This document shows, piece after piece, positions 1 to 64,000 of a stretch of DNA of 64,000 nucleotides. How positions within the stretch are numbered: position 1 is the first letter of the stretch; each line of letters opens with the position of its first letter. Source of the DNA: a virus; IMG/VR virus record IMGVR_UViG_3300035661_000037, positions 1 through 64,000 of that record; one strand, written 5' to 3'. The translations under genes were made by a program, and so were the position numbers. The notes below the pieces were generated by a model. That model saw only the letters and a program-made list of their open reading frames with translations, was not told the origin of the DNA and did not search any database.

Positions 1-201
1 GCCCAATTGTACACACTGATCTACCTCACTAGGGTCGACTGCCTTGCGTGTATTATCCAGATAATACCTTGGATGTAGTTCGCAATGCTGGTCATCTATG
101 GTATACCCCGCCAATCCATAACGGGCTGACATGTCACGGTAAACGATAATCGGGCGCTTCGTACCTCGTTCTATTCTACACACTGCCTCTAATTGATTCA
201 T
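1..201 (-). CDS. Hypothetical protein, 3' end beyond window
   Basis: The frame is open from an ATG at 201 to the left edge (67 codons seen, no stop), so only the N-terminal part is visible. The start is supported by a strong ribosome binding site (AAGGAGGG) eight bases upstream and by an ATGA overlap with the stop of the preceding gene, which indicates translational coupling. The visible protein is soluble, begins MNQLEAVCRIERGTKR and has no motif I recognise. It is the last visible gene of the leftward small-gene operon. Confidence 0.7.
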   Translation of the reverse strand, partial: MNQLEAVCRIERGTKRPIIVYRDMSARYGLAGYTIDDQHCELHPRYYLDNTRKAVDPSEVDQCVQLG

Positions 202-587
202 TCTGCACCCTCCTTGTCAATCCAATTGTCAGGCATCGTTACCCCTTCCATCTTCGCAATATCCCGGATATACTCTACATCCTCTTCGTGTATATCGTCG
301 GGGTCGTTATCGGATAATAACTCATCAATAAACCCCTCAAGGCCGGAATAGGGCGTGGTATAAAACGATGCTAGCTTGTCACCGTTCATCATGGCGCATT
401 GACAGTCTTCGTTAGTCAAAAATATATTCCCGCTATACTTATTAAGGCCAAACTTGACGCCGCTGTCTGAAAAATTGTTAGGTAATCCAGCTTTATCCCA
501 AGCCTGCAAAATTCTCATCACCTCGTGGCGCTCATGTGCGCATTGCATAATGTCGCTAAGGTCTTCCGTGTAAGTTTCATTGCTCAT
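198..587 (-). CDS. Hypothetical acidic protein, 129 aa
   Basis: A soluble, acidic protein of 129 residues with a run of Asp/Glu around residues 93-103 (DNDPDDIHEEDVE). No catalytic motif or membrane segment is seen. It is preceded by an AGAGGT ribosome binding site and overlaps the next gene by ATGA. The small size, acidity and position in a leftward cluster of tiny ORFs suggest an early host-takeover type protein, but this is inference from context only. Confidence 0.75.
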   Translation of the reverse strand: MSNETYTEDLSDIMQCAHERHEVMRILQAWDKAGLPNNFSDSGVKFGLNKYSGNIFLTNEDCQCAMMNGDKLASFYTTPYSGLEGFIDELLSDNDPDDIHEEDVEYIRDIAKMEGVTMPDNWIDKEGAE

Positions 588-666
588 TTTGTAACCTCTT
601 GTTTAGTTGTTAATAGTTAAGCAGTTATTGTAAAACTTCCGCGCATTTTTGGGTATAGGTTATCCA

Positions 667-846
667 TCATCTATCATCCCAGCAAATAGTTGCGTCTGAA
701 AAGATATCGGCTTCTTGTGCGTCTTCCTGGCAATCTTCAAAAGTGTGTTGTAGTTCGTCGTTTATCTCAGAAATTACGCTATATATCATTGACATATAAA
801 CGGATTGTAGCTTCCGAATCTGCTTGTCATTTGTTCGTGTTTTCAT
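667..846 (-). CDS. Hypothetical protein, 59 aa
   Basis: A short gene of 59 codons starting at the ATG at 846, preceded by a GAGGG ribosome binding site and lying directly downstream of a good promoter (881-908). The product begins MKTRTNDKQIRKLQSVYMS, has a basic N-terminus and an acidic C-terminal half rich in Glu/Asp; it looks helical. I do not recognise it. The promoter and ribosome binding site are the main support. Confidence 0.65.
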   Translation of the reverse strand: MKTRTNDKQIRKLQSVYMSMIYSVISEINDELQHTFEDCQEDAQEADIFSDATICWDDR

Positions 847-880
847 TTTGCTTCCCTCGTTGTTTGTTTCAGTAGTTAAG

Positions 881-908
881 AGTATATACTATAAATAAAC
901 CTTGTAAA
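881..908 (-). promoter_or_regulatory. Sigma70-type promoter
   Basis: On the minus strand TTTACA (903-908) and TATACT (881-886) are separated by 16 bases. The sequence upstream and between the boxes (AAATAGTTACAAATAATC, then AAGGTTTATTT) is nearly the same as at the promoter at 1625-1652, so the two appear to be duplicated promoter blocks. It would drive the 667-846 gene and probably the rest of the cluster to the left. Confidence 0.7.
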
Positions 909-927
909 GATTATTTGTAACTATTTT

Positions 928-1203
928 TCAAACCTCCTCTTCGGGTGGGGTAAATAATTCTACAAATGATTCGACCTTTTCCGTTATATCGTGTAACGCC
1001 TTCTCACACTCAGCGGTCTGCTTTTGGTAATATGTCAGCGCTTCAACAAAGGCTTGTCGCTCTGTCTTGGCCTTCATGCTTAAATTCATACCGCGGGTCT
1101 TATCATATAGCCAGAATCCGAAATTACCGTGCTTACAGTCTTCAAACTCGCATAAAATAAGTGTTTTACTAAGATGTACTGTTCTATCTGGGGGTCTGCT
1201 CAT
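928..1203 (-). CDS. Hypothetical protein, 91 aa
   Basis: A 91-residue protein with a central aromatic stretch (NFGFWLYDKTRGMNLS) followed by a predicted helix and an acidic C-terminus (ELFTPPEEEV). No known domain is recognised. The start at 1203 has the ribosome binding site AAGGAGA, and this Shine-Dalgarno sequence is fused to the stop codon of a tiny upstream ORF (TAAGGAGA), so the two are probably translationally coupled. Confidence 0.75.
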   Translation of the reverse strand: MSRPPDRTVHLSKTLILCEFEDCKHGNFGFWLYDKTRGMNLSMKAKTERQAFVEALTYYQKQTAECEKALHDITEKVESFVELFTPPEEEV

Positions 1204-1215
1204 TTTAAAATCTCC

Positions 1216-1257
1216 TTAGATGCAAGTAAATGCTAAAATTATGGTAGGGAGTATCAT
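1216..1257 (-). CDS. Micro-ORF, hydrophobic 13-residue peptide
   Basis: A 13-codon ORF (MILPTIILAFTCI) with a strong AAGGAGGG ribosome binding site. Its stop codon is part of the Shine-Dalgarno sequence of the 928-1203 gene (TAAGGAGA). A longer relative occurs at 1445-1504 in the same arrangement, which argues that it is duplicated and maintained. It may be a leader peptide for translational coupling or a tiny membrane peptide; there is no direct evidence of function. Confidence 0.45.
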   Translation of the reverse strand: MILPTIILAFTCI

Positions 1258-1270
1258 TTTCAAACCCTCC

Positions 1271-1432
1271 TTAAATAAACTGCGACTGATGCACAATTTT
1301 GCCATGCTTTATAATGTCGCGGGCTTCAACCAGTGTTAGATTATAAAATTCCGCGAATCGCTCAACCGTTAAAAAATTGTTGTAATAGTCTAGGAATAAT
1401 TCGGTTAGCGTATCGGTGTTATAGTTGCTCAT
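1271..1432 (-). CDS. Hypothetical protein, 53 aa, HTH-like
   Basis: A 53-residue protein beginning MSNYNTDTLTELFLDYYNN, with a helix-turn-helix-like pattern (LTVERFAEFYNLTLVEARDI) that recurs in small phage proteins. The start at 1432 is preceded by AAGGAGG, fused to the stop of the upstream micro-ORF (TAAGGAGG). Its own stop codon in turn forms the AAGGAGGG of the next micro-ORF. DNA binding is a guess from the pattern. Confidence 0.65.
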   Translation of the reverse strand: MSNYNTDTLTELFLDYYNNFLTVERFAEFYNLTLVEARDIIKHGKIVHQSQFI

Positions 1433-1444
1433 TTTAAAACCTCC

Positions 1445-1504
1445 TTAGATGCAAGTAAATGCAAAAATTACGGTGACCAGGCATATTATGGTTGGGAGTA
1501 TCAT
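1445..1504 (-). CDS. Micro-ORF, hydrophobic 19-residue peptide
   Basis: A 19-codon ORF whose product starts MILPTIICLV and ends FAFTCI, almost entirely hydrophobic and long enough to span a membrane once. It shares both ends with the 13-residue peptide at 1216-1257, showing a duplication of the whole unit (micro-ORF, coupled stop/Shine-Dalgarno, next gene). There is no strong ribosome binding site of its own; it may be reached by coupling from the ORF at 1509-1586. Confidence 0.45.
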   Translation of the reverse strand: MILPTIICLVTVIFAFTCI

Positions 1505-1508
1505 TTTC

Positions 1509-1586
1509 TTATACTCCAAAATACTTAGCAATTGAGTGCCCGGCTACCATTGATGACAGGATAATTACAGAGAGCAGTGGTATCAT
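1509..1586 (-). CDS. Small membrane peptide, 25 aa
   Basis: A 25-codon ORF with ATG at 1586 and an ACGAGG ribosome binding site, directly downstream of a consensus promoter. The product begins MIPLLSVIILSSMVAGHS and is hydrophobic over most of its length, consistent with a single-pass membrane peptide. It is followed five bases later by the start of another tiny hydrophobic ORF. Function unknown. Confidence 0.5.
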   Translation of the reverse strand: MIPLLSVIILSSMVAGHSIAKYFGV

Positions 1587-1624
1587 TTTGTTTTCCTCGT
1601 TTTGTTTGTTGGTTTACGGGTTAG

Positions 1625-1652
1625 ATTATATAGTACAAACAAACCTTGTCAA
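1625..1652 (-). promoter_or_regulatory. Consensus sigma70 promoter
   Basis: On the minus strand TTGACA (1647-1652) and TATAAT (1625-1630) match consensus exactly with a 16-base spacer. It stands 39 bases before the ATG at 1586 and would transcribe the tiny-ORF cluster leftward. The flanking sequence is a diverged copy of that around the promoter at 881-908. Confidence 0.8.
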
Positions 1653-1671
1653 GGTTATTTATAACTATTTT

Positions 1672-1824
1672 TCAACACTCCCTAAAATAAAGTGCGATTG
1701 CTACAGTTTGAATATCGCAGTGCGAGGCCTGAGCAGACTTATATAAGCAGGATCTTTTATCAATCCCCGCGCTTACGAAAAGGTCATAAATTGCCAATAT
1801 TTGTTCCGTTGTAAGTTGTTTCAT
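1672..1824 (-). CDS. Hypothetical protein, 50 aa
   Basis: A 50-codon ORF starting at the ATG at 1824, with the ribosome binding site AAGGGGA close upstream (the ATG five bases earlier is in another frame and stops after two codons). The product begins MKQLTTEQILAIYDLF and looks helical with three cysteines. It is the first gene of the leftward cluster, bordering the gene-free repeat region. Not recognised. Confidence 0.6.
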   Translation of the reverse strand: MKQLTTEQILAIYDLFVSAGIDKRSCLYKSAQASHCDIQTVAIALYFREC

Positions 1825-2115
1825 TTCATCCCCTTAAATTATTTAGCTACTTGATACTATATAAGCAAGGCGCGTGCCACCTCGTATAAAATCCTAAACT
1901 ATTTTATAAGTTGTTGATTTTATTTAGTAAAGTAATATTGTCTGAGCAGGTATAAGTTTTTATTATATGTATAAAGTGACGCTTTTTGTACCTATTTTAG
2001 CAAGTGGTTGATTTTAAGCGTACGAAAATTGTCACTAGGGTGACGTTTTTTGTCATACCCCTTTGTACCTTATATTTAACGCGCACGCCCGCGTAGCAAG
2101 TATCATGCCAGGTTT

Positions 2116-2160
2116 ATATGTTAGCGAGTGCTTACCTTCATATGTTAGTTGGTGCTTACT
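2116..2160. repeat. ATGTTAG...TGCTTA direct repeats
   Basis: Two copies of ATGTTAGYN-N-GTGCTTAC lie side by side (2116-2135 and 2139-2160). A further copy is at about 3388-3409 (TATGTTAGCGTTTGCTTA), and looser versions are near 3333 and 3258. They bracket the gene-free region, so they may be binding sites for one protein at both ends. Confidence 0.5.
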
Positions 2161-2197
2161 AACCTACGACTGCTTTAAATAGCCCCGCGCCGGATCG

Positions 2198-2663
2198 AAA
2201 ACATAGAAATATCATGACCCTTTTTACACTGTCAAAACATGGACAAAACAAATCCCGACTTTTCTAAACATAGAAATAGTAAATCCTTTTTGGAATCTCG
2301 GCTTGTGTCTGGCGTCTAATGTCGCTATACACAGATGCAAAACATATAGATATTGCGTACCTTTTATACCGGCAAAACATGGCTAGAATGGTTTCAGACT
2401 TCTCTAAACATATAAATAGCGGTCTCTTTTCTGTGATTATTGTAAGGTAGTCCAAAATATTGTCAGGGTTTCTGAACAAGACCAAAACATCGTTACGGTG
2501 GTTTCAAATTTATTGTGAGGTTATACAGGGATGCGAAACATCGTTAGGGTGGTTTTATACTATACACAGTTAAAATAAACCCTAATACTCAGGGAAGTTT
2601 TGGGCTTGTCAAGATAAATGTAAAACTGCACGGCAACTTACATCCTGTTACTGTTCCAAAACA
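2198..2663. repeat. AAACAT iteron-like array
   Basis: Nine copies of AAACAT, mostly as CAAAACATGG or CTAAACATAGAAATAG, start at 2198, 2235, 2266, 2340, 2375, 2406, 2485, 2536 and 2658. The first three and next three form a diverged duplication with an offset of about 141 bp; the pair at 2485/2536 shares a longer CATCGTTA-GGTGGTTT unit. All copies have the same orientation. Iteron arrays bind replication initiators; an operator array is the alternative. Confidence 0.55.
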
Positions 2664-2725
2664 TGGATATATTATCTACCTCGCCATCATCATGCAGGGT
2701 CAGTAATACCTGTAATACGTATTAC

Positions 2726-2883
2726 AAAATCTTCCAAAAAATAAACGCTAGGATGCCCGTCTAGCACGTGTCGTAGCCTAATTAAACTTCACGTAAGATA
2801 GTTTAAAATCTTCCAAAAAATAACCGCTAGGATGCCCATCCAGCACGCGTCGTAGCCTAATTAAACTTCACGTAAGATAGTTT
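2726..2883. repeat. Two tandem 79-bp direct repeats
   Basis: Copies at 2726-2804 and 2805-2883 differ at only a few positions. Each contains a conserved inverted repeat TAAACT...AGTTTA near its end and a CTAGGATGCCC core. No ORF runs through them. The near identity indicates a recent duplication or selection to keep the copies alike. Confidence 0.8.
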
Positions 2884-3166
2884 AATCTCCCGAGGTGGCA
2901 AATATTGTCTTAGAGTGTTGGATTTTTATGGCTGATGTAGATCTTGTGGGGCGGCATAACTCAGTTGCAGCACTCTTTAGTCCTAATAATATATGGGGTT
3001 GGCATCATCATGAGGGGGCTATTTGTTGTCGGTAGCTATAAGTAGTATCCCGCATATAAGGGTGATAAGAAGTATGTTAGTATGGTGTGTCGAAGGTATT
3101 TAATTATTTTAAGGTGCTGCATATAGCATATAATATTGTCCAACTGTATGAAATTGTTAAAGATTT

Positions 3167-3206
3167 AAGATTTTGAAACTAAGATTTTGAAACTAAGATT
3201 TTGAAA
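3167..3206. repeat. 14-bp tandem repeat, almost three copies
   Basis: AAGATTTTGAAACT is repeated at 3167-3180 and 3181-3194, with the first 12 bases repeated again at 3195-3206. A related GAGGATTTGAAACT follows about 20 bases later. The region is very AT-rich, which fits a DNA-unwinding element or slippage product. Confidence 0.7.
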
Positions 3207-3424
3207 ACCTTATATTATACCATGAGGATTTGAAACTGTCTACAGGTTTATTTTTAAGTTTGTTTGTAAGTGCTTGCTTTTATTTGACTAAACCACGCAA
3301 ATAATGGTTTCTACTTCGCATAACCGGTAATATGTATAATTAGTGTTTGCTAACTTCTTAAAGATGTTATATAAGATGCTGAATACATTATATGTTAGCG
3401 TTTGCTTATATAGTTGGCGTTTTA

Positions 3425-3444
3425 AAACCCTCGGAAGAGGGTTT
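3425..3444 (-). terminator. Hairpin terminator after HNH-like genes
   Basis: Perfect 8-bp arms AAACCCTC (3425-3432) and GAGGGTTT (3437-3444) with a four-base loop, just beyond the stop codon at 3452. On the minus strand the stem is followed by a short TTTTAAAA tract, so it probably ends transcription of the two HNH-like genes before the repeat region. Confidence 0.6.
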
Positions 3445-3451
3445 GGGAGGG

Positions 3452-3766
3452 TTACAAACAGATAGCAGAATGGTTTATACGCTCTACCTTTATGTTATCC
3501 CATGCGTATTTCGCCGGATATCGCAACAACTTGTCTTGTATTTTAGCTTTAAACTCATTCTCTGAGAGATCTAGCTGCATCATTACTATGGCTTTGATAC
3601 GAGATATGCCAAGTTTTTCGCCAGATTTACTAGTAATAAACAGAGTATTAGGGCTGCTTAGGCGAAATACTAGCCGTTTAGGGTCATTCTTGTATGTTAT
3701 ATGCCCTGTAATTTTATTGTAGTCTAGGGTTTCACGCAGCAACTTAGTTTTGTAGTTTGTACTCAT
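3452..3766 (-). CDS. Degenerate HNH-family-like protein
   Basis: A 104-residue basic protein. Its N-terminus (RETLDYNKITGHITYK) resembles the start of phage HNH proteins (LxYdpxTGxftWk), and it appears to be a shortened paralogue of its upstream neighbour, lacking any His-Asn-His core. It overlaps the preceding gene by ATGA and has an AGGGG ribosome binding site. Without catalytic residues, a DNA-binding or regulatory role next to the candidate origin/operator region is plausible, but unproven. Confidence 0.65.
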   Translation of the reverse strand: MSTNYKTKLLRETLDYNKITGHITYKNDPKRLVFRLSSPNTLFITSKSGEKLGISRIKAIVMMQLDLSENEFKAKIQDKLLRYPAKYAWDNIKVERINHSAICL

Positions 3767-4176
3767 TTTGAAAACCCCTGCAATTTAGGTTTTAGGATTG
3801 CTACAAATTCTTTTGGGAGATTTGAAACTATTTTCCAGCCGTCTGGTGTTTCGTAGCACTGAAGGTATAATTTATCTAAATCGGTCTCAGGCTCTATCTG
3901 TTTTAGGTTAGCCCATGAAAGGTCGCGAGTGTCCCCGTCAATGTGCTTCATTGGTATCCAGTTCCCAGTCATTAAGTAGTTTGCAATGGTTGATGCTTTG
4001 AACTGCACTCTACCTAACGCAATGTACCAGATGTTACGGTTGCACGTACCCGCCTTTGTCCCAGCAGCAGTCGAACCTCTTCGTGTCTTCCAAGTAAATC
4101 TACCGCTATCTGGCTCATATCTCAGAAGTTCTGCAACAGTTTCGGGCGTCATAACAGGTTTCTTCTCAAACAGCAT
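3763..4176 (-). CDS. HNH endonuclease-like protein
   Basis: A 137-residue protein with the usual phage HNH layout: LLRYEPDSGRFTWKTRRG near residues 17-35, GTKAG, then MKHIDGDTRDLSWANLKQI near residues 76-94, where active family members have a D/E-H-x-N-G-D...N-x-x-NL core. The first His and the last Asn are present but the middle Asn is Asp and spacing is altered, so nuclease activity is doubtful. The ribosome binding site AGGAGA precedes the start. Transcribed from a strong promoter carrying inverted-repeat operators, it may act as a DNA-binding regulator. Confidence 0.7.
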   Translation of the reverse strand: MLFEKKPVMTPETVAELLRYEPDSGRFTWKTRRGSTAAGTKAGTCNRNIWYIALGRVQFKASTIANYLMTGNWIPMKHIDGDTRDLSWANLKQIEPETDLDKLYLQCYETPDGWKIVSNLPKEFVAILKPKLQGFSK

Positions 4177-4191
4177 ACACTTCTCCTAACA

Positions 4192-4227
4192 TGGTGCGAA
4201 TCTGCACAGTCGTAATATATCGCACCA
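4192..4227. promoter_or_regulatory. Inverted repeat flanking the -10 box
   Basis: Perfect 8-bp arms TGGTGCGA (4192-4199) and TCGCACCA (4220-4227) bracket the transcription start and -10 region of the leftward promoter, leaving a 20-base centre. The placement suits a repressor operator, and the transcript could not include the whole hairpin. Confidence 0.55.
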
Positions 4228-4242
4228 GCATGTTCTTGTCAA
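4214..4242 (-). promoter_or_regulatory. Strong leftward sigma70 promoter
   Basis: On the minus strand TTGACA (4237-4242) and TATATT (4214-4219) are separated by 17 bases. It lies about 40 bases before the ATG of the HNH-like gene at 3763-4176 and is embedded in two separate inverted repeats (4192-4227 and 4238-4274), so it is likely tightly controlled. Confidence 0.8.
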
Positions 4243-4274
4243 GCCTGTAGTGTAAATAGTATTACAGGCTTGAC
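4238..4274. promoter_or_regulatory. 12-bp perfect inverted repeat over -35 box
   Basis: GTCAAGCCTGTA (4238-4249) and its exact complement TACAGGCTTGAC (4263-4274) are separated by 13 bases, one arm overlapping the -35 box of the leftward promoter. The inner part contains GTATTACAGG, the complement of a CCTGTAATAC motif seen again at 4299 and 2709. It is a good candidate operator for a dimeric repressor. Confidence 0.65.
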
Positions 4275-4652
4275 ACACAGAAAAGCAGTTGTGGATTTCC
4301 TGTAATACGTTAAGAATCAACAGTTACAACGACAAATAATACGGTTTTTTGGTGTTCGCCGTAAGGAACCTGCATGTAAGTTACTGTTATTATTAAATAT
4401 ATTTATATGTAATACACAGCACATATACTACATCGACTTTTTTCGCAGATAACGCTAAAACTCAACCCCTTGTGTAATTTTACATGCCGATTTACTTTTT
4501 AACGTTTTATGCCTCCGAAAGTCGCTGTAATAACTGTAATACACGAAATCCTCAACAATATCAACCACTTACCGTACTACGACTTTTTCAAAACCGTAGT
4601 ACGCCGCACCTTAAAACCCCAAAAGTATAACAAAAACGTAGTAAAAACCTTC
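4275..4652. other. Intergenic control region, no gene
   Basis: About 380 bp without a supported gene. It is AT-rich and holds further TGTAATAC motifs at 4301, 4408 and 4535, the first as CCTGTAATACGTTA. Short ORFs on both strands lack ribosome binding sites and run into the repeats at 4654, so they are not called. Confidence 0.5.
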
Positions 4653-4653
4653 C

Positions 4654-4766
4654 GAGATCCTGGTTTTTCTTCCGAGATCCTGGTTTTTCGAACCGAGATC
4701 CTGGTTTTGAAAACCAAGAATTGACATAGAAAAACCAAGATCCGTTGACAAAAACCAAGATCTTGG
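4654..4766. repeat. Six operator-like repeats around promoter
   Basis: Three direct copies of GAGATCCTGGTTTT (4654, 4674 and 4695) are followed by three copies of the inverse type AAAACCAAGATC (about 4710, 4731 and 4751). The last copy extends to a perfect 12-bp palindrome CCAAGATCTTGG (4755-4766) that fills the spacer of the rightward promoter. Cluster and placement fit cooperative repressor or initiator binding that controls the rightward operon. Confidence 0.7.
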
Positions 4767-4772
4767 TATACT
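4745..4772 (+). promoter_or_regulatory. Rightward promoter of the 476-aa gene
   Basis: TTGACA (4745-4750) and TATACT (4767-4772) with a 16-base spacer that consists of a palindromic operator copy. A second TTGACA at 4721 may be an alternative -35. Transcription would start about ten bases before the ATG at 4789, giving a very short leader. Confidence 0.75.
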
Positions 4773-4788
4773 TTTACAACGTTTTCCT

Positions 4789-6219
4789 ATGAACCGCCTA
4801 AAAATGAAAAATCTGCTAAAGCTAAACAATATTGCATCGACCACTAAAAACCGCCTGATAAATTCTGGAGTTATCTCAGACTCTTATACACTCGACATCA
4901 ACTTTTTAAGGCTGCGGTACTATTATATGCAGGCGGCAATGTTTACCTATAAAAACGACGATAGCAATAAACTTACAAAGTTCTCACCTGTATCCATCAG
5001 CGATTTACAGAGCATGTGTAGTGGGAAAGGATTCTTGCTGACTGATAAATCAATCGTAGAACTAACTTCTATTGACCAAGACTATCTTGGAAAAGTCCTA
5101 AGAGACCTCAAAATACCTGCGATCCATAATTCAAGTTTTCGAAACCCTACTAAACTATTTGAGAATATTGACACAAGTTTCTACGCATCAGAAGACATTG
5201 TATTGGTGTGCAAACATATAACAGACCCTAAAAAAGTCATAAAAACTCCGCTACTAGCAAACTCTAAACGGTATGCAGTTGGCTTAAACATAGCTCACCC
5301 AGAAGGAAAAGTAGGCGCTGCAAGAAGCCTTGGTATATTCCGCGAAGAATGTCAGAAACTAATGCAGCCTACCCCACCAGCACTAACCTACGACACCCTA
5401 GACTACAACCAGCTTAACTGGAGACATGTACTATCCCACCAAAACTTTGACGCTCTAATGAGCCTTGTAGACTGTCCTAACAACACTTACCTGCGACAAT
5501 ATATGAGTACAGACACCCCCAGCGACCAACAGCTTGCTGAACTATCAGAGAAAGCCCTAAAGCATCGCAGACGCACAAGCAACCTGCCGCAGGAAGATGA
5601 ACAGCCGTCACCAGAATTCCAAGCACCTGTCACACCCTCAATCACCACTCCACCAACCGCACCCGCCCAACAACCCGAGAAAATCAAGGATTTTAAAACT
5701 GTCTACCAAGTAATTGAAAATTTTATGGAAGTTGAGAACAGTTTAGAAGATAGTGTCTTTGCGAACTATGCGACCATGCTGCGAACCTTATACAAATCCA
5801 AGGGGGGGCGTCCGAAGCCTAAACTGATATTAGAAGAACTGCATCTTGCAGAGAAAGTATTAAACTATCTACCTAGCAACTGTGACTATAGCGCACAAAC
5901 GTATTTAGAGCCGAAAGACCTTGCATACCTGTCAGGTGCGGATACCAGAGGAGTATACAAAATAGCAGCCACTGCCGAAACCCCTGAGACTACCTTAAAG
6001 CTATCAGAGATATTAGACAACTTCATGCGGCTACACACCACGACCAGCTACCGTGCCGCATCCGAGTGCGATACCCTTGTACCTACTAACACAAACTTAG
6101 CCATTGCCGATGGTAGACCGGTGTTTATGAGTACTAACATAGCCAAAGCCGTTGCCCTGCTGCGAGCATATATAACGTCAATCGTAGCTAACCCTAGCGA
6201 GTTAGACACTCCTAACTAA
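4789..6219 (+). CDS. Unknown 476-aa protein, possible initiator or regulator
   Basis: A long soluble protein that I do not recognise. Residues 1-230 are mixed helical and basic; residues about 255-300 form a Pro/Thr/Gln-rich linker; the C-terminal part begins with a conserved-looking GGRPKPKLILEELHLAEKVL segment. The ATG has no Shine-Dalgarno sequence and a leader of only about ten bases, so it may be translated nearly leaderless. Being the first gene after an array of operator-like repeats, it may bind them (autoregulation or origin binding), but this is inference from position. The in-frame G7 tract at 5802-5808 is decoded normally. Confidence 0.8.
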   Translation: MNRLKMKNLLKLNNIASTTKNRLINSGVISDSYTLDINFLRLRYYYMQAAMFTYKNDDSNKLTKFSPVSISDLQSMCSGKGFLLTDKSIVELTSIDQDYLGKVLRDLKIPAIHNSSFRNPTKLFENIDTSFYASEDIVLVCKHITDPKKVIKTPLLANSKRYAVGLNIAHPEGKVGAARSLGIFREECQKLMQPTPPALTYDTLDYNQLNWRHVLSHQNFDALMSLVDCPNNTYLRQYMSTDTPSDQQLAELSEKALKHRRRTSNLPQEDEQPSPEFQAPVTPSITTPPTAPAQQPEKIKDFKTVYQVIENFMEVENSLEDSVFANYATMLRTLYKSKGGRPKPKLILEELHLAEKVLNYLPSNCDYSAQTYLEPKDLAYLSGADTRGVYKIAATAETPETTLKLSEILDNFMRLHTTTSYRAASECDTLVPTNTNLAIADGRPVFMSTNIAKAVALLRAYITSIVANPSELDTPN

Positions 6220-6238
6220 ATAAAATAAAGGTTACACC

Positions 6239-6481
6239 ATGCAAAATATCCCGACAGCCGCCATAAAACAATCGCACCCTAGGCTCTATGCCACCCTGGA
6301 ACTTTTCTGGGGTTCAAGAGACTTCAAGGAGTACCTAGACAAAACGGTCATGACCACCAGCGACCGTGTAATCCGTCAAGGGTTCTCGCCAAGGGTTATT
6401 CGCGAACTGTTCTGCTTACAACGACAACACGATATACAGTTCCCTCAGTTCACGACCACCTGCAAGTGGGATGTGGTGTAG
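6239..6481 (+). CDS. Hypothetical protein, 80 aa
   Basis: A basic 80-residue protein, soluble, with LELFWGSRDFKEYLDK in the first third and a likely helical RVIRELFCLQRQHDIQ segment later. It follows the 476-residue gene after 19 bases with a weak AAAGGT ribosome binding site, so it is probably in the same operon. The length and the pattern of short helices resemble many small phage proteins; I cannot assign a function. Confidence 0.7.
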   Translation: MQNIPTAAIKQSHPRLYATLELFWGSRDFKEYLDKTVMTTSDRVIRQGFSPRVIRELFCLQRQHDIQFPQFTTTCKWDVV

Positions 6482-6498
6482 CGAGAATAACTATATAT

Positions 6499-6527
6499 TT
6501 GACACACCTAACTAAGATATGTATAAT
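6499..6527 (+). promoter_or_regulatory. Consensus sigma70 promoter
   Basis: TTGACA (6499-6504) and TATAAT (6522-6527) with the optimal 17-base spacer. It serves the small membrane protein at 6578 and the genes after it. The first transcribed bases (GGTTGACATC) resemble, in part, the GGTTGAACTTAATT leader seen at other early promoters. Confidence 0.85.
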
Positions 6528-6577
6528 GGTTGACATCGGTAGCACAAACTACATAATACATAAGAGTAGATATAAAA

Positions 6578-6703
6578 ATGACTTTACTAACATACGTGAT
6601 AATCTACGGCACCCTGTTCAGCGGGTTGTTTGCAATAGCCACACTAATAACATGTATTCTGTTCCCAGGGACATTAAATGAAATTTTAAAGGATATAAAA
6701 TAA
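6578..6703 (+). CDS. Small membrane protein, 41 aa
   Basis: A 41-codon ORF. Residues about 3-31 form one long hydrophobic segment (begins LLTYVIIYGTLFSG), consistent with a single-pass inner-membrane peptide with a short charged tail. It sits just downstream of a consensus promoter and its stop overlaps the next start (TAATG), which supports expression. There is no obvious Shine-Dalgarno sequence. Function unknown. Confidence 0.6.
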   Translation: MTLLTYVIIYGTLFSGLFAIATLITCILFPGTLNEILKDIK

Positions 6704-7029
6704 TGAGCGAAGAACATGTAAAGCTTTTGAAAGCGGCTAAGACAATACTTGCTCAGGATGCAACAAAAATTTATGTTTGTAGCGCTGTAAAAACCGCAGC
6801 TAAACGGTTTTACCATGCAAACCGGCTATATAAACACTCTGAGCCAGAAGTCTATGACATACTAACAGCGATTGAAATTGCTCTAAGCAAGACCATATTT
6901 GGAGGCAGACACACAGTCCAGACTTGGCTAGAAGAGAGGTTTGGAATTTATGCTACACCTGAAGAGTTGCTTCAATATCGCCTATCTTGGATAGACAACA
7001 TGATCGAATATTGGAAGAATAAGCCATAA
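6703..7029 (+). CDS. Hypothetical protein, 108 aa
   Basis: A soluble, helical protein of 108 residues. It starts within the stop codon of the membrane peptide (TAATG), with AAAGGAT as ribosome binding site. The C-terminal half includes TWLEERFGIYATPEELLQYR, which looks like a small helical bundle. I do not recognise the family. The operon context (membrane peptides and a transglycosylase) suggests an accessory early gene. Confidence 0.7.
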   Translation: MSEEHVKLLKAAKTILAQDATKIYVCSAVKTAAKRFYHANRLYKHSEPEVYDILTAIEIALSKTIFGGRHTVQTWLEERFGIYATPEELLQYRLSWIDNMIEYWKNKP

Positions 7030-7158
7030 TATACCATAACAAAAAGGCGAAACACAACAGACGTTACCTGTAGTTAGTAAAAATTTTAGATTTACAAAAA
7101 TCTGTAAAGCAAAGGGCAGTATTCAAAATACCGTAAATGAAATTTTAAAGGAGATTAA

Positions 7159-7344
7159 ATGATATACGCCATACTATTCTCTACATGGTACGCCGTTGGA
7201 GTGCTATCGATCGTATTTTGGTGGTCTATGACAACCACAGTAAAATTACCACTACGACTTGCACTTTTAGTAGGTTTCTGGGGCGTACTTGCGTTCTTTA
7301 TAGGATGGCTTATACATGCCCAAAACATACAACTTGAAAAATAG
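7159..7344 (+). CDS. Two-TM membrane protein, 61 aa
   Basis: A 61-residue protein with two hydrophobic segments (about residues 3-24 and 33-53) and short polar ends. The ribosome binding site AAGGAGA precedes the ATG; the preceding 24 bases repeat the leader of the gene at 6703 (TAAATGAAATTTTAAAGGA), indicating a duplicated translation-initiation region. It may be a holin-like or superinfection-type membrane protein, but nothing specific identifies it. Confidence 0.7.
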   Translation: MIYAILFSTWYAVGVLSIVFWWSMTTTVKLPLRLALLVGFWGVLAFFIGWLIHAQNIQLEK

Positions 7345-7362
7345 TAGACACTGTGCTATAAT
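7334..7362 (+). promoter_or_regulatory. Promoter of the transglycosylase gene
   Basis: TTGAAA (7334-7339) and TATAAT (7357-7362) with a 17-base spacer; the -35 box overlaps the end of the preceding gene. It gives the lytic transglycosylase gene at 7395 its own strong promoter, in the way of an independently expressed accessory gene. Confidence 0.75.
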
Positions 7363-7394
7363 TATCCGAAATAATCTTACAAAGGATATATTAT

Positions 7395-7871
7395 ATGCTT
7401 AGAATATGTATAGGTCTACTTAGTTTTTTAGTGTTTTCATCAATACAAGCGAATGGAGAACAACTTATTGTACCACCAAAACACATTGTGGATATAGCAA
7501 ATAGTTTGGCGTACCCTGATTTCCCAACAACACTAGACATTATTAGTATAATACGTGTTGAGAGTGCGTTTAACGCCAATGCAATAAACCCCGAGCGCTC
7601 CAGCCACCGTGGGGCTAGTATGGGGCTGATGCAGGTTCAGCGGGGATCGTTAAATGTTAGTACTAACATGCACCAAGGCGTTGCACTGCTTAGAGAGTAC
7701 TATATACGCCTAGGGCGCGATAAAGCAGCGGCGGTAAAGAGCTACAACATAGGTATTGGTGCGTATAAAAAAGGGAAGGCTACGATAAGTGCATCACAGT
7801 ATTATGCCAAGTTCAGAAAGCGGAGAGCAGAGTATATAAAGTATTATGTTAATAAGGTAGTTATTAACTAG
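7395..7871 (+). CDS. Secreted lytic transglycosylase (SLT family)
   Basis: A 158-residue protein with a Sec-type signal peptide (residues 1-20, MLRICIGLLSFLVFSSIQAN) and an SLT-like domain. Visible hallmarks are IIRVESAFNANAINP (catalytic Glu, about residue 56), a G-x-x-MGLMQV segment, GVALLREYYIRLG and KSYNIGIGAYKKG, matching the E-S-x-F, GLMQ and AYNxG motifs of VirB1/Slt enzymes. It would cleave the peptidoglycan glycan strand in the periplasm. It stands alone under its own promoter, 30 kb from the lysis cassette, so it may serve lysis, entry or modification of the infected cell wall. Confidence 0.85.
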   Translation: MLRICIGLLSFLVFSSIQANGEQLIVPPKHIVDIANSLAYPDFPTTLDIISIIRVESAFNANAINPERSSHRGASMGLMQVQRGSLNVSTNMHQGVALLREYYIRLGRDKAAAVKSYNIGIGAYKKGKATISASQYYAKFRKRRAEYIKYYVNKVVIN

Positions 7872-7975
7872 CAAGGAGAAATCTACGCCGGTCGACTGGC
7901 AACATTCGGAATTTAACTATTTGGTGTGGTTGCCAATACAGGAAGTTAGGATTACTTTTAAAAGAGAGACGAATT

Positions 7976-8158
7976 ATGAGTGGATGCAAAATGGTAATTA
8001 TAGAAAGTGGACAAGACTTAGAAATCACATGGGAGTGCTCTAATTGCGGCACAATTCATAAAGCAACAGATAAATTTGAAAGTTCAAAGTTTTGTCCTAA
8101 ATGCGGGTTAAAAATAACTAAATGGGTAGGGTTAGATGATTATGAGGATGACGCCTAA
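7976..8158 (+). CDS. Small zinc-ribbon protein, 60 aa
   Basis: A 60-residue protein with two CxxC knuckles (WECSNCGTIH and FCPKCGLK, about residues 25-48) and an acidic tail, a typical zinc ribbon of small phage proteins. It probably binds zinc and a nucleic acid or protein partner. Its stop codon is part of GCCTAACG, an attC-like motif shared by the ends of several following small genes. The ribosome binding site is a modest AAGAGAG. Confidence 0.65.
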   Translation: MSGCKMVIIESGQDLEITWECSNCGTIHKATDKFESSKFCPKCGLKITKWVGLDDYEDDA

Positions 8159-8237
8159 CGTAAAGCTAAAGATGTTCAACTACGACTATAAGACAGCAAA
8201 GCTCCGTGCCCGTGCTGTCCGAAGAGCAACATTTTAA
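8148..8237 (+). CDS. Possible basic micropeptide, 29 aa
   Basis: A 29-codon ORF that starts inside the end of the zinc-ribbon gene (GAGGATG) and ends at 8237. The product is strongly basic (TAKLRARAVRRATF at its C-terminus). A weak GAGG ribosome binding site and the overlap are the only support; it may be chance, or the remains of another gene in the cassette-like array. Confidence 0.3.
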   Translation: MTPNVKLKMFNYDYKTAKLRARAVRRATF

Positions 8238-8401
8238 ATTTTACTATTTGTTTAGTACAGTTTCACCAACTAGCATGATAATTTTTTGTAACGTTATCGC
8301 TGAAATGGCACGTAATGAAGAACGTTAAGCAATTGCTAATGAAGCCACGAACTTGGCGGTGCAAAGATGGATTAGTCTGGAATTATAAAGGAGATAGCTG
8401 C

Positions 8402-8554
8402 ATGTCAAAACTTTTTATACCGCCACCAAGCATGGAAAATTTAATTTCATACTTTGTCGAATGGATTGCAAAGAATATGGGAGCAAGGGTAACAATTAAT
8501 GTTTACTGGCATGATGGAAAACATTTTACAGAAGAATCGGATGGCAGGGGCTAA
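8402..8554 (+). CDS. Hypothetical protein, 50 aa
   Basis: The start at 8402 is chosen because AAGGAGA lies at proper distance; an earlier in-frame ATG at 8315 would add 29 residues (a PRTWRCKDG-type segment) but has no ribosome binding site. The 50-residue product, beginning MSKLFIPPPSMENLISYF, has no motif I recognise. Its stop codon falls in GGCTAACG, one of the attC-like motifs. The upstream in-frame part could be the remains of a separate small gene fused by loss of a stop. Confidence 0.55.
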   Translation: MSKLFIPPPSMENLISYFVEWIAKNMGARVTINVYWHDGKHFTEESDGRG

Positions 8555-8612
8555 CGATGAGGTAAGTGGCGTGACACTTTACAAGTTCACTTATCGAATA
8601 GAAAGTTATAGC
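8549..8612 (+). other. attC-like element 1
   Basis: GGCTAACG (8549-8556, containing the stop of the preceding gene) is matched 49 bases on by GTTATAGC (8605-8612), with an inner stem GGTAAGTG (8561-8568) against CACTTATC (8588-8595). The order of outer inverted core sites and inner pairing arms is that of integron attC recombination sites, although the right core deviates from GTTRRRY. A decayed or variant site is inferred. Confidence 0.35.
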
Positions 8613-8635
8613 ACATTTTACAAAGGATATTAGCA

Positions 8636-8818
8636 ATGACAACAGGGACAGGGCTTTTTGTACTCGGGGCATGGCTGGTTTTGGTGGCTGCATACGCCAC
8701 GGATAAAGTTAATGAAATTGGAATGAATCGTGCAAGAAATGTCGCGTGGTTAGCTACATTACTGGGGTTAGTTGTGACAGCGGCGTATCACCCTTGGGTA
8801 CTGGCTCATGCGTTCTAA
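8636..8818 (+). CDS. Two-TM membrane protein, 60 aa
   Basis: A 60-residue hydrophobic protein with membrane segments at about residues 4-21 and 36-56 and a charged loop between them (ATDKVNEIGMNRARN). The ribosome binding site AAAGGAT precedes the start. Its stop lies in TTCTAACG, the left core of the next attC-like element. Function unknown; it could be a small membrane toxin, holin-like or exclusion protein. Confidence 0.65.
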   Translation: MTTGTGLFVLGAWLVLVAAYATDKVNEIGMNRARNVAWLATLLGLVVTAAYHPWVLAHAF

Positions 8819-8888
8819 CGTTAAATTAACGGGCTACCAAATAAAGAAAGGATAACACAGAAATGCCCGACTTAGAGTTACATTAGGA
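8813..8888 (+). other. attC-like element 2
   Basis: TTCTAACG (8813-8820) pairs with CATTAGGA (8881-8888) as outer cores, and CGGGC (8830-8834) pairs with GCCCG (8865-8869) as inner arms; the whole element is 76 bases. This resembles integron attC sites (RYYYAAC...GTTRRRY, 57-141 bp). A seven-codon ORF with an AAAGGA site (8864-8887) falls inside the right half and is probably coincidental. Confidence 0.4.
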
Positions 8889-8895
8889 AGAGAAG

Positions 8896-9138
8896 ATGAG
8901 CAAAATTGATGACTTAAAAGGAATGCAAGTTGGTACAGTCGAACAAGTTTCAAAATTTAGAAGCGAAGCATTGTCTGAATTGTCGGCACAGACACATAGA
9001 GCAAATGTACTCGCAGCGACCATAAGAGATTTGATCGGGGTAATAACATTTGATGGGGAAACTAAGCAAGAGTTTATAGGTAGAGTACGTAATATTCTTG
9101 CTGATGACTCTGATAAACGCGTTCAGCACAAACTTTAA
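8896..9138 (+). CDS. Hypothetical protein, 80 aa
   Basis: An 80-residue soluble protein, mostly helical, with RVRNILADDSDKRVQHKL at the C-terminus. The ribosome binding site AGGAAGAG is well placed and overlaps the right end of the preceding attC-like element, as is usual where a cassette start follows an attC. It lacks a TAACG motif at its own end, unlike its neighbours. The function is unknown. Confidence 0.65.
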   Translation: MSKIDDLKGMQVGTVEQVSKFRSEALSELSAQTHRANVLAATIRDLIGVITFDGETKQEFIGRVRNILADDSDKRVQHKL

Positions 9139-9191
9139 AATTGGCCATATCGCTTTTTCGCATACCGAGTCGAACTACGAAATGATAAAAG

Positions 9192-9332
9192 ATGAAAATT
9201 ATTAACCGATTTATTTGTGTGATATTTGGGCATGATGCCGCCGATAATAGAGTTGCAAAAATGTACAACTTGCAGGATAGAACTTGTATGTGGCAATGCC
9301 CTAGATGCGGCGTAGGTGTACACGGCAAATGA
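9192..9332 (+). CDS. DUF1660-like small zinc-binding protein, 46 aa
   Basis: A 46-codon ORF with the pattern of the DUF1660 phage family: an N-terminal FICVIFGHD and a C-terminal MWQCPRCGVG, so that two Cys, a His and the CxxC pair could bind zinc. Length suits that family. The start has AAAAGATG with no strong ribosome binding site. It is followed after five bases by GACTAACG, another attC-like motif. Confidence 0.6.
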   Translation: MKIINRFICVIFGHDAADNRVAKMYNLQDRTCMWQCPRCGVGVHGK

Positions 9333-9393
9333 TGAAGACTAACGTAAAGGTAATGAGGGCGGGATGTGCACATACGAAGAAAGGAAAAGTATT

Positions 9394-9618
9394 ATGAGCA
9401 AAATTTCTGAGGTGCTTGACTATTTAAAACCAGCAACAGATGAAAATGGCAGCCCTATTTTGCAACATGAATATGACAGGTTGAAGGCTTTTGAACAGAT
9501 GATATTACAATCTAAGCCTGCCGCATGGATGAATGTAGATAAGCACGGTGGAGCTATGTTTTTTCGATCCCCAAACACATTTAACGCAGTGCCGCTAATT
9601 GTATCGCCTAACGTATAG
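9394..9618 (+). CDS. Hypothetical phage protein, 74 aa
   Basis: The ATG at 9394 is preferred because AAAGGAAAAG stands upstream; the ATG at 9364 would add ten residues with no benefit. The 74-residue product has an N-terminal helix followed by AAWMNVDKHGGAMFF and FNAVPLIVSP, a C-terminal pattern (AWxN..G..FF....xAxPL) common in small phage proteins of unknown function. GCCTAACG lies across its last codons and stop. Confidence 0.6.
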   Translation: MSKISEVLDYLKPATDENGSPILQHEYDRLKAFEQMILQSKPAAWMNVDKHGGAMFFRSPNTFNAVPLIVSPNV

Positions 9619-9652
9619 CAACGTGTAACACCTAACATAATTGGAGAATAAA

Positions 9653-9712
9653 ATGAGTGGCGACTTACTTAACTCGGCTGGAAAGATAGTAAACAAGGCC
9701 ATTGATAGTTAA
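9653..9712 (+). CDS. Possible micropeptide, 19 aa
   Basis: A 19-codon ORF (MSGDLLNSAGKIVNKAIDS) with a good TTGGAGA ribosome binding site. It could form an amphipathic helix. Its stop is embedded in AGTTAAGCC, which can be read as the right core of an attC-like site starting at 9606. Short length keeps confidence low. Confidence 0.35.
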   Translation: MSGDLLNSAGKIVNKAIDS

Positions 9713-9755
9713 GCCTTTCATAAAGCTAACTGGCTAATCCTGCAGAAAGAGAGAA

Positions 9756-9926
9756 ATGATACGATCTAAAAAAGCTACTGTAACAAAGAAAGAAATAATT
9801 AACTACATTTATTCTGTCACTTGCCCGCATTGTAAAACAGAGCTTCGCGGTGGAATAGGTAAGGGTGATTTACGAATTAAATGCTTTCAATGCAAGAAAC
9901 CAATTGAGTTAGTGCATGAGGACTAA
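9756..9926 (+). CDS. Small zinc-ribbon protein, 56 aa
   Basis: A 56-residue basic protein with two CxxC knuckles (VTCPHCKTEL and KCFQCKKP, about residues 23-48), the layout of a one-domain zinc ribbon (Com/YhfH-like regulators have similar spacing). An AAAGAGAG ribosome binding site precedes the ATG. The stop codon is part of GACTAATG, the last of the attC-like motifs. A nucleic-acid-binding role is likely but not specified by sequence. Confidence 0.6.
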   Translation: MIRSKKATVTKKEIINYIYSVTCPHCKTELRGGIGKGDLRIKCFQCKKPIELVHED

Positions 9927-9970
9927 TGTAGAGGTAACCGTGCTACCATTAACTGAAAGTGAGAATAGCA

Positions 9971-10228
9971 ATGACAAATGAAACAATAGCTTCATCTGAA
10001 CAAACTAGCAAGTCCGAGTTTAATGGCGGGTTAGAGCGCGAAATGATAAAAAACGCTCTGCTACATGAGGCTTCGCGGTGGAGTTATAATTATAAATTAC
10101 CGGTCTGGAAGGCCCTTAGATCGGCTGCAAAGCGCATGAATATCGACCTGTCAGAAGATGAATGCTATCGAGCAATGAAGCGCTCTAAGGCGAAATATAT
10201 GTTGCTTAAATTGGAGAATAGAAATTAG
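9971..10228 (+). CDS. Hypothetical protein, 85 aa
   Basis: The ATG at 9971 follows a GAGAATAG ribosome binding site; an in-frame ATG four codons upstream is possible. The product is basic in its C-terminal half, with WKALRSAAKRMNIDLSEDEC and RAMKRSKAKYMLLKLE forming probable helices. It ends in TAG, after which the same reading frame stays open for 54 codons (see 10229-10393). No family is recognised. Confidence 0.65.
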   Translation: MTNETIASSEQTSKSEFNGGLEREMIKNALLHEASRWSYNYKLPVWKALRSAAKRMNIDLSEDECYRAMKRSKAKYMLLKLENRN

Positions 10229-10393
10229 CGAACAAATAAATACCCTAATTGTAATATTGACTTAGAAGATTTTATAACAGGGAAAGATTTGTACGTATCA
10301 AATTTCGATGTTGAAATCTATACCGGAAGATTACATATGAACTGCTGCCCTGAATGCAAATACATGGATGATAGTTCCATATGGTTTGGGTAA
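10229..10393 (+). pseudogene. Zinc-ribbon ORF lacking a start codon
   Basis: Directly after the amber stop of the preceding gene, and in the same frame, 54 codons remain open. They encode YPNCNIDLEDF and later NCCPECKYMDDSS, a typical small phage zinc-ribbon layout with a plausible C-terminus, but no ATG, GTG or TTG start with a ribosome binding site exists. It is either a gene that lost its start by recombination, or is made by readthrough of the TAG. Sequence alone cannot decide. Confidence 0.45.
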
Positions 10394-10439
10394 TGCATAA
10401 TGTATTGGTGAGCACAAACTTACAACAAGGAGAATTAAA

Positions 10440-10865
10440 ATGAGCGAAGATACAATGAAACTATCAGAATTTTTTGCAGAAGCATCGCGGGCAGCAAAGA
10501 TGGAAGAGACTTATCCAGATGCATGCACACTTAAATACAAATCGCGCTGCTATAAAGTAAAAGACTTTACATCTTATGTCAACTGGGAATCGTGTTTTCA
10601 TGAAATAGAATTCGCCATGGGTATTCTAGAAGGCCAACCAGTGTTTAAGGATTCTGAGTTGTACTTAGATGGTAAAAAGCAAGTTGCAGGGCTAACAAGA
10701 TTTCTTATATGTGATGGGCCATCTTGGTCATGGAATCCACCACAGCCTCGCGCCGTAATGGTTGAGTTATCAGTTGAGGATGCCAAACACATAGTTACTT
10801 CCAGACTAACTGGCTTATCGGAATGCAGTGAAGCCTTTCATAAAGCATTAGGAGAATTAAAATGA
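10440..10865 (+). CDS. Hypothetical protein, 141 aa
   Basis: A 141-residue soluble protein with a Trp/Pro-rich centre (DGPSWSWNPPQPRAVM) and a helical end (SEAFHKALGELK). AAGGAGA precedes the ATG. It overlaps the next gene by ATGA, so both are coupled. A 16-bp piece and a 10-bp piece of its 3' end also occur, in swapped order, at 9711-9735. Function unknown. Confidence 0.75.
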   Translation: MSEDTMKLSEFFAEASRAAKMEETYPDACTLKYKSRCYKVKDFTSYVNWESCFHEIEFAMGILEGQPVFKDSELYLDGKKQVAGLTRFLICDGPSWSWNPPQPRAVMVELSVEDAKHIVTSRLTGLSECSEAFHKALGELK

Positions 10866-11119
10866 GCGAATATATATTGAGAGGTAAGTTCGATGCGTGG
10901 TATAATGAGCAAGATGCGTCATTAATTCCATCTGATAACCTAGCGTTCCTTGCATTTGTGTATGCTGCAAAACTCAAAGACGATGAGGTAGATATATACA
11001 AGAAACAATATTTGTGGGAGTTAGAAGAAGCTACTCGAGTTGGCGATATAGCTACTCGCCGTTTAGAAGAGATTGAAAAACTAAACGCACGTATTGCGAT
11101 ATTGTGCGGATCGGTATAA
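10862..11119 (+). CDS. Hypothetical helical protein, 85 aa
   Basis: An 85-residue acidic protein, mostly helical, with a coiled-coil-like C-terminal half (WELEEATRVGDIATRRLEEI). The start overlaps the stop of the gene before it and uses TTAGGAGA as ribosome binding site. Nothing in the sequence suggests a specific activity. Confidence 0.7.
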   Translation: MSEYILRGKFDAWYNEQDASLIPSDNLAFLAFVYAAKLKDDEVDIYKKQYLWELEEATRVGDIATRRLEEIEKLNARIAILCGSV

Positions 11120-11184
11120 TCCCTATAACACGGTAAAAGGATGCTAAAGTTTACGTATAATATATAACTTAATAGGAGAAAACA

Positions 11185-11421
11185 TTGAGGGAATTCGCTT
11201 TTGGAACATTATTACTAATAATACTAATCGGTATTGGTTTATCTTTTATAGCACCGACGATGTGTCGGGATGATACTGATGGAGACTCACTTCGTCGTAG
11301 TGGGTTAAAATTAAGAACAGATGCGCGTACGGGGTGCCAATATATTGAAGGTAGTTATGGTGGCATTACACCTAGACTTGATGGGGCAGGCACACAGATG
11401 GGGTGTCTACTAAAGAAATGA
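11185..11421 (+). CDS. DUF6440-like membrane-anchored protein, 78 aa
   Basis: TTG start at 11185 with AGGAGA eight bases upstream. Residues 5-24 form a membrane anchor (FGTLLLIILIGIGLSFIA); the remainder holds DARTGCQYIEGSYGGITPRL, which matches the DUF6440 pattern TGVQYL...GGxTPLLD of small phage and bacterial proteins. The globular part would face the periplasm or cytoplasm depending on topology. Function of the family is unknown. Confidence 0.65.
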   Translation: MREFAFGTLLLIILIGIGLSFIAPTMCRDDTDGDSLRRSGLKLRTDARTGCQYIEGSYGGITPRLDGAGTQMGCLLKK

Positions 11422-11450
11422 TTGACCAAACCAAAGTTATCAAATATAAT
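11422..11450 (+). promoter_or_regulatory. Early promoter, GAACT-leader family
   Basis: TTGACC (11422-11427) and TATAAT (11445-11450) with a 17-base spacer, followed by GTTCGAACTGAATTAA. The same leader follows the -10 boxes at 21468, 26726, 27942, 30239 and 30762, which defines a promoter family within this genome. Confidence 0.8.
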
Positions 11451-11484
11451 GTTCGAACTGAATTAAACAACTTAGGATAATAAA

Positions 11485-11778
11485 ATGAGCAACATTATAT
11501 TTAAAGACATGGAAGTGACAATCGTAGGCTGCACGTTCATAGTAGACTATCGTATATCCTCAGGATTACAAGAAACACTATTTAACCCAGAAGATCCTAA
11601 AGAAGTTGAGATACTCACAGTATCAGTAAAAGGGCAGCCAGACGCAGACGCAGACATGTTACTGGAAGCCATAAAAGTATCTCTAAACCTCTCACATTCA
11701 ACGAAGTCTGGTATACGTTTCGAGAACGGATACGACCTGCTAACACAAGAAATCTTAGAAAGCGACCAATATGCTTAA
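11485..11778 (+). CDS. Hypothetical protein, 97 aa
   Basis: A 97-residue acidic protein with alternating strand-like segments in its first half (DMEVTIVGCTFIVDYRI) and a helical second half. It is preceded by a TTAGGATAA ribosome binding site and a promoter of the GAACT-leader family. It overlaps the next gene by eight bases. No known family is recognised. Confidence 0.7.
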   Translation: MSNIIFKDMEVTIVGCTFIVDYRISSGLQETLFNPEDPKEVEILTVSVKGQPDADADMLLEAIKVSLNLSHSTKSGIRFENGYDLLTQEILESDQYA

Positions 11779-11989
11779 TGTAATTTACACCATAGTTTTA
11801 GTACCTTTCGGAATATTGTCAATAGCATTTATAGGAGTCGCAGTACTTTTTATAGTGGCGGTTGTTGCAATATCTAAAGTTTTGGGTATGCCCATGATTA
11901 TTTACAATATTTTAGTAGCTTATGATGTTGACCGAGAACGTAAACTGATGTTCCCAGAACGGTACGACGCTAAAGGAAATCGAAAATGA
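11771..11989 (+). CDS. Membrane protein, 72 aa
   Basis: A 72-residue protein with an N-terminal hydrophobic stretch of about 40 residues, probably two membrane segments (starting VIYTIVLVPFGILSIAF and VLFIVAVVAISKVLG), and a basic cytoplasmic tail (VDRERKLMFPERYDAKGNRK). It overlaps both neighbours, so it is translated as part of an operon. The function is unknown. Confidence 0.7.
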   Translation: MLNVIYTIVLVPFGILSIAFIGVAVLFIVAVVAISKVLGMPMIIYNILVAYDVDRERKLMFPERYDAKGNRK

Positions 11990-12285
11990 CTGAAAGTATC
12001 GAGGGTGAAGATGACCTTGAACCATTGAGTTCAGACCACGACATTTCGCGAAGTATTAGCCATGCGGTAGATGTCCTGAGCGACTTGGACGCTAACATAT
12101 CCGAAGAGATCGACCTAGAAAATGTAACAGTGACTATAAATGCCCATAACCTAGCAAGTATCTGCGGGGCTCTGCTGTCTTACTGCGAAGAATACGATGG
12201 TGTAGACGTATCAGAGATGTTTGAAATGAGATACTTAGAGCGATCACATGGTACAGGTGATGAAGATAAAAGAACAATACATTGA
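11986..12285 (+). CDS. Hypothetical acidic protein, 99 aa
   Basis: A 99-residue, strongly acidic protein (first half rich in Asp, Glu and Ser), helical in prediction, with DLENVTVTINAHNLASICG in the middle. It overlaps the membrane-protein gene by ATGA. High acidity can indicate a DNA-mimic or binding inhibitor, but that is speculation. It is the last gene before the promoter of the tRNA transcript, whose -35 box overlaps its stop. Confidence 0.65.
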   Translation: MTESIEGEDDLEPLSSDHDISRSISHAVDVLSDLDANISEEIDLENVTVTINAHNLASICGALLSYCEEYDGVDVSEMFEMRYLERSHGTGDEDKRTIH

Positions 12286-12310
12286 CAGGTAGCCTACCAT
12301 TATATATAAT
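12282..12310 (+). promoter_or_regulatory. Consensus promoter of tRNA-Met transcript
   Basis: TTGACA (12282-12287) and TATAAT (12305-12310) match consensus with a 17-base spacer. The next gene downstream starts only at 12601, so the transcript has a leader of nearly 300 bases that holds a long hairpin and the tRNA. Confidence 0.85.
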
Positions 12311-12407
12311 GTCTGACATTAAACGAACAATATAGGCGCTTCCACCTCGACCAGAAATGGCAAAACAACCAAGGATAAGCTCTTGGGGATAATAGATCGC
12401 GCAGCAC

Positions 12408-12443
12408 TAACACAGAGTGCCTAGAAGTTCATTCTCTGTGTTA
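12408..12443 (+). repeat. 10-bp perfect inverted repeat in leader RNA
   Basis: TAACACAGAG (12408-12417) and CTCTGTGTTA (12434-12443) enclose a 16-base loop, and a further CAC/GTG pair can extend the stem. No U-tract follows, so it is not a standard terminator. It lies between the promoter and the tRNA and may be a processing signal or a small structured RNA. Confidence 0.5.
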
Positions 12444-12503
12444 AAGTGTCAACTTAGAGGGGGCTTAAATGTATATCTAAGATGCGCGGTAATCGCTAAC
12501 TTT

Positions 12504-12581
12504 AGGTCGTTAGCTTAATTGGTAAAAGCAGCCGACTCATAATCGGCAGATAGATTGGTTCGAGTCCAACACGACCTACCA
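12504..12581 (+). tRNA. tRNA-Met (anticodon CAU)
   Basis: A complete cloverleaf: acceptor arms AGGTCGT and ACGACCT, discriminator A and encoded CCA; D-arm with GG in the loop; anticodon stem GCCGA/TCGGC around loop CTCATAA, giving CAU; T-loop TTCGAGT. CAU can be Met or, if the C is modified to lysidine, Ile; the sequence does not settle this. It is co-transcribed from the promoter at 12282 with the genes after it. Confidence 0.85.
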
Positions 12582-12600
12582 GATAAAACAAGGAGTTAAA

Positions 12601-12789
12601 ATGATAGTGCCTACAAACACAGTACGCTTTATAAAAGATGACGAAGATGAACAATTAATGATGACCATGCGCACTGGTGTAACATGGTCAGAGTTGTCCG
12701 AGAAATATCTACATTTTCTAAAAGGTTGTGGCTACCAAGTAACGGCTGCTGACTTAGCAGAATATTACACAACATTATCAGGAGATTAA
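12601..12789 (+). CDS. Hypothetical protein, 62 aa
   Basis: A 62-residue acidic protein beginning MIVPTNTVRFIKDDEDEQ, with a helix-turn-helix-like middle (GVTWSELSEKYLHFLKGCG). An AAGGAG ribosome binding site precedes the ATG. It stands 19 bases after the tRNA on the same transcript and two bases before the next gene. It is not recognised. Confidence 0.7.
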   Translation: MIVPTNTVRFIKDDEDEQLMMTMRTGVTWSELSEKYLHFLKGCGYQVTAADLAEYYTTLSGD

Positions 12790-12791
12790 AA

Positions 12792-13325
12792 ATGATTGGT
12801 GACACATACGACGAAGTAAACAGAAATTACGATCATCGCTGGAATACTGAGATGACTCTTGGAGGGGTAAGCCAGTTGTGTGACAAGATTACACTACAGA
12901 ATATGGCTGATAAACTGGCAGAGTCTTTGAAAGCTGATGCAAATAAGCAGACATTTAGCGAAAGCCTTGCCGAGTCTTTTAAAGCTCCGCAACCAACGAT
13001 AAATATCATGCTAACAACCCCTGTAGATGAAAAACAGTCCACACCAACGGCACACCCTCTGCAAGCAGTTTTTGATGCGGTTATTGAGCAAGTTACAAAG
13101 GGTAAAGGGAAGGAACGCCACGGTAATGGTAAAGAGTTTATGTCGCAGCCTTGGGTTGAACTGTGCGATACTTACGGAACAGGCTTTGCATTTGGACAAA
13201 GCCAGAAAAAGATGTCAGAAAGTCAAGGTATGTCTGGAGAAGCGAGAAAACGAGAATTACTTGGTGCTTCTGCCTATCTAGCTATGGCTATCTTACACGA
13301 ATTTTATATTGACAAACAAAAATAA
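12792..13325 (+). CDS. Phage protein with ERHG-QPW motif, 177 aa
   Basis: A 177-residue soluble protein. The N-terminal half is variable and low in conserved features; the C-terminal half has KGKGKERHGNGKEFMSQPWV and GFAFGQSQKKMSES, then a helical end (LLGASAYLAMAILHEFY). This ERHG...QPW...GQxxKK arrangement recurs in phage proteins of unknown function usually found near nucleotide or DNA metabolism genes, as I recall it. No activity can be assigned. Confidence 0.75.
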   Translation: MIGDTYDEVNRNYDHRWNTEMTLGGVSQLCDKITLQNMADKLAESLKADANKQTFSESLAESFKAPQPTINIMLTTPVDEKQSTPTAHPLQAVFDAVIEQVTKGKGKERHGNGKEFMSQPWVELCDTYGTGFAFGQSQKKMSESQGMSGEARKRELLGASAYLAMAILHEFYIDKQK

Positions 13326-13371
13326 ACAGTGTATACACTCGCCTATCGGCTTTGCATCCGATTTAAATGGT

Positions 13372-13449
13372 GAGGCTTCATCTGAACTCTGGCGGATACC
13401 ATCCGTTATGCAAACTTCCAGAAATGGTTGAGAGTTCAGGTGAAGCCTC
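13372..13449 (+). repeat. 19-bp inverted repeat before GIY-YIG gene
   Basis: GAGGCTTCATCTGAACTCT (13372-13390) pairs with AGAGTTCAGGTGAAGCCTC (13431-13449); the one deviation is a G-U pair in RNA. A second small hairpin (CGGAT/ATCCG) sits in the 40-base loop. The stem ends 20 bases before the endonuclease start, so it could hide or expose the ribosome binding region or be a mark of the inserted element. Confidence 0.7.
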
Positions 13450-13469
13450 TTGTTTTGGAGAGTAAGCGT

Positions 13470-14177
13470 ATGGAAGACAAATTTAAGGCATATCTGTTAG
13501 AATGTTTAACCACAGGAAAAATATACGTTGGTATAACAACACAAACTCTGAAAAAGAGGCTTTCTCAGCATAAGATAGCAACATCAAAAACAGATACTAA
13601 AATAGGGCGACATCTTAGGAAGTACGGTACTGATTTGACAATAACTCATATTGCGTCAAGTTTAAATTTTGAACTATTGCTAGAGTTAGAAACGATTTTA
13701 ATAGTACAATATAACTCAAAACTAAAAGGGTTGAACTCAACTGACGGAGGGCAAGGGGTTATAGGTCACAAACATTCCGAAGAATCCAAAAATAAAATGA
13801 AACTACATAATTTAGCTATATGGAAAGTTCTGGGGTACCGTGAGAAAATGGTGGAGAAAGCCAAAATAGGGTGGGCTAACAAGAGTCAAGAGGAACTTTT
13901 AGCACATAAGCGACGAGCTGCAAAGAGCATGGCAATTGCAGCGAAGAATAGGATTAGGTCGAAGAAAGATAAGGTGGTTAGATACAAACATAAAGGCTGG
14001 AATATGAAGATAATAACTCATTGCCCTTCAGGACACGAATATAATTTTGAAAACACTAGATATAAGAAATGTGGAGGGCGAGTGTGTATCATATGCAAGC
14101 GGAAGACACGAAATATTGCTAGAGATACTAGAAGGGCTAAACTGGCAAAACTAAAATTGGAGTCAAACAATGCATGA
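13470..14177 (+). CDS. GIY-YIG homing endonuclease
   Basis: The start at 13470 follows TTGGAGAG; the TTG at 13428 lies inside the inverted repeat and is less likely. The 235-residue protein begins with a GIY-YIG nuclease domain (AYLLECLTTGKIYVGITTQT, then LKKRLSQHK with the catalytic Arg, and an LETILI segment with the metal-binding Glu). A GHKHSEESKNKMKL nuclease-associated modular domain follows, and a Cys-rich segment (CPSGHEY...CGGRVCIICKRK) near the C-terminus may bind zinc. Free-standing homing endonucleases of this type nick or cut related phage genomes to spread themselves. Confidence 0.85.
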   Translation: MEDKFKAYLLECLTTGKIYVGITTQTLKKRLSQHKIATSKTDTKIGRHLRKYGTDLTITHIASSLNFELLLELETILIVQYNSKLKGLNSTDGGQGVIGHKHSEESKNKMKLHNLAIWKVLGYREKMVEKAKIGWANKSQEELLAHKRRAAKSMAIAAKNRIRSKKDKVVRYKHKGWNMKIITHCPSGHEYNFENTRYKKCGGRVCIICKRKTRNIARDTRRAKLAKLKLESNNA

Positions 14178-14289
14178 AAAACAAGCGGAACACATCGGCG
14201 GTGCTATAGCTGAGAAGTTAACCTACAATCAGTCACGCGCTGACCACAAGCCTGATAACCGTGTTAAAGATGGCGGGAAGGCGTTTTGA
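14170..14289 (+). CDS. Hypothetical protein, 39 aa
   Basis: A 39-codon ORF overlapping the end of the endonuclease gene by eight bases and the start of the methyltransferase gene by TTGA. The product (begins MHEKQAEHIGGAIAEKL) is charged and ends DGGKAF. Tight overlaps on both sides suggest it is translated in coupling with its neighbours. It may be the C-terminal remainder of a gene interrupted by the endonuclease. Confidence 0.45.
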   Translation: MHEKQAEHIGGAIAEKLTYNQSRADHKPDNRVKDGGKAF

Positions 14290-15626
14290 GGTACCTTTCG
14301 CTATTCTCTGGTATTGAAGCAGCTAGCGTTGCATGGAATCCACTAGGTTGGGAATGCGTAGGCGTTGCGGAAATTGAAAAGTTCCCATGCAAAGTATTGG
14401 CGCACCATTATCCAGATGTGCCTAATCTTGGGGATATTACAAAAATTACCGAAACTGATATTGCGGAACTTGGTTTGATTGACGTAGTTGTGTTTGGAGC
14501 GCCGTGTCAGGACCTGAGTGTGGCCGGAAAACGAAAAGGAATGTTAGATGCGCACGGAAATATTACAAGAAGCGGATTGTTCTTTACAGCAATCAATATT
14601 GTTACTTGGGCTAGAAAACATTGCGCATGCCGATTTGCAATCTATGAAAATGTCCCTGGACTCTTCAGTTCCAACAAAGGCGCGGATTTTGCAAGCGTGG
14701 TTGAACACATGGCAGGACTCGACGACGTTACAGCGCCCAAGAACGGCTGGGGGTCAGAAGGCTGCGCGGTGGGCGACGAAGGAATGGTCGAATGGGCTTG
14801 TCTGGACGCACAATTCGTCAGAACACCGGAGTTCCCTACCGCCGTCCCTCAACGACGCAGGCGTGTCTTCGCTATCGCAGATTTTGGAGACTGGTCAACT
14901 AGACCGCCGATACTTCTTGAGCGCGAAAGCCTGCGCGGGGATACTCCATCGCGCCGAAGTAAGAGGCAAGAAACTCCCAGAGATGTTGTTGAAAGCTCTG
15001 GAAGTGGTGGTGCAATCGGAGCATTGTTCCCCGCATACTTCAAAGGTGCTGCAAGCCAGTGTGCAGACCAAGGAAATGTTGTAGGATGTTACGGAATTGC
15101 AGGAAATATTATCGGACGACAACCTGATAACGGTGGCAATGGAGACGGCTATTCTAATAATATCGGATACACATTGACTAAGACAGATGTTCATGCCGTA
15201 GTTTACCCAATAAATACCCAAATTGCTACAAGGTGTGTTACGCTTGGAGAAGGCACGGGACTAGGTATGGCTAATGAAGGAAAATCAGCATATACTCATC
15301 AGGCTGCACATTGTCATGCGGTTGCGTTTAGCACAGTTCCTGATATTTGTGGAACCATGAAAAGTTGTTCTGGTAAAAGTGTAACTTGGACAAATAGCGT
15401 TGACCACGCAGCTGCTGGTTATATACTCCCTATGGATACGCAAGTACGCCGATTGACCCCTATGGAGTGTGAAAGACTTCAAGGGTTTCCTGAAAACTAC
15501 ACAGGCATCCACGGAGCCAGCGATACAGCCCGCTACAAAGCACTAGGTAACTCTATGGCGTGTAACGTGATGCACTATATAGGACAACAAATTCAAAAAG
15601 CTGTAGACTACAATGCTAACCCTTAA
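14286..15626 (+). CDS. DNA cytosine-5 methyltransferase
   Basis: TTG start at 14286, overlapping the preceding stop (TTGA). The N-terminus has motif I (LSLFSGIEAAS), motif IV GAPCQDLSVAG with catalytic Cys74, motif VI YENVPG (residues 120-125) and motif VIII PQRRRRVFAI; the C-terminus has RRLTPMECERLQGFPENY and motif X GNSMACNVMHYIGQQ. A long middle insert (about residues 210-380) would be the target-recognition region. It transfers methyl from S-adenosylmethionine to cytosine C5, probably protecting phage DNA from host restriction. No cognate endonuclease is adjacent, so it is an orphan enzyme. Confidence 0.92.
   Translation: MRYLSLFSGIEAASVAWNPLGWECVGVAEIEKFPCKVLAHHYPDVPNLGDITKITETDIAELGLIDVVVFGAPCQDLSVAGKRKGMLDAHGNITRSGLFFTAINIVTWARKHCACRFAIYENVPGLFSSNKGADFASVVEHMAGLDDVTAPKNGWGSEGCAVGDEGMVEWACLDAQFVRTPEFPTAVPQRRRRVFAIADFGDWSTRPPILLERESLRGDTPSRRSKRQETPRDVVESSGSGGAIGALFPAYFKGAASQCADQGNVVGCYGIAGNIIGRQPDNGGNGDGYSNNIGYTLTKTDVHAVVYPINTQIATRCVTLGEGTGLGMANEGKSAYTHQAAHCHAVAFSTVPDICGTMKSCSGKSVTWTNSVDHAAAGYILPMDTQVRRLTPMECERLQGFPENYTGIHGASDTARYKALGNSMACNVMHYIGQQIQKAVDYNANP
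14548..15084 (+). other. Overlapping +1-frame ORF within methyltransferase
   Basis: A 178-codon frame inside the methyltransferase gene. Its C-terminal part reads SLSQILETGQLDRRYFLSAK followed by ACAGILHRAEVRGKKLPEML, a motif (LS-KACAGILRRAE-RGK-LP) that I associate with separate small phage proteins. No ribosome binding site or independent promoter is seen. It may be a true overprinted gene, or reflect that this DNA segment is used in the other frame in related phages. Confidence 0.35.
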
Positions 15627-16431
15627 CCTCCTACGCCTCAGCCTGGTAATAATCGCAGGGTTCTCAGCTATTAGCTCAGTTGCTGGCCTAGGCGAGGTCT
15701 TTCGCGGCTCATATTACCCGATCATCGTCCTTTCGTGCGGCCTAGAACTAGCGAAGTTCTCAGCGACATCACACGCATACCAGAACTGGCAGGATATATC
15801 AATAAAGTTTCAGACAGGGTTAGTAATCTTTGTTACGGTAACTAGTATTTTTACATCAGTTGGTATATTCGGCTACCTTGGGGACTCGTTCACAAAAACT
15901 CACATAACCGCCAAGAAAGATGATATAATTATACACCAGTTGCAGGTAACACAAGAGCGTCTAAATCTAAGAATTTTGGAAATAGACAAACAAATTCGAG
16001 AATTACCTAGTGAATTTGTGGTAGGCAGAGTTAAACTAATGAACGCATTCGCAGATGAGCGCAAACAAGTTAGTAAACTGTTAGATGAAACAAGCGACAA
16101 GTTGCAGTCAGCACTCAAACAGAACGTAGATACAGTAAGTGATTTAGGTCCAGTCGTACACTTGGCTAAGGCGTTCGGCACAACCGTAGAAACCGCTGTA
16201 GGTAACATGATACTAGTCCTAGCACTATTCTTGGACCCTGCCGCACTATTCTTAACTGTGCTTTTGAGTAGGAAAGTAGCAGAAAATACTTCAGAAAAAG
16301 TAGATACTATTCCTGAACCAGTTATACCTCGCAAGGTTGGTAGACCGGTTGGTAGCAGGAATAGGGATAAGGGGGTTGTTCAGGACGCTGACCAAACGAC
16401 ATCAACTAAAACAGATTGGAACTTCAAATGA
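15613..16431 (+). CDS. Multi-TM membrane protein with coiled coil
   Basis: A 272-residue protein with membrane segments at about residues 5-25, 33-45, 68-90 and 196-218, and a long coiled coil between them (residues about 104-175, rich in Leu/Glu/Lys). The SCGLELAKFSATSHAYQNWQ and TVTSIFTSVGIFGYLG segments resemble a membrane protein seen in many aquatic phages (MELAK...SLGIFGFLS). The C-terminal tail is polar with a basic GRPVGSRNRDKG patch. It overlaps the methyltransferase gene by 14 bases. Role unknown. Confidence 0.75.
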   Translation: MLTLNLLRLSLVIIAGFSAISSVAGLGEVFRGSYYPIIVLSCGLELAKFSATSHAYQNWQDISIKFQTGLVIFVTVTSIFTSVGIFGYLGDSFTKTHITAKKDDIIIHQLQVTQERLNLRILEIDKQIRELPSEFVVGRVKLMNAFADERKQVSKLLDETSDKLQSALKQNVDTVSDLGPVVHLAKAFGTTVETAVGNMILVLALFLDPAALFLTVLLSRKVAENTSEKVDTIPEPVIPRKVGRPVGSRNRDKGVVQDADQTTSTKTDWNFK

Positions 16432-16676
16432 GTAAAAGTGAGCGGTTTAGACTAGCAGTACAGCGTGGCGAGCCGTTTCCAGATGTTGATGATAAGATTA
16501 GACAGCAGTTTAGTGTGACACAACAGGATATATTTAAGGCGCTACCTGATTGCAAGTTCTCTATAGCGCCGTTCGACATAAAGACACTAACTATCGAGTT
16601 TACATCTACTTCAGACGGTCTCGTAGTAGTGAGCGCGGTGTATTACGCGCATGGTAAATTGGAGAAGTTTAAATGA
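16428..16676 (+). CDS. Hypothetical protein, 82 aa
   Basis: The ATG at 16428 makes an ATGA overlap with the previous stop; the longer reading from 16416 is less likely. The product begins MSKSERFRLAVQRGEPFPDV and ends in a strand-rich half (TLTIEFTSTSDGLVVVSAVYY). No family is recognised. A second copy of its first 13 bases (ATGAGTAAAAGTG) begins at 16673, overlapping its own stop. Confidence 0.7.
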   Translation: MSKSERFRLAVQRGEPFPDVDDKIRQQFSVTQQDIFKALPDCKFSIAPFDIKTLTIEFTSTSDGLVVVSAVYYAHGKLEKFK

Positions 16677-16771
16677 GTAAAAGTGGGCAGTTAATCGCGA
16701 TCAAGAGGCCTTCAGGTATGTAATAGACTTCAACCTGTTCTCGCGTATCGATGAAAAACTCAACATTGACA
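16673..16771 (+). pseudogene. Remnant of DUF4116 repeat gene
   Basis: After a copied start (ATGAGTAAAAGTG at 16673) the DNA from 16687 matches the 3' end of the DUF4116 gene at 17118-18050: the frame at 16696 encodes RDQEAFRYVIDFNLFSRIDE, against RDPEALQYVLDFDLFSRIAE in the intact gene. Homology ends at the promoter at 16766. It is a truncated duplicate created by recombination; the 16-codon ORF from 16673 to 16723 is not in that frame. Confidence 0.7.
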
Positions 16772-16794
16772 TACTACTAATTGTAGGGTATAAT
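16766..16794 (+). promoter_or_regulatory. Consensus sigma70 promoter
   Basis: TTGACA (16766-16771) and TATAAT (16789-16794) with a 17-base spacer. The -35 box is formed by the end of the DUF4116 remnant. It serves the zinc-finger gene at 16861 and, beyond it, the DUF4116 gene. Confidence 0.85.
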
Positions 16795-16860
16795 ATACAA
16801 CTCAGTGAATCATACGATACTCGATAAATAACTAATGCTTTAAATACTCAGGAAAAACAA

Positions 16861-17085
16861 ATGGATGAATTAGATCAGGCGGCTATATTAGAGGCAGACT
16901 TTGTAGCTAGAAGCATTGAGGCTAACAGGAAGACTATTAACAAGTTACAAGCAAGAGGTACATGTTACAACTGCGCTGAAGAAGTAGCAGGCCAGCAGCT
17001 ATTCTGCGATGGGCATTGCCGCGAAGATTATCAGATAAGAACTAAGCGGTCTAAGGGCTACTCGGTATTCTCGGGTGCAGTATGA
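16861..17085 (+). CDS. Small zinc-finger protein, 74 aa
   Basis: A 74-residue protein: an N-terminal helical acidic part, then GTCYNCAEEVAGQQLFCDGH and CREDYQIRTKRSKG. The C-x2-C...C-x3-C arrangement matches a common small phage zinc-finger protein (RCLNCG...RFCDADCRDDYE). It probably binds zinc and perhaps DNA. A weak AGGAAAAA ribosome binding site precedes the ATG. Confidence 0.65.
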   Translation: MDELDQAAILEADFVARSIEANRKTINKLQARGTCYNCAEEVAGQQLFCDGHCREDYQIRTKRSKGYSVFSGAV

Positions 17086-17117
17086 CTTGCAAATACTCAT
17101 AGATAAAGGTATGTAAA

Positions 17118-18050
17118 ATGAAAATTAAATACCAAGCAATCATCACAGTTGAAAAAGCCCTCGAAGCGGTTAAGCGGGATCGCGATGCCTTGCGATACGT
17201 AAAATACCAGACTGAGGCGATATGCATCGAAGCAGTTATGCGTAATGGTGATGCCTTGCAGTACGTAAAAGACCAGACTGAGGCGATATGCATCGAAGCG
17301 GTTAAGCGGGACGGTTATGCCTTGAAGTACGTAAAAGAGCAGACTTATGCTGTATGTATCGAAGCGGTTAAGCAGGAGGGTTATGCCTTAAGATACTTAA
17401 AAGGCCAGACTGAGGAAGTATGCGTTGAAGCAGTGAAGCAGGATGGTAATTCCTTGCAGTATGTAAAAGACCAGACTGAACAGATAGTACTAGAAGCGGT
17501 AAAACGTACTGGTGAGTCATTGATGTACGTAAAAGACCAGACTCAGGCGATATGCCTTGAAGCGGTGAAGCGAGACCCAGAGGCCTTGCAGTATACAAAA
17601 GAGCAGACTGAAGCTGTATGCCTTGAAGCGGTTAAGCAGGATGGCTATATGTTGCAGTATGTAAAAGAGCAGACTGAAGCTGTATGCCTTGAAGCGGTTA
17701 AGCAGAATGGCTATATGTTGCAGTATGTAAAAGAGCAGACTTATGTAATGTGCTTAGAAGCAGTTAAGCGCGATGGGTGCACCTTACAGTACGTAAAAGA
17801 CCAGACTCCAGCGGTATGCCTAGAAGCGGTTAAGCGTGATGGCTTATCCTTGCTGTACGTAAAACACCAGACTGAGGAGATAGCACTAGAAGCGGTGAAG
17901 CGGGATGGTGCGGCCTTGCGATACGTAAAAGACCAGACTGAAGCGGTATGCCTCGAAGCAGTTAGTCGAGATCCAGAGGCCTTGCAGTACGTACTTGACT
18001 TCGACTTGTTCTCGCGTATTGCTGAAAAACTCAGTATTGACGTTGCATGA
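17118..18050 (+). CDS. DUF4116 repeat protein
   Basis: A 310-residue protein made almost wholly of 13 tandem 22-residue repeats of the type EAVKRDG-ALRYVKDQTEA-CL (DUF4116 pattern: A-x-DG-AL-Y), each encoded by about 66 bp, capped by a divergent end VLDFDLFSRIAEKLSIDVA. Each repeat should form a helix pair, giving an elongated superhelix used for protein binding. DUF4116 proteins are best known from Legionella, amoebae and giant viruses. Near-identical DNA repeats allow copy-number change by recombination; a truncated copy lies at 16687. It overlaps the next gene by ATGA. Confidence 0.85.
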   Translation: MKIKYQAIITVEKALEAVKRDRDALRYVKYQTEAICIEAVMRNGDALQYVKDQTEAICIEAVKRDGYALKYVKEQTYAVCIEAVKQEGYALRYLKGQTEEVCVEAVKQDGNSLQYVKDQTEQIVLEAVKRTGESLMYVKDQTQAICLEAVKRDPEALQYTKEQTEAVCLEAVKQDGYMLQYVKEQTEAVCLEAVKQNGYMLQYVKEQTYVMCLEAVKRDGCTLQYVKDQTPAVCLEAVKRDGLSLLYVKHQTEEIALEAVKRDGAALRYVKDQTEAVCLEAVSRDPEALQYVLDFDLFSRIAEKLSIDVA

Positions 18051-18559
18051 CAAACTATTTCTTTATATCTGATACGCATTTCGGGCACCAAGCGGCATGT
18101 CAGTTCTTACGCTCAGATGGTATTACAAAGATGAGACCATTCGAAACATCTGAAGAGATGGACGAAACAATCATTGACCGCTGGAACAAAGTCGTAAAGC
18201 CTAATGATCGCGTGTATGTCCTAGGTGACGTTGCAATGAAGCGTAAAGACATTCAGACTATTGGAAGGTGTTCTGGGCGTAAGGTACTGATACGCGGTAA
18301 CCACGACATCTTTAACATGGCTGACTATACCCCGTACTTTGACGACATTCGTGGTGTTCATGTGATGCCTACTAGAGATGCGATACTGTCACATATACCC
18401 CTACATCCTGACAGCGTTACACGATTTAAAACCAATATACACGGGCACTTGCATGACAATATTATTGAGGATCCTAGATATTTTAATGTATGTGTTGAGC
18501 ATACAGGATATGCGCCCATTAGTTATGAAGAAATTAAAGATAGCGGGAAGTCATTTTGA
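18047..18559 (+). CDS. Calcineurin-like metallophosphoesterase
   Basis: A 170-residue single-domain phosphoesterase with all metal-binding motifs: SDTHFGH (Asp9, His11), LGDVA (Asp61), GNHD (85-87), SHIP (His116) and HGHLH (132-136). It hydrolyses phosphodiester or phosphomonoester bonds; small phage members of this type are often 2',3'-cyclic or nucleotide phosphodiesterases. It overlaps the DUF4116 gene (ATGA) and the next methyltransferase gene (TGATG), so the three are translated together. Substrate not predictable. Confidence 0.88.
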   Translation: MTNYFFISDTHFGHQAACQFLRSDGITKMRPFETSEEMDETIIDRWNKVVKPNDRVYVLGDVAMKRKDIQTIGRCSGRKVLIRGNHDIFNMADYTPYFDDIRGVHVMPTRDAILSHIPLHPDSVTRFKTNIHGHLHDNIIEDPRYFNVCVEHTGYAPISYEEIKDSGKSF

Positions 18560-19401
18560 TGAACGTACTCTCGCTCTTTGATGGAATGTCCTGTGGTCAG
18601 CTTGCGCTTAACCGAGCAGGTATAAGCTACGATAACTATTATGCAAGTGAGGTAGATAAGCATGCGATAAAGGTAACACAGACTAACTATCCTGACACGA
18701 TCCAGCTAGGCGACGTGACTAAAGTCATCGCATCGGATTTACCACACATAGATCTCCTTATAGGAGGTAGTCCGTGCCAAGGGTTCTCTTTCGCAGGAAA
18801 ACAGTTAAACTTCGAAGACCCTCGAAGCAAGTTGTTCTTCGAGTTTGTACGACTGCTGAAAGAGTGTAAGCCGAAATACTTCCTGCTGGAGAATGTGGTC
18901 ATGAAGCAGGAGTATCAGGATGCCATTAGCGAGCACATGGGCTGCAAACCCATCAAGATAAACTCGGCCTTAGTATCGGCACAGAACCGTAACCGCTTAT
19001 ACTGGACTAATATACCTAACGTTATCCAGCCAGACGATATGGGTATTAAACTAGATGATTGTTTAGAACAGGGCTGGTACTCAAGTCGCAAGAAGTCTTA
19101 TTGTATTGATGCCAACTATGGAAAAGGTAGCAACCTGCGTAGGTATCTATATTGTGGGAGTAGACAATTGGTATTTAAAGATGGTTTTACTATCCCGCAC
19201 ATAGTGACAAAAGACACGGCGAATAAGTTTGGATCTGAGAATAAAGCCATGTGGCGTATGCTAACTCCACAAGAGTGTGAGAAGTTACAAACAGTACCAG
19301 AAGGATATACAGACACAGCCCCAAAAGTTTGGAGATATCATATGATAGGTAACGGTTGGACAGTGGATGTAATAGCACACATTTTAAAAGGTCTCAAATG
19401 A
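18559..19401 (+). CDS. DNA cytosine-5 methyltransferase, DNMT3-like type
   Basis: The ATG at 18559 overlaps the previous stop. The 280-residue protein has motif I VLSLFDGMSCGQLAL, motif IV GGSPCQGFSFAGKQ (Cys73), motif VI LLENVV (110-114), motif VIII SALVSAQNRNRLYW and motif X NGWTVDVIAHI, together with RMLTPQECEKLQTVPEGY. The short form with a small target domain resembles the phage methylases grouped with DNMT3-like enzymes. It is a second orphan cytosine methyltransferase, unrelated in detail to the one at 14286, so it probably has another target. Confidence 0.92.
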   Translation: MNVLSLFDGMSCGQLALNRAGISYDNYYASEVDKHAIKVTQTNYPDTIQLGDVTKVIASDLPHIDLLIGGSPCQGFSFAGKQLNFEDPRSKLFFEFVRLLKECKPKYFLLENVVMKQEYQDAISEHMGCKPIKINSALVSAQNRNRLYWTNIPNVIQPDDMGIKLDDCLEQGWYSSRKKSYCIDANYGKGSNLRRYLYCGSRQLVFKDGFTIPHIVTKDTANKFGSENKAMWRMLTPQECEKLQTVPEGYTDTAPKVWRYHMIGNGWTVDVIAHILKGLK

Positions 19402-19556
19402 ACACAACAAAACTAGTATTAATCTCAGAAGGTAACGATTACAAGCGTTACGTGGGGAGTGAAATGACTAACCATATTATAAGTGATGAACGCCTACTGA
19501 CACTTCAAGAGATCGAGCAGTTCAGGGCGGATCCGAAATTATTTTTGGAGGGCTGA
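19398..19556 (+). CDS. Hypothetical protein, 52 aa
   Basis: The start at 19398 overlaps the methyltransferase stop (ATGA). The 52-residue product begins MNTTKLVLISEGNDYKRYVG and continues with a helix (LLTLQEIEQFRADPKLFLEG). The last codons supply GGAGG, the ribosome binding site of the DNA polymerase gene that starts two bases later, so its translation may be coupled to the polymerase. Not recognised. Confidence 0.65.
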   Translation: MNTTKLVLISEGNDYKRYVGSEMTNHIISDERLLTLQEIEQFRADPKLFLEG

Positions 19557-19557
19557 T

Positions 19558-21441
19558 TTGAACCTGATAACCCACGACTATGAAAGTTTTTGGTCTGCTA
19601 CACACGATATTAAGAAATGTGGTGGGCCTGTACGCTACATAGCGCACCCTGATACAGAAATTCAATCGTGCGCCATTAAATTTAATGACGAGCCTACATT
19701 TGTAGTATTTGGCGAAGACGAAATACGCAAGGCGCACGCATCGCTGCCCGTAAACAAGTCTATGCTAGTAGCGCATAACAACTCTGGGTTCGATGCGGTA
19801 ATTAGCACCCTGCGATTTGGGCTTAGACCGCAGGCATGGGGCTGTACAGCAGCTATGGCTAGGCCGATATACGCCAAGACTGTAGGTGTCAGTCTACGAG
19901 CCGTTGCAGAGGTTCTAGGGCTTGGGCAGAAGCTATCGCTAGAAGCCACCAATACTAAAGGTAAACGCCTCGCAGACTTTACTCCACAAGAAATTGAGGA
20001 TATGACCGAGTACAATAAAGTAGATACTGACCTGTGCTACGCTATATTTAAAACGCTTGCACCACTTATAGGTAAAAAAGAACTTAAGACTATTGACTAC
20101 ACTATTCGCATGTTCGCGCAACCAAAGTTTACATGCGACATCCAACTTCTTACCTACACACTAGAGCAAGTGCAGAAAGAGAAAGCGGAAACACTAGCTA
20201 GCATTACTAGACAGTTTGGCGCGGCTAGTCCAGAGGATATGAAAAAACTTCTAGCATCTGCGCCAAAGTTCGCAAAGGTATTAGAAGAACTTGGTGTAGA
20301 TGTTCCGTTGAAGATAAGCAAGACAACTGGTAAAGAAACTTTTGCGCTTGCTAAAACAGATCAAGGGTTGCTGTACCTTCAGGAGCACTCCGATGCGAGA
20401 GTACAAGCTGTAGTAGCTGCTAGACTAGATGTTAAGTCAACTATTCTTGAGACCCGTATGCAATCATTTATAGGAAATACTATACGCAGCAAAATACCTA
20501 TGCCGGTTTCATATTGTGGTGCGGATACCACAGGCAGGTGGAGCGGCTTTATCTTCAATCCGCAAAACCTTCCTCGCATAGGTAAAGACCCGAAGCACTC
20601 TGACGCGTTACGCAAGTCGTTACGTGCTCCAGCGGGGAATAAAGTCGTAGTAGCGGATTTGTCTGGTGTGGAATTGCGCGTCAATCACTTCCTGTGGAAA
20701 GTCCAATCTAGTATGGATTTATATAGAGCCGATCCAGAAAAGGCAGATTTGTACAAAGATTTTGCGTCCAGCCTATATGATGTTCCATTCCATGAAGTAA
20801 CTAAAAACCAGAGAGCAATAGGAAAAGTTTCTCATCTCGGATTAGGATTTGGCGCAGGTGCTGCGGCGTTTCAGCGCGTTGCTAAACTTATGGGAGGTGT
20901 AGATATTACGCTTGACGAATCCAAGAAGATAGTAGACAAGTGGCGGGAGCAGTACCGCGATATTGTAGCTGGTTGGAAGTCCTTCGATAGCGCAATAATA
21001 TCAATAGCATCTGGGGAAGAACGCCCGATAGACTCAGACGGCCTATGCACAACCTATAAAGGTATGGTGAGGCTTCCATCTGGGAGGTTCATACGTTACC
21101 CACATCTGCGTAGAGATAGTAACGAGGAAGGTCGCCAGCAGTGGTACTACGGTGAAGGACGACACAAGGCTACCCTATATGGCGGCAAGGGCGTAGAGAA
21201 CCTAGTACAGGCGATAGCAAGAGATATTATGAATGACATAAACCTGAAGTTTATTAAAGAGACAGGTAACTATCCAGCGTTGCTGGTGCATGACGAGACA
21301 GTTCTTATATCCCCAGAAGATAAGGCAGAAGAACACCTGCGGATTCTGCAAGACATTATGCGGTCACCACCAGACTGGTGGAAAGATATAGTGCTATGGT
21401 CGGAAGGCGACATTGCGGATTGCTACGGAGATGCTAAATAG
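19558..21441 (+). CDS. Family A DNA polymerase with 3'-5' exonuclease
   Basis: TTG start at 19558 with TTGGAGG upstream. The 627-residue protein has a DEDD exonuclease domain (HDYES, Asp7/Glu9; AHNNSGFD; YNKVDTDLCYAIF) and a polymerase domain with motif A VVADLSGVELRVNHF (about 363-377), motif B KNQRAIGKVSHLGLGFGAG (from 418, the O-helix) and motif C LLVHDETVL (about 575-583). There is no 5'-3' nuclease domain, as usual for phage replicative PolA enzymes. With the ligase, helicases and prim-pol protein encoded downstream it forms the phage replisome. Confidence 0.95.
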   Translation: MNLITHDYESFWSATHDIKKCGGPVRYIAHPDTEIQSCAIKFNDEPTFVVFGEDEIRKAHASLPVNKSMLVAHNNSGFDAVISTLRFGLRPQAWGCTAAMARPIYAKTVGVSLRAVAEVLGLGQKLSLEATNTKGKRLADFTPQEIEDMTEYNKVDTDLCYAIFKTLAPLIGKKELKTIDYTIRMFAQPKFTCDIQLLTYTLEQVQKEKAETLASITRQFGAASPEDMKKLLASAPKFAKVLEELGVDVPLKISKTTGKETFALAKTDQGLLYLQEHSDARVQAVVAARLDVKSTILETRMQSFIGNTIRSKIPMPVSYCGADTTGRWSGFIFNPQNLPRIGKDPKHSDALRKSLRAPAGNKVVVADLSGVELRVNHFLWKVQSSMDLYRADPEKADLYKDFASSLYDVPFHEVTKNQRAIGKVSHLGLGFGAGAAAFQRVAKLMGGVDITLDESKKIVDKWREQYRDIVAGWKSFDSAIISIASGEERPIDSDGLCTTYKGMVRLPSGRFIRYPHLRRDSNEEGRQQWYYGEGRHKATLYGGKGVENLVQAIARDIMNDINLKFIKETGNYPALLVHDETVLISPEDKAEEHLRILQDIMRSPPDWWKDIVLWSEGDIADCYGDAK

Positions 21442-21444
21442 TAG

Positions 21445-21473
21445 TTGACCGCCAAACAAACATAAAGTATAAT
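21445..21473 (+). promoter_or_regulatory. Early promoter, GAACT-leader family
   Basis: TTGACC (21445-21450) and TATAAT (21468-21473), 17-base spacer, then GATCGAACTGAAATTAATTA. It drives the small-gene group starting at 21507. Confidence 0.82.
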
Positions 21474-21506
21474 GATCGAACTGAAATTAATTAATGGAGG
21501 TTTGAG

Positions 21507-21740
21507 ATGGAAAACCCTTGGGAACAAGAACGAATTATAAAAGAAGCTAGTGAAATTGCTAAACATAATGGATTTCGACTTGAGAATCACCGTAACTATT
21601 TTGGCAAAGTAAGCCTAGTTGCTGAAAAGTCACCTTACACTAAGGACACTGTCATAGCATCTTTTGACAACTGGCGAGACTTGATTGTATTCATGTCAGG
21701 TTACGAAGCGCATGAATTTGAGAGGGGTAATACGAAATGA
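21507..21740 (+). CDS. Hypothetical protein, 77 aa
   Basis: A 77-residue soluble protein (begins MENPWEQERIIKEASEIAKH) with an N-terminal helix and strand-like HRNYFGKVSLVAEKS. AATGGAGG gives a strong ribosome binding site. It overlaps the next gene by ATGA. Length and lack of motifs do not allow assignment. Confidence 0.7.
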   Translation: MENPWEQERIIKEASEIAKHNGFRLENHRNYFGKVSLVAEKSPYTKDTVIASFDNWRDLIVFMSGYEAHEFERGNTK

Positions 21741-21943
21741 TCTGCCCTAACTGCGGCTATAAAGATATAACCTATGTGGATGATGGTGATATAGAAGGTT
21801 ATCTAGGAAACTTCTATACACTGCCTATCGAAATGGCTCAAGCGCCAACCAAGCACTCAAGATACTCGAAAAAGATAGTAAGAGTATTTGGGTGTCCTGA
21901 ATGCAATAGTCTATTTATGGCGGAGGTTTTAGATGACTACTAG
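21737..21943 (+). CDS. Zinc-ribbon protein, 68 aa
   Basis: A 68-residue protein with CPNCGYKD at residues 3-6 and GCPECNSLF near residues 52-58, enclosing a 45-residue insert; these four Cys would bind one zinc. It overlaps the genes on both sides. Small zinc ribbons like this are common in phage early regions and usually of unknown function. Confidence 0.7.
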   Translation: MICPNCGYKDITYVDDGDIEGYLGNFYTLPIEMAQAPTKHSRYSKKIVRVFGCPECNSLFMAEVLDDY

Positions 21944-22046
21944 CGAAACCAAACACACAACAAAAGACGGCTGGTGGCTATGCCCGTATTGCTTTGATAT
22001 ACACCAAGAAAATGTACAATGCTGCGGGGGAATGCATCTAGAATAG
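21933..22046 (+). CDS. Small Cys-rich protein, 37 aa
   Basis: A 37-codon ORF with a very good CGGAGG ribosome binding site inside the end of the zinc-ribbon gene. The product has WWLCPYCFDIH and VQCCGGMH, so two Cys pairs may bind zinc. Its position, coupling and Cys pattern match the neighbouring zinc-ribbon gene. Confidence 0.55.
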   Translation: MTTSETKHTTKDGWWLCPYCFDIHQENVQCCGGMHLE

Positions 22047-22065
22047 GTTACCGAGGAGGCAGAAA

Positions 22066-22266
22066 ATGATTAATACAATACTGAACAAACTAAAAATCGC
22101 TGCAGGCGTCACCGGTATAATTATAGTGGTGGTACTTCTACTATGTATCGCACCGTGGCTGCTATTCTGGACAATTGAAACACTTTTCGGCTACCATATC
22201 GAGTTCACATTTTGGACATGGTTGGCAGCTATTGTAGGACTATCCTTAATAAGGGGCGTGAAATGA
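22066..22266 (+). CDS. Two-TM membrane protein, 66 aa
   Basis: A 66-residue protein with hydrophobic segments at about residues 13-37 (GVTGIIIVVVLLLCIAPWLL) and 45-60, and a short charged N-terminus. GAGGAGG precedes the start. It overlaps the next gene by ATGA. Small inner-membrane protein of unknown role. Confidence 0.7.
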   Translation: MINTILNKLKIAAGVTGIIIVVVLLLCIAPWLLFWTIETLFGYHIEFTFWTWLAAIVGLSLIRGVK

Positions 22267-22664
22267 ATATTTTTAAAATTGTACTGCTAAGTTTTATCTT
22301 TTTTGCAAATTCTGTTATGGCTGATGATGGAGACCCAGATTTTTCAGCGTTCTCTAAATATACGTTGAGCGCTAAAGAGGTAGCTGCGCTTAAGAAAATT
22401 GTTGGTAGGCAAATGAAAGACCCAAAAAGCGTCGTATTTTTAGACGATACAATTAGAGTGATGATTCACAAAAAAGATAATGTTATTGGTGGATGTATTC
22501 AGTTCAACGCTAAAAATAGTTACGGCGGCTATGACAACCCATCGGTAGCTGCTTTTTTCACACCTAAGAATAGGGTTGATCTAGCAATGGTATTAGTTCT
22601 TGAAAATAAAGATGCCGCAGAACTAGAATCGTGTGTTAAGCAATATGCGTTATGGAGTAAGTAA
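22263..22664 (+). CDS. Secreted (periplasmic) protein, 133 aa
   Basis: The ATG at 22263 is chosen because it overlaps the previous stop and opens a clear signal peptide (residues 1-21, MNIFKIVLLSFIFFANSVMA); an upstream extension to 22212 would ruin it. The mature part contains VGRQMKDPKSVVFLD and GGCIQFNAKNSYGGYDNPS, matching small exported phage/bacterial proteins with the DPxSxxF...CGxVNAKNSYGGY pattern. Two Cys could form a disulfide in the periplasm. Function of the family is unknown. Confidence 0.75.
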   Translation: MNIFKIVLLSFIFFANSVMADDGDPDFSAFSKYTLSAKEVAALKKIVGRQMKDPKSVVFLDDTIRVMIHKKDNVIGGCIQFNAKNSYGGYDNPSVAAFFTPKNRVDLAMVLVLENKDAAELESCVKQYALWSK

Positions 22665-22666
22665 TT

Positions 22667-22831
22667 ATGAACGCCCCGTCAACCATAGGTTTGATCGTAT
22701 CCACAGCATGTATCGGCATATCAACCTACCTACTGACCGCCGGACACATGAGCTTTACACAGCAACTACTCGTATTCTTGTTGGGTATTAACTGCGTAGT
22801 ATCTGCTACCATCATTGCGATCATGTTGTGA
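22667..22831 (+). CDS. Two-TM membrane protein, 54 aa
   Basis: A 54-codon ORF two bases after the secreted protein gene. Residues about 5-23 and 31-53 are hydrophobic, with a polar turn (AGHMSFTQQ) between them. There is no strong ribosome binding site, but its stop overlaps the GTG start of the next gene (GTGA), which suggests coupled translation. Confidence 0.6.
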   Translation: MNAPSTIGLIVSTACIGISTYLLTAGHMSFTQQLLVFLLGINCVVSATIIAIML

Positions 22832-23577
22832 AACTTCATATACTTAGCGATCTACACCTAGAGTTTTCAGATTTTATACCACCTAAAACAGACGCAGATG
22901 TCGTCGTGCTGGCGGGGGATATAGGTAAGTCGATACAAGGTCTTGTATGGGCACGTAAGGTATTCCCTGAGAAAGAGATAGTCTATGTGGCCGGTAATCA
23001 CGAGTATTATGGCATCGATATTTCAGAAACTAACTTATCTATGCGCATCACAGCTATTGAACTAGGTATTCACCTACTCGAAAACCGTTCAGTAATTATA
23101 GGCGGAACTAGGTTCATTGGAGCAACGCTATGGACTGATTTTAGACTGTTTGGGTATGATTCCGAAGAACAGGCACTACAAGTAGGGCAACGAGGGCTAA
23201 ACGACTTTAGGATAATACGCGACGATAGTAATATATTTACAGCCAAAAAGTCACAAGAGTTACATGAGATATCAATCAAGTATCTGAAGCACGAACTATC
23301 GCAGCCATTCAGTGGAAATACCGTAGTAGTTACACACCACCTACCATCTAAGTTATCAGTTGCTGACAGATTTAAGCATGATTTATTGTCTTGCTGCTTT
23401 GCGTCCAACTGTGACGACTTGTTTGGTCGTATGGATCTGTGGGTTCATGGACATACTCACGACAACATGGACTACGTTTCAGAAGGTACGCGAGTAGTTT
23501 GTAACCCTCGTGGATATGTTACAAGGTCTGGTACAGAGAATAAACAGTTTAATGAAGGGTTGGTGATTGAGTTATGA
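22828..23577 (+). CDS. Calcineurin-like metallophosphoesterase
   Basis: GTG start at 22828. The 249-residue protein has the full motif set: HILSDLHLEF, VLAGDIG, VAGNHEYYG (GNHE variant), VVTHHLPS and WVHGHTHDNMD. A metal-dependent phosphatase or phosphodiesterase in the cytoplasm; no close relation to the enzyme at 18047 is evident beyond the fold. It overlaps the nuclease gene downstream (ATGA), which suggests a role in nucleic-acid metabolism. Confidence 0.9.
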   Translation: MKLHILSDLHLEFSDFIPPKTDADVVVLAGDIGKSIQGLVWARKVFPEKEIVYVAGNHEYYGIDISETNLSMRITAIELGIHLLENRSVIIGGTRFIGATLWTDFRLFGYDSEEQALQVGQRGLNDFRIIRDDSNIFTAKKSQELHEISIKYLKHELSQPFSGNTVVVTHHLPSKLSVADRFKHDLLSCCFASNCDDLFGRMDLWVHGHTHDNMDYVSEGTRVVCNPRGYVTRSGTENKQFNEGLVIEL

Positions 23578-24269
23578 GCTACGAAGATTTTAAACTATAC
23601 CCAGCTTCCTTCTCGAAACTAAACAAGTTTGATACCTGCCCTAGGCAGTTTGAGAGTCAGTATATCCGAAAAGATATTCAGTTTGTCAGCAGCCCAGCGA
23701 CTGAATGGGGTAGTGCGGTTCACGAGGCATTTGATAACCGCTTCAAGACTGGGGAAGAACTAACTGGTCGCTTCGAGAGTTATGAACAGTATGCACGAAT
23801 CCTAGATGCCCAGGCTGTCGGCGCAAGGCTTGAGAGTGAGTACGAGCTAGTTGTTGACATTGATGGTAATCGTTTGGCTTGGGATGACCCAGCAGCACAT
23901 ATGCGAGGGCGCATTGACGTAGCCATATTCTATCCAGACGGGCGGATGCTTATCGCCGATCATAAAACAGGTAACCGCAGGGTAAATGACGAACTGGAAT
24001 TTTTCGCGTTACTTAGCTTCAAGTTGCATCCAGAAGTGCAGCGAATTAAGACTGTGTTCTTATGGTATAAAACAGGTGACAAGCCAGACGTAAAGTTTTA
24101 TACTCGTGAAGATTTACCTGAAATTGAAGCGAAGTTCGCAGCGAAATGTGCTACAATTGAAAATGCTTTAGAGTTTGATAAGTTCCCAATGAAAGTTTCT
24201 GGACTATGTAAAAATTTTTGCGGTTCCAGATCGTGTAATAGATCCGGTGCATACGTTAAAATGTTTTGA
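23574..24269 (+). CDS. PD-(D/E)XK exonuclease, Cas4/RecB-like
   Basis: A 231-residue nuclease with SFSKLNKFDTCPRQFESQY (first Cys of a possible 4Fe-4S cluster), EWGSAVHEAFD, the catalytic GRIDVAIFY...LIADHKTG (D-x-K, around residues 120-137), and a C-terminal Cys group CKNFCGSRSC. This is the layout of Cas4/AddB-type phage exonucleases, which resect DNA ends for recombination and replication. It is embedded among replication genes. Both the nuclease core and the Cys set appear intact. Confidence 0.88.
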   Translation: MSYEDFKLYPASFSKLNKFDTCPRQFESQYIRKDIQFVSSPATEWGSAVHEAFDNRFKTGEELTGRFESYEQYARILDAQAVGARLESEYELVVDIDGNRLAWDDPAAHMRGRIDVAIFYPDGRMLIADHKTGNRRVNDELEFFALLSFKLHPEVQRIKTVFLWYKTGDKPDVKFYTREDLPEIEAKFAAKCATIENALEFDKFPMKVSGLCKNFCGSRSCNRSGAYVKMF

Positions 24270-24279
24270 AAGGTAGATA

Positions 24280-24846
24280 ATGCAAAATATCATGTTATAT
24301 TTAGAAACACTAGGAAACAGCGCAAACTCAGTAATCATCGCTATTGGAGCTGTGAAGTTTGATAGCACCGGACTTGGTGAAGAGTTTTACGAAGTAATAG
24401 ATGCAGAAAGCTGTGTTCAGGACGGGCTTACTATGGAGGCGTCTACGGCTATGTGGTGGATGCAGCAATCCGACGAAGCACGTTGGGCGTTTAAACGCAG
24501 TGGCGTAACCCTCCCCCAAGTACTAGAGAAGTTTGTGAAGTTCTGCGGTTGTGACACAATCAGGATTAACGCAGACATGCGTCGCGTTGTAGACACAACT
24601 GAAAATATGAAAATCTGGGGCAATGGTGCAAGTTTCGACAACACTATCTTGAGCAATGCATACCGCAAGACGAGTATTAAACAGCCTTGGGCGTTCTGGA
24701 ATGACCGTTGCTACCGCACAATGAAATCCCTGTACCCACAAGTTGTTATGGCTCGTCAGGGGACATACCATAACGCCTTAGATGATGCTAAAAGTCAGGC
24801 GGCACACATGGTTGAAATCGCTAAAGTGGCAGGTGTAACACTATGA
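24280..24846 (+). CDS. DEDD 3'-5' exonuclease-like, first Asp replaced
   Basis: A 188-residue protein of the phage 3'-5' exonuclease family (DexA/Rv2179c-like): MLYLETLGN, VIIAIGAVKFD, MKIWGNGASFDNTIL and the H-x-A-x-D motif YHNALDDAKSQA. In motif I the usual D-L-E reads Y-L-E (Tyr7; codon TAT where GAT is expected), so one of the metal-binding Asp residues is missing. The enzyme may be inactive, or a sequencing error or single mutation is present. It overlaps the next gene. Confidence 0.85.
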   Translation: MQNIMLYLETLGNSANSVIIAIGAVKFDSTGLGEEFYEVIDAESCVQDGLTMEASTAMWWMQQSDEARWAFKRSGVTLPQVLEKFVKFCGCDTIRINADMRRVVDTTENMKIWGNGASFDNTILSNAYRKTSIKQPWAFWNDRCYRTMKSLYPQVVMARQGTYHNALDDAKSQAAHMVEIAKVAGVTL

Positions 24847-25142
24847 CCAAACTAGACCTACTAAAAGAATTAAGAACACTGCAAAAAGCCGAAGACACCT
24901 ACATAGGCGCGCTACCATCCGATATCGTTGCTGCATTCTACGACAATGAGTACACTAACTCATTACAGAAGGCTAACTCGCTCCTGATGGTTCCGGCGTT
25001 TGGGGATTTGGCTGAGGAGGCCACATATTTCTTGTGGGAGTGGAGGCCGGGGTATAGTATCACCGAGGCTGATGGTACTGAATGGCCTATGAAGTCCGAA
25101 GAAGAATTTTATGTATATTTCCAGAAACAATGCGACAACTGA
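24843..25142 (+). CDS. Hypothetical protein, 99 aa
   Basis: A 99-residue acidic protein, begins MTKLDLLKELRTLQKAEDTY, with Trp-rich FLWEWRPGYSITEADGTEW in the second half. ATGA overlap with the exonuclease gene suggests coupling. No family is recognised, and no membrane segment is present. Confidence 0.7.
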   Translation: MTKLDLLKELRTLQKAEDTYIGALPSDIVAAFYDNEYTNSLQKANSLLMVPAFGDLAEEATYFLWEWRPGYSITEADGTEWPMKSEEEFYVYFQKQCDN

Positions 25143-25155
25143 GTAATATTTTTCA

Positions 25156-26730
25156 ATGACAATCCAAATCGATCGAAAAAGTAAGTCACTAATTCTGCCT
25201 ATTGGTATGAAAGAATTCGTGAGCGATCTAAAACACAAAGTTATTGAGGATTGTGGGAAGTCGTTCGTGGCAGTGAAATACGATCTAAATTCATACAAAA
25301 AACTTAAAGATTGTGGGCTAGACATACCACATCCGATAGACACGATATACGACTGGCCGAAACTCGCTAATCGCTACGACCCTATGCCACATCAAAAAGT
25401 GGCTGCTAGGTTTATGGTTGATAACAAACGTTGCTTCAATCTATCAGAGCCTAGAACGGGCAAGACATTCAGTATCATGCTGGCTTTTGATTACCTTAGA
25501 AAATCTGGGCAAGCTCGCCGGATGGTAATCTATTCAACACTGTCCACAGTTACAACAGTATGGCAGCAGATCGTTTGGGAGTCATTTCAAGACTACACCT
25601 GCGGGGTTATCCACGGGGGTAAAGAAAAGATTGAAGAGATGCTATCATATAATTTTGACGTACTCGTTATAAACCACGACGGCTGCAAGAACAAAGCTAT
25701 TCAGAAATATATTCAGGAGGCAAAAGACATTGACATAATCGCATGGGACGAGGCCGATGTTTTGTCCAGCGCTCAAAGTGCCATGTGGAAGACCTTCAGA
25801 GATTCTATAAAGCCACAGCATCGTTTGATACTTGCTACGGGCACACCAACTGGGGAGAACCCGCTATCAGCTTTCGCGCTTACAAAACTCGTGTCGCCAG
25901 ACAATATTCCTAAATACTTCGGTGCTTGGCGAAATATGGTGATGTATCAGATCAGCCAGTTCACGTATAAAGCTCGAAAAGAAGCTAATACACTTGTACA
26001 CAAGGCGATGCAACCCGCAATCTGTTTTAGAAAAAGTGAGGTATTAACCCTACCAGAACTAACAAACGTTCGTATCGAATGTGAGTTGAGTGCAGAGCAG
26101 AAAAAGATGTATGACAGTATGCGAAAAGACATGCTGATGGAACACTCATCTGGTGATAAAGTTTTAGCATTGTCAGCAAGCGATAAAGTTTTGAAACTGC
26201 TCCAAATTGGTCTAGGGGCATATCGCACAGGTGAAAAAGAATATCAGGAACTCGACTGCCAGCCACGAATCGACGCGATTATGGAATGTATTGGAAAGAC
26301 ACCTCAAAAAAGTATTGTGTTCTGCCCATTCCGAGGGGCAATGGCGTTGTATTACCGAGAGATAGGCAAGCACTATAGCTGTGAAATGGTTAATGGTGAC
26401 ACGTCAAAGAAAGAACGCGATAGGATATTTACAGAGTTCCAAAACTCTAGCGAACCACACGTACTTTTAGCACACCCACAAATATGTGCACACGGGCTTG
26501 AGATGGCTGCGGCGGACACAATAATCTGGGCAGCACCTAGTCAGCGAGGACTACACTTCTTGCAAGCTAACGAAAGGATAGCATCGGCATTGCAGAAGCA
26601 CCCCATGACGATATTCTATATTGGCGCAACACCTATTGAGTGGAAACGCTTTGATAGTTTGATAGCTAAACGCGATGACCAGTCAGCGCTGCTTGATTTA
26701 TATAAAGAGATTCTTGCAGATAGAGTATAA
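25156..26730 (+). CDS. SNF2-like DEAD-box helicase
   Basis: A 524-residue superfamily 2 ATPase. It has a Q-like PMPHQKVAARFMV, Walker A SEPRTGKT (Lys103), VIYSTLSTVTTVWQQ (motif Ia), DEAD (residues 198-201), motif III ATGTPTGENP, and in the second RecA domain SIVFCPFRGAMALYY, GDTSKKERDRIF, ANERIAS near motif VI. The arrangement matches phage SNF2/UvsW-type helicases that remodel branched DNA. There is no strong ribosome binding site; the start is 13 bases after the previous stop. Role: recombination-dependent replication or origin melting (inferred). Confidence 0.9.
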   Translation: MTIQIDRKSKSLILPIGMKEFVSDLKHKVIEDCGKSFVAVKYDLNSYKKLKDCGLDIPHPIDTIYDWPKLANRYDPMPHQKVAARFMVDNKRCFNLSEPRTGKTFSIMLAFDYLRKSGQARRMVIYSTLSTVTTVWQQIVWESFQDYTCGVIHGGKEKIEEMLSYNFDVLVINHDGCKNKAIQKYIQEAKDIDIIAWDEADVLSSAQSAMWKTFRDSIKPQHRLILATGTPTGENPLSAFALTKLVSPDNIPKYFGAWRNMVMYQISQFTYKARKEANTLVHKAMQPAICFRKSEVLTLPELTNVRIECELSAEQKKMYDSMRKDMLMEHSSGDKVLALSASDKVLKLLQIGLGAYRTGEKEYQELDCQPRIDAIMECIGKTPQKSIVFCPFRGAMALYYREIGKHYSCEMVNGDTSKKERDRIFTEFQNSSEPHVLLAHPQICAHGLEMAAADTIIWAAPSQRGLHFLQANERIASALQKHPMTIFYIGATPIEWKRFDSLIAKRDDQSALLDLYKEILADRV

Positions 26731-26731
26731 T
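26726..26731 (+). promoter_or_regulatory. Weak promoter, GAACT-leader family
   Basis: TATAAT (26726-26731) spans the end of the helicase gene and is followed by ATCAGAACTAAATTAAAG, like the other leaders of this family. The expected -35 position reads TAAAGA, a poor match, so activity may need an activator or be low. Confidence 0.45.
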
Positions 26732-26760
26732 ATCAGAACTAAATTAAAGAGCCCCTAAAA

Positions 26761-27027
26761 ATGTTAAAACCTATCTGGAAACAGGAACTGAAAATCACAG
26801 GTGAGCAGTTCGTAGAGTTACCACAAGGTTTGGAACTACTTACAGTGCAGATCCAAAATGGAAGCCCTCAGTTGTGGTTTAAGTGCGACCCTAACACACC
26901 CAAGATACTTAGGCGCATCCGAATCTATGGTACGGGTGTACCCGTATCTTTGGCAGATGAGCAGTACCTAGCAACGTTTCAGATTGCTGATGGTCAGCTT
27001 GTATTTCATGTATTTGTAGGAGTTTAA
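26761..27027 (+). CDS. DUF7352-like protein, 88 aa
   Basis: An 88-residue protein matching the small phage/bacterial DUF7352 pattern: PIWKQELKITGEQFVELPQG, VQIQNGSPQLWFKCDPN, RIRIYGTGVPV and QLVFHVFVG. The fold should be an all-beta domain. Its stop is immediately followed by the ligase start, implying co-translation. Biological role unknown. Confidence 0.75.
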   Translation: MLKPIWKQELKITGEQFVELPQGLELLTVQIQNGSPQLWFKCDPNTPKILRRIRIYGTGVPVSLADEQYLATFQIADGQLVFHVFVGV

Positions 27028-27915
27028 ATGTTCAAACCAATGTTAGCTTGTACTATCGAGGATGTATCAACCATTGCATTCCCAGTAATTACCTCGGCCA
27101 AATTAGATGGGCAAAGATGCCTGTGCCACAGTAATAAGGCTGTGTCACGTAACTTGAAACCTATCCGCAATACTTATGTTCGAGAGCAACTGGAAGCCAA
27201 CATGGACGTTCTTAACGGCTTTGATGGCGAACTGTGTTTACAAGACCTGACAGCGAAATTTAACCAAGTGTCGTCAGCCTTGAGCACCTACGATGGTCAG
27301 CCAAAGTTCTCATACGTTATTTTCGACTACCACGCGGAACCTTACGCAAACTATCACACGCGGTTCCTAAACAAACTTGACCAAAAGTTTCCAAATTTTG
27401 TAGTAGTTGTGCCGATGCTTATTGTTAATAATGTTGAAGAACTCATGGCGCAACACGCCGCATGGACTGAACTAGGCTTTGAAGGCACTATGTGCAGACG
27501 CTTCGATGGTAAGGATTCCTACAAGATGGGTAGGGTGACAGCATCGCAAGGATACTTGGGCAAGATCAAAGATTTCGCGGACGACGAAGGTCGCGTAGTG
27601 GGGTTTACTGAACGCCTTGAGAACCAGAACGAAGCAACCAAAGATAACTTAGGGCATACGCACCGTTCATCGCACATCAGCAACATGGTCGGTCGTGGAG
27701 ACTTAGGGGCGATAGTTGTCAAGTCAGATAAGTTTCACGAACCATTCTCAATAGGCTCGGGTTTTGATGACGAACAGCGATTTAACATCTACGAAAATCA
27801 GTCAGAATATCTTGGGAAGTTAGTCAAGTTTCGCCACCAACCTAGTGGCGCCAAAGAAGGTGGTAGCCCTCGTTTCCCGACTTTTAGTGGCTGGCGAGAC
27901 GAGGATGATGTTTAA
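27028..27915 (+). CDS. ATP-dependent DNA ligase
   Basis: A 295-residue ligase with the adenylation motif I SAKLDGQR (nucleophile Lys25), motif III FDGELCL, motif IV EGTMCRRF, motif V YLGKIKDF and an OB-fold part (GAIVVKSDKFHEPFSIGSGF ... LVKFRHQPSGAK with motif VI-like basic residues). It joins nicks in phage DNA using ATP, acting with the polymerase of this region. Length is typical of small phage ligases without extra domains. The start directly abuts the DUF7352 gene. Confidence 0.93.
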   Translation: MFKPMLACTIEDVSTIAFPVITSAKLDGQRCLCHSNKAVSRNLKPIRNTYVREQLEANMDVLNGFDGELCLQDLTAKFNQVSSALSTYDGQPKFSYVIFDYHAEPYANYHTRFLNKLDQKFPNFVVVVPMLIVNNVEELMAQHAAWTELGFEGTMCRRFDGKDSYKMGRVTASQGYLGKIKDFADDEGRVVGFTERLENQNEATKDNLGHTHRSSHISNMVGRGDLGAIVVKSDKFHEPFSIGSGFDDEQRFNIYENQSEYLGKLVKFRHQPSGAKEGGSPRFPTFSGWRDEDDV

Positions 27916-27918
27916 CAC

Positions 27919-27947
27919 TTGACAAAGGTATTAAACTCTTAGATAAT
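27919..27947 (+). promoter_or_regulatory. Early promoter, GAACT-leader family
   Basis: TTGACA (27919-27924) and GATAAT (27942-27947) with a 17-base spacer, followed by ACTCGAACTGAATTAATAA. It drives the DUF551 gene and probably the DinG-like helicase beyond it. Confidence 0.8.
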
Positions 27948-27981
27948 ACTCGAACTGAATTAATAACCCGAGGAGATATAA

Positions 27982-28218
27982 ATGTGGATTTCTGTAACCG
28001 ACCGTCTTCCAGAGATGATTAAATACGACAACTACTATGCTGAATCGCTACCAGTTATGTGCGTTATTGGAAATGATATCTACCCTACCATATGTATTCT
28101 TACACAATACGAAGACGAGAAGCCCCGCTGGAAGACACATGATAGCGAAGGGTGGGATGTTACTTATGACGTAACTCATTGGGCGCCCTGTCAAGAGCTG
28201 CCGAAACGCACACCATAA
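27982..28218 (+). CDS. DUF551 family protein, 78 aa
   Basis: A 78-residue protein matching DUF551: it starts WISVTDRLPE and ends THWAPCQELPK, with a central W...GWDV segment. Such proteins are widespread in phages and prophages and have no known function. CGAGGAG precedes the start. The 100 bases after it hold a short frame with CPKCKIDNNHC but no start codon, perhaps a gene remnant. Confidence 0.8.
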   Translation: MWISVTDRLPEMIKYDNYYAESLPVMCVIGNDIYPTICILTQYEDEKPRWKTHDSEGWDVTYDVTHWAPCQELPKRTP

Positions 28219-28318
28219 CCCCAAACAGGTTTAAATAAACTAAACCACCGTTCCACCATACTAAACGTAAATGTCCAAAGTGCAAGATTGATAATAACCA
28301 CTGTATAAAGGTGAAGAA

Positions 28319-28651
28319 ATGATAACCACCCAACAACTAATAGATGCTGGCTACCGAAAATACACGGGGCAGACTGAAAAACAGTTCAGCAACGTCATGT
28401 ACCAGAAGCGCGTTGACGATGAGCTAGGTAAGAAATATTTTATAAATGTCAGCGAGTGGGATAACCACGAGTACCGGCTAAGATATAGTGATATGCTTGA
28501 CTTTAGTTACGAAGCTGGTGCGCAACTAACCGACGATCTAGGGACGGTATTTAACGTTGAACTGCTATGTCCTGACAATATTAAGTCGGTTGAAGCGTTC
28601 TTTGAGGGTCTTTGGGTTAGTAAACGGTGTGAATATTATGAGAAATTTTAA
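28319..28651 (+). CDS. Hypothetical protein, 110 aa
   Basis: A 110-residue acidic protein (begins MITTQQLIDAGYRKYTGQTE) with strand-rich YFINVSEWDNHEYRLRYSD. An AAGGTGAAG ribosome binding site precedes the ATG. Located four bases before the helicase gene, so it is probably co-transcribed. It is not recognised. Confidence 0.7.
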   Translation: MITTQQLIDAGYRKYTGQTEKQFSNVMYQKRVDDELGKKYFINVSEWDNHEYRLRYSDMLDFSYEAGAQLTDDLGTVFNVELLCPDNIKSVEAFFEGLWVSKRCEYYEKF

Positions 28652-28654
28652 TAG

Positions 28655-30220
28655 ATGATTAGTAAATTCCCAAAAAACTTTACTCCTCGTGAGATACAAG
28701 TAAAGGCTATCATGGCTATTGATGCTGCTGTCAAAGCCGGTAAGAAGTTTATCGTCCTCGAAGCACCTGTCGGATGCGGAAAATCACAAATCTCCATGAC
28801 CGTCTCAAACTGGTCACAGGACGCATACTGCATTATGCCGCGCAAAAACCTACAAGCACAATATCAGCAGACGTTTGAGGGTGACGTGCGACTAGTTTCT
28901 GGTCGTGCTAGTCAACCATGTACCTATGGCGACCCTGTACTTAACAAGAAAGTCATACCACTAATAAAGTCTGGTGGGCATGTAGCACATCCAGAACTAT
29001 CTAAGTCCTGTGCTACCGCACCATGTATGAATGTCAGACCACCGAAGCGTAAGCAGGTGTTAGACGATTGTTCGCAGTCAGGCGCTTGCCCCTATGCTAC
29101 AATGCTTGAAGAAGCCTGTAAGCATGACGTGATAGTAGCTAACAACCATTCGTTTTTCTATGGAGGTGCGAACGGTAATCTACCAAAGCGCAAAGTGTTA
29201 GTAATCGACGAAGCCCATTCGTTACTGCCGATGCTTCGAGATATGATGAAGGTATCGTTTATTATTTATCGCAATGTACTTGAGACCGACTTGATAGGGT
29301 TAAAGACACCACAACAGTTTGTGAACTGGCTGAAGTTTGATGAGCAGTTTCTCACGCTTCCAAATGACAAGAGAGAAGAGTATTTAGCTAAGTTAGAGAA
29401 ATTCGAAAAATCGGGCGAGGCTGTGTTTGGAAAGCAAGCAATTGTTAAAGTTATTCAAGACCGCTCCAAGACCACATTTGAGTTTACACCATCATATGTA
29501 GGCGGCGCAGCACATAGTTTCTTCTTCGACTACGCTGACATTGTTGTATTGATGAGCGGAACTATTTACGATGTCGCACAGTTCTGCAACCCGCTAGGGC
29601 TAAAGTTAGAAGATGCCTCATATACTAGACTAGCTAGTGACTTCCCAGCAGCCAATAGACCTGTCGTGCGGCCACGCAATAAAACTTTAGACCTATCGCA
29701 TAAGGGATGGGATATTAACGTAGCCCAAGCCGTCGCAACGGTCAAGAGTATCATGACACACCATAAAGGTGACAAGGGACTAATTCACGCCCCTAACTAT
29801 CGCCTTGCCCAACAACTGTATACGATGCTCTACGATACAGGTAGGGTAGTTACGCACACCCCTGAGAATTTTACGCAGCAGTTGCAGATGTTTTACGCAA
29901 GCAAAGAGCCGCTAGTTCTGATTAGCCCAAGTGTACGAGAAGGAGTCGATTTTTCGCATAGTAGGGCACGTTTTCAATGTCTGATGCGACCACCTTACGC
30001 ACCCGCCGATGACCCCTATAACAAGTGGTTAATACACAATGGTCGATGGGACTTGTATTATCGTCAGGCGTTGATAGAATTTGGGCAAATTTTGGGTCGA
30101 CCTGTACGCAGCAAAGAAGATTTTGGAACATCATACCTAATATCCAGCACGTTCGATAAGTTCCTAACTAAAATATGGTCACAACTCCCACAGTGGCAAC
30201 GCGACGCATTTGTTGCTTGA
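28655..30220 (+). CDS. DinG/XPD-like helicase
   Basis: A 521-residue superfamily 2 helicase with Walker A EAPVGCGKS (Lys43), a Cys cluster (Cys89, 119, 124, 139, 145) suited to a 4Fe-4S domain, DEAH box VIDEAHSL (185-188), VVLMSGTIYD (motif III), LIHAPNYRLAQQL (motif IV), SPSVREGVDF (motif V) and the motif VI stretch FGQILGRPVRSK. It would unwind DNA 5'-3' or resolve R-loops in phage replication. There is no obvious ribosome binding site at the ATG. Confidence 0.9.
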   Translation: MISKFPKNFTPREIQVKAIMAIDAAVKAGKKFIVLEAPVGCGKSQISMTVSNWSQDAYCIMPRKNLQAQYQQTFEGDVRLVSGRASQPCTYGDPVLNKKVIPLIKSGGHVAHPELSKSCATAPCMNVRPPKRKQVLDDCSQSGACPYATMLEEACKHDVIVANNHSFFYGGANGNLPKRKVLVIDEAHSLLPMLRDMMKVSFIIYRNVLETDLIGLKTPQQFVNWLKFDEQFLTLPNDKREEYLAKLEKFEKSGEAVFGKQAIVKVIQDRSKTTFEFTPSYVGGAAHSFFFDYADIVVLMSGTIYDVAQFCNPLGLKLEDASYTRLASDFPAANRPVVRPRNKTLDLSHKGWDINVAQAVATVKSIMTHHKGDKGLIHAPNYRLAQQLYTMLYDTGRVVTHTPENFTQQLQMFYASKEPLVLISPSVREGVDFSHSRARFQCLMRPPYAPADDPYNKWLIHNGRWDLYYRQALIEFGQILGRPVRSKEDFGTSYLISSTFDKFLTKIWSQLPQWQRDAFVA

Positions 30221-30244
30221 TATTTTCTATGGTTCGTGTATAAT
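30217..30244 (+). promoter_or_regulatory. Early promoter, GAACT-leader family
   Basis: TTGATA (30217-30222, overlapping the helicase stop) and TATAAT (30239-30244) with a 16-base spacer, then GGTTGAACTTAATTAAGG. It serves the small gene at 30281. Confidence 0.75.
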
Positions 30245-30280
30245 GGTTGAACTTAATTAAGGATAGATTAGGGGAATACG

Positions 30281-30535
30281 ATGATTAAAACTACAGGGAA
30301 AGCGTTAAAATTATTTTTTGCAGAGCGTAGTTATTGGGTTCACGAAGACCTTAAAGTATCTATAAATGGTTCTAAAACTCATGGCAACTACCATAACGTA
30401 TCCGATGATGATGAGTTGGTAATACGAGGAGGTTTTGTTTTTAGAGGAGACCATTCTGCAATCAATACTGATTTTGAAAAGCAATATAGGACTTGGCGTA
30501 TCCGTAGATACCTACAGCGCGTGCAGAGCGTTTAA
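30281..30535 (+). CDS. Hypothetical protein, 84 aa
   Basis: An 84-residue basic protein, probably all-beta (VHEDLKVSINGSKTHGNYHN, ELVIRGGFVFRGDHS) with a basic C-terminal helix (YRTWRIRRYLQRVQSV). It is preceded by its own promoter. No strong ribosome binding site (AGGGGAATACG is a partial match). It directly abuts the next gene. Confidence 0.65.
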   Translation: MIKTTGKALKLFFAERSYWVHEDLKVSINGSKTHGNYHNVSDDDELVIRGGFVFRGDHSAINTDFEKQYRTWRIRRYLQRVQSV

Positions 30536-30766
30536 ATGAGTCAAACCAGACACATCTGCGCCAATAAAACATACTACTACAACGGCTGGGATTTCGAGTA
30601 TCTATACTACGGAGGTCCGTGGCCATTGAAGAAAGACGGCGACCCTCGTAAATGTTGCGGTGAGAAGTTTTGGAAAGACATTTATGGGTTCTTAAAGTTG
30701 TCTGATGAAGATAAGAAACAATATCAGACTGGTGAAGGTTGTATTCGGTTCTTAAGAAGTGTATAA
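30536..30766 (+). CDS. Hypothetical protein, 76 aa
   Basis: A 76-residue basic protein with aromatic-rich KTYYYNGWDFEYLYYGGPWP and later RKCCGEKFWKDIYGF. The start follows the previous stop without a gap. The -35 and -10 boxes of the next promoter overlap its last codons. Unknown function. Confidence 0.65.
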   Translation: MSQTRHICANKTYYYNGWDFEYLYYGGPWPLKKDGDPRKCCGEKFWKDIYGFLKLSDEDKKQYQTGEGCIRFLRSV

Positions 30767-30767
30767 T
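30739..30767 (+). promoter_or_regulatory. Early promoter, GAACT-leader family
   Basis: TTGTAT (30739-30744) and TATAAT (30762-30767), 17-base spacer, followed by GGTTGAACTTAATTTATAAAG. Together with the promoter at 30217 the leader is identical over GGTTGAACTTAATT. It serves the 30798-32599 group. Confidence 0.7.
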
Positions 30768-30797
30768 GGTTGAACTTAATTTATAAAGAGGTGTAAA

Positions 30798-31001
30798 ATG
30801 ATCCCAAAACAAGCACTAGCTAGAGGTTATACTACCGATAAGCAGGATAAAGAATTCTTAGAAAATATTATTGATTCACGAATACTTGAGGCAGCTATAA
30901 CGTGGATCACACTGGAATTTTCCCCAGAGGACCTATATGCGAAAAGTATATTAGGAGCTTGGGCAGAGAATAACGGTTACATTAAGGATGAATTAAAATG
31001 A
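30798..31001 (+). CDS. Hypothetical protein, 67 aa
   Basis: A 67-residue acidic protein starting MIPKQALARGYTTDKQDKEF, helical in pattern, ending NNGYIKDELK. Its first residues (M-x-PKQAL) are shared with the next protein, suggesting duplicated translation starts. AGAGGTG precedes the ATG; it overlaps the next gene by ATGA. Confidence 0.65.
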   Translation: MIPKQALARGYTTDKQDKEFLENIIDSRILEAAITWITLEFSPEDLYAKSILGAWAENNGYIKDELK

Positions 31002-31597
31002 CCCCAAAACAAGCACTAATAGATTATGAAATCTGCCTAAAATCTATCCGCAAAGCCGAAGATGATTATGCACGTATAAAGACCGTGCTGGTATCAAAGA
31101 GGATGAAAATAGAGTCGTACCTGCTCCAGCAAGGTGTGGAGTTTGAGGCACTACCACTGATTGTCGCTGAAGATCGCCCATTCCTTAACTGGAACTTAAA
31201 GCGTAAGACTGATGCGAGTGCCATCGAGACGCATATGCAGATTGACGACACAATGATCCCTAAACTGACGGCGAGTATTAAGGAAGAAGTAGATGCTCAA
31301 AAAGCAGCATTAGAAGTAATTGAAAACTGGACACTTGCGCGGCTGAATGAGTGCGGCGTAAATAACTTCTCTACTGACTTCGGAACTGCATCGCGCATGA
31401 CAGTTAAACGTTACAGCATTGCAGACAAGAAACTATTTTTAAAAGACGCGCTAAAACACGGCTACGAGTCCGATGTCACTGTGTCAGTACGCCCGAACTC
31501 TAAGCTAATGACGACGTTAGTAGAGGAGAATGGTGAGTTACCAGCAGGTGTGTCGATGACACAGATTTATGAGGCAAGGTTCACGAAAGGTAAGTAG
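30998..31597 (+). CDS. Phage recombination-region protein, 199 aa
   Basis: A 199-residue protein with a helical N-terminal half (coiled-coil-like EIAL/AEDDY segments) and a conserved-looking C-terminal half: ARLNECGVNNFSTDFGTASR, KRYSIADKKLFLKDALKHG, RPNSKLMTTLVEENGELPAG. The pattern (LNE-GV...T-FGTA...D...PGV) recurs in phage proteins encoded beside ssDNA-binding or annealing proteins. The role is not known. It directly precedes the putative ssDNA-binding protein gene. Confidence 0.72.
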   Translation: MTPKQALIDYEICLKSIRKAEDDYARIKTVLVSKRMKIESYLLQQGVEFEALPLIVAEDRPFLNWNLKRKTDASAIETHMQIDDTMIPKLTASIKEEVDAQKAALEVIENWTLARLNECGVNNFSTDFGTASRMTVKRYSIADKKLFLKDALKHGYESDVTVSVRPNSKLMTTLVEENGELPAGVSMTQIYEARFTKGK

Positions 31598-31624
31598 TTT
31601 ATTAATTTTAAAGGAGAAACAAAG

Positions 31625-32599
31625 ATGTCGGATACAACAACACAAGTAGCAACCGTAAACCCAGCCGATATAGAACTGCTTAAACAGTTCGGACTGGCGG
31701 CAAACGTTCAGCAGGTGGAGAAGATCAATTCCATCTCTATCAAAGGTAGCAAATTTCGTTACTCAATTGACGGACAAGTAAAGACAGTTGAAATTGATGT
31801 TGACGGCGAAAAAATGGCATCTCCGTCGGTTAAGATGATCGTACTTAACCAGATCCCCGCACGGAGTTACGCACTATTTGAGGGTACGTATGAGGAAGGC
31901 TCAAACGCCGCCCCAGTATGCTATTCGCTAGAAGGTAAGCGTCCAGATGTAGATCAAGGAGCCAAGCCGCCAGAGGGCGCCACAAACTGCGCGACTTGTC
32001 CTAAGCGCATTGTTGGTTCGGCATTCAGTAATGGCGATGAGTCTAAGCCAACACGGGCATGTAAAGAATCTAAGCGACTGGCTGTTGTATTGGCGCAGGA
32101 ACCTACACACACACCGTTGAAGTTGCAACTCCCCGTTACATCGCTGTGGGAGGATAAATCATCCGCTGCGCAAAAAGAAGCAAATGGTTGGTTTTCATGG
32201 GATAATTTTGTAAAACACCTTGCCGCCAAAGGAGTGGCACATACCGCTATGGCGGAAGTTACCATGCGATTCGATGCAGATGCGTCAAGCCCGAAATTAC
32301 AATTCAAATTTTCTGGCAGACTACCCGATGCAGCAATCCTGAAAGTCCTACCACTCGTCAATAGTGCAGAAGTCCAGAAGGTTCTTGGCCTGAATCGTGA
32401 ACCCCGTGCAGCACAAACAGTCGTCGAACCCGTAGCACCCGTAGCACCCGCAGCTATTGCTGAAACTGTAGCACCAGCACCAGTTGTAGAAAAGGTAGTT
32501 GAAGTTGCAAAACCTAAGCCAGCCAAGAAAGCCGCAGAGCCTGTAGTAGTTGCCGAAGCCTCACAGGCCGTGTCAGACCAGTTGGAAGAACCTTGGTAA
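31625..32599 (+). CDS. Putative ssDNA-binding protein
   Basis: A 324-residue protein: a mixed alpha/beta N-terminal core, a possible zinc site (NCATCPKRIVGSA ... TRACKESKRLA, around residues 124-155), a C-terminal Ala/Pro/Val/Lys-rich linker from about residue 262 and an acidic tip ending DQLEEPW, reminiscent of SSB tails that recruit partner proteins. AAGGAGA gives a strong ribosome binding site, expected for an abundant protein. The replication context supports ssDNA binding, but no OB-fold motif can be proven by eye. Confidence 0.55.
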   Translation: MSDTTTQVATVNPADIELLKQFGLAANVQQVEKINSISIKGSKFRYSIDGQVKTVEIDVDGEKMASPSVKMIVLNQIPARSYALFEGTYEEGSNAAPVCYSLEGKRPDVDQGAKPPEGATNCATCPKRIVGSAFSNGDESKPTRACKESKRLAVVLAQEPTHTPLKLQLPVTSLWEDKSSAAQKEANGWFSWDNFVKHLAAKGVAHTAMAEVTMRFDADASSPKLQFKFSGRLPDAAILKVLPLVNSAEVQKVLGLNREPRAAQTVVEPVAPVAPAAIAETVAPAPVVEKVVEVAKPKPAKKAAEPVVVAEASQAVSDQLEEPW

Positions 32600-32680
32600 A
32601 GTAGTCTAGTAAGTTGATATGAGGTTCGTGGTTATTTTGGACTTCGTATCAACTTAATTGATTTCATTGAGGGATTTAAA

Positions 32681-32854
32681 ATGACAACAGACCAAAAGGT
32701 AATTGCCTGGGCATGCGCAGCGATTGTGTTCTGCGCAAGTATAATAGTCGCATATAAAGTTTACGCTATTACTATTAGTAGAGATACTTTTTTAGAATGT
32801 CTGAAAGAAAACATAGACTCTAGTAAGTATTTACCGACCTGTCACCAACGGTAA
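32681..32854 (+). CDS. Single-TM membrane protein, 57 aa
   Basis: A 57-codon ORF with GAGGGA as ribosome binding site. Residues about 7-29 are hydrophobic (VIAWACAAIVFCASIIVAYK); the rest is polar with three Cys overall in the second half and linker. It follows a 9-bp inverted repeat (AAGTTGATA/TATCAACTT at 32610-32655). Unknown role. Confidence 0.6.
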   Translation: MTTDQKVIAWACAAIVFCASIIVAYKVYAITISRDTFLECLKENIDSSKYLPTCHQR

Positions 32855-32943
32855 CAGCCCCGCGCTGCAAAAACGCCACTTGCCATCTAAACTAGCAAGT
32901 GGTATCCTCCACGCCTTACGAAGAATAGATCGAATATAAGAAG

Positions 32944-35892
32944 ATGCTAAAATTCTTGCACGCCGTGTGGCCTGATACTGGCAATTACCTTGTAGCATAT
33001 CCGCTACCAAAAGATGAGTTTGGGCAAACAAAATATGCGCAGACATCTTTTTCTAATAAAGAGCTTGCGTATAATCAGGCAATACAGTGGTCTAAAGAAG
33101 GTAAGGATTCTTACTTCGCAGTAGGCTCTGTAGATAACCTTGGGCAATTTGCAAAACGCACTGGCTCAAATATGTTATCGTTTAAGGCGTTTATCGTTGA
33201 TATCGACTGCGGGCAAGATAAGTTTGATAAAGGTGATGGTTATCTAACACAGGATGATGCGTTTGAAGCGCTTAAGGTTTTCCTCGTAAAACTTAACTTA
33301 CCCAAACCAATTCTTGTAAACTCTGGCTATGGCTGGCATGTGTACTGGGCGCTAACCGAGGATATACCTTCCGAGCGCTGGGTAGCGGTTTCAAAAAAGT
33401 TTAAGCAAGTTATCTCACATTCAGGACTAATCGCAGATAAGACACGTACCGCTGACCGCGCTAGTGTTCTACGAGTGCCTAGTACCATAAACTATAAGCG
33501 TGATACGCAAGCACCCGTAACAGTCATGAAGTGGTCAGAGCCGTGTACGTTAGAAGATTTTGTACAACCTATACAAGACTATTTTGACGCCAATAACCTA
33601 GTTGAAGCAGAATCTCAGCAGCGTGAAGTTTTATCAGAAGATGTAGCACTTCTAAAACAGTTTGGGATCGAACAAACAATTTCTGAGTATCCGCCCGCAG
33701 ACTTTCAGCTAATACTCGAAGGCTGTCAGACGATGCAGTATGCCGCTGACAACAACGAACTGCTAAACTACGACCAGTGGTGTGCAGCATTATCAGTCGC
33801 TAATGCTTGCGAAGATTTTGAAGGTGCTGTCAAGCAGCTGTCAGAAAATCATCCTGACTATAACCAGTCAGTCGCAGAGCATAAGGCAGCAGAATTCTTA
33901 CCATCAACATGTGGCAGAATGCGCGACATATTTGCTAGTTGTGCTGGTTGTGAGAGGAGTAATAACTCACCTTATGGTATCGGGTTTTCTATGCCATCAG
34001 AACATACAATCGATGGGGTGTCGAAGGCGGTTAGTATTATGCCATTTGCAGGCGCTACAGTAGCCGATGAGTTTGGGGAGTTTGCAGAACAGCCTAACGG
34101 TGTGATGGTTGATGGCTTCGATATCGAATATCCAGCACCCTACATCCTGACTACTGGGGGGATACATGTAAAAGTGGAGGGTGACAAAAGTGATTATACA
34201 CTTACAATTTGCCAGTACCCTATTAGATTTGTTGCACGTACCTCAGATTTCGCACTAGGGGAAGACGTAGCAAAATTTCAGATATTGTTTCCGCAAGATG
34301 GCTGGAGAGATTTTACGCTCAAGTTGAGGGACACAGTTGATTCAAAAGGCGGCAAGGTATGCAGCGAACTGGCGTCACAAGGGTGTATAATACCTAGTAA
34401 AGAACAAAAGTATATGGGAGAGTTTGTGAGCGCGTATCTACAATCTATTATTAACAAAATGGCGGCGGCTAAGAACTATGCACAGCTTGGTTGGGCTGAC
34501 GATGGTAACGTATTTGTTCTGAGCGACAAGTCAGTAAATCTTGACGGTACCCATACACTGTCTGGAATGTCGTCTACTATCGCCCCTATCTCAAAAGCCA
34601 TGAAGAAGAGAGGCACTCTCGAAGATTGGTTGAAGGTTATCAACGTTTATGCCCGAGACGGCTATGAACCTTACGCATTTGGGCACTCTATAGCTTATGG
34701 AAGTCTTTTATTCCGCTTTACCGACTATGAAGGTGCCGTGGTGTCGTTGCTAGGTAACAGCGGTTCAGGCAAGTCAACAATCCTCAAGACTATCAACAGT
34801 GTGTTTGGGCATCCGAAAGACCTTATGCTTCAGCAGCGTGATAACGAGGTTGCCAAGTTTGTACAGATAGCAGCGATGAATAATATCGCACCTTGCTATG
34901 ATGAAATATCTAATATTGAGCCGAAAGAACTGTCTGACCTGTGCTACGGCATCTCGCAAGGACGTGACAAGCGCAGGGGTGCTCAGAAAGGCGGCTTACG
35001 CGATGATGAACTAACATGGTGCTGTATCATGCCAGTAACATCAAACCACAGTCTATATGAGCGTCTAGGAACTCTTAAATCGGATGCCAGTGCGGAGGCT
35101 ATGCGCGTGTTCGAGTATCATGTACGTACTGACCTGCATCAAATGGGTAAACGGGAGTCGCAAGATACGTTTGAACCCCTGTCTGATAATTATGGTCACG
35201 CTGGTGAGATATTCGTAACTTGGTTAATGCAGAATAAAACACATGCTAAAGAACGTGTAAAATACTGGTTTAACCGTTTTGACGAAGAGGCTAACGTGCC
35301 AAGCAACGAGCGCTACTGGTCAGCGATCGTAGGTGCGACATTGGCAGGTGCTGAAATGTCTGCGAAACTTGGTCTAAATACCTTCGATGTTGAAAAGCTA
35401 TTCAAGTTTTCATTGGAGCAAGTCGTAGTTGCCCGTGGCTCAGTCAACGATAATAAACGTTCACCATCGGCGCTATTAGTAGACTTTATGAACAGCCAGA
35501 TACGCTCTACAATCGTCTTGGGTGGGGGTACAGTCGATAAAGGTAAGGACTCCCCGTTATGGGTTAAGCAAGAGCCTAGCAATGGCTTACAGGTACGTAT
35601 AGAGATCGACAAGAACGTTGCATACGTCTCACGCGCGGCAATCAGGCGGTGGATAACTGAAGGTGGTGGCGACTATTTCGGAATCAGGGCTGAGTTGATG
35701 AACAAGAAGATACTGCTCAGTGAGAAGACTGATAAAGTGTTGTCGGCAGGATCTCAGACACTCAAGACTGGTCAGTTACCGTGCTGGTTAATTGACCTGA
35801 ACCATAGAGAGATGAGTGGCGGCGCACAGTTGCAGGTTATTAAACTTAGGCAGACTGATGAGAAAGTAGTTGCTAATGGCGATCCGTTTTGA
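32944..35892 (+). CDS. Prim-pol primase/helicase fusion protein
   Basis: A 982-residue protein. The N-terminal domain is an archaeo-eukaryotic-type primase-polymerase: FIVDIDCG (Asp86/Asp88), NSGYGWHVYW (S-G-x-G-x-H, residues 127-135) and DRASVLRVPSTINYK (from Asp171). A linker with Cys-rich CGRMRDIFASCAGCE follows, then a DUF927-like ATPase domain with GWADDGNVFVLSD, Walker A GNSGSGKST (Lys610) and a Walker B-like APCYDEISN. It probably primes and unwinds DNA for the family A polymerase. The last 34 bases are repeated exactly at the end of the next gene. Confidence 0.9.
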   Translation: MLKFLHAVWPDTGNYLVAYPLPKDEFGQTKYAQTSFSNKELAYNQAIQWSKEGKDSYFAVGSVDNLGQFAKRTGSNMLSFKAFIVDIDCGQDKFDKGDGYLTQDDAFEALKVFLVKLNLPKPILVNSGYGWHVYWALTEDIPSERWVAVSKKFKQVISHSGLIADKTRTADRASVLRVPSTINYKRDTQAPVTVMKWSEPCTLEDFVQPIQDYFDANNLVEAESQQREVLSEDVALLKQFGIEQTISEYPPADFQLILEGCQTMQYAADNNELLNYDQWCAALSVANACEDFEGAVKQLSENHPDYNQSVAEHKAAEFLPSTCGRMRDIFASCAGCERSNNSPYGIGFSMPSEHTIDGVSKAVSIMPFAGATVADEFGEFAEQPNGVMVDGFDIEYPAPYILTTGGIHVKVEGDKSDYTLTICQYPIRFVARTSDFALGEDVAKFQILFPQDGWRDFTLKLRDTVDSKGGKVCSELASQGCIIPSKEQKYMGEFVSAYLQSIINKMAAAKNYAQLGWADDGNVFVLSDKSVNLDGTHTLSGMSSTIAPISKAMKKRGTLEDWLKVINVYARDGYEPYAFGHSIAYGSLLFRFTDYEGAVVSLLGNSGSGKSTILKTINSVFGHPKDLMLQQRDNEVAKFVQIAAMNNIAPCYDEISNIEPKELSDLCYGISQGRDKRRGAQKGGLRDDELTWCCIMPVTSNHSLYERLGTLKSDASAEAMRVFEYHVRTDLHQMGKRESQDTFEPLSDNYGHAGEIFVTWLMQNKTHAKERVKYWFNRFDEEANVPSNERYWSAIVGATLAGAEMSAKLGLNTFDVEKLFKFSLEQVVVARGSVNDNKRSPSALLVDFMNSQIRSTIVLGGGTVDKGKDSPLWVKQEPSNGLQVRIEIDKNVAYVSRAAIRRWITEGGGDYFGIRAELMNKKILLSEKTDKVLSAGSQTLKTGQLPCWLIDLNHREMSGGAQLQVIKLRQTDEKVVANGDPF

Positions 35893-36633
35893 GTACATTT
35901 AAGCTAAAACAAGGCGACACCCTTGAACTGATGGCTACACTACCTGATAAGTGTGTTGATATGATTCTGTGCGACCTACCGTATGGTACAACTGCATGTA
36001 AGTGGGACACTGTGATACCATTTGAACCATTGTGGGAGCAGTATAAGCGGCTATGCAAAGGGAGTATTGTTTTATTTTCATCGCAGCCATTCACTACAGA
36101 ACTCATACATTCTAATTTGGGGGGGCTATAGATACTCTTGGGTCTGGAATAAGAATTTTTCCACTAATTTTTTACACGCCTCAAGAATGCCCCTGCGTAA
36201 TACCGAGGACATTTGTATATTCGGGAAAGGTACTTACAATCCTCAAAAGACTGACGGGCACATACCCACACAATCGGCAATAGGGGCATCCAATGGCGTA
36301 CTCTACCACGGAAAAAATAAGCGTAACTATGTTGGAGGAGATACCACCAGATTCCCTACAACACTTTTAGAATTTGATGCGCACGACCCAAAAAATAGAC
36401 AACACCCAACCCAAAAGCCCGTACCTCTCTGCGAGTATCTTATCAAGACCTACACCAACGCAGGCGAGTGGGTGCTAGATAACACAATGGGCAGTGGTAC
36501 AACTGGCGTGGCTTGCATGAATACCGGAAGGAACTTCATCGGCATCAAGCGAGACGACAAGTATTTTGAGATTGCTAAGGCACGGATAACGGAAGCAAGT
36601 GAGAAAGTAGTTGCTAATGGCGATCCGTTTTGA
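35859..36633 (+). repeat. 34-bp direct repeat bounding a methyltransferase gene
   Basis: TGAGAAAGTAGTTGCTAATG plus the next 14 bases occurs identically at 35859-35892 and 36600-36633. Each copy encodes the same last residues (EKVVANGDPF) and the stop codon: once for the prim-pol protein, once for the methyltransferase. The unit between is exactly one gene, as expected if a 741-bp segment had inserted with duplication of the 3' end of the older gene. Confidence 0.9.
35889..36633 (+). pseudogene. N6-adenine/N4-cytosine methyltransferase, frameshifted
   Basis: TTG start at 35889 (TTGA overlap). The first 80 codons give TLPDKCVDMILCDLPYGTTA (motif IV, DLPY) and stop just after a G7 tract (36119-36125). 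The other frame then continues with YRYSWVWNKNFSTNFL, QHPTQKPVPLCEYL and motif I NTMGSGTTGVA to 36633. With six G residues the two parts join perfectly as a beta-class methyltransferase of about 247 residues. Either the gene is broken, or it is phase-variable through slippage in the G tract, or the base count is a sequencing error. Confidence 0.85.
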
Positions 36634-36676
36634 TAAGATTGAAATGTTAGTAAATTTTAGTAAAGTTTGATAGTTT

Positions 36677-36749
36677 TGCTGGTATCCCGATTAGGTAGCT
36701 CGGCATGAGCGTAAGTTTCCAAATTAGTCTATTATAGGCCATACCAGCA
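36677..36749 (+). ncRNA. tRNA-like structured element
   Basis: Perfect 9-bp arms TGCTGGTAT (36677-36685) and ATACCAGCA (36741-36749) close a 73-base element, followed by CCCA. Inside is a second hairpin CCGA-TTAGGTAGC-TCGG that resembles a D-arm with GG. No proper anticodon or T-arm can be formed, so it may be a decayed tRNA or a tRNA-mimic RNA. It lies 9 bases before the UCA tRNA. Confidence 0.4.
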
Positions 36750-36758
36750 CCCATTTAA

Positions 36759-36832
36759 GACTTGTTAGCACAAGGGTAGTGCGGCGGCGTTCAAAGTCGT
36801 TTATCGCAGTTCGATTCTGTGGCTCGTCTCCA
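36759..36832 (+). tRNA. tRNA with anticodon UCA (opal-reading)
   Basis: A 74-base cloverleaf with encoded CCA: D-stem GCAC/GTGC with GG in the loop; anticodon stem GCGGC/GTCGT around loop GTTCAAA (U33, anticodon TCA at 36791-36793); T-stem CGCAG/CTGTG with TTCGATT. U8, A14, G18G19, A21 and A58 are all present. The acceptor stem GACTTGT/GCTCGTC has two mismatches in the middle. Discriminator U is typical of tRNA-Cys, not of Trp or Sec. It should read UGA if functional. Confidence 0.65.
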
Positions 36833-36867
36833 ATTTTTCTGTGTAGTGTTAAGGAAGTCACCTACCA

Positions 36868-37086
36868 CTATTTACTCAAGCAAGCCCTGCGACACTCACG
36901 GTACTGCCCACCAAGTTCCTGAACCTTCAAGATATGCCCGCCGAATGTAGCATCGGTTAGCGGAGTAGGTTCAGGGCAAGAAACAGTAGACAACGACTTA
37001 TCAACACAGTCGAGCTGAGTAGGGGATTTTAGGAACCACCCCCCGCCAAAGCCCAATGCCAATGATAATAACAATATTATTTCCAT
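36868..37086 (-). CDS. o-spanin-like (Rz1-type) protein
   Basis: A 72-residue protein with an N-terminal hydrophobic segment (MEIILLLSLALGFGGGWFL) and a short Cys-containing, Pro-bearing rest (VSCPEPTPLTDATFGGH), starting inside the end of the Rz-like gene. Position and overlap match an outer-membrane spanin subunit, though a clear lipobox is not seen, so it could also be a small type II anchored protein. The last gene of the lysis cassette. Confidence 0.6.
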   Translation of the reverse strand: MEIILLLSLALGFGGGWFLKSPTQLDCVDKSLSTVSCPEPTPLTDATFGGHILKVQELGGQYRECRRACLSK

Positions 37087-37379
37087 GCTGCCCCCATTAT
37101 AGCTTTATTGGTCAAGTCCATCATCGTAGTATCGGCAGCACATTCACGATATTGTACTTCTGTATTAATTTTCTCAAGAGTTTTATTATATATCGTCTTG
37201 TTCTCAACTTTTATCTTAGCTATCTCAGTTGCCGCCGAAGCCGCTGCAACGTCTCGAACACGCTCTAGTTTTAGGTCTACACTGTCTTCGTAAAGTCCTC
37301 TTGTGTACCATCCAGAGGCTACTAGAAGGAGTATCAAAGCTAACCCTAGCACATATTTTATTTGCTCGGTCACGATCAA
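37077..37379 (-). CDS. i-spanin (Rz-like) protein
   Basis: A 100-residue protein with an N-terminal membrane anchor (YVLGLALILLLVASGWY) followed by a coiled coil (KLERVRDVAAASAATEIAK ...) and a C-terminal QYRECAADTTMMDLTNKA, the pattern of Rz-like spanins (YRxC...LxxxNxA). It would span the periplasm and fuse the membranes at the last step of lysis. It overlaps the holin-like gene upstream by ATGA and the Rz1-like gene downstream. Confidence 0.75.
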   Translation of the reverse strand: MIVTEQIKYVLGLALILLLVASGWYTRGLYEDSVDLKLERVRDVAAASAATEIAKIKVENKTIYNKTLEKINTEVQYRECAADTTMMDLTNKAIMGAAWK

Positions 37380-37720
37380 CCTTTTGGATTATTGCCTTCA
37401 GAATCGAAAGCATAGCCGACAGCTATAAACATACCCGCCATTAGTAGAGCTTCTATATTTATAGAGTTGCTATTAGCAAATTGTTGCCACAATACTTGAG
37501 GATTTACCCAATCACCAATACCGGCCTGACATGTCAGAAGTGTTGAGCCGAATATACCGAATAATTTAGCACCCTGCTTCTTTTTATCACCGAATACAAG
37601 ATATGTAAAGAATGAAACCCCAGTGCGCTTTGAGCTTCTTAAATTAAACCAGTGGCGTAGTACGCCAATGTACTGTAGAGCTAGAACAATCAGAAACGAT
37701 ACTATACTTATGTCTTTCAT
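37376..37720 (-). CDS. Holin-like membrane protein
   Basis: The start at 37720 (MKDISIVSFLIV...) is preferred over the ATG eight codons upstream because it makes an ATGA overlap with the preceding gene. The 114-residue product has three hydrophobic segments (about residues 3-20, 52-66 and 88-105) with polar links (NLRSSKRTGVSFFTY, GDKKKQGAK). Size, topology and place between the peptidase-like gene and the spanins support a holin. Confidence 0.6.
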   Translation of the reverse strand: MKDISIVSFLIVLALQYIGVLRHWFNLRSSKRTGVSFFTYLVFGDKKKQGAKLFGIFGSTLLTCQAGIGDWVNPQVLWQQFANSNSINIEALLMAGMFIAVGYAFDSEGNNPKG

Positions 37721-38163
37721 TTTGGCAAACCTTCCACAGTCCAATAAATATGCTCACCACGACTAGCAGCTTGCTCCATTTTCTCATAGAGCGCATCCCG
37801 TGCAGTACGACTTCCTGACACCTCGCCATGAGTTTCGTCTCGTTCTTTGCCTGTTATAAGGCAGCCTTCTGTATCGTGGGAAGTATTCCCTGGATGAATC
37901 CGAATACCAGCATACCCCGCAACATTAGTAACCTCCCACATCAACTGAGACCACCTACCACTCCAAGTTTTCTTGACTTCATAAGTACCTACAGGGATTG
38001 CAGTCTCATTCTTAACCTTCCACTGAGCAACGGGGGTACCTGTAATTTCCCTGACCGTATCTTCAAGAATATATGGGCAGCCTTTAAACCACACATCATC
38101 TATAAATAGTTTACTTAGTGTGAAGTCTTGTCCAAAGTTATAGCGGGTTTGAGTAATTTTCAT
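37717..38163 (-). CDS. DUF5675 family lysis-region protein
   Basis: The start at 38163 (MKITQTRYNFG...) fits the family; the extension to 38310 is not supported. The 148-residue protein matches DUF5675: FGQDFTLSKLFIDDVWFKGC, YILEDTVREITG, AIPVGTYEV, GIRIHPGNTSHDTEGCLITG. The last segment (H-P-G-N...D-T-x-G-C) looks like a catalytic Cys/His site, comparable to L,D-transpeptidase-like or peptidase folds. It is the probable endolysin position in this cassette. There is no strong ribosome binding site. Confidence 0.75.
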   Translation of the reverse strand: MKITQTRYNFGQDFTLSKLFIDDVWFKGCPYILEDTVREITGTPVAQWKVKNETAIPVGTYEVKKTWSGRWSQLMWEVTNVAGYAGIRIHPGNTSHDTEGCLITGKERDETHGEVSGSRTARDALYEKMEQAASRGEHIYWTVEGLPK

Positions 38164-38266
38164 TTTTTTTGTCACAATGTGATTTATCGAAAGGGGTGAG
38201 TCAATTTTTGCGGAACTACTGTGAAAACCAGTGGATCCATACTTATGTCTGAAATTATTATATTTG

Positions 38267-38761
38267 TTACCATACCACAGCTTGAACCGCTGCCGCTGTT
38301 GTAGCTTCATTTATGGTAGTCACCAGATCAAGCAACTTCGCGGATAAGGATTGATAAGTAGTTGCACCATCAACTAAAACCTGCTTGATTTGCGCTGCTG
38401 TGTGTAGGGGTCTGCTCCAAACTCCGGCAGTATCTTTAGCCCAGAACTTAACAGGAAGTCCTGAAGCAACCGCACCAATTAAATTAGTTTGGTCGTTGTG
38501 TTTGCTTGGATAAGTGTAACCTGCACCAAGGGCGATTGATGTAAAACCTGAGAGAATTTCAGCCCCACACGCGGCTGTCAAGATTGCTATCTGTGTAGCT
38601 TTGATATCATCCAGTGTTGGAACGTCAACGGGTATTGGTATGTAGCCGTCTGATAGCAAAGTAAGGTATTCTCGGTAATCACTATTCGCTGGGTCAGTTG
38701 GAATGCTTGCGTTATCTGATAGACGGGTGATTGTTGTTGAGTTTTGGTTTAGCTTGTACAT
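38267..38761 (-). CDS. Tail-fibre-associated protein, DUF4376
   Basis: A 164-residue protein with the features of phage DUF4376/tail fibre assembly proteins: an N-terminal IPTDPANSDYREYLTLLSDG, then SGFTSIALGAGYTYPSKHND, QTNLIGAV and a helical C-terminus. It lies directly downstream of the fibre gene, as these chaperone-like proteins usually do. It probably helps fibre folding or forms part of the fibre tip. Confidence 0.8.
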   Translation of the reverse strand: MYKLNQNSTTITRLSDNASIPTDPANSDYREYLTLLSDGYIPIPVDVPTLDDIKATQIAILTAACGAEILSGFTSIALGAGYTYPSKHNDQTNLIGAVASGLPVKFWAKDTAGVWSRPLHTAAQIKQVLVDGATTYQSLSAKLLDLVTTINEATTAAAVQAVVW

Positions 38762-38770
38762 GATGTGTCC

Positions 38771-39943
38771 TTATAGTTCCGAAGACGCGTCCCAATCAAA
38801 GTCGTTTGTGGACTGATTTGGACCGGACCCTGCGGCCGCGACAATAAAGCTAAACTGAGATATTGTAGCAGATATACCAGATACTGCTGGCGCAGACCCT
38901 GCGACATTGATAACATTAGCGGTTCCCGCCCTCCACACCCTAACTGTAGGCGCCGCTCTTTTTACAACCTTATATGATTGGAAAAAATTGTTAATAGCCC
39001 CAAGAGTATACGACCCACTTGAAAAACCCGCCGCCGCTGCTTGCAAATAAGTATTTGTACCAGATGTTTCATAATATCTCTGACACAAAGTAAGCTCTAA
39101 CCCATAAGGTCGTTGCTCAAATGTAGTAGCAAGAGGCCCCGCTTCAATCTGCACCCCTGTTAGATAAAAAGTCGCTCCAGAAGTTCCGACAATAGATACG
39201 CACCCAGAAGAACCCTGCCAGTTATTAGTTGACCACGAACCAGAAGTACCAGTATTACCGGAACCAATCCCAAGACCGAAACGTAATTGAAGCCCAACAC
39301 CTGTAGATGAGTCATAAGCAGTAGCACCAGTATCGCCCGGAATAGTTATTGTTTTAAACTCCCAAGTGTTAGCCGCCGATATTGTATATGCTTGCGGGTA
39401 GCTCCTAACGTTACCACTAGAGCTACCCCCTACTAATGCAAAGCTATGGGAGCCTGTTATGCTGGAATAAACCCAAAATGATACAGTTACGGTTTTAGCA
39501 CCAGATGTACCGAAAGCTAAATCTGCTATGGCATACCCCTCTACTGGCTGCTTAACCAAAAAAATGTCTGATGATATGACGCTGTAACTTGACAGCGATG
39601 TCATCCCCATATATTTTGAGAACCCCACAGGAGGGGTTACTGCACCAGCATTCTGCCCTATTTTAAATTTACTAGCAGTGGTTAGAGTAGCTTGCCACCT
39701 GTCAAGGTAATATGCTGACGATACGGCGGGGTTAATCTCTACCCCAGAATTCCTCTGGTCAATAACCATACCAGCATTAATAACCTTATTCCGAAACCCA
39801 AACAATTGAGAGCCTGCTATGGCTTGGGTTTGCGAAGTCGCTGCTGCTACTGAGAATTGTTTAGTAGTATCCCCACTAAAGTTAGCATCCAACTCATCCC
39901 AAGTAAGGTTAGAGCCTTTTACTGCGCGTGATGTTACTGCCAT
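38771..39943 (-). CDS. Tail fibre / receptor-binding-like protein
   Basis: A 390-residue protein, Ser/Thr/Gly-rich and beta-structured. It carries NKVINAGMVIDQRNSG ... YYLDRWQA (a motif common at the head of phage fibre C-terminal domains, N-x-x-INxxFxxxQR...Y-x-xDRW) and GVQIEAGPLATTFEQRPYGL followed by ELTLCQRYYET, which is also widespread in tail fibres. The jelly-roll-like middle could bind carbohydrate. Likely role: host receptor recognition at the tail tip. Confidence 0.82.
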   Translation of the reverse strand: MAVTSRAVKGSNLTWDELDANFSGDTTKQFSVAAATSQTQAIAGSQLFGFRNKVINAGMVIDQRNSGVEINPAVSSAYYLDRWQATLTTASKFKIGQNAGAVTPPVGFSKYMGMTSLSSYSVISSDIFLVKQPVEGYAIADLAFGTSGAKTVTVSFWVYSSITGSHSFALVGGSSSGNVRSYPQAYTISAANTWEFKTITIPGDTGATAYDSSTGVGLQLRFGLGIGSGNTGTSGSWSTNNWQGSSGCVSIVGTSGATFYLTGVQIEAGPLATTFEQRPYGLELTLCQRYYETSGTNTYLQAAAAGFSSGSYTLGAINNFFQSYKVVKRAAPTVRVWRAGTANVINVAGSAPAVSGISATISQFSFIVAAAGSGPNQSTNDFDWDASSEL

Positions 39944-39954
39944 AGTTATCTTTC

Positions 39955-39983
39955 TTTACAATTATAATTACATTGTGTATAAT
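39955..39983 (+). promoter_or_regulatory. Promoter reading against the late genes
   Basis: On the plus strand TTTACA (39955-39960) and TATAAT (39978-39983) with a 17-base spacer lie between two minus-strand fibre genes. Transcription from it would be antisense to the 3' end of the gene at 40016-41638. No such promoter is expected in a late operon. Confidence 0.5.
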
Positions 39984-40006
39984 GTGTACTCTTACAGGGG
40001 GTGTCT

Positions 40007-40060
40007 ATGAAAACTTTAGTATGTATAAGATATCCCGACATTCCCAGAAAGGGCCACTGA
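40007..40060 (+). CDS. Possible micropeptide on antisense transcript
   Basis: A 17-codon ORF (begins MKTLVCIRYPDIP) preceded by AGGGGGTG, a good ribosome binding site, downstream of the plus-strand promoter. It overlaps the 3' end of the minus-strand fibre gene, whose codons constrain the same DNA. Support is limited to these initiation signals. Confidence 0.25.
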   Translation: MKTLVCIRYPDIPRKGH

Positions 40061-41638
40061 CCCAGCAAGCGTAGTTATCGTGATCGATGATAATTCACCT
40101 ACGTCTGGCGATTTTCCGACATAGCGATCAATGTACAAAGTTCCAGTGCTGGTTACTTTGGTTCCATTCATCTGCCACGTACCATCAAATGTATTTTTTT
40201 CTAGTATCATCATTCCATGCCAAGTAAAGCCAGTACCACAGAGCATATTAAACCCATTTGTAGCAGTTTCGTTAGCGACACCTATAATTTCCCAAACCGA
40301 GAAATACCCACTAGTTACCCCATTCAGCCTGATTCTGTAACTAGTGTCAACGCCAGACGCAGTAAGCCCTGAGAAGGACAATGCGACCTTCTTCGGCCCT
40401 AAGCCTGACTCTGAGTTAACAGAAAGAGAGAACTGTACAGATGCACTGCCACCAAGCGGCCCTGAAGTGTATCGCGTGCTGGGGTTAGTACCAGAGTAAA
40501 CACGCTGATTGCCATCAAATATTGGACCAGCTTTTATTGACCCATCAGACGATCTGATGGTGACGTTTGCAGACGAATAAATGGTATTATCGCCGCCAGC
40601 CTTGTTATTCCAGCAAGTCTGATAGTAGGCCGTATCGGTTCTGTTTGGGATGGATATTACGCCACTTGCAGTAGTGGCAGTAGTAGCAGTAGTAGCATTA
40701 CCGCCAATGCTTAACCCTGCTGCTGTACCAGTAAAATTAGTACCAACCAATGCTGGCGTGTCGTTTGCATAAACTGCGTCACCATCTGAAATGGCAGTGT
40801 TCAACTGCGCTTTAGTAAACGATCCGAGAATAGTAGCATTGCCTGTAGAGGTTACATGCCCTGTCAAGTTAGCATTAGTCACCACCGTCGCAGCGTTACC
40901 TACCGAAGTCACGCCACCCGTCAAGTTAGCATTAGTAACTACAGTAGCCGCATTACCGACCGAAGTCACGCCACCAGTTAAGTTAGCATTGGTCACCACA
41001 GTCGCTGCATTACCAACCGAAGTCACGCCCCCCGTCAAGTTAGCATTTGTTGTTACCGTAGCTGCTCTACCAGAAGTGCTTATAGCCCAAGTAGTTGTCA
41101 AACCACTTAGATATGCCTCCATCGTTGTTTTAATGTTCGCCCACGTAGTGCTTCTGAGCAACGTACTAACCGTGTCCCACATACCAAACTTATCGGTATC
41201 TACTGGGGTAGTCTTGCCAGTAGCGGCAGCAATATCGGCAGCAATATCGGCAGGGGCGGCTGACAAACTTATCTGCCATGTTCCGATAGTACCGCTTCCG
41301 CGAGAACTTTTACTACTTACAACAAGAGATGTTCCGCTGTAAGTAGTAACCTGTACCACCATTGAGTTTGTAGCTGGGGCGGTGGTGTCAGCAAAAACTA
41401 AGTACATACCAGGCAGGAAAGATTTACCCGCTGTCACCACAAATGTTTTGGTCCCCAAACCTATTAAAACGCTAGACGAACTTGAGTCCGTCGTGCTGTT
41501 TAAATCTAAGGCCGCTGCGGTAGCGTTAAGCTCCGACTGAAATACAGGAAGCGCACCTAAGAACGCATCTGCCGCAGTTACAAACGCCTCACTGGTCATT
41601 GATCTTGCTGGCGGTGTTGGTAGTGGTGTAATTGCCAT
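40016..41638 (-). CDS. Tail fibre protein with tandem repeats
   Basis: A 540-residue fibre protein. The N-terminal part (begins MAITPLPTPPARSMTSEAF) fits a phage fibre attachment domain; residues about 190-270 are four copies of a 19-residue repeat of the type AATVVTNANLTGGVTSVGN (57 bp each), a beta-stranded shaft motif common in long fibres; the C-terminal part is beta-rich (FSVWEIIGVANET, YIDRYVGKSP). It probably forms a trimeric fibre that contacts the host. Confidence 0.8.
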   Translation of the reverse strand: MAITPLPTPPARSMTSEAFVTAADAFLGALPVFQSELNATAAALDLNSTTDSSSSSVLIGLGTKTFVVTAGKSFLPGMYLVFADTTAPATNSMVVQVTTYSGTSLVVSSKSSRGSGTIGTWQISLSAAPADIAADIAAATGKTTPVDTDKFGMWDTVSTLLRSTTWANIKTTMEAYLSGLTTTWAISTSGRAATVTTNANLTGGVTSVGNAATVVTNANLTGGVTSVGNAATVVTNANLTGGVTSVGNAATVVTNANLTGHVTSTGNATILGSFTKAQLNTAISDGDAVYANDTPALVGTNFTGTAAGLSIGGNATTATTATTASGVISIPNRTDTAYYQTCWNNKAGGDNTIYSSANVTIRSSDGSIKAGPIFDGNQRVYSGTNPSTRYTSGPLGGSASVQFSLSVNSESGLGPKKVALSFSGLTASGVDTSYRIRLNGVTSGYFSVWEIIGVANETATNGFNMLCGTGFTWHGMMILEKNTFDGTWQMNGTKVTSTGTLYIDRYVGKSPDVGELSSITITTLAGSVALSGNVGISYTY

Positions 41639-41660
41639 ATAGCCCTCTTAAATTACCTAC

Positions 41661-41689
41661 TATATATCATGTATATTTTATTATGTCAA
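41661..41689 (-). promoter_or_regulatory. Late promoter before fibre genes
   Basis: On the minus strand TTGACA (41684-41689) and TATATA (41661-41666) with a 17-base spacer, 22 bases before the ATG at 41638. It gives the fibre and lysis genes their own transcription start in addition to read-through from the tail operon. Confidence 0.7.
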
Positions 41690-43138
41690 GCCTTCTATTT
41701 CCAAAGAGCATATTGAAAGAGTCGGATAACTTATATCCACGCTAAAATCTTTGTAAAATCCATATATTATACTAGATTGATAATCATCTGCCCCAATGTA
41801 CACGCATGGGGTAGCTCTGTATTTTGAAAGGATAGCTACTGTAGGGTCTACGGAAGAAGCTGGCATTTGCACAGTAAATGTACCTCGCCTACTAAAAGAT
41901 CTTTCTAGTACACTATAGTTTCCAAAATCGTCTCGTTGTTTTACAGAATAATCAACGATACCGACACTAGCCCCATATTGAGTAAGACCAAGGTCTCTTA
42001 CGGTGCCTAACACTACTCCGCCGCACTTAGCATTGTTACCATCACTTCTTATTTCGATAGTTATTAATAAGTTTGCATATAGCGGGAGAGACGATGTGTA
42101 CCAGTAGGATCTGAAATTTATAGGTTCAAAAAAGTATGTGTACCAGTCGCTAACTGTAGATGTGTCAATCAAAGAATTTGTTATCGGGCCATACACCAGC
42201 CCTTCAATTGAGTCATAGGCCGATATAGTGACCGTCCCTGCCTCAACGTTAAGCAGCGCTACAGAATCAATTCTACCGGTAGTTTGTACAGAGAACTCAA
42301 TAGAGTTTGCATTTATGGAAGATGATGTAATAGAATCGTCGAAGACTCTCCATCTATTATTATCCTTTAGGTCTAGCCATTTAGATGCGTTTTTATGTGG
42401 TGTAAACCCTATATTAGACGAGGTTAGAGACTGGTAAGTCTTATGATATTGTACGGCAGCATAAAATGTACCTGTACCGCTACTGGTCGTAACAACCCCT
42501 CCACCACCCGATGATAGGGCTACTTGGAAGCTATCAGTGGAAACCGCAGTAATGTAGTAAGATACCCCCGCAGACAGTCCTGTAGGCATAGACCCAGTAG
42601 AGTATAATGTAACCCTATCGTCATCTAAAAACCCATGGCCTACCCAAGTAATATTGGCGCCACCTACAAAAGCAGTCTCTACATACCCACTCACTACATA
42701 CCCGTCTACAACGTAAGATGTGTAAGATAGCGATATACCAACAACAGAAGACACTGGGGATAACAGTGAGAACAATGAATGTATCCCCGATTGAGTGCCA
42801 CTAGTAGCTATTGCGGCACCACCAGAAGTAAGGCTAATTTGTAAAGTATTAGTGGCAGCGTTCACAACGTAGTATATTATATTAGCAGATATTCCAGTTG
42901 GTAATACTCCAGTAGTTCTAAATACTATGGGGGTATTGTTAGGGAGGCTATGCGTAGTTGAAGTTACTACCGTAGGGCTTCCTATAGATATAGTAGCAGA
43001 TAATAGTTTGTTGGCTACAGTTACATACTCCCCAGATCCGTATGTCGTACTAGACAGCCAGACAGGATAATCGTCCTCTGGTATGTTACACGACACTAAA
43101 GATTGGTCAGTTATTTTGAATGGGCGTATAATCTTCAT
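41681..43138 (-). CDS. Virion tail protein with duplicated beta domain
   Basis: A 485-residue structural protein. Its start (MKIIRPFKITDQSLVSCNIP) and SKWLDLKDNNRWRVFDDSIT are typical of a family of phage tail proteins (IRPxxITxxxLxxSNVPE...WLDxGPxNRWxMFD). Two related inserts at about residues 59-118 and 165-226 share the pattern HSLPNNTPIVF..TG-LPTG-S---YYV-...LQ-SLTSGG, the second being a diverged copy. It lies between tape measure and fibre genes, so it belongs to the distal tail or baseplate. Confidence 0.78.
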   Translation of the reverse strand: MKIIRPFKITDQSLVSCNIPEDDYPVWLSSTTYGSGEYVTVANKLLSATISIGSPTVVTSTTHSLPNNTPIVFRTTGVLPTGISANIIYYVVNAATNTLQISLTSGGAAIATSGTQSGIHSLFSLLSPVSSVVGISLSYTSYVVDGYVVSGYVETAFVGGANITWVGHGFLDDDRVTLYSTGSMPTGLSAGVSYYITAVSTDSFQVALSSGGGGVVTTSSGTGTFYAAVQYHKTYQSLTSSNIGFTPHKNASKWLDLKDNNRWRVFDDSITSSSINANSIEFSVQTTGRIDSVALLNVEAGTVTISAYDSIEGLVYGPITNSLIDTSTVSDWYTYFFEPINFRSYWYTSSLPLYANLLITIEIRSDGNNAKCGGVVLGTVRDLGLTQYGASVGIVDYSVKQRDDFGNYSVLERSFSRRGTFTVQMPASSVDPTVAILSKYRATPCVYIGADDYQSSIIYGFYKDFSVDISYPTLSICSLEIEGLT

Positions 43139-43151
43139 AGGTAACCTTTAA

Positions 43152-46100
43152 TTAGGCAGAAACAAGTCTTGTTTCTGGTAAACCGTCACTATCAAACTGC
43201 TTCAATAATTTAGCGGTTATTTTTGTATTTTGTACTAGCGGTATGCCTATAGCACGTAGCTCTTCTCGTAACGCCTCAAGTAAGTTATTTGTTTCAGCCC
43301 GCTCACCACGCTCTTTATCAACATACACGCGCGGGGTTACCTGCTCCCCTTGGTGTAGTTGTGCCATCATATCTGTAGGGATATAGTTTGACCCTACAGC
43401 GAAACTAGGTACTGGTGGGACTGCTATGACAGTCGTACTTAATAAACCAAGCGATGTTACTAGTGTAGCTATGTTATTAGCTGTTGCGGCTGTGTTGGTG
43501 GTTATAGATTTAAGAAATGTGTTTGACGCTAGTGTAGCAGATAGTGTCGCATCAGCGGAGCTTACAGTAGCCTCGATACCACTCGCGGTTGCTTCAAGCG
43601 CATTTTTAACATATGCAGTGGCCCTGTCAACATCAGACTGTGTTCTAGCCCCAGCTGTAGCCGCTGCTATATAACCAGTGGCGGCATTACTGAGCTTTCC
43701 TTGAGCAGACGTATCTCCGCTAGCAGCTAACGTATTAATAACGTCGAAACTCTCGAGCAAGCTAGATACTGTAGATCTACCCAACGAGGCTATTAATTCT
43801 CTGATAGATACAGCAACAGCCTTGAGACTATCAGATGCAGATTTGGATGCGTCATAGGCAGTCTGAGCAGATGCAACTTTGGCATCTGTTTCAGCTTTTA
43901 TAGCCGCTGCAGAACTTTCCAACGCTGTTTTCTGCTTATCTACAGCGGCGATGTATGCCTGTATAGCCGGTTGGTTATTTAAAATTGCGCTGCGCTGATC
44001 TTCGTTAGATGATTGCAGCAAATCCCACCAGCTCTGGGTAGTTGTTAGCAGGTCTAGGTTTGTAAACCCTAGTTGCTTCAACGCGTTTGTAGTATTCGAC
44101 ACTACAACGTCTAATGGGGCGAAGCCATCTGTGAACGATTTTACCAAACTAGCTAACGCATCCGCTGCGGTAGCGGATGCTGCTGCGGCATCTGAGGTAG
44201 CTTGAGTCTGCTTATCTATAGCGGCGATGTATGCCTGTATGGCAGGTTGGTTATTTAAAATTGCGTTGCGCTGATCTTCATTTGATGATTGCAGCAAATC
44301 CCACCAGCTCTGGGTAGTTGTTAGTAGGTCTAGGTTTGTAAACCCTAATTGCTTCAGCGCGTCTGTAGTATTCGACACTACAACGTCTAGTGGGGCGAAG
44401 CCGTCTGTGAACGATTTTATCAAACCAGCTAGCGCATCCGCTGCGGCGGCCGAAGCTGCAGTCGCCTGTGAGGTAGCTTGCGTCTGCATAGTCGTGGCGG
44501 ATATATAGGCTTGTATCGCAGGGATATTATTTAGTATAGCAACTAATTGGTCGTCAGTGGCCATCTGTTGAAACGCCCACCACTGCTCAGTTGTGGTTAA
44601 CGTTTCTAAGTTAGTAAACCCAAGAGCTTGTAGCGCACTAGTGGCATTAGCGAGAGTAACGTCTAACGGTGCAAAACCATCTAAGAATGCCCTATACTTA
44701 CTTGTAGCGGATGCTATACCCCCTAGTTTTTGCGTTAGCGCATCAGCACGTTCGGCGGTAATGTTTGCTTCTCTGCCAAGAGACTTGAAAAAATAGTTTA
44801 GGTTATCTACTTCTTGTGCAACCCTAACAACTGTCTGGAAAAGCCCTTCTCCAGCCAATTGAAAATGTACAAATGATGGGAATAACTCAGCCGCTAATAG
44901 GTCTGCGTCCTTACTTATAGCGGCGTTAAGTGCCTTTATCTTACCTTCTGCACTAAGCCCCTCTAAGCTAAGTTTTCCAATAGAAGTTTGAAATTTATTT
45001 ATAGTATCTGTGACACCGGATCCATCTTGTCCAAAACTAACCGCCAATGTAGTTAGCGAGTCCGCTATATTTGAGTATATGCTACCAATAGCTTCAGCTA
45101 GCCCGCCAGTAACGTTTGAGGTATTAGTAAATGTAGTGTCGTTTGATCGCAGACCTCCAAGTGACTGCGTTGTTGTTATTCCAGAAACATATTGCGATAT
45201 ACCATTTCCAGCTCGTAATGCCTCAATTGTACCTTGGATTATCAGACCTGTATCACTGACTTTAGACTTCGATGAGCCAAGTAAAAAATCGGTTATTTTC
45301 CCTGCTAGTTTAGGCCCCCCAAAGAATTCTGCTAGACCAAATGTTATTATATCTAGCCCAGCTCTAAACCCTTGGTCGACCGTAGTTTGCAGAGTAAGAT
45401 CAAACTCACTTTTTCCGTCAGCGTACCTCCCAGTAGATGCTCTAGGTACATTTAGATTTTTCGCTATATCTCCCCCCAAAGTTATAGCTGCTATGGCAAT
45501 AAACCCAGCCGTAGAAGCCTCTATAGATTTCAAACTTTTAGCCATGCTTGCCGAGTACTTGCTGGTAACTAACGTATTTTCTTGCAAACTAGTAAGTGAG
45601 TTTGATATAGACATTGACTGCTCAGTAAGACTGCCTAGCACAGTCCCTGTACCTTGTAGTTTTTGGACTTCGCTAGCAGTAACGGATGCTATCTCAGCCA
45701 CTGAGGCAGAACTAGATAATAAATTAGACGCAATACCTATACCCAATGTAACAAGGTCTGTACCGCTTATATCCTTACCATTTACAATGCTTGTAACAGC
45801 ACTGCTAAGGGACGTATTTATGGCTGCAGATAATGCTTTGCCGAAGTTATTAACAATGTTAGTAAGTATATCGGTACCAGGCGTAAGTACCCCCGTAAAA
45901 AGTGCGGATGATATTTTGGCTACGTTGGCTTGGAATTTTGCCAATTCTAGCTCACTTGGTAAAAGAGTAGATCTATTCTCAGACGCATTAGCAGCGGCTA
46001 TCAGTGCCTTATCTCTAGCAGCTTTCTGGTCGTCCCCTCTAAACTTAGGATTATTTACAATATCTAATAATTCTTTTTCTAGTGCTACAGCTTCCTTGCG

Positions 46101-48908
46101 GAGTGCTAATGCTATTTCGGCATTGGCGTTTTCTACACCAAACAGATTGTTGCTAATAGTGTACAAACTATTTTCAAATTGTTTTTGCTCCGCCGTATCT
46201 TTCTGGAGTAAGTTTATATTACTTATTATTTTTTCTGATTCTAAATTGGCTTCTGTGATATCTTTTGTTTGTGCAGATATCTGCGCCAATTCGTAGTTAG
46301 CCGTCTCAAGTGCTTTTTGCTGCGGCGTTAGGTTCTTCCATACATCTTTCTCGTTTATTTTTGCCCACTCTACTTCAACCCTAGTCAAGTTTACGCCATA
46401 CTTATCAAAAGAATCCTGCCTAGCAGTTATTTCTGCGTTTAGCTGACCTAACTTAGACTTATAGTTATCTTTTTCTACTTTTTCAAGCTCGTTTGCCTTT
46501 TTAATAAGGAAGTCGTAATATTTTGTAGCCTCGGTAAGCAGTTTGTCGGCCTCCGCACGAGTTATTTTGCCGCTAGTTAGCTTTCCGCCAACCTCATTAC
46601 CAACATTGGTCAGTAGCTTATTAGCTTCTGCAATAGCAGCTTCTTTTTTCGAAGTAGGGTTTATTTTATCGTACGCCGCTTTCAATTCCTCTAATGCGGG
46701 CTTCAATTTACCAGTTACCTCATTCAAGTCTACTTGACTTTGTATTTTTTCTTTATATATTTCTAAAGTCTCAACTTCTATAGCTAGTTGCGCTGCCCTT
46801 TCATCTCTAATACGGCTATCAACAGTACTGAATCTATATTTACTACCGGCGTCTTCAACTTCCTTTTGCTTCTGTAGCACACCTAATTTTTCTTTATCTA
46901 TAGATAGTAGTCTATCCGCAGCTGCTACTTGCTGCTCTAAAGAATCTTTACCGGAACTATTAAGCCCCAGTGCATCTAAAGCCGACGAACTCGTAACCGC
47001 CGCCTCGCGTGACTTCTGACGACTAGCCTGTTCTGCTATAGCATCATTTATAAACCCCCCTGCTGCCCCAGCACCAGCAAGATTTTTTAATTTTCGTATG
47101 CGGGACTCCTGAGTATTAAAAAAGTCACCTAGTTTATTACTTATTGAGTCAATCCACCCGAGGTGGTCTGCGAGAACATAAGCACCAAGCACAACCGCAC
47201 CAATTACACCGCCAGCACCAAGCAACCCAACAGCCCCCTTTGCTGCGCGACCTACCTTTTCTATGCCCGTTAGTTGCGCTGTATATGCGACTACGTGAGC
47301 ATCGGCTTGTGCTAGTGTAGCTGCGGTGTCAGCAACCTTAACTACTGTATTACCTACTATTATACCCCGCAGAGATAGCAATGCCTCACCTAGTTTAGTT
47401 ACTTGAGATATTGCTGCATCGGCTAAAAATAGCCCGACCCACAATCCAGCGATTATAGTTATCGGGGTTATTAGTTTAGAGATTAGCCTGTCTAGTGCTA
47501 CAAATATTGGAGCTAACGCCCCTACGATAGTAAACACAACTTGGAACGCACTGCCAATAGCTTTTATTACTGACCAATATGCTTCCACAGCTTTTGACAC
47601 TTCTGGGTTTAACTTTAGTGTACCGTCTACATCTACTGTACCTAAATAGTTGGCAAGATCTATAACTGCTGATTTTATCGCCCCGAACCCCTCCTTGTCT
47701 GATAACAGTAACCCCAGCCTTGATTGAAGGACATCCCACGCTCCTGTTAGCGTCTTAGTTCTAACTTCTTCCGCAACTACTATGAAACCCTGTAGTCTTT
47801 CAGTTAGCATCTTAACAAGAACGTCGGGGCCTTCATTTGTCCACTGTTTAAGTATCGCATCAGTAACACCTATAGATCTAGCCAAGGTACTTGAGGCAGG
47901 TTGAATTCCGCCAGAAATAAGATCCCTTACCTCTTGTACATACTGCTGCGAGCTAAGTCCAAGTGAGGAGACCGCGATAGCACCAGCAGTAGCAACTTGA
48001 CGTATTTGCGTAAGGTTCAGGTGTGCTGTAAGACCGCCAGAAATTGCGGCTTGGTTCACCTCAGTAAGTCTTCCAAGCTCAATACCGTACTTTAAAGAGT
48101 CTTTTTGGATCTCCTTAACATACTGCCCAGATACCTGCCATGCTTGACCGAATGTAAGTGCTTCTCCATTTAGTGTTGCCATTGAAAGTAATATCCCAGC
48201 TATACCAGTCTGCGCATCCTCTATACGCTTCAACGATGCTATACCAAATAAAGCTGGGCCGCCTATAAGTGCGACGAGAGCAGTAAATCCATATATTGCA
48301 CCAGTAACCTCAAATGTCAGAGACGCAAGGGATGCCGCAAGTTTTTGTACTTCACCACGGCCTCTAGCATTACCGGTCTCAAACAATTTAACAGCTGTAG
48401 CAGCCTTATCAAATACGACTCCAGAACGGATTCCTTGGGCTTCAAGCTGTGCTAAATTGTCTTTGGCGATGCGTAAGCCGGCATTGTGGCTTTCTAGTAA
48501 CCCAGCTACACGGGCTTGCGGGGAAGATGCGTTAGCTGCTTGCAGTTGTGCTGCTGCGGTTTTAGCATCTTGAGTTCTGATAGCTAGTTCCGATTTATAC
48601 GCGCGTGTGTACTCTCTATCCAGCGACATCATCGCAGATATTTTTGCTTTTTGATTTGATATCTCTTGTTTACTATAGTTGTCAGAATTAGTAACCATCT
48701 GCAACAACTTTTCTTTTTGTGCTAATATGTCAGACTGTGCTATAGCCTTGTTAGCGGCGGACGACATGGTGGCTTTGCGTGCTTGGGACTTCTCAAATAT
48801 ATCATCCGCTGTGCGAGTAATCGTGCCGATAGCCGCAACCATCTGCGCTTGAGCCTTAGATGGGTCAATTACTATCGAAATCTCTAATTCGTTATTTGTG
48901 CCAGCCAT
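43152..48908 (-). CDS. Tail tape measure protein
   Basis: The longest gene, 1,918 residues, with the usual tape-measure composition: N-terminal coiled coils, hydrophobic stretches (about residues 195-225 and 455-500, ALVALIGGPALFGIASL and similar), and long Ala/Ser/Lys/Gln-rich helices. Near the C-terminus a roughly 92-residue unit (DGFAPLDV...NNQPAIQAYIA...) occurs three times, two copies nearly identical in DNA (about 43.93-44.70 kb). The protein sets the tail length (about 1,900 residues suggests a tail near 280-290 nm at 1.5 A per residue) and helps DNA ejection. Confidence 0.93.
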   Translation of the reverse strand: MAGTNNELEISIVIDPSKAQAQMVAAIGTITRTADDIFEKSQARKATMSSAANKAIAQSDILAQKEKLLQMVTNSDNYSKQEISNQKAKISAMMSLDREYTRAYKSELAIRTQDAKTAAAQLQAANASSPQARVAGLLESHNAGLRIAKDNLAQLEAQGIRSGVVFDKAATAVKLFETGNARGRGEVQKLAASLASLTFEVTGAIYGFTALVALIGGPALFGIASLKRIEDAQTGIAGILLSMATLNGEALTFGQAWQVSGQYVKEIQKDSLKYGIELGRLTEVNQAAISGGLTAHLNLTQIRQVATAGAIAVSSLGLSSQQYVQEVRDLISGGIQPASSTLARSIGVTDAILKQWTNEGPDVLVKMLTERLQGFIVVAEEVRTKTLTGAWDVLQSRLGLLLSDKEGFGAIKSAVIDLANYLGTVDVDGTLKLNPEVSKAVEAYWSVIKAIGSAFQVVFTIVGALAPIFVALDRLISKLITPITIIAGLWVGLFLADAAISQVTKLGEALLSLRGIIVGNTVVKVADTAATLAQADAHVVAYTAQLTGIEKVGRAAKGAVGLLGAGGVIGAVVLGAYVLADHLGWIDSISNKLGDFFNTQESRIRKLKNLAGAGAAGGFINDAIAEQASRQKSREAAVTSSSALDALGLNSSGKDSLEQQVAAADRLLSIDKEKLGVLQKQKEVEDAGSKYRFSTVDSRIRDERAAQLAIEVETLEIYKEKIQSQVDLNEVTGKLKPALEELKAAYDKINPTSKKEAAIAEANKLLTNVGNEVGGKLTSGKITRAEADKLLTEATKYYDFLIKKANELEKVEKDNYKSKLGQLNAEITARQDSFDKYGVNLTRVEVEWAKINEKDVWKNLTPQQKALETANYELAQISAQTKDITEANLESEKIISNINLLQKDTAEQKQFENSLYTISNNLFGVENANAEIALALRKEAVALEKELLDIVNNPKFRGDDQKAARDKALIAAANASENRSTLLPSELELAKFQANVAKISSALFTGVLTPGTDILTNIVNNFGKALSAAINTSLSSAVTSIVNGKDISGTDLVTLGIGIASNLLSSSASVAEIASVTASEVQKLQGTGTVLGSLTEQSMSISNSLTSLQENTLVTSKYSASMAKSLKSIEASTAGFIAIAAITLGGDIAKNLNVPRASTGRYADGKSEFDLTLQTTVDQGFRAGLDIITFGLAEFFGGPKLAGKITDFLLGSSKSKVSDTGLIIQGTIEALRAGNGISQYVSGITTTQSLGGLRSNDTTFTNTSNVTGGLAEAIGSIYSNIADSLTTLAVSFGQDGSGVTDTINKFQTSIGKLSLEGLSAEGKIKALNAAISKDADLLAAELFPSFVHFQLAGEGLFQTVVRVAQEVDNLNYFFKSLGREANITAERADALTQKLGGIASATSKYRAFLDGFAPLDVTLANATSALQALGFTNLETLTTTEQWWAFQQMATDDQLVAILNNIPAIQAYISATTMQTQATSQATAASAAAADALAGLIKSFTDGFAPLDVVVSNTTDALKQLGFTNLDLLTTTQSWWDLLQSSNEDQRNAILNNQPAIQAYIAAIDKQTQATSDAAAASATAADALASLVKSFTDGFAPLDVVVSNTTNALKQLGFTNLDLLTTTQSWWDLLQSSNEDQRSAILNNQPAIQAYIAAVDKQKTALESSAAAIKAETDAKVASAQTAYDASKSASDSLKAVAVSIRELIASLGRSTVSSLLESFDVINTLAASGDTSAQGKLSNAATGYIAAATAGARTQSDVDRATAYVKNALEATASGIEATVSSADATLSATLASNTFLKSITTNTAATANNIATLVTSLGLLSTTVIAVPPVPSFAVGSNYIPTDMMAQLHQGEQVTPRVYVDKERGERAETNNLLEALREELRAIGIPLVQNTKITAKLLKQFDSDGLPETRLVSA

Positions 48909-48935
48909 AAAATTAGCCTCTGATAAATTACCACG

Positions 48936-48964
48936 CTTATATCACATATTTATTGATTTGACAA
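48936..48964 (-). promoter_or_regulatory. Promoter of the tape measure gene
   Basis: On the minus strand TTGTCA (48959-48964) and TATAAG (48936-48941) with a 17-base spacer, directly after the terminator at 48979-49008 and 28 bases before the start codon of the tape measure gene. It would restart transcription after the terminator. Confidence 0.65.
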
Positions 48965-48978
48965 ACATTTTAAAACGT

Positions 48979-49008
48979 GAAAAACCACCCTATAAGTTTA
49001 GGGTGGTT
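48979..49008 (-). terminator. Rho-independent terminator
   Basis: On the minus strand AACCACCCTA and TAGGGTGGTT form a 10-bp stem with a short loop, followed by TTTTTC. It lies just after the gene at 49026, inside the tail operon, so it probably reduces transcription into the tape measure gene. Confidence 0.8.
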
Positions 49009-49025
49009 GGCAGGAGTGTTCAAGG

Positions 49026-49229
49026 TTAAGCCGACTTATAAATCTTCATACCCTCAACAACTTTTGCGCACTTATAACGGGTCTCTAAACCTTGGCGCTT
49101 ACATGTTTGGTTCCGCGCAAATACAAGCTGCCTAGCAAACTTGTACCCTGCGCCATGCTCGGCCTCAGTAAGTGTAAAACTATCCCCAACATTGACGAGG
49201 CTTCCCCAATCGTATTTATTTCGCTGCAT
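49026..49229 (-). CDS. Hypothetical protein, 67 aa
   Basis: A 67-residue basic protein (begins MQRNKYDWGSLVNVGDSFTL, later RNQTCKRQGLETRYKCAKV) with a compact beta-like pattern seen in small phage proteins of the type W-x-L-x-xGxxF. It overlaps the end of the gpGT frame by 14 bases. Located between tail chaperones and tape measure; role unknown. Confidence 0.65.
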   Translation of the reverse strand: MQRNKYDWGSLVNVGDSFTLTEAEHGAGYKFARQLVFARNQTCKRQGLETRYKCAKVVEGMKIYKSA

Positions 49230-49958
49230 TTGACTTCCTTTCTGATTCTTCGTAACGCATATTCAAATAGTCTCTATCAACCGCCAAGAGTATTTGTTCA
49301 TACATCTCTGGGTCATCATCACCTACATGTTTGGCACGTTGCGTTATCCGTGTAACAGGTATCGCACCTTCTGACATTGCGTTGACACGTTCTGTACCTA
49401 ATGTATAAAACTCACTTAAGTAGTAGGCATCTAGCAATCCAATCTCAGGCTTTGTGTTTAGCACATCTGGTCGCCTATAGGTAGGTTCATCTTTAAATAA
49501 CTCATACGCTTCCTGAGCCAGTTTATAAGATGGCCCATACTTTATAGACCATTCCAGATGCGCACTCAGTTTTTTACAACTTCCTCAATCGTTTCCTTGC
49601 GGAATGTTTCAGGCTCTTCTGCCAAGTTCTCAATAAGTTTACGTAGATCAACATATTCTTTATCTAGCATGAGTTCTACGGCGGTTTCTTTGGTGAATGG
49701 TAGATCCGCACCATCCTTAGTGAACCCAGCCCAGCCCAGCAAAACTGTACCACAGTAACACTCCATAACTACGCGCTCTAGCTTATCGTTGTCCAAACTT
49801 TTGAAAGAGGTGCCAAATTTTTTGGCAACAATGCGAAGAGATTTATTAAATTTTTCGTTGCCAGCACGCGCCACAGTTACAGATGCGCCATCACCAATAT
49901 CTACTGTAGTTCCTTCTTGGCTCATCTTACCGTCTGTTTTAAACTTGTTCAAATTCAT
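49216..49958 (-). CDS. Tail assembly chaperone gpGT (-1 frameshift product)
   Basis: The gpG frame ends at 49566; just before, the slippery heptamer A-AAA-AAC (minus strand, 49575-49569) abuts the TGA. A -1 slip joins gpG to a frame open to 49216 that has no start codon of its own: ...VVKKLSAHLEWSIKYGPSYKL ... LLDAYYLSEFYTLGTERV. The fused product is 247 residues. This is the conserved programmed frameshift of siphovirus tail chaperones, which bind the tape measure during tail assembly. Only the frameshift position and lack of an independent start are seen directly. Confidence 0.82.
49566..49958 (-). CDS. Tail assembly chaperone gpG
   Basis: A 130-residue acidic protein with SD AAGGAGC, starting MNLNKFKTDGKMSQEGTTVD, with VTVARAGNEKFNKSL typical of phage tail chaperone/tail component proteins and a helical C-terminus ending EEVVKN at the slippery site. 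It lies between the tail tube and tape measure genes, the fixed place of gpG. It and gpGT are made in a ratio set by frameshifting. Confidence 0.82.
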   Translation of the reverse strand: MNLNKFKTDGKMSQEGTTVDIGDGASVTVARAGNEKFNKSLRIVAKKFGTSFKSLDNDKLERVVMECYCGTVLLGWAGFTKDGADLPFTKETAVELMLDKEYVDLRKLIENLAEEPETFRKETIEEVVKN

Positions 49959-50000
49959 TTGTGAAGCTCCTTAAATTATGGGTATGGTGAAACAGCCATG

Positions 50001-50030
50001 TTTATACATCATATAATTATACGCTGTCAA
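50001..50030 (-). promoter_or_regulatory. Promoter before the tail chaperone genes
   Basis: On the minus strand TTGACA (50025-50030) and TATAAA (50001-50006) with an 18-base spacer. It follows the terminator at 50046-50071, repeating the terminator-plus-promoter arrangement seen before the tape measure gene. Confidence 0.65.
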
Positions 50031-50045
50031 GAACTATTTACACAA

Positions 50046-50071
50046 AATAAAAGACCCTCCTCGGAGGGTCT
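50046..50071 (-). terminator. Rho-independent terminator after tail tube gene
   Basis: AGACCCTCC (50052-50060) and GGAGGGTCT (50063-50071) form a 9-bp stem with a two-base loop or a slightly shorter stem with a wider loop, followed on the minus strand by TTTTATTTT. It ends the transcript of the abundant tail tube gene. Confidence 0.85.
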
Positions 50072-50090
50072 AATCTTAGACATATCAAGT

Positions 50091-51467
50091 TTACATAACA
50101 GATAGTTGCAGCATATAGTTAGGTGAGTATGTTGTGCTAATCAACGCTGTAGCAGTCATATCCACGAGAGTGTCGGTGTTCAGACTAGCTGCGGAACGTG
50201 TACCAGCAGAAAATTTAACTTTTGGCATATCTACGATGAGGTAATTTCCGCTACTGTCTTGCAATACATATTCTACGCTAGTTGCGGTATTATTCAAAAA
50301 TTTTGCCAGTAGCATAGGCTCATTAAAGTATGCGGATATAGTTAAAGTTGCTCCAAATGTTCCGTTTTGGGTATCTACACTATACAAACTACCTATAGCG
50401 TCCAGCGAGCGAAGGTTATTTGTAGTTGATAGATTTAGTGTTTTAAACAATGTAGTAGTTGATGCCGAACCACCCTCAAAGATACCAGATGATGCGACGT
50501 TAGCTTGCGCAGACAAGATGGGGTTGTTGGTAGACGCAGTGGCGGCTGTGTTATCGCCGAACCCAGGAGCTGCTGTTATCGTTGTAGATGTCACAGTCTG
50601 TGACGCGCTCACCGTGTAGGTACCAGTGCCTCCCGTACCAGTCAAGAATGCCGTAATTGTAGTGCCTGCGGTTACACCAGTTCCAGAAATAACGTCACCA
50701 ACACTCAAACTTGCTACAGCGGCCACAGTCACCGTAAGCACGGTAGTTGCGATAGAACCCGTGCAGATTATAGAGCCTCTAGTGTCTCTGCCGATCATGG
50801 CGGCGGTAGCTGTAACTAGCGCACCGGAAGCAACGTTAAGCGCTAAAGTATTAACGGAAAGACCTTTACTAACATACGAAATATTAGGGAGGTCGGTGTA
50901 TTCTACCTGCATAGAGAACGATGGCTGTAAGACACCATTACGATAATTTTTGCTACTTATTGTTGTTGACGCACTTGCCGTGTCGGTAACTAATGTTTTT
51001 CGGCTAACTACAATTTTACCGGTTGTTGCTGAAACAATCTTAGCAACCCCGTTATTTGCGTTGTTAGTTGCGCCTACGATCTTAACCCACCCACCTAGAG
51101 GTAAGCTGTTTATAGTAAAACCAGAAGCTGCACTGTTGATAGAGTTGTCGGCTGAAGCAAAACTAATATCTGCGGCAGTCAATGTATACAGCGTTACAGG
51201 GGCGCAGCCAAGCGCTGACTCAATCAATGGGTCATACTCGGCATGGCTATACTCGAATGCTACATCGCCTGATGTAGATGCTCCAGTCGGTACAAGATCG
51301 GATACTCCACGGTCACTACGAACCTCTGTAGAGGATACAGTAGTAATAGCAGGGTTAATATTTACTGAAGTCTTCCGCAAGGCGATTTTCTTGCTAGTAG
51401 GCGTAACACCTTCAGTAACTTCGCGTAAGTATGATAGATTTGTAAGATTACCTTGTGCATTTGCCAT
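50091..51467 (-). CDS. Major tail tube protein
   Basis: A 458-residue protein with AAGGAG ribosome binding site. The N-terminus ([20 protein letters not shown]), [20 protein letters not shown] and a beta-rich body fit phage tail tube proteins. About residues 230-295 are an inserted [20 protein letters not shown]...[14 protein letters not shown]... domain of the kind (tLTV...G..isG.Gv.aGT.I) often found as surface decoration in virion proteins. The terminator directly behind it suits a highly expressed structural gene. Confidence 0.8.
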
Positions 51468-51484
51468 GTTAAAACTCCTTTAAT

Positions 51485-51910
51485 TTAAACTACAATATCA
51501 TGAAAATATGGTATCGCCACAATCATCTGGTACCATTGGGTAGTGCTCTGAACACCGTTAATACTAAAATACTGCTCACCAATCCTGCGAACATCAGGCT
51601 CTTCAAACGTTATCCCAGATACTTGTTTGTCCCTAAAGATATCCTGCACTGAATCTGCCAAGTCACGAGCTGCCCTAGAACCTTTATTTATCGGTGTATA
51701 AATATTTACAAACACCGTGCCTGTGGATCTGCGTAACTGCGCACCTGAACCTATTGACGCTTTGCTTGACACGCCATCCCAGCACTCTATACTTACCCAA
51801 GACACCGCTGGGACTGTAAAAGGGGCGTTGTCATACTTTATATCGGTAGTGGCTGCCCAGCCAGTTGCGAACAAGTTTTCAATAGCAATGTTTATCGCGG
51901 AAGTAGCCAT
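51485..51910 (-). CDS. Tail terminator-like protein, DUF4128
   Basis: The start at 51910 (MATSAINIAIENLF...) is chosen; a longer form from 51928 has no benefit. The 141-residue protein matches phage DUF4128/minor tail proteins: RRSTGTVFVNIYTPINKGSR, AARDLADSVQDIF, GITFEEPDVRRIGEQ, YQMIVAIPYF. Such proteins cap the tail tube and join tail to head. Its place between connector genes and tail tube agrees. Confidence 0.75.
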   Translation of the reverse strand: MATSAINIAIENLFATGWAATTDIKYDNAPFTVPAVSWVSIECWDGVSSKASIGSGAQLRRSTGTVFVNIYTPINKGSRAARDLADSVQDIFRDKQVSGITFEEPDVRRIGEQYFSINGVQSTTQWYQMIVAIPYFHDIVV

Positions 51911-51954
51911 GTGTAGTGTGTACCACACAATAGCTTACATGTCAAGAGGTACAG

Positions 51955-52377
51955 CTAGAATAGTTTAAACTTTTGTAGTGCTTGATTCTTTGCGTAAGCT
52001 GCAATCATCCAACCACCTTGCGGGTGGGTTCTTGTACCTTCATACTCAACCTTATAGGCATGTTTGGCGGTATTGCTTACATATATAGGTGTAAATGGAG
52101 CTTGGTAATAAGGCTCCTGAAATTTGTTATAGGGTGGTTGGTAGGTAATATCAGGCTTTCCAAACTTAACTGATGGGGCGGCTAACACGCGATCACTAGG
52201 TTTACCTATAGCTATATCCCAAGAGGCATTATATAACCCTGACCAGCGCGGCTCGTCTTGGTGTATCGCAGCATTATATGCCACTGATGCGGTAATGGCA
52301 GTAGCCTCGGCAACCTTGCGACCTATTGCAACCTCAAGGTTCTTAAGTGATTCGGGATTTATTTTGAAGGATATCAT
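51955..52377 (-). CDS. Neck protein, HK97 gp10-like
   Basis: A 140-residue basic protein with SVAYNAAIHQDEPRWSGLYN, SWDIAIGKP and VSNTAKHAYKVEYEGTRTHP, matching the HK97 gp10 / phage neck family (N-terminal helix, R-TG-L--S, N---YA--VEYG). It forms part of the head-tail interface. It is followed by a normal stop (TAG) and is spaced three bases from the gene before. Confidence 0.78.
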   Translation of the reverse strand: MISFKINPESLKNLEVAIGRKVAEATAITASVAYNAAIHQDEPRWSGLYNASWDIAIGKPSDRVLAAPSVKFGKPDITYQPPYNKFQEPYYQAPFTPIYVSNTAKHAYKVEYEGTRTHPQGGWMIAAYAKNQALQKFKLF

Positions 52378-52380
52378 ACA

Positions 52381-52749
52381 TCACGGAGAACGTAACTGAA
52401 ATGTCCAGATAGCCCCTGAAGGGTCTGGGTTAAAGTTGACAATGTTGTATGTTTTGGCTGTGGTAACTACAGTATCTAGGGCTATGTTAGGTGATACGTT
52501 TAGCGATGATTGCTGAACGATCATTTTAACATCTGAAATTTGTAGTCCGACATTGTTAGATAGCTCCAGCTCTGTAAACCTTAGAAATATCACTTTAGCT
52601 AATAGGGTATCAGCATTAGTTGAGGTATTTGTACCTGTCGCCGGTACGTATACTGTAGTAGTTCTCCGATAAGTCGCTGACGTAGGTATATCCCCTAGTG
52701 CTAAGAAGGCGGAGTTTACAGCAGCAGCAATTGTTCCTCGAAGCCCCAT
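52381..52749 (-). CDS. Head-tail joining protein
   Basis: A 122-residue beta-rich protein (GDIPTSATYRRTTTVYVPAT, ISDVKMIVQQSSLNVSPNIA, DTVVTTAKTYNIVNFNPDPS) with the pattern of head-closure/head-tail joining proteins: small barrel with Y-x-V-x-xxxPDPtg at the end. Starts by overlapping the previous stop (TAATG-type overlap, one base shared). Assignment rests on pattern and order. Confidence 0.7.
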   Translation of the reverse strand: MGLRGTIAAAVNSAFLALGDIPTSATYRRTTTVYVPATGTNTSTNADTLLAKVIFLRFTELELSNNVGLQISDVKMIVQQSSLNVSPNIALDTVVTTAKTYNIVNFNPDPSGAIWTFQLRSP

Positions 52750-53279
52750 TACACCCTCACAATCGTAGCTTGATATGGGTTACTGTTTATAACATAGCGC
52801 CATATAATATTTTTAACTGAGTTGTTTAGCCATGACGGTCTATCATTCTTATCTAGTTTAAGTTCCACTGTATCAACTCGTAGGGCTGAAATACCAGCAG
52901 TATCAGAAGTCTTAGTAGGATCTGCGGCAATCAACCACATCGCAGCCTCTGCGGTAGCATCGGCAAGAAATGTAGGTATCGTTGCAGGATCGAACATATA
53001 GGTATTATACAGGGCATCTGCGCCGTACCAATAGTCCCCACCATCAATAAACAATCCTGTACGCGGGAACTCGTGTGACTGGTTGACAACTGTTCTAGCG
53101 CCCCGCCATTGTAACGAATCAAAGTTACGGGTAGCCCAGATTAGTGCTGCTTCTTTGGTAGCGGTTAGCGCACCTGTCCATGATGTATTGTGTAGGCGGG
53201 TAGCATGGTATGCGTCAGCAGCCGCGACACTTGAAAAACTATTAAATCCTGCCAACGATGGGTCAGAAACTAGTGCCAT
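52749..53279 (-). CDS. DnaT-like / head-tail connector protein
   Basis: A 176-residue protein of the phage 'DnaT-like' connector family: FNSFSSVAAADAYHATRLHN, TKEAALIWATRNFDSLQWRG, HEFPRTGLFIDG, IPTFLADATAEAAMWLIAAD. In siphoviruses this gene lies between capsid and neck genes and encodes the head completion/adaptor protein. Despite the name, there is no reason to think it binds ssDNA here. Confidence 0.75.
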   Translation of the reverse strand: MALVSDPSLAGFNSFSSVAAADAYHATRLHNTSWTGALTATKEAALIWATRNFDSLQWRGARTVVNQSHEFPRTGLFIDGGDYWYGADALYNTYMFDPATIPTFLADATAEAAMWLIAADPTKTSDTAGISALRVDTVELKLDKNDRPSWLNNSVKNIIWRYVINSNPYQATIVRV

Positions 53280-53281
53280 GA

Positions 53282-53503
53282 TTAGCCGCCGTAGGTATTA
53301 TGCCATTTCCAACCACGTACCCAACCTTCGTCGGTCTTTGCCGCCAGACCTTCAGCCATTAGGCGTTCACCTATAGCATCGTCAATCAGTGTCGGGCGAC
53401 CTTGTAACAAGCGACCTACTGCGCGATCACGGGAAGTGTCTACTACCAGCGTATCTTGTGTATCTTGGGTCTCTGACACTTCAAGTTTTTGATATTTTGC
53501 CAT
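53282..53503 (-). CDS. Hypothetical protein, 73 aa
   Basis: A 73-residue acidic protein (begins MAKYQKLEVSETQDTQDTLV) ending in a Trp-rich segment (GWVRGWKWHNTYGG). The position just before the connector gene suggests a small head or neck component. There is GGGGAAA upstream as ribosome binding site. Not recognised. Confidence 0.65.
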   Translation of the reverse strand: MAKYQKLEVSETQDTQDTLVVDTSRDRAVGRLLQGRPTLIDDAIGERLMAEGLAAKTDEGWVRGWKWHNTYGG

Positions 53504-53513
53504 TGTATTTCCC

Positions 53514-53771
53514 CTATTGCTTATCTTGTTTACCGTCTAGCTTAGATTCTATACGGTCTAACTTTTTAAATAATGCGTCTTCAAATCCCTTTAGCTCTAT
53601 GCGGGTAACATACTGACCTGCTACAAGTAGTTCAATACCTTGAACTTTATCCGCCAAACTGGTGTCAGTGGCTTTAAGTTCTTTCATAGAGTCCGATAGC
53701 CCTCTAACCCAAATACCCCCAAAGAATGCGGTAAGACCCATTAGTATGTTAATCATCGTTTGGTTATCCAT
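53514..53771 (-). CDS. Small membrane/coiled-coil protein, 85 aa
   Basis: An 85-residue protein with an N-terminal hydrophobic segment (TMINILMGLTAFFGGIWV) and a coiled-coil tail ending KKLDRIESKLDGKQDKQ, with GIELLVAGQYVTRIELKGFE between. This IxVLxxGxYVTRxE...LxxKLDxIExKL pattern recurs in small phage membrane proteins, often beside structural or lysis genes. The start overlaps the end of a 15-codon ORF. Confidence 0.7.
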   Translation of the reverse strand: MDNQTMINILMGLTAFFGGIWVRGLSDSMKELKATDTSLADKVQGIELLVAGQYVTRIELKGFEDALFKKLDRIESKLDGKQDKQ

Positions 53772-53811
53772 CGACTATTTCCGATTCTTTTTTCTTTGAT
53801 TTACAAGCCAT
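53764..53811 (-). CDS. Micro-ORF, 15 aa
   Basis: A 15-codon ORF (MACKSKKKESEIVDG) with a good AAGGGGA ribosome binding site; its last codons overlap the ATG of the next gene. Such Lys-rich micro-ORFs ahead of membrane-protein genes may only serve translational coupling. Short length leaves doubt. Confidence 0.4.
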   Translation of the reverse strand: MACKSKKKESEIVDG

Positions 53812-53842
53812 ATGATCCCCTTAAATAGTTATGGTGCTTGTA

Positions 53843-54730
53843 TCATAGTGTTTGTGGTTTGTCAACTTGATTCGCCATTTCTGATAACCATTTGTAATAC
53901 TTCAACTCGTGTTTATCTTGGGTGGTGTAGATAGGCATGTCAGGCCAGTGGTGATTACCTTTTGATATGTTCACACTAGCTGGTATCACGCTCAAGTTAC
54001 CCTCCCAATGCAGCCCACTAACATAATTACTAATCAGTGGGACTATGTGGTCAACGTGCCATGAAAACCCAGTAGATATTGTGCGCAACGTGCATAGGTC
54101 GTCTATCTCTGCTAGTATGAAATCGTCAGCCCAGCTTACAAAGGCTTTGCTCATCGAATTTTTACGCTTTATTTTATACTTACGTTTGGTGGCTTTTACT
54201 TTTGATGGCATTCCTTTGGAACACCTAGCCCGCCTATTGTGTTTATCTTCTTTAGATAAACTAGCGTAAACCCCTCGGCTCTTTTCTATAAGCATGTCTC
54301 TATTTTTAGCATAGTACTTAGCCTTATACACGCTACGCTTATCTTTATCCCGCAAACGCTTAGAAATTAATTCATGCTTATTGTTTGCAGCATACACTTT
54401 TGCATAATCCGCCGAACATAGCTTGCATATAGACTCCACCGAGTACCTTCCCAATAGTGCTGGATAATACTCCCCAATAACTTTAGGTATTTTGCAGGTA
54501 GTGCAAGTCTTAAATGTTTCTGGACTGTATTCTGCTGGCGTTTTCGCTAATACCTTTTCCTTGTATGCCGCAGATGCTTTATTATATTTAGGTTTGTCAG
54601 CAACATATCTTCTAGCTGCTCCGAGCGACGCGCATAACTTACACCCAGAACCTATTTTATATACATAGCCGCACGTGGTGCACTTCCTAACAGAATAGCT
54701 TATGGGGTTTCTCATTGGTTTACGCAGCAT
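53843..54730 (-). CDS. HNH homing endonuclease
   Basis: A 295-residue basic protein with two N-terminal zinc-finger-like Cys groups (KCTTCGYVYKIGSGCKLC and TCTTCKIPK...SICKLCSAD), a Lys/Arg-rich middle, and a C-terminal HNH domain: FSWHVDHIVPLISNYVSGLH, then WEGNLSVIPASVNISKGNHH, with the His-x-Asp-His and N-x-x-x-x...N-x-K-G-N-H residues intact. It overlaps the phosphoesterase gene end by 11 bases; the start could also be at 54715. It is probably a free-standing homing endonuclease inserted in the late operon. Confidence 0.85.
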   Translation of the reverse strand: MLRKPMRNPISYSVRKCTTCGYVYKIGSGCKLCASLGAARRYVADKPKYNKASAAYKEKVLAKTPAEYSPETFKTCTTCKIPKVIGEYYPALLGRYSVESICKLCSADYAKVYAANNKHELISKRLRDKDKRSVYKAKYYAKNRDMLIEKSRGVYASLSKEDKHNRRARCSKGMPSKVKATKRKYKIKRKNSMSKAFVSWADDFILAEIDDLCTLRTISTGFSWHVDHIVPLISNYVSGLHWEGNLSVIPASVNISKGNHHWPDMPIYTTQDKHELKYYKWLSEMANQVDKPQTL

Positions 54731-55901
54731 AAACCATTTTCGGAGATATTGTTATTCTCGCTACTTCCCCATATTCTTTATGGTAGGTTATTACCTTAGC
54801 ATCTCGACCAGAAGAATAACCACTACGAGATGAGTAAGAGTCTTTGGCAGTCAATGTACGGTGCTGTTCAACTACCATCAGATTAGACTCTTTAACTCGT
54901 GCGTGGTGGTAGTGCCCCATATGAGCATATGAGTATTTGGTACGTCCGAAAACTTCACGGAACTTAGATACCATCACGTCATCAATGCTGTCAAACTTTA
55001 CTCGGTGGCCATGGTGTACAAAGAGCGATGTGAGTCCGTGCTCGTAGCAGTAGAAAATATCGGGTGAGTCGTTGACACTGACGCGAGGCTCATTAGCATA
55101 TAAGGAAGCCATCATTTCCCGCATCCATACAGATGACGCAATATCGTGATTACCTTCCGCGATAATGATATTTAGGTGTTGGTGTTTCTGCAACAGCATA
55201 GAAATAATCCTACGTAAACTACGTATTGCTACACGTACAACAAGCTGGAAGCGCGCGTCGCTATCCAGAAGGTTCTTACCAGTAGGTGTTTGTGATTCTA
55301 GCCCATCAGTATGTAGCTGATCGCCCATAATTGCTAGGCATCCAGTAGATGCGTCTGGTGACTGCCTGACAGCGGTTGCAAACCAATTTACAAGTAAGTC
55401 CTCAGCTATCTTCAAGTCCCAATCTTCTCCACATTCTATTGACCAACTTTTAGATCCGAGATGAAAATCCGTGATAGGATAAAAGTTAAGTAGAGTATCA
55501 TCAGTATGCGGAATAATCTTGATAGGTTTTTCAGGCGGGATACTTTCCGAAAACGCTTTTGCAGCCTCTTTCAAAAGTTCCTGATACTTGGCATCGTCTA
55601 AGGTCGCCTTAACCCACTGAGCCGATACACCCCCCTCAGCATTGTAAAGTGTTGAGATGCCCTTGGCGATAAACGCATTTGCTACAGGGTGCGTCATGCT
55701 ATGATCTGGTGAGAAACCTTTAGATTCCGCACGGGCTTTGATGCGCTCCATACCTTTGCGAACACTTCTCTCGTTGACACTCAGTAGTTCCTCACAGGCT
55801 CTCCAAGATAGTCCATCAGCACGTGCTCTAACAAACGATTCTTCACGTTCTGTCACACAAAATGGTAGGTACTGTAGCAGTTCTTTAGTTGTCAATGACA
55901 T
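54720..55901 (-). CDS. Metallophosphoesterase with N-terminal HTH
   Basis: A 393-residue protein. Residues about 15-60 form a helix-turn-helix (ADGLSWRACEELLSVNERSV), as in terminase-like or transposase-like DNA-binding domains; the C-terminal two thirds are a calcineurin-like phosphoesterase with ITDFHLGS, IMGDQLHTD, IAEGNHDIAS, FVHHGHRVKFD and MGHYHHA. Such genes occur beside terminase genes in many phages. A DNA-processing role is inferred from the fusion and context. Confidence 0.88.
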   Translation of the reverse strand: MSLTTKELLQYLPFCVTEREESFVRARADGLSWRACEELLSVNERSVRKGMERIKARAESKGFSPDHSMTHPVANAFIAKGISTLYNAEGGVSAQWVKATLDDAKYQELLKEAAKAFSESIPPEKPIKIIPHTDDTLLNFYPITDFHLGSKSWSIECGEDWDLKIAEDLLVNWFATAVRQSPDASTGCLAIMGDQLHTDGLESQTPTGKNLLDSDARFQLVVRVAIRSLRRIISMLLQKHQHLNIIIAEGNHDIASSVWMREMMASLYANEPRVSVNDSPDIFYCYEHGLTSLFVHHGHRVKFDSIDDVMVSKFREVFGRTKYSYAHMGHYHHARVKESNLMVVEQHRTLTAKDSYSSRSGYSSGRDAKVITYHKEYGEVARITISPKMVYAA

Positions 55902-56367
55902 TTATATCTTTCATAAGTGGTTGAAGGACTGGGGCTTGGGTTAATGTGATGTGGATCGTGGGTATGATAGCTTGCTGACCTTCGATAGTTTTCGCGTTCT
56001 CTTGCAATACTTTACCAGTCTTGCCGAGTAGCGTGTAAATCTTAACTTTCTCTGCGAGCGCTGCATCAGGATTCGCCATTACCATTGGCACCCAGTCGTC
56101 GGTGTACAGCTCAAACAAACTCTTGGCTTTGGTCTCTATAGCCCCTGAACCTTTTTTAAGTTCGGATACCGCCATAGTTACAGCTTTGGCAAACTTCTTT
56201 GATTGTTTTAAGAGTTGTAGTTGCCCGATGTCAATGTCAAACTGTTCGCATAACTCGCTCTCAGTCCATGGTTTGTTGAGCATAGCTACACGATTCTCTG
56301 CCATCGCGTAGGCTAACATTTGATCGAATGGGATGTCTTCGGTAGATAGGGGGAGTTGTTCAGTCAT
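55885..56367 (-). CDS. Possible small terminase-like protein, 160 aa
   Basis: A 160-residue acidic protein with an N-terminal helix-turn-helix pattern (WTESELCEQFDIDIGQLQLL) and a helical middle (LFELYTDDWVPMVMANPDAA, then LAEKVKIYTLLGKTGKVLQ) resembling small terminase subunits. It overlaps the phosphoesterase gene by 17 bases. The true large terminase is not in the window, so the assignment rests on the HTH and the gene order only. Confidence 0.45.
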   Translation of the reverse strand: MTEQLPLSTEDIPFDQMLAYAMAENRVAMLNKPWTESELCEQFDIDIGQLQLLKQSKKFAKAVTMAVSELKKGSGAIETKAKSLFELYTDDWVPMVMANPDAALAEKVKIYTLLGKTGKVLQENAKTIEGQQAIIPTIHITLTQAPVLQPLMKDINVIDN

Positions 56368-56411
56368 TTAGGGTGTTTGTGTAACGTGAACGGCATGGCG
56401 TTGGGAACATT

Positions 56412-56723
56412 TTAGATTAGTTCCCTGTATTTTAGCCACGCCTCAAACTCGGCAAGGTCTTCGGCACAAGATATTACAATCGCATACCCGTTGTTAGCTG
56501 TTATAGTGTCTAAAAACTTCTGTTGGTTAGCGGTAACGTTCTTACGCTTCCCCTCAGCCTTTATCTCCAATGCTACGAACAACCCCGTCTTAGTGATGCA
56601 AATAATATCTGCAAGTCCAGTCGTAGCGCCAAAAGCTGAAGGTATTATACTCCAGTTTGGGATGTTGTGTAACTTTAGAAACGCCTTGGTGAGAAGTTTA
56701 ATTTTTCCTTCAGGAGTTGCCAT
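56412..56723 (-). CDS. VRR-NUC domain nuclease
   Basis: A 103-residue protein matching the VRR-NUC fold: SAFGATTGLADIICITKTG with the catalytic Asp, LFVALEIKAEGKRKN with E-x-K, and NQQKFLDTITANNGYAIVIS. VRR-NUC proteins are PD-(D/E)XK nucleases; phage stand-alone versions are thought to cut branched DNA (Holliday-junction-like), useful before packaging. It is preceded by a terminator at 56728-56756, so its expression may need anti-termination or read-through. Confidence 0.88.
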   Translation of the reverse strand: MATPEGKIKLLTKAFLKLHNIPNWSIIPSAFGATTGLADIICITKTGLFVALEIKAEGKRKNVTANQQKFLDTITANNGYAIVISCAEDLAEFEAWLKYRELI

Positions 56724-56727
56724 AATT

Positions 56728-56756
56728 AAAAAGCCCTCTATTTAGTTAAGAGAGCT
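56728..56756 (-). terminator. Rho-independent terminator
   Basis: On the minus strand AGCTCTCT (56756-56749) and AGAGGGCT (56739-56732) pair with one G-U, nine-base loop, followed by TTTTT. It ends the transcript of the structural genes to the right; the VRR-NUC gene begins five bases after its U-tract. Confidence 0.75.
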
Positions 56757-56786
56757 TATACCACTGTTTTATATGTTGTGCAACTG

Positions 56787-57392
56787 TTACGTTAGTGAGG
56801 TATGCTCGTACCACTCTGCTCTAAAGTTACAGAGGTTACCTGTAGTGCCACTTGTTATTCGTATGATGTATTTAGTATTCTGTTTGAGTATTCTTTCAGT
56901 CCCGTACACGCCTGCGCCATCTGACTTGCTGCTACCTGAAGCTGTTCCGCTAGAGTAGACAAATAGTCTAGTACCATCTGTAGTACCTCCAGAGACGGCT
57001 TTGTGTATTGTCAAGCCCGCAGTATTCGTAGAGTTTTCATTGGCGTTGAATGTAGCCTGCAATGTGGTACCTACTTTGTTAGTAGCTCTGAACACCTCTA
57101 CAGTAGTTATAGCTGTGCCGTCCACAGAGAATGTGAAGTGAGGCCAGCTTGTGGTATCAGCAACCGTAAGCAAATAATCTTGAATGGCCGCTGCACCAAG
57201 TGTCACAGAGTCTGCGTATCTATAGGCATCGCCATCATGAACCTCGTGGTGCCCATGGTCTATGGTCATCATCGAATTAGTGACGGTATCTACACGAACG
57301 TTTCTAGGTACTCCTGATGAATCCGTACCTTGCAGCAGCGAGTGTGCCCCACCATCTGTAAACTTCCGTAAACCTGTGTCTATCAATGCCAT
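56787..57392 (-). CDS. Virion structural protein, 201 aa
   Basis: A 201-residue beta-rich protein with MTIDHGHHEVHDGDAYRYAD, TFSVDGTAITTVEVF, ATFNANENSTNTAGLTIHK and KQNTKYIIRITSGTTGN ending WYEH. This arrangement is common in phage virion proteins (H-x-xVH-G...NxNRNS...E-xxLkxNTxYlxRxTS). It is the last gene of a block of structural genes read from the right edge; probably a head decoration or fibre protein. Confidence 0.75.
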   Translation of the reverse strand: MALIDTGLRKFTDGGAHSLLQGTDSSGVPRNVRVDTVTNSMMTIDHGHHEVHDGDAYRYADSVTLGAAAIQDYLLTVADTTSWPHFTFSVDGTAITTVEVFRATNKVGTTLQATFNANENSTNTAGLTIHKAVSGGTTDGTRLFVYSSGTASGSSKSDGAGVYGTERILKQNTKYIIRITSGTTGNLCNFRAEWYEHTSLT

Positions 57393-57940
57393 TATTTCAG
57401 CCCTATGAACTGCGTTTTAGTAAGTGCCTTAGACAACTTGGCATCGAGGTTCAAAATAATCGCGGCCAGCTCTGGTGATATTTCTGCCCGAACAGCCGTA
57501 GCATTTTGAGCCGCCGAAGGTATTGTAGCTAGGTCACCTGTTATGATATTCTGCGTATTTGTAACCGTGTTGACAAGGGCTGCGACCTGTGCCGGATATT
57601 GCTGCACTATAGCAGGTGTGAAATAGGCTGATGGGTAATCATCTGAGAACAGGACACCTGCGACCGATACCTTACTAAGATCAATAAGCAGCTTCCAGCC
57701 ATTTATCAGAAAGTAAGTATCCCCAGTAAAACCGCCGGGTATGATGTCTAGCCCTGTATAGCGCATAGCAGGATAGTACGAGGTATTGTGTTCAACCACC
57801 AACCATCGCACCCATGCTGAATAAAGTTCAGACCTGATATTTAAGGACGTGACTTCATCGTTGACAGTGATTGTTTTATTTTCACCGTCAAAGGTTACTT
57901 TCTGATACAGCCCCCAGTAATCCCAAAACGCGTAAGCCAT
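57392..57940 (-). CDS. Virion structural protein, 182 aa
   Basis: A 182-residue protein: KVTFDGENKTITVNDEVTSL, NIRSELYSAWVRWLVVE, YTGLDIIPGGFTGDTYFLIN. This V-FDG-N-xIxV...LNVRxDLYSxWK-W...G-tYFLxNGWkl pattern is known from a family of phage virion proteins. It overlaps its downstream neighbour by one base. The C-terminal part has helical Ala-rich segments. Confidence 0.75.
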   Translation of the reverse strand: MAYAFWDYWGLYQKVTFDGENKTITVNDEVTSLNIRSELYSAWVRWLVVEHNTSYYPAMRYTGLDIIPGGFTGDTYFLINGWKLLIDLSKVSVAGVLFSDDYPSAYFTPAIVQQYPAQVAALVNTVTNTQNIITGDLATIPSAAQNATAVRAEISPELAAIILNLDAKLSKALTKTQFIGLK

Positions 57941-57943
57941 TGA

Positions 57944-59536
57944 TTAAGCCCTAACCTCATCCCAATTGAAAACTACTGTGACCGTGCCGCCAGCACCGGC
58001 AGAAAGTAGCTTTGCGGTAAATGCCAATTCTACCCACTCCGCGATATTTGCCTTACGCCTAATACCGCTACGATTTTCTTTGAATGTTTTTAAATCAATC
58101 TGCTTGGACTCACCTGCACCTACGATTGTAGAAAACCTGCTTTTTCCGCCAGATATGCCTGTCAATGTTTTATTAATGTCAGCTACCGAGTCCCCTCCGT
58201 GGGAAACCCATGATCCTGCGGCGGCTGTTACACCCCTCCATTGTTCAAACAATATTGGCCCAGAAGATGCACCATTGTATATAGTGAAACTATTAGGGTA
58301 TATCGTCGATCGGTTATTGATAGAATTGAATGTCTGCGATGCACGAATAGCCATTATTGGAGTTGCGGTTGTCGTTGTAACACTAGCCGATGAGTTATCT
58401 GTAAATGCAGCTGTGGCTGGGGTGAATGCCCCTTCGGTTTTTACTACTGAGGAAAATACGCTCATCTCGCTTGTAGATGCTGATGTGCCTGTATTTATTT
58501 GTTCGTACCTTATAGGCAACGACCCCGTACTAATGTAGGACTGGGTACGATTATTATCAGTACCTAACTCGTGGCAAACAATACGCACGCCATCTATGAT
58601 AATACCAAAACGGACAGCCCCTGCTCCTAGGCACTGGTAATCCATCCAGTAGATGTTATTCTTCGTTGGATTTACCATAAATCCAGATAGATTATGCGCA
58701 TCCCCTATACCATCCAGACGGTCACCATCCCACGTGGTTGACGCGAATCTTTCTTCGACTACAGTGCCTGTTGCTTTTGAACGCAATCCGATGTTGAACG
58801 TTGTGCCTTGCATCTCGAAAAATTCGCCATTATCGTCGTCATATAAGCCAAAGCGACGTGTCACGTTATCTTTGCCAGTGTCACCGAGAGCTGCTGTGAA
58901 TTCGATTAAATGCGATACCCCCGCTTGGCACACATGATACTCATCGGTTGTGCGTTGCACTGAATCCCCAGATGCTGTGCCACAAGATAGGCGTACACCA
59001 GACACGTTTGGCAGGTGTGTAAGCGAACCAGCACCCGTTAATACAGTACTAAAGTCGTTCGGTAATGTATCGTAATGGGGGATGTATTCCGCCAATTTGT
59101 GTTGTTGGCTCACCTGTAATTTGCCGAAGGCATCAAACTGTGGAGAACCTTCGGCGAACCTTACGAATGCTGCCCCTATGTTATCTACCGACTGACCATA
59201 TTTAGGATTATTGCCGCCGACAATGACTACGTTCTGGTCATATATAGCGGTGCCAGTTCCAGAAGTCAGCGCATTTGTGACAGCATTTACTTGTAATGCT
59301 TCACCACTATTGACAGCCGCAGGGGAGCCACTCTCTAAAAGGATGTAAACCGTCCCTGTAGAAGCGCTACCAGTTACCTTTATAACCTCACCAGAAACCC
59401 CTGTAGACGGCGTTGTCACTGTATCACCAACTACAAATGGTATCGTTCCACTTGTAAAGTCGATATCCATATATGCTGTATGTGCTACACGCTTGCCGGT
59501 GCTGTCCGGTGGGAATCTTAGATTTTGGTCAGCCAT
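57944..59536 (-). CDS. Virion structural protein, 530 aa
   Basis: A 530-residue, Thr/Gly/Ser-rich, beta-structured protein beginning MADQNLRFPPDSTGKRV. It includes an N-terminal domain around VVGDTVTTPSTGVSGEVIKV (a small beta domain found in fibres), IEFTAALGDTGKDNVTRRFG and FGIIIDGVRIVCHELG. Similar large beta proteins with jelly-roll-like middles are found as virion surface or tail-fibre components. No enzymatic motif is seen. Confidence 0.72.
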   Translation of the reverse strand: MADQNLRFPPDSTGKRVAHTAYMDIDFTSGTIPFVVGDTVTTPSTGVSGEVIKVTGSASTGTVYILLESGSPAAVNSGEALQVNAVTNALTSGTGTAIYDQNVVIVGGNNPKYGQSVDNIGAAFVRFAEGSPQFDAFGKLQVSQQHKLAEYIPHYDTLPNDFSTVLTGAGSLTHLPNVSGVRLSCGTASGDSVQRTTDEYHVCQAGVSHLIEFTAALGDTGKDNVTRRFGLYDDDNGEFFEMQGTTFNIGLRSKATGTVVEERFASTTWDGDRLDGIGDAHNLSGFMVNPTKNNIYWMDYQCLGAGAVRFGIIIDGVRIVCHELGTDNNRTQSYISTGSLPIRYEQINTGTSASTSEMSVFSSVVKTEGAFTPATAAFTDNSSASVTTTTATPIMAIRASQTFNSINNRSTIYPNSFTIYNGASSGPILFEQWRGVTAAAGSWVSHGGDSVADINKTLTGISGGKSRFSTIVGAGESKQIDLKTFKENRSGIRRKANIAEWVELAFTAKLLSAGAGGTVTVVFNWDEVRA

Positions 59537-59560
59537 TTGTTGCTCCTAAGTCATTGGTTT

Positions 59561-61225
59561 TTAAATGAAAGCTCTGTCGGTCTCGCTAACCGCAGAGATA
59601 CTAATTGTTTTCGATGCTGTCAAGCCGCCAGCCGCACTGGTGGCTACCACAACTGGTTTGGCAAATCCTGAGTGTCCCGCCACAAGAGTTACCGCTGTAT
59701 CTGTACCGCCAGTACGCTTCCCAGATTCTGTCTGCCCACTATAGTCATAGTTAAACGCGATTGCAGATGAGCCGATTGTACCAGAAATATCTATGTTACT
59801 CTTATTTCTTACGATAACTGCCGTAGATGTGCCCCAGTCATTCGTGCTAGTAAGATCTGAGTAATACAGCACGTACCAACCGCCAACTAAGTTACTTGAG
59901 AAGTTAAGTACACCGGCGGAAGCATAAGGGTATTCGCGCAGCACCGCAGTATTGTCGTAGAACTGAATGGTGTTGATATCCGCATCCGTCACACCTTCGA
60001 CGCATACCCCTGTACCGCCTCCAGCAGGGTTTGTTGGGGCATATACGCCGCATACTAACTTCGCTGTCCAGTTCATCAGCAGCGATGCAGTCTTCCCGAT
60101 AACGCTAGTCGCTTGTGAGTTGATAGTTGTTGGCTGCAATAACTTCGCTTGGACAAAAGAGTAAATCTGGCGTAGCGTAGCTGTTGACGGTGTTGCTGGA
60201 TTAAGCGTAAAACTTGCACCAGATGCAGCAGGGACTGAACCGGTAAGTGTCACCGTACCCGCTGCCGGAGTACCACTGATTGTGTATGTTCCAGCACCTG
60301 CACCACTATGCACAACCAACGTACCGCCAGTAAAGTTTGCACCGGTGATACCGGCTGCGGCTGTTGTAAACGATGTCGTGCCGTTTGATACGCCATCTAT
60401 GCCTGAGTGAGTACCGATGTCTACAACAATACCATAGTGGTTGACAGAACCTGCTACGCCTGCCCCATCAACGTTCTTGATGAAGCCAGATGTGAAGTAG
60501 TTAATACGCATCTTGTCGTAAGGTGCGATAGGCGTTGTGATAATGTCTGCATATACACCAGTTGCATCTAAATCGTCTGAGTTAGCCAGCAGTAAGTTAA
60601 TCAAATACGCGCCAGTAGTAGATTTACCAGTATCGGCTAGAACCGAGCTAGAATATTTCTTACCGTAGACACGGCAGAAACCTTGTAAGTAGTTTGCATT
60701 AGCTAAGTTACCGTGGGTTGCATCCCCATAAACCTGTACGCCTAAGTTAGCCGCATCTGTGTAGGTGAAGTTAATAGCTGCGCCAAGTGCCGAATCTTTC
60801 TGGTAGTATAGTTGTGCCGCAGTTGACACAGCACCCAGAGATACTACACCAGCGTAAGTTGAGTTTACAGTACCTGATGCTGATGTACCATCTGCTCCTG
60901 GGGTTGTTGCGGTGTATTCGTTCCAGCCGCCATCTCGTAGATACAAACGTGTACTACCTGCGAATGTCCATGTATTGTATCGCGTACCATCAAAGCCAAT
61001 ATTAAACTGCCCTGATAGCGCGTCAATAGTGTAGAAAGGTGGTGGGAAAGCGTTGTAGGTGCTTGACTCCCATAGTTGAATTATTTTAGAGTACAAACTT
61101 TGCCAAGTGCACCCCTCCTTCGCAGTGAGGTTGCCCGCCACGTTCAAGGTTATCTCGCGGGTTGTTGTATTTACTGTCAGCTCTGTACCGACGTTCAAAC
61201 TGCTTTTGTTCGTGATTTTCGCCAT
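59561..61225 (-). CDS. Virion structural protein, 554 aa
   Basis: A 554-residue beta-rich protein starting MAKITNKSSLNVGTELTVNT, with WTFAGSTRLYLRDGGWNEYT, AAITGANFTGGTLVVHSGAG-type domain (a GAGAGTYTISG...AGTVTLTGSVP insert) and SLLMNWTAKLVCGVY. The pattern matches other large phage structural proteins that follow a beta-helix protein. AAGGAG, shared with the end of the preceding 59-residue gene, is the ribosome binding site. Confidence 0.72.
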   Translation of the reverse strand: MAKITNKSSLNVGTELTVNTTTREITLNVAGNLTAKEGCTWQSLYSKIIQLWESSTYNAFPPPFYTIDALSGQFNIGFDGTRYNTWTFAGSTRLYLRDGGWNEYTATTPGADGTSASGTVNSTYAGVVSLGAVSTAAQLYYQKDSALGAAINFTYTDAANLGVQVYGDATHGNLANANYLQGFCRVYGKKYSSSVLADTGKSTTGAYLINLLLANSDDLDATGVYADIITTPIAPYDKMRINYFTSGFIKNVDGAGVAGSVNHYGIVVDIGTHSGIDGVSNGTTSFTTAAAGITGANFTGGTLVVHSGAGAGTYTISGTPAAGTVTLTGSVPAASGASFTLNPATPSTATLRQIYSFVQAKLLQPTTINSQATSVIGKTASLLMNWTAKLVCGVYAPTNPAGGGTGVCVEGVTDADINTIQFYDNTAVLREYPYASAGVLNFSSNLVGGWYVLYYSDLTSTNDWGTSTAVIVRNKSNIDISGTIGSSAIAFNYDYSGQTESGKRTGGTDTAVTLVAGHSGFAKPVVVATSAAGGLTASKTISISAVSETDRAFI

Positions 61226-61227
61226 GA

Positions 61228-61407
61228 TTAATTCTCCTTAACATCTATAATATAATTGCTTGTGATGAGTCGGTAATTCTCAGACCCCAACTCTATGATT
61301 GATTCTGGTGTAAACTCTAATCCGTTCGGCAATATGATGGGGTAGCTATCCGTAAATGACGCCCCAACGAACTGTCTATCTGTAGTGACCATTATTGTAA
61401 GGTTCAT
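61228..61407 (-). CDS. Hypothetical protein, 59 aa
   Basis: A 59-codon ORF overlapping the stop of the 859-residue gene by ATGA and ending two bases before the next start, with its final codons (GTTAAGGAGAAT) acting as ribosome binding site for that gene. The product begins MNLTIMVTTDRQFVGASFTD and looks beta-structured. The compact coupling on both sides makes it a likely real gene. Confidence 0.65.
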   Translation of the reverse strand: MNLTIMVTTDRQFVGASFTDSYPIILPNGLEFTPESIIELGSENYRLITSNYIIDVKEN

Positions 61408-63983
61408 TGATATGCCCGATCAATAGTTTGTGAAATTGGGAGAGACGAGTCAACCGTAGTTAGCGACAAGTCATAAATAACATACGGTACATATCCCGCC
61501 TTGATTATCTTCACATCGACTATTTGCGCTCCAGAATAAACATACCCCCAACTCGTAGGTGTTGTTTGATCTATGCTACCAACTACTGTGTTTGTATCGC
61601 TTGTCGTTATAGTTACATCAGAACCTGCAATCAACCCAGTAAAAGTAAGAGTATTTGTATCTAATGGGTACTGATAAGCCTGCGTTGTGGCAGTGCTAGT
61701 CGTAAGCACATAGACGCTGGTGATTGCCGTTGTATTGGTCGTGCTGGTTGTAATCTTGATCTTTAGCTTGAATCCGTTTACGGCTGAGATAGCGGCAATA
61801 CCGCTCAAGGCTGTGCCGAGTGTAGTAGCGGTGTACGCACTACTTGTCAACGTTGAAAATCCATTGCCATCATTCTTGTCAATGGCATATTCGTAGGTGT
61901 AGTTGGTTGCTGTACCCCCTGCCATAACTAGTGCCGAGTTTGTAAATCCTGTATGCCCTATAATATACTCAGGCATCTCGAACGTAGCAGAATAACCAAT
62001 AACCGGCATGTATAGCCCGCCAGCAGAGGTGAATGCTGCACCATTAGCGAGTGTTACCTGTGCTGTCGTGAGCGACGTTGGCTCATTCATCTGAATGGCA
62101 ATACGACCTGCCGTTGTACTAGTATGTGCGTCATAGAAGTGTGTCCCATAGACAGACACTTGTCCCGTCAGCGCACCAGTTCCGCCCATACCCTTGCGTT
62201 TCATATTCAGGATTGCCATCACGTCTACGGCGTCAGCGTAGTCCCCCCACACATTTTCTTCCGTGACTTCATGGCTTGAGTTATCTCCAGACATTATACC
62301 AGTACGGGTAGAAGACACATAAACCCGCTGAATCTTGATGCTGGAACAGTTGGATGCAACCGCGTAGACGATACCGCAAATATTCGCGCTACCCATCGTC
62401 AGTGGTGTAGCGTAGGTACCGATGTTGCGCAGTTTAATCCTAGAGCATCCAGTTGCCGCTGACATAATACCAGCGTAGGCATGTGTGTTTGCCACCGGCC
62501 ATGTAAGTCCTGAGAATGTGCAGTCAATACTCGTTAGCGATAGGTTCCATACATAGGTCGCGTAGGTTGTAACCGTAGTACCAGACGGCGCACTACAATA
62601 AATGGTATCCGTAACCGAAATCGTGTCACAGGTTATAAAGTTCATCATGCCTAGAATGTTTGTAGGCGTTGTCCAAGTGCAATTCTTCGCCCGTGTGATA
62701 CTGTGCGAAAAAGCACTCACACTGCCTATAATTACCATCGACTGTGTTTTTTCGCGGATAAAGGTAAATCCAGCAATATCCGTGATGGTGACAACCTGAC
62801 CCGACGCTGCCCCAGATACCTTCTGCCAAACACAATCGGTAAATGTGCCGCCAGAGTAACAATATTGAAGAGTGAGGGCGGCGGTGGCCAGCGCAGTAGT
62901 CGGCTTGTTACCTACCCCAGCTTTAGTGATAGTCATAGCAGATGCAGTCTCAGACAGAAGTATCGCATCCGAGAACCCACTGTTACTTATATTAACTGAG
63001 TATGCTTGTGAGCAGGATAAGTACCACCCCATTGAACACTTATCGATATTTACAACCCCACCGCCGGTTGTGGTGAAGTCATATCTGGTGGCTAGGGTTG
63101 CGTTCGGTATGACGTTGGCGGTTAGGGTTGTAACCACATTGTTGAAGAACACATTACCAATTACCACACGCAACCCAGTGACAGGTGTGTATCCGTTAGT
63201 GGCTGCTCCTGAGTTTCCGATACGCACAAGACCCGTAGTGTCTATCCATACCACCTTGCCTCGCGTTGCCTCCACACCGGTTGTGGTATTCACACCGTTG
63301 TTTGGGTAAAACTCAAACACCCCCGAACTGGCAGAGGTTTCAATGAATACGCCAGGGTGCCAACAAGTTAATCCGTTATTAGGAATCTGCATGGTCTGGT
63401 TAGATACACCATTGGTAGTTCCAACCTCGTACCATTCGCCCGTGATATTAACCGAACCAAGGCGGTTTGCGTTAATCGTGGCAGCTTCAAGCCCATTAAC
63501 TTCAATGAAGCCTACAACGGATGCCCCTGTTATAGTGAACGTAAATCCAGCTTGTGTGTAACTACCTGATGTAGGGAAAGCGACGCTGTTCCAGTTTGTT
63601 ACTTTTATCCACCCACTTGCGGCCGTAGTGACAGGTGCCGTTGTCAGAGAAGAATAGATACCGATAACGTTAGCCGTTGCAGAGCCTACTGTGATAGATG
63701 TTCCAAGTGTAATAGTACCAGACCCCGTATTAAATGGGATCATGCGCACATAGCGCCCGTCGAAGTTAAGTTGCCCACCTTTCGTTGTGTTGATAGTGAG
63801 CGTTGACCATATCGCACTGGTGTTCCCACTTAATCCATAGCGACTGTCTTGGTCCTGTGTAAAGTTGAAACCGTTGGTATCGATGGTATCACCAGTAGTC
63901 CCACGAGCCGTCGCCACACCCCAGATAGCGGCGTTACCGATATCCCGAAGTGTTCCAGAACCTGCTAAAGTATAGGCTGTCAT
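61404..63983 (-). CDS. Large beta-helix virion protein, 859 aa
   Basis: An 859-residue Thr/Ser/Gly-rich protein whose middle shows irregular repeats of short strands (NISNSGFSDAILLSETASAM, CSRIKLRNIGTYATPLTM, CSSIKIQRVYVSSTRTGIMS), typical of a right-handed beta-helix such as in phage tailspikes. The C-terminal third has Ig-like segments (KLKIKITTSTTNTTAITSVY). It is the first gene of the visible structural block; the promoter lies beyond the right edge. A spike or head-fibre role is likely. Confidence 0.75.
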   Translation of the reverse strand: MTAYTLAGSGTLRDIGNAAIWGVATARGTTGDTIDTNGFNFTQDQDSRYGLSGNTSAIWSTLTINTTKGGQLNFDGRYVRMIPFNTGSGTITLGTSITVGSATANVIGIYSSLTTAPVTTAASGWIKVTNWNSVAFPTSGSYTQAGFTFTITGASVVGFIEVNGLEAATINANRLGSVNITGEWYEVGTTNGVSNQTMQIPNNGLTCWHPGVFIETSASSGVFEFYPNNGVNTTTGVEATRGKVVWIDTTGLVRIGNSGAATNGYTPVTGLRVVIGNVFFNNVVTTLTANVIPNATLATRYDFTTTGGGVVNIDKCSMGWYLSCSQAYSVNISNSGFSDAILLSETASAMTITKAGVGNKPTTALATAALTLQYCYSGGTFTDCVWQKVSGAASGQVVTITDIAGFTFIREKTQSMVIIGSVSAFSHSITRAKNCTWTTPTNILGMMNFITCDTISVTDTIYCSAPSGTTVTTYATYVWNLSLTSIDCTFSGLTWPVANTHAYAGIMSAATGCSRIKLRNIGTYATPLTMGSANICGIVYAVASNCSSIKIQRVYVSSTRTGIMSGDNSSHEVTEENVWGDYADAVDVMAILNMKRKGMGGTGALTGQVSVYGTHFYDAHTSTTAGRIAIQMNEPTSLTTAQVTLANGAAFTSAGGLYMPVIGYSATFEMPEYIIGHTGFTNSALVMAGGTATNYTYEYAIDKNDGNGFSTLTSSAYTATTLGTALSGIAAISAVNGFKLKIKITTSTTNTTAITSVYVLTTSTATTQAYQYPLDTNTLTFTGLIAGSDVTITTSDTNTVVGSIDQTTPTSWGYVYSGAQIVDVKIIKAGYVPYVIYDLSLTTVDSSLPISQTIDRAYQ

Positions 63984-64000
63984 TTATCAATCACGAATAA

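Follow-up and report, generated by a model that had tools for sequence, protein, structure and literature searches.

Gene cassettes and attC-derived half-sites in the early region of a phage genome

The early region of this phage carries a row of small genes which repeatedly end on the same short motif, and the question arises whether these genes are integron cassettes and, if so, what has become of their recombination sites. The window analysed is the first 64 kb (64,000 nucleotides) of an 82.7 kb IMG/VR virus record, and all features of the row described here are on its + strand. A preliminary description, which took the genes for decayed cassettes of an environmental integron, had listed six small genes in a row with motifs at 8153, 8549, 8813, 9337, 9606 and 9921, and all six motifs are found at these positions. 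The row is not strictly one of six genes: an additional gene encoding 80 amino acids (8896-9138) lies between the third and fourth sites, with only a degenerate half-site at about 9127-9147, and a 19 amino acid ORF (9652-9711) precedes a further weak site at 9713-9733.

The first gene (7976-8158) encodes a 60 amino acid zinc-ribbon protein similar to the restriction alleviation protein Lar (phrog_6422, E 1.1e-6, with a zinc-ribbon Pfam match), the second (8402-8554) a protein of 50 amino acids, and the third (8636-8818) one of 60 amino acids which, by its sequence, is hydrophobic and probably a membrane protein. After the 80 amino acid gene, which is the fourth, follow the genes of a 46 amino acid protein with a Cys pair (9192-9332), a 74 amino acid protein (9394-9618), a zinc-ribbon-like protein of 56 amino acids with weak zinc-ribbon matches (9756-9926), and an 85 amino acid protein (9971-10228). 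The TAA of the motif is itself the stop codon at 8153, 8549, 8813 and 9921. The gene ending near 9337 has a TGA stop a few bases 5' of the motif, and that ending near 9606 a TAG stop (9616-9618) just 3' of it. No Rfam family matched at the sites. Against isolate phages, blastn of the region matched a tRNA and nothing else, and tblastn of three small window proteins gave no match.

Half-sites at the gene ends

The short motif YTAACG occurs in the window no more often than expected (57 observed, 71 expected) and therefore by itself is proof of nothing. Unlike the short motif, the element of about 21 nt to which it extends (CTAACGTAAAGGTAA...), corresponding to the cleavage-side half of attC, is highly non-random. 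It is present with no mismatch at 9339, one at 8155 and two at 9923, the copies at 8551 and 8815 also being within 0-3 mismatches, while chance would give about 0.15 matches at two mismatches. For comparison with bacteria a half-site profile, the reverse complement of L'-R', was made from 117 bacterial (Methylomonadaceae) attC and no phage sites, and was scanned over both strands of all 82.7 kb. The five top scores of the genome, every one on the + strand, are those at 8813-8833 (TTCTAACGTTAAATTAACGGG, 19.8 bits, the best in the genome), 9337-9357 (GACTAACGTAAAGGTAATGAG, 17.6 bits), 9921-9941 (15.2 bits), 8549-8569 (GGCTAACGATGAGGTAAGTGG, 14.4 bits) and 8153-8173 (GCCTAACGTAAAGCTAAAGAT, 14.2 bits), so that five of the six motifs first described are the genome's five best matches to the bacterial profile. 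The sites at 9713 (8.9 bits) and 9606-9626 (GCCTAACGTATAGCAACGTGT, 6.2 bits) score too weakly to be called in isolation; the latter lies at a cassette edge set by homology. Cleavage-side halves thus stand at gene ends at five sites of at least 14 bits and at two weak ones.

Matches of at least 14 bits are expected 0.35 times per shuffled genome and 0.57 times per 82.7 kb in control phages, and the five found here lie on one strand within 1.8 kb, where shuffled genomes (n = 300) gave a maximum of two. The half-sites of the window are shown to be attC-derived. A mere chance grouping of a common hexamer would agree with YTAACG being no commoner in the window than expected; it is refuted by the clustering of the long element, seen in 0 of 300 shuffles, and by the cassette homology described below, and its probability is close to nil.

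Complete sites are another matter. Two covariance models were used, R1 from 23 attC, all bacterial, with an alignment of strong covariation, and R2 from 117 attC of the Methylomonadaceae type. With full-length models no significant match was obtained in the window, the best being 9921-10036 (E 0.6-0.7), and in single-strand folding no window site beats its shuffles, as a control site from the syntenic relative G001 does (z -3.4). The imperfect inverted elements of 64-76 bases which had been proposed fold like shuffled sequence (z -0.15 and -0.46), and the right cores proposed near 8605 and 8881 correspond to best matches at background level (p 0.14, a possible weak second half near 8589-8611, and p 0.48). 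The decayed right core at about 8881-8887 is supported by the homologous site 11129-11213 of another IMG/VR phage record, G169. Both halves are found only at 9921-10036, where the cleavage half is followed, 93 nt past 9921, by the genome's best match to the other half (10014-10036, 12.0 bits, p 0.006). This right half, missed in the preliminary description, lies within the next gene, the N-terminus of whose 85 amino acid product is the attC second half translated (EFNGGLE, with GFNAGLG in G001). None of the remaining right halves is above background. Since the models and folding are negative and second halves are mostly absent, the window holds attC half-sites and not intact, foldable attC (R'', L'', L', R').

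By the usual count for a CALIN, at least two model-detected attC within a few kb, the window has none, G001 seven and G169 eleven. The array might nevertheless be a still active CALIN, its sites folding and recombining and the models being insensitive to an AT-rich type, in line with the two halves kept at 9921-10036 and the support from G169 for the right core at 8881. However, the same models find the seven sites of G001 and the eleven of G169, no fold rises above shuffles and most second halves are absent, which makes activity of this kind quite unlikely. The preliminary description had named failure of attC covariance models as grounds for giving up the cassettes; the models do indeed find no attC in the window, and this objection is overturned by the half-site profile and by the relatives of the region.

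Cassettes shared with other phages

A primase search led to the closest relative, G001 (IMGVR_UViG_3300022214_000006; 61% in the primase), and a search anchored on the SLT gene gave no relative besides it. Counterparts of the window genes 4789-6219 and 7395-7871 (SLT) stand in the same order in G001, and the region between them carries textbook attC sites, seven with R1 (E 1e-11 to 2.5e-3) and the same seven with R2 (E at most 1e-4). One of the attC-bounded cassettes of G001 encodes a DNA methyltransferase; the homologous gene of the window is located elsewhere, at 35889-36633.

Other viral contigs were collected with an attC pattern blind to orientation, and tblastn in them matched two window genes with 98% and 88% protein identity. 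The first block, 8369-8555, comprises the whole second cassette and has 94% DNA identity to 4199-4385 of contig L233 and to 18400-18586 of G169. It opens, in L233, at the core GTTAGCC of an intact attC and closes at GGCTAAC; in the window the 5' boundary is a decayed core (GGATTAGTC) and the 3' boundary GGCTAAC. The second block, 9373-9614, holds the sixth cassette and is 85% identical in DNA to 979-1220 of contig L231, where the cassette is flanked by intact attC at 909-967 and 1212-1269. It closes at GCCYAACGT, and its 5' edge is about 12 nt past the core. Both blocks are thus delimited as cassettes are (G/TTRRRY ... RYYYAA/C), with attC cores at three of the four edges. A search of whole records added two matches in G169: window 8888-9131, at the fourth gene, is 86% identical in DNA to 10026-10269, where the gene terminates in the half-site GCCCAACGTAAAGGTAAGTGG; the site at 11130-11181 is 87% identical to window 8814-8865.

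The cassette origin can be taken as proven by this homology, which stops at or near attC cores, and two window genes, probably three, are cassettes present also in unrelated phages. The donor contig G168 carries genes for a phage portal, terminase, major head protein and replicative helicase, and G169 a phage lysis amidase; neither has any protein match to the window outside the shared cassettes. Cleavage halves number 19 in G169 and lie on a single strand; a full site is detected by model at 11 of them and at 8 none, so half-site erosion recurs. The view of the genes as decayed environmental-integron cassettes is upheld because window genes are cassettes beside intact attC in other phages, and is further supported by the attC sites of G001 and the half-site profile.

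Two other explanations are affected by these comparisons. The motif could be a regulatory or translational gene-end element of the phage (stop context, processing or re-initiation) unrelated to integrons, as its repetition, its position at stop codons and the loss of any hairpin would allow. But the match to bacterial attC halves extends over about 21 nt, spacer and L box included, and is the best in the genome, and the same genes adjoin intact attC elsewhere, a cassette homology which contradicts an element of this type and leaves it very improbable. Alternatively, the cassettes could be shared by ordinary homologous or illegitimate recombination, attC being a passive edge sequence. This would suit a phage without IntI and the one block edge lying some 12 nt off the core; against it stand the two best blocks, with attC cores at three of their four edges, and the lack of any other protein match between the phages, and we consider it unlikely.

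A profile search of all ORFs of the phage record found no IntI (best E 0.68), in agreement with the earlier statement that no integrase is present, and none was found in the stretches of G001 searched. With no IntI there is no complete integron (intI plus attI), and the region resembles a CALIN in having no integron integrase nearby. We conclude with high confidence that the region is an integrase-less cassette array within the phage early operon; the array has kept its genes and lost most attC hairpins, of which the cleavage halves are left.

Gene orientation relative to attC

In bacterial cassettes the gene ends at the R'' side of attC. In the window, as in G001, G168 and G169, genes end at the R' side, i.e. 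they are antiparallel to attC. The arrangement had been described as exactly that of integron cassettes, and this has to be corrected: at every window site the sequence following the stop scores as the cleavage half, the motif being the reverse complement of L'-R' and not the R'' left core, so gene polarity is inverted with respect to attC and the parallel genes of bacterial arrays are not seen.

As spurious ORFs in GC-rich contigs can mislead counts based on length, stricter ORF rules and a homology test were applied. The strict count gave 57 parallel and 2 antiparallel ORFs in host arrays, 11 and 32 in viral contigs found by pattern, and 6 and 25 in viral contigs bearing IntI. In the homology test, antiparallel ORFs of viral cassettes matched at least 25 Pfam families, among them N6/N4, C5 and Dam methyltransferases, Mom and Lar, and parallel ORFs one. 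In host cassettes, which served as control, the 32 families matched by parallel ORFs are those of bacterial cargo, and the few Pfam matches of antiparallel ORFs are of phage type (gp49_66, DUF7446, Dam, KorA), which suggests a prophage or phage-pool origin for the latter. From the inversion it would seem that phages and bacteria have separate cassette pools. Not every phage shows antiparallel genes, those of the isolate TJE1 being parallel. Several viral contigs with attC carry tail, terminase, primase or phage integrase genes. Ambiguous strand calls were considered as a source of the inversion and rejected, the preference for one strand exceeding 9 bits at each viral site.

Some further features of these loci were observed. 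Cassettes are antiparallel in the viral loci L222-L257, L109-L180, L016, L264 and L266, where genes for DNA modification and anti-restriction are frequent among the cargo that can be identified, and the opposite in host loci L098 and L188-L221, which are chromosomal arrays of the same attC family. L120, L123, L150 and L116, which have phage integrase, tail or primase genes, carry integrons complete with IntI, attC and cassettes, and in L120, L132 and L150 intI and the cassette genes are co-directional. In L264 (10031-10889), L098 (723-899) and the window (9394-9618), attC halves of phage and host cassettes are read in frame as C-terminal tails (for example PNVKVSG or PNVKLTG).

Relation to known arrays and possible mechanism

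Among loci found by means of IntI, an attC of the Methylobacter MAG JAUXTH010000047.1 has the same half (GCCTAACGTAAAGCTAACCGG); Methylobacter belongs to the Methylomonadaceae, and the attC family is present in 72 of 151 genomes of that family (E up to 1e-6). Because comparable halves are found in other Proteobacteria too, a methanotroph is no more than the likely host of the phage. The sedentary chromosomal integrons of Methylomonadaceae (JAUXTH010000047.1 and relatives) share with the window the attC family, with the same half and spacer, and differ in having complete sites, IntI, parallel genes (57:2) and cargo such as glyoxalase and GNAT. Phage integrons and CALINs of IMG/VR (G001, G168, G169, L228, L251, L120, L150) resemble the window in attC family, antiparallel genes and phage cargo, and two window cassettes occur in such contigs; there, unlike in the window, most attC are intact and some contigs encode IntI.

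CALINs have been described in the virulent phages Tetrasphaera TJE1, Polaribacter P12002L and Pseudoalteromonas PH101 (Qi et al. 2023, PMC9892861); of the six sites assayed in that study, five showed activity with IntI1. Like the window, these are clusters of attC type without IntI and with a cargo of small genes, which there includes DNA methyltransferases; their sites are complete and the genes of TJE1 parallel, whereas the window has mostly half-sites and antiparallel genes. The window is an eroded array of this kind, having the cassette boundaries and lacking the model-detected attC of a CALIN. Phage attC clusters are already known. Erosion to half-sites and the inversion of gene polarity seem to be new; the open literature searched (subscription papers and preprints lay outside its scope) yielded no description of either.

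In the mechanism we propose, IntI acting in trans, from an integron-bearing host or from IntI-carrying phages, would insert or exchange cassettes at attC during infection, and expression would come from phage promoters and not from an integron Pc. Reading from phage promoters would favour cassettes with the gene facing opposite to bacterial ones. IntI would recombine the folded attC strand, which in antiparallel arrays is the coding strand. Recombination rises when the recombinogenic strand is on the lagging-strand template (PMC5371416), and such an effect may apply to this array. With loss of the far half no hairpin could fold and the cassettes would be locked as fixed phage genes, while the cleavage core would persist, partly protected by holding stop codons or coding sequence. 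The cargo here includes Lar-like and zinc-ribbon proteins, and that of related phage arrays DNA methyltransferases, Mom, Dam and Lar; it probably consists of small host-takeover or counter-defence proteins.

More generally, we find it plausible, and rather probable, that phages of methanotrophic and related Proteobacteria share a cassette pool of their own, with genes antiparallel to attC and read from phage promoters towards attI/IntI, through which unrelated phages would trade small anti-host and DNA-modification genes until the arrays lock as attC erode to half-sites. The clutter of small genes in early regions could thus arise when unrelated phages exchange cassettes in the integron manner and the sites then erode, which would hide the mechanism from programs that search for attC. 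A role of host IntI in the exchange of phage genes can now be tested, as can selection on cassette orientation by the direction of transcription or replication.

Other repeats were noted in the window. The methyltransferase region, which follows the primase gene, is flanked by identical 33 bp direct repeats (35860-35892 and 36601-36633); the methyltransferase copy is divided over two reading frames close to a G run, and adjoins a tRNA with anticodon TCA (36759-36832, ARAGORN; selenocysteine-like or opal suppressor). At 2730-2890 there are two near-identical tandem copies of about 80 bp (CTTCCAAAAAATAA.CGCTAGGATGCCC...), apparently non-coding and possibly a replication or regulatory element. 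Short repeats around CCGAGATCCTGGTTTT at 4650-4770, just upstream of the gene 4789-6219, resemble binding sites (putative iterons).

Follow-up and report, generated by a model that had tools for sequence, protein, structure and literature searches.

The window analysed here is a 64,000-nucleotide stretch of a viral genome (positions 1 to 64,000 of the 82,711-base IMG/VR record IMGVR_UViG_3300035661_000037). At 36759-36832 (+) it carries a tRNA gene with the anticodon UCA, set between early genes on the (+) strand and convergent late lysis genes on the (−) strand. The early side includes a primase/helicase-like gene (32944-35892, +), recognised by PHROG matches, which is 61% identical to that of the nearest relative found, IMGVR_UViG_3300022214_000006 (L006/G001), and anchors the synteny with it. 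A DNA methyltransferase gene (35889-36633, +; PHROG 67 match) is the last protein gene before the tRNA. Its two frames shift at a seven-G run near 36120 and align to consecutive parts of an intact L006 gene; an assembly error, a decayed gene and a phase-variable tract are all possible. On the late side, a small lysis-cassette gene (36868-37086, −) probably encodes an outer spanin (Rz1-like), judging from size, position and lipoprotein-like sequence; its homologue stands beside a tRNA-Gly in L006, whose lysis protein is 75% identical. With the methyltransferase ending at 36633 and the lysis cassette at 36868, the tRNA does sit where early and late units converge, as an earlier note on this DNA had stated.

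Both ARAGORN, which that note had suggested running, and Rfam found the tRNA at exactly the coordinates it had proposed, confirming the gene and its UCA anticodon. RF00005 matches 36759-36829 at 37.1 bits, above the gathering score of 29, and the sequence forms a four-arm cloverleaf, which places it in the tRNA family. The E-value is 3.6e-4 with all Rfam families against the window and 1.1e-7 with the tRNA model alone against the 82.7-kb record; the latter indicates a fold beyond chance. The molecule is 74 nt long, with a 7-bp acceptor stem, a 4-bp D stem, a 5-bp T stem, a variable loop of 4 nt, and a 5-bp anticodon stem (two pairs G-U) closing the loop GUUCAAA. Nineteen of the 21 stem pairs form. 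The exceptions are acceptor positions 4-69 (U/C) and 5-68 (U/U), where U4 and U5 (36762-36763, +) are left unpaired with C69 and U68 in both the NC line of the Rfam alignment and the ARAGORN drawing. At the 3′ end, the U before CCA was read correctly: U73 lies at 36829 and an encoded CCA at 36830-36832. The tertiary positions were described as completely conserved, and nearly all are (U8, A14, A15-U48, G18, G19, A21, U33, U54, U55, C56 and A58); the description fails at base 32, an atypical G found in 6 of 237 tRNAs checked. The whole record holds one other tRNA, a tRNA-Met(CAU) at 12504-12581 (+) called by ARAGORN and scoring 58.7 bits with RF00005, which served as a yardstick.

Measured against other tRNAs, this one is of poor quality. 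Its 37.1 bits fall below 137 of 138 comparison matches from phages and bacteria, those 137 scoring 40-75 bits. The sole lower scorer (36.2 bits) is a damaged Cys-like copy, itself with the anticodon UCA, in a locus of Vibrio sp. CAU 1672 (L086:2258-2331) that also holds an intact tRNA-Cys(GCA). Two or more acceptor mismatches occur in only 4 of 148 tRNAs with an encoded CCA, the UCA tRNA among them. Folded alone, it reaches the same energy as its shuffles (z −0.25), compared with z −3.4 for the tRNA-Gly of L006. The doubt about function that the two mismatches had raised is thus supported.

The discriminator had been described as Cys-type and as untypical of Trp or Sec. The base and the second half of that statement hold, but tRNA-Gly, for which U73 is just as usual, was overlooked: in the comparison set 7/7 Cys and 11/12 Gly tRNAs have this base, so Cys is only one of two choices. 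Published tRNA-Cys features are U73 and the anticodon GCA (PMC7609411). The UCA tRNA has U73, C35 and A36, and carries U at position 34, A-U at 15-48 and C-G at 13-22. Identity elements of E. coli tRNA-Cys further include G15-G48 and A13-A22. For tRNA-Gly the elements are U73, C35, C36, G1-C72, C2-G71 and G3-C70; here U73, C35 and G1-C72 are present, and A36, A2-U71 and C3-G70 deviate. For tRNA-Trp, defined by G73, A1-U72, G5-C68 and C35-A36, an opal-type match is limited to C35-A36 and is contradicted by U73, G1-C72 and the U5/U68 mismatch; G73 occurs in 6 of 6 Trp tRNAs of the comparison set. tRNA-Sec (SelC), defined by about 90-101 nt, a long variable arm and G73 (PMC5330540), was rejected on the length of 74 nt, the 4-nt variable loop, U73 and the lack of an RF01852 match. 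The ARAGORN label 'tRNA-SeC(tca)' results from the anticodon alone. U73 and the structure thus exclude Trp and Sec. Similarity takes the question no further: among 245 tRNAs the nearest-neighbour score falls in the bottom quarter, a range in which only 18 of 42 isotype calls were right. The isotype thus appears not assignable by similarity, with U73 leaving Gly or Cys.

These features bear on whether the gene could be a functional opal suppressor, charged by the host synthetase with Cys or Gly and reading through UGA codons of the phage or the host at a low level, for example to disturb host protein ends or produce minor extended proteins. The cloverleaf is largely intact, U73, C35 and A36 fit CysRS, some CysRS variants charge tRNA-Cys with a UCA anticodon (PMC7609411), and a UCA tRNA has been reported in the standard-code phage Atu_ph07 (PMC6102473). 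We nonetheless regard such a suppressor as unlikely, given that the E. coli Cys elements A13-A22, G15-G48 and G34 and the Gly elements C2-G71, G3-C70 and C36 are all missing, and that no extended or interrupted target genes were found. By wobble, a UCA anticodon would also be expected to misread UGG, a codon with 247 occurrences in the larger genes.

Comparison with L006 places the gene in a shared genomic slot. The window runs from primase (+) through methyltransferase (+) and tRNA (+) to the lysis genes (−); L006 has the primase followed by tRNA-Gly(UCC), then a strong terminator-like hairpin with a U-run, and then the same lysis genes. The matching order indicates that a tRNA occupies this slot in both phages, a comparison that rests on one relative. 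The L006 gene (L006:13176-13251) likewise stands between the primase and lysis genes that converge on it, and it too has U73 and an encoded CCA. It differs in its UCC anticodon and perfect acceptor stem and is clean, at 67.5 bits. It is 56.6% identical to the UCA tRNA, a value within the range seen between unrelated tRNAs (about 46-68%); for the tRNA-Met genes of the same two phages the figure is 79.5%. Direct orthology was therefore rejected, as the position fits and the sequence does not. The Cys-type identity proposed earlier gains nothing here, since the syntenic tRNA is Gly(UCC) and similarity gives the UCA tRNA no isotype. On the sequences, the UCA gene in the Gly slot would have either replaced a predecessor or drifted fast. 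In the relatives G012 and G014 no tRNA was found at the corresponding place, although they carry other tRNAs elsewhere; at greater distance, the primase resembles that of Pseudomonas phage Rollin (29%), and other matches are to structural proteins of the HMO-2011/cyanophage kind.

Could the gene be an ordinary tRNA-Gly(UCC) altered by sequence errors, or a minor variant of one (UCC to UCA, with acceptor changes)? Metagenome assemblies do at times contain such faults. L006 has a tRNA-Gly(UCC) at the same place, and the frame shift at the G7 run 0.6 kb upstream leaves the assembly not above suspicion. The tRNA body, however, is not Gly-like (56.6% identity; A2-U71 instead of C2-G71, C3-G70 instead of G3-C70), and several independent errors would be needed, which makes this origin very improbable.

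The convergent position raises another possibility, that of a tRNA-like element for RNA processing, in which RNase P or 3′-end cleavage at the tRNA would fix where the early transcript ends, at its meeting point with the late unit, and decoding would be irrelevant. No terminator-like site was found directly after the UCA tRNA, in contrast to the strong hairpin and U-run of L006, and a folded leader lies upstream in both phages. In the window this is a possible structured leader at 36677-36749 (+), closed by the 9-bp helix UGCUGGUAU/AUACCAGCA, weakly folded (z about −2.0 to −2.2) and without an Rfam match. In L006 a strongly folded RNA with a long closing helix (L006:12964-13100; z −4.2), likewise without an Rfam match, lies between primase and tRNA-Gly. 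The two leaders do not align convincingly, so homology is not supported, and the L006 slot holds a normal, well-folded tRNA-Gly, which makes decoding the simpler ancestral role. We consider a processing element very unlikely. In theta-ribozyme-associated suppressor tRNAs, an HDV-like ribozyme adjoins the tRNA 3′ end (PMC10879173); an Rfam scan of 36600-36900 found no ribozyme or other RNA near the UCA tRNA.

UGA is an ordinary stop codon in this phage. Among the 88 ORFs counted, taken as longest non-overlapping ORFs with no trained gene finder, 33 terminate in UGA: 20 of the 40 early ones and 13 of the 48 late ones (Fisher p 0.046, uncorrected). Several of the early UGA stops belong to ATGA overlaps. 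That many early genes stop at UGA is accordingly true, and listing stops by gene class, which the earlier note had suggested, bears out frequent early UGA but shows late genes using it too. A homology scan, with six frames opened and competing frames removed, covered 29.3 kb of coding homology to relatives, over which no conserved coding sequence spans a UGA. The UGAs at 23575 and 37719 coincide with stops of relatives, so the phage follows the standard code, and the suggestion that the tRNA suits a recoding host is not supported. Nor does the other suggestion, read-through late in infection, find support: late genes themselves end in UGA, and the median extension past UGA is 8 codons in early and 10 in late genes, as short as after UAA (6.5 and 10). 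UGA-recoded phages often, although not always, carry helpers such as RF1 or TrpRS. Searches for release factor, CysRS and Trp/TyrRS genes gave no PF00472, PF00579 or PF01406 match anywhere in the 82.7-kb record, itself possibly incomplete. On UGA usage, shared stops and the lack of helper-gene matches, the phage uses the standard code, and late-gene read-through is unsupported. Programmed or global UGA read-through by a Cys- or Gly-charged tRNA made with the early genes, the phage's own genes not being recoded, would be quite unlikely.

A UGA-recoding system, whether a code-4 or code-25 phage or a host in which the tRNA decodes UGA as sense, draws on the UCA anticodon and on the existence of code-4 and code-25 phages with such tRNAs (PMC12386605, PMC13059738). 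Interrupted genes, coverage and helper genes all fail to place this phage among them. Opening UGA gains no more ORF coverage than opening UAG (56,025 against 55,746 bases, an equal rise), no in-frame UGA is conserved, UGA stops are shared with relatives and terminate over a third of the ORFs, and no release-factor or Trp/TyrRS gene was found. Code-4 and code-25 recoding was therefore rejected, and its probability is negligible: on the aligned sequences the shared stop positions already refute it, bar an isolated gene that might escape. Known cases differ. Code-4 phage tRNAs (for example that of Lera, PMC12386605, and those of loci L099-L116) share the UCA anticodon, but those loci come from a pattern that required G73, and 10 of the 11 UCA tRNAs in them have a perfect acceptor, neither of which holds here, and Lera genes contain in-frame UGA (PMC12386605), which the genes of this phage do not. 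The tRNA-Gly(UCA) of the patescibacterial phage RSA-ATP1 is likewise a phage tRNA with UCA, of an isotype that usually carries U73, yet RSA-ATP1 reads UGA as Gly (PMC13059738) and the window phage stops there.

Similar tRNAs are rare. An exact 28-base pattern of the UCA tRNA returned no relative from IMG/VR viral contigs, and phage, plasmid and E. coli collections gave only generic or marginal matches. A pattern of U73 plus UCA gave eight matches in 2.9 million viral contigs, one of them a tRNA called UCA by ARAGORN (L047, a phage candidate with an incomplete, 4-pair anticodon stem); the remaining matches examined look like chance or like tRNAs of other anticodons in a shifted frame. The G73 control pattern gave 20 matches, 11 of them with UCA tRNAs, of which 10 have perfect acceptor stems. 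Because the patterns are strict, these counts are lower bounds. The U73 pattern also yielded three bacterial tRNAs. A well-formed Gly-like tRNA with UCA (68.5 bits) lies in a Thalassotalea MAG (L071:2860-2933, JAQWHD010000054.1), in the usual glyT place of a thrU-tyrU-glyT-thrT-like cluster, as a natural or mis-assembled opal glyT; a clean Gly-like one (74.3 bits) lies in an Alphaproteobacteria MAG (L078:153-226, JAJPIH010000363.1).

Taken together, the best-supported reading, to which we give a probability of roughly 60%, is that the UCA tRNA is a real tRNA-derived phage gene that is probably decaying or barely functional, its anticodon merely happening to suit UGA and not tied to a code switch. 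A damaged-looking tRNA without clear isotype, in a phage that stops at UGA, is most probably a remnant that has decayed or works only weakly; it is the damage, the unplaceable isotype and the ordinary use of UGA as a stop that favour a remnant over a code switch. In the slot where the nearest relative has its tRNA-Gly(UCC), the gene would either have replaced such a tRNA or have degenerated from one, and it would be co-transcribed with the early (+) unit. If matured and charged by host GlyRS or CysRS, it would give little UGA read-through, lengthening a typical protein that ends at UGA by some 8-10 residues, probably without consequence. Several sequence features speak against decay. The CCA end, 19 of 21 stem pairs and almost every tertiary position are intact, so decay must be recent or constraint persists, and one lesion might account for both mismatches, which are adjacent. 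Mismatches in the acceptor stem are also compatible with activity in some tRNAs.

A lone UCA tRNA in a standard-code phage is, by analogy, already known in kind. Atu_ph07, an Agrobacterium jumbo phage with 33 tRNAs and tRNA-processing enzymes, likewise has a single UCA tRNA, many UGA stops and no known target (PMC6102473). The likeness is one of description, and the present record holds two tRNAs. The amber suppressors of XacN1 and the apparently inactive suppressors of zeta crAss-like phages also have no detectable targets (PMC5852040, PMC12386605); the XacN1 tRNAs are CUA, and both kinds of phage carry large tRNA sets, unlike this one. A working UCA tRNA would be a small test case for why standard-code phages have stop-reading tRNAs without targets, a puzzle that Atu_ph07, XacN1 and the zeta crAss-like phages have posed before. 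A non-working one would warn against equating the 'SeC/UCA' label that ARAGORN gives to a phage tRNA with recoding; UGA usage and relatives need checking first. Elsewhere in the window, a homing-endonuclease-like gene lies beside a C5-cytosine methyltransferase (13428-16431), a further DNA methyltransferase at 18556-19401 brings the phage, with 35889-36633, to at least three such genes, and the early region encodes a DUF4116 repeat protein with ten matched stretches (17118-18050).
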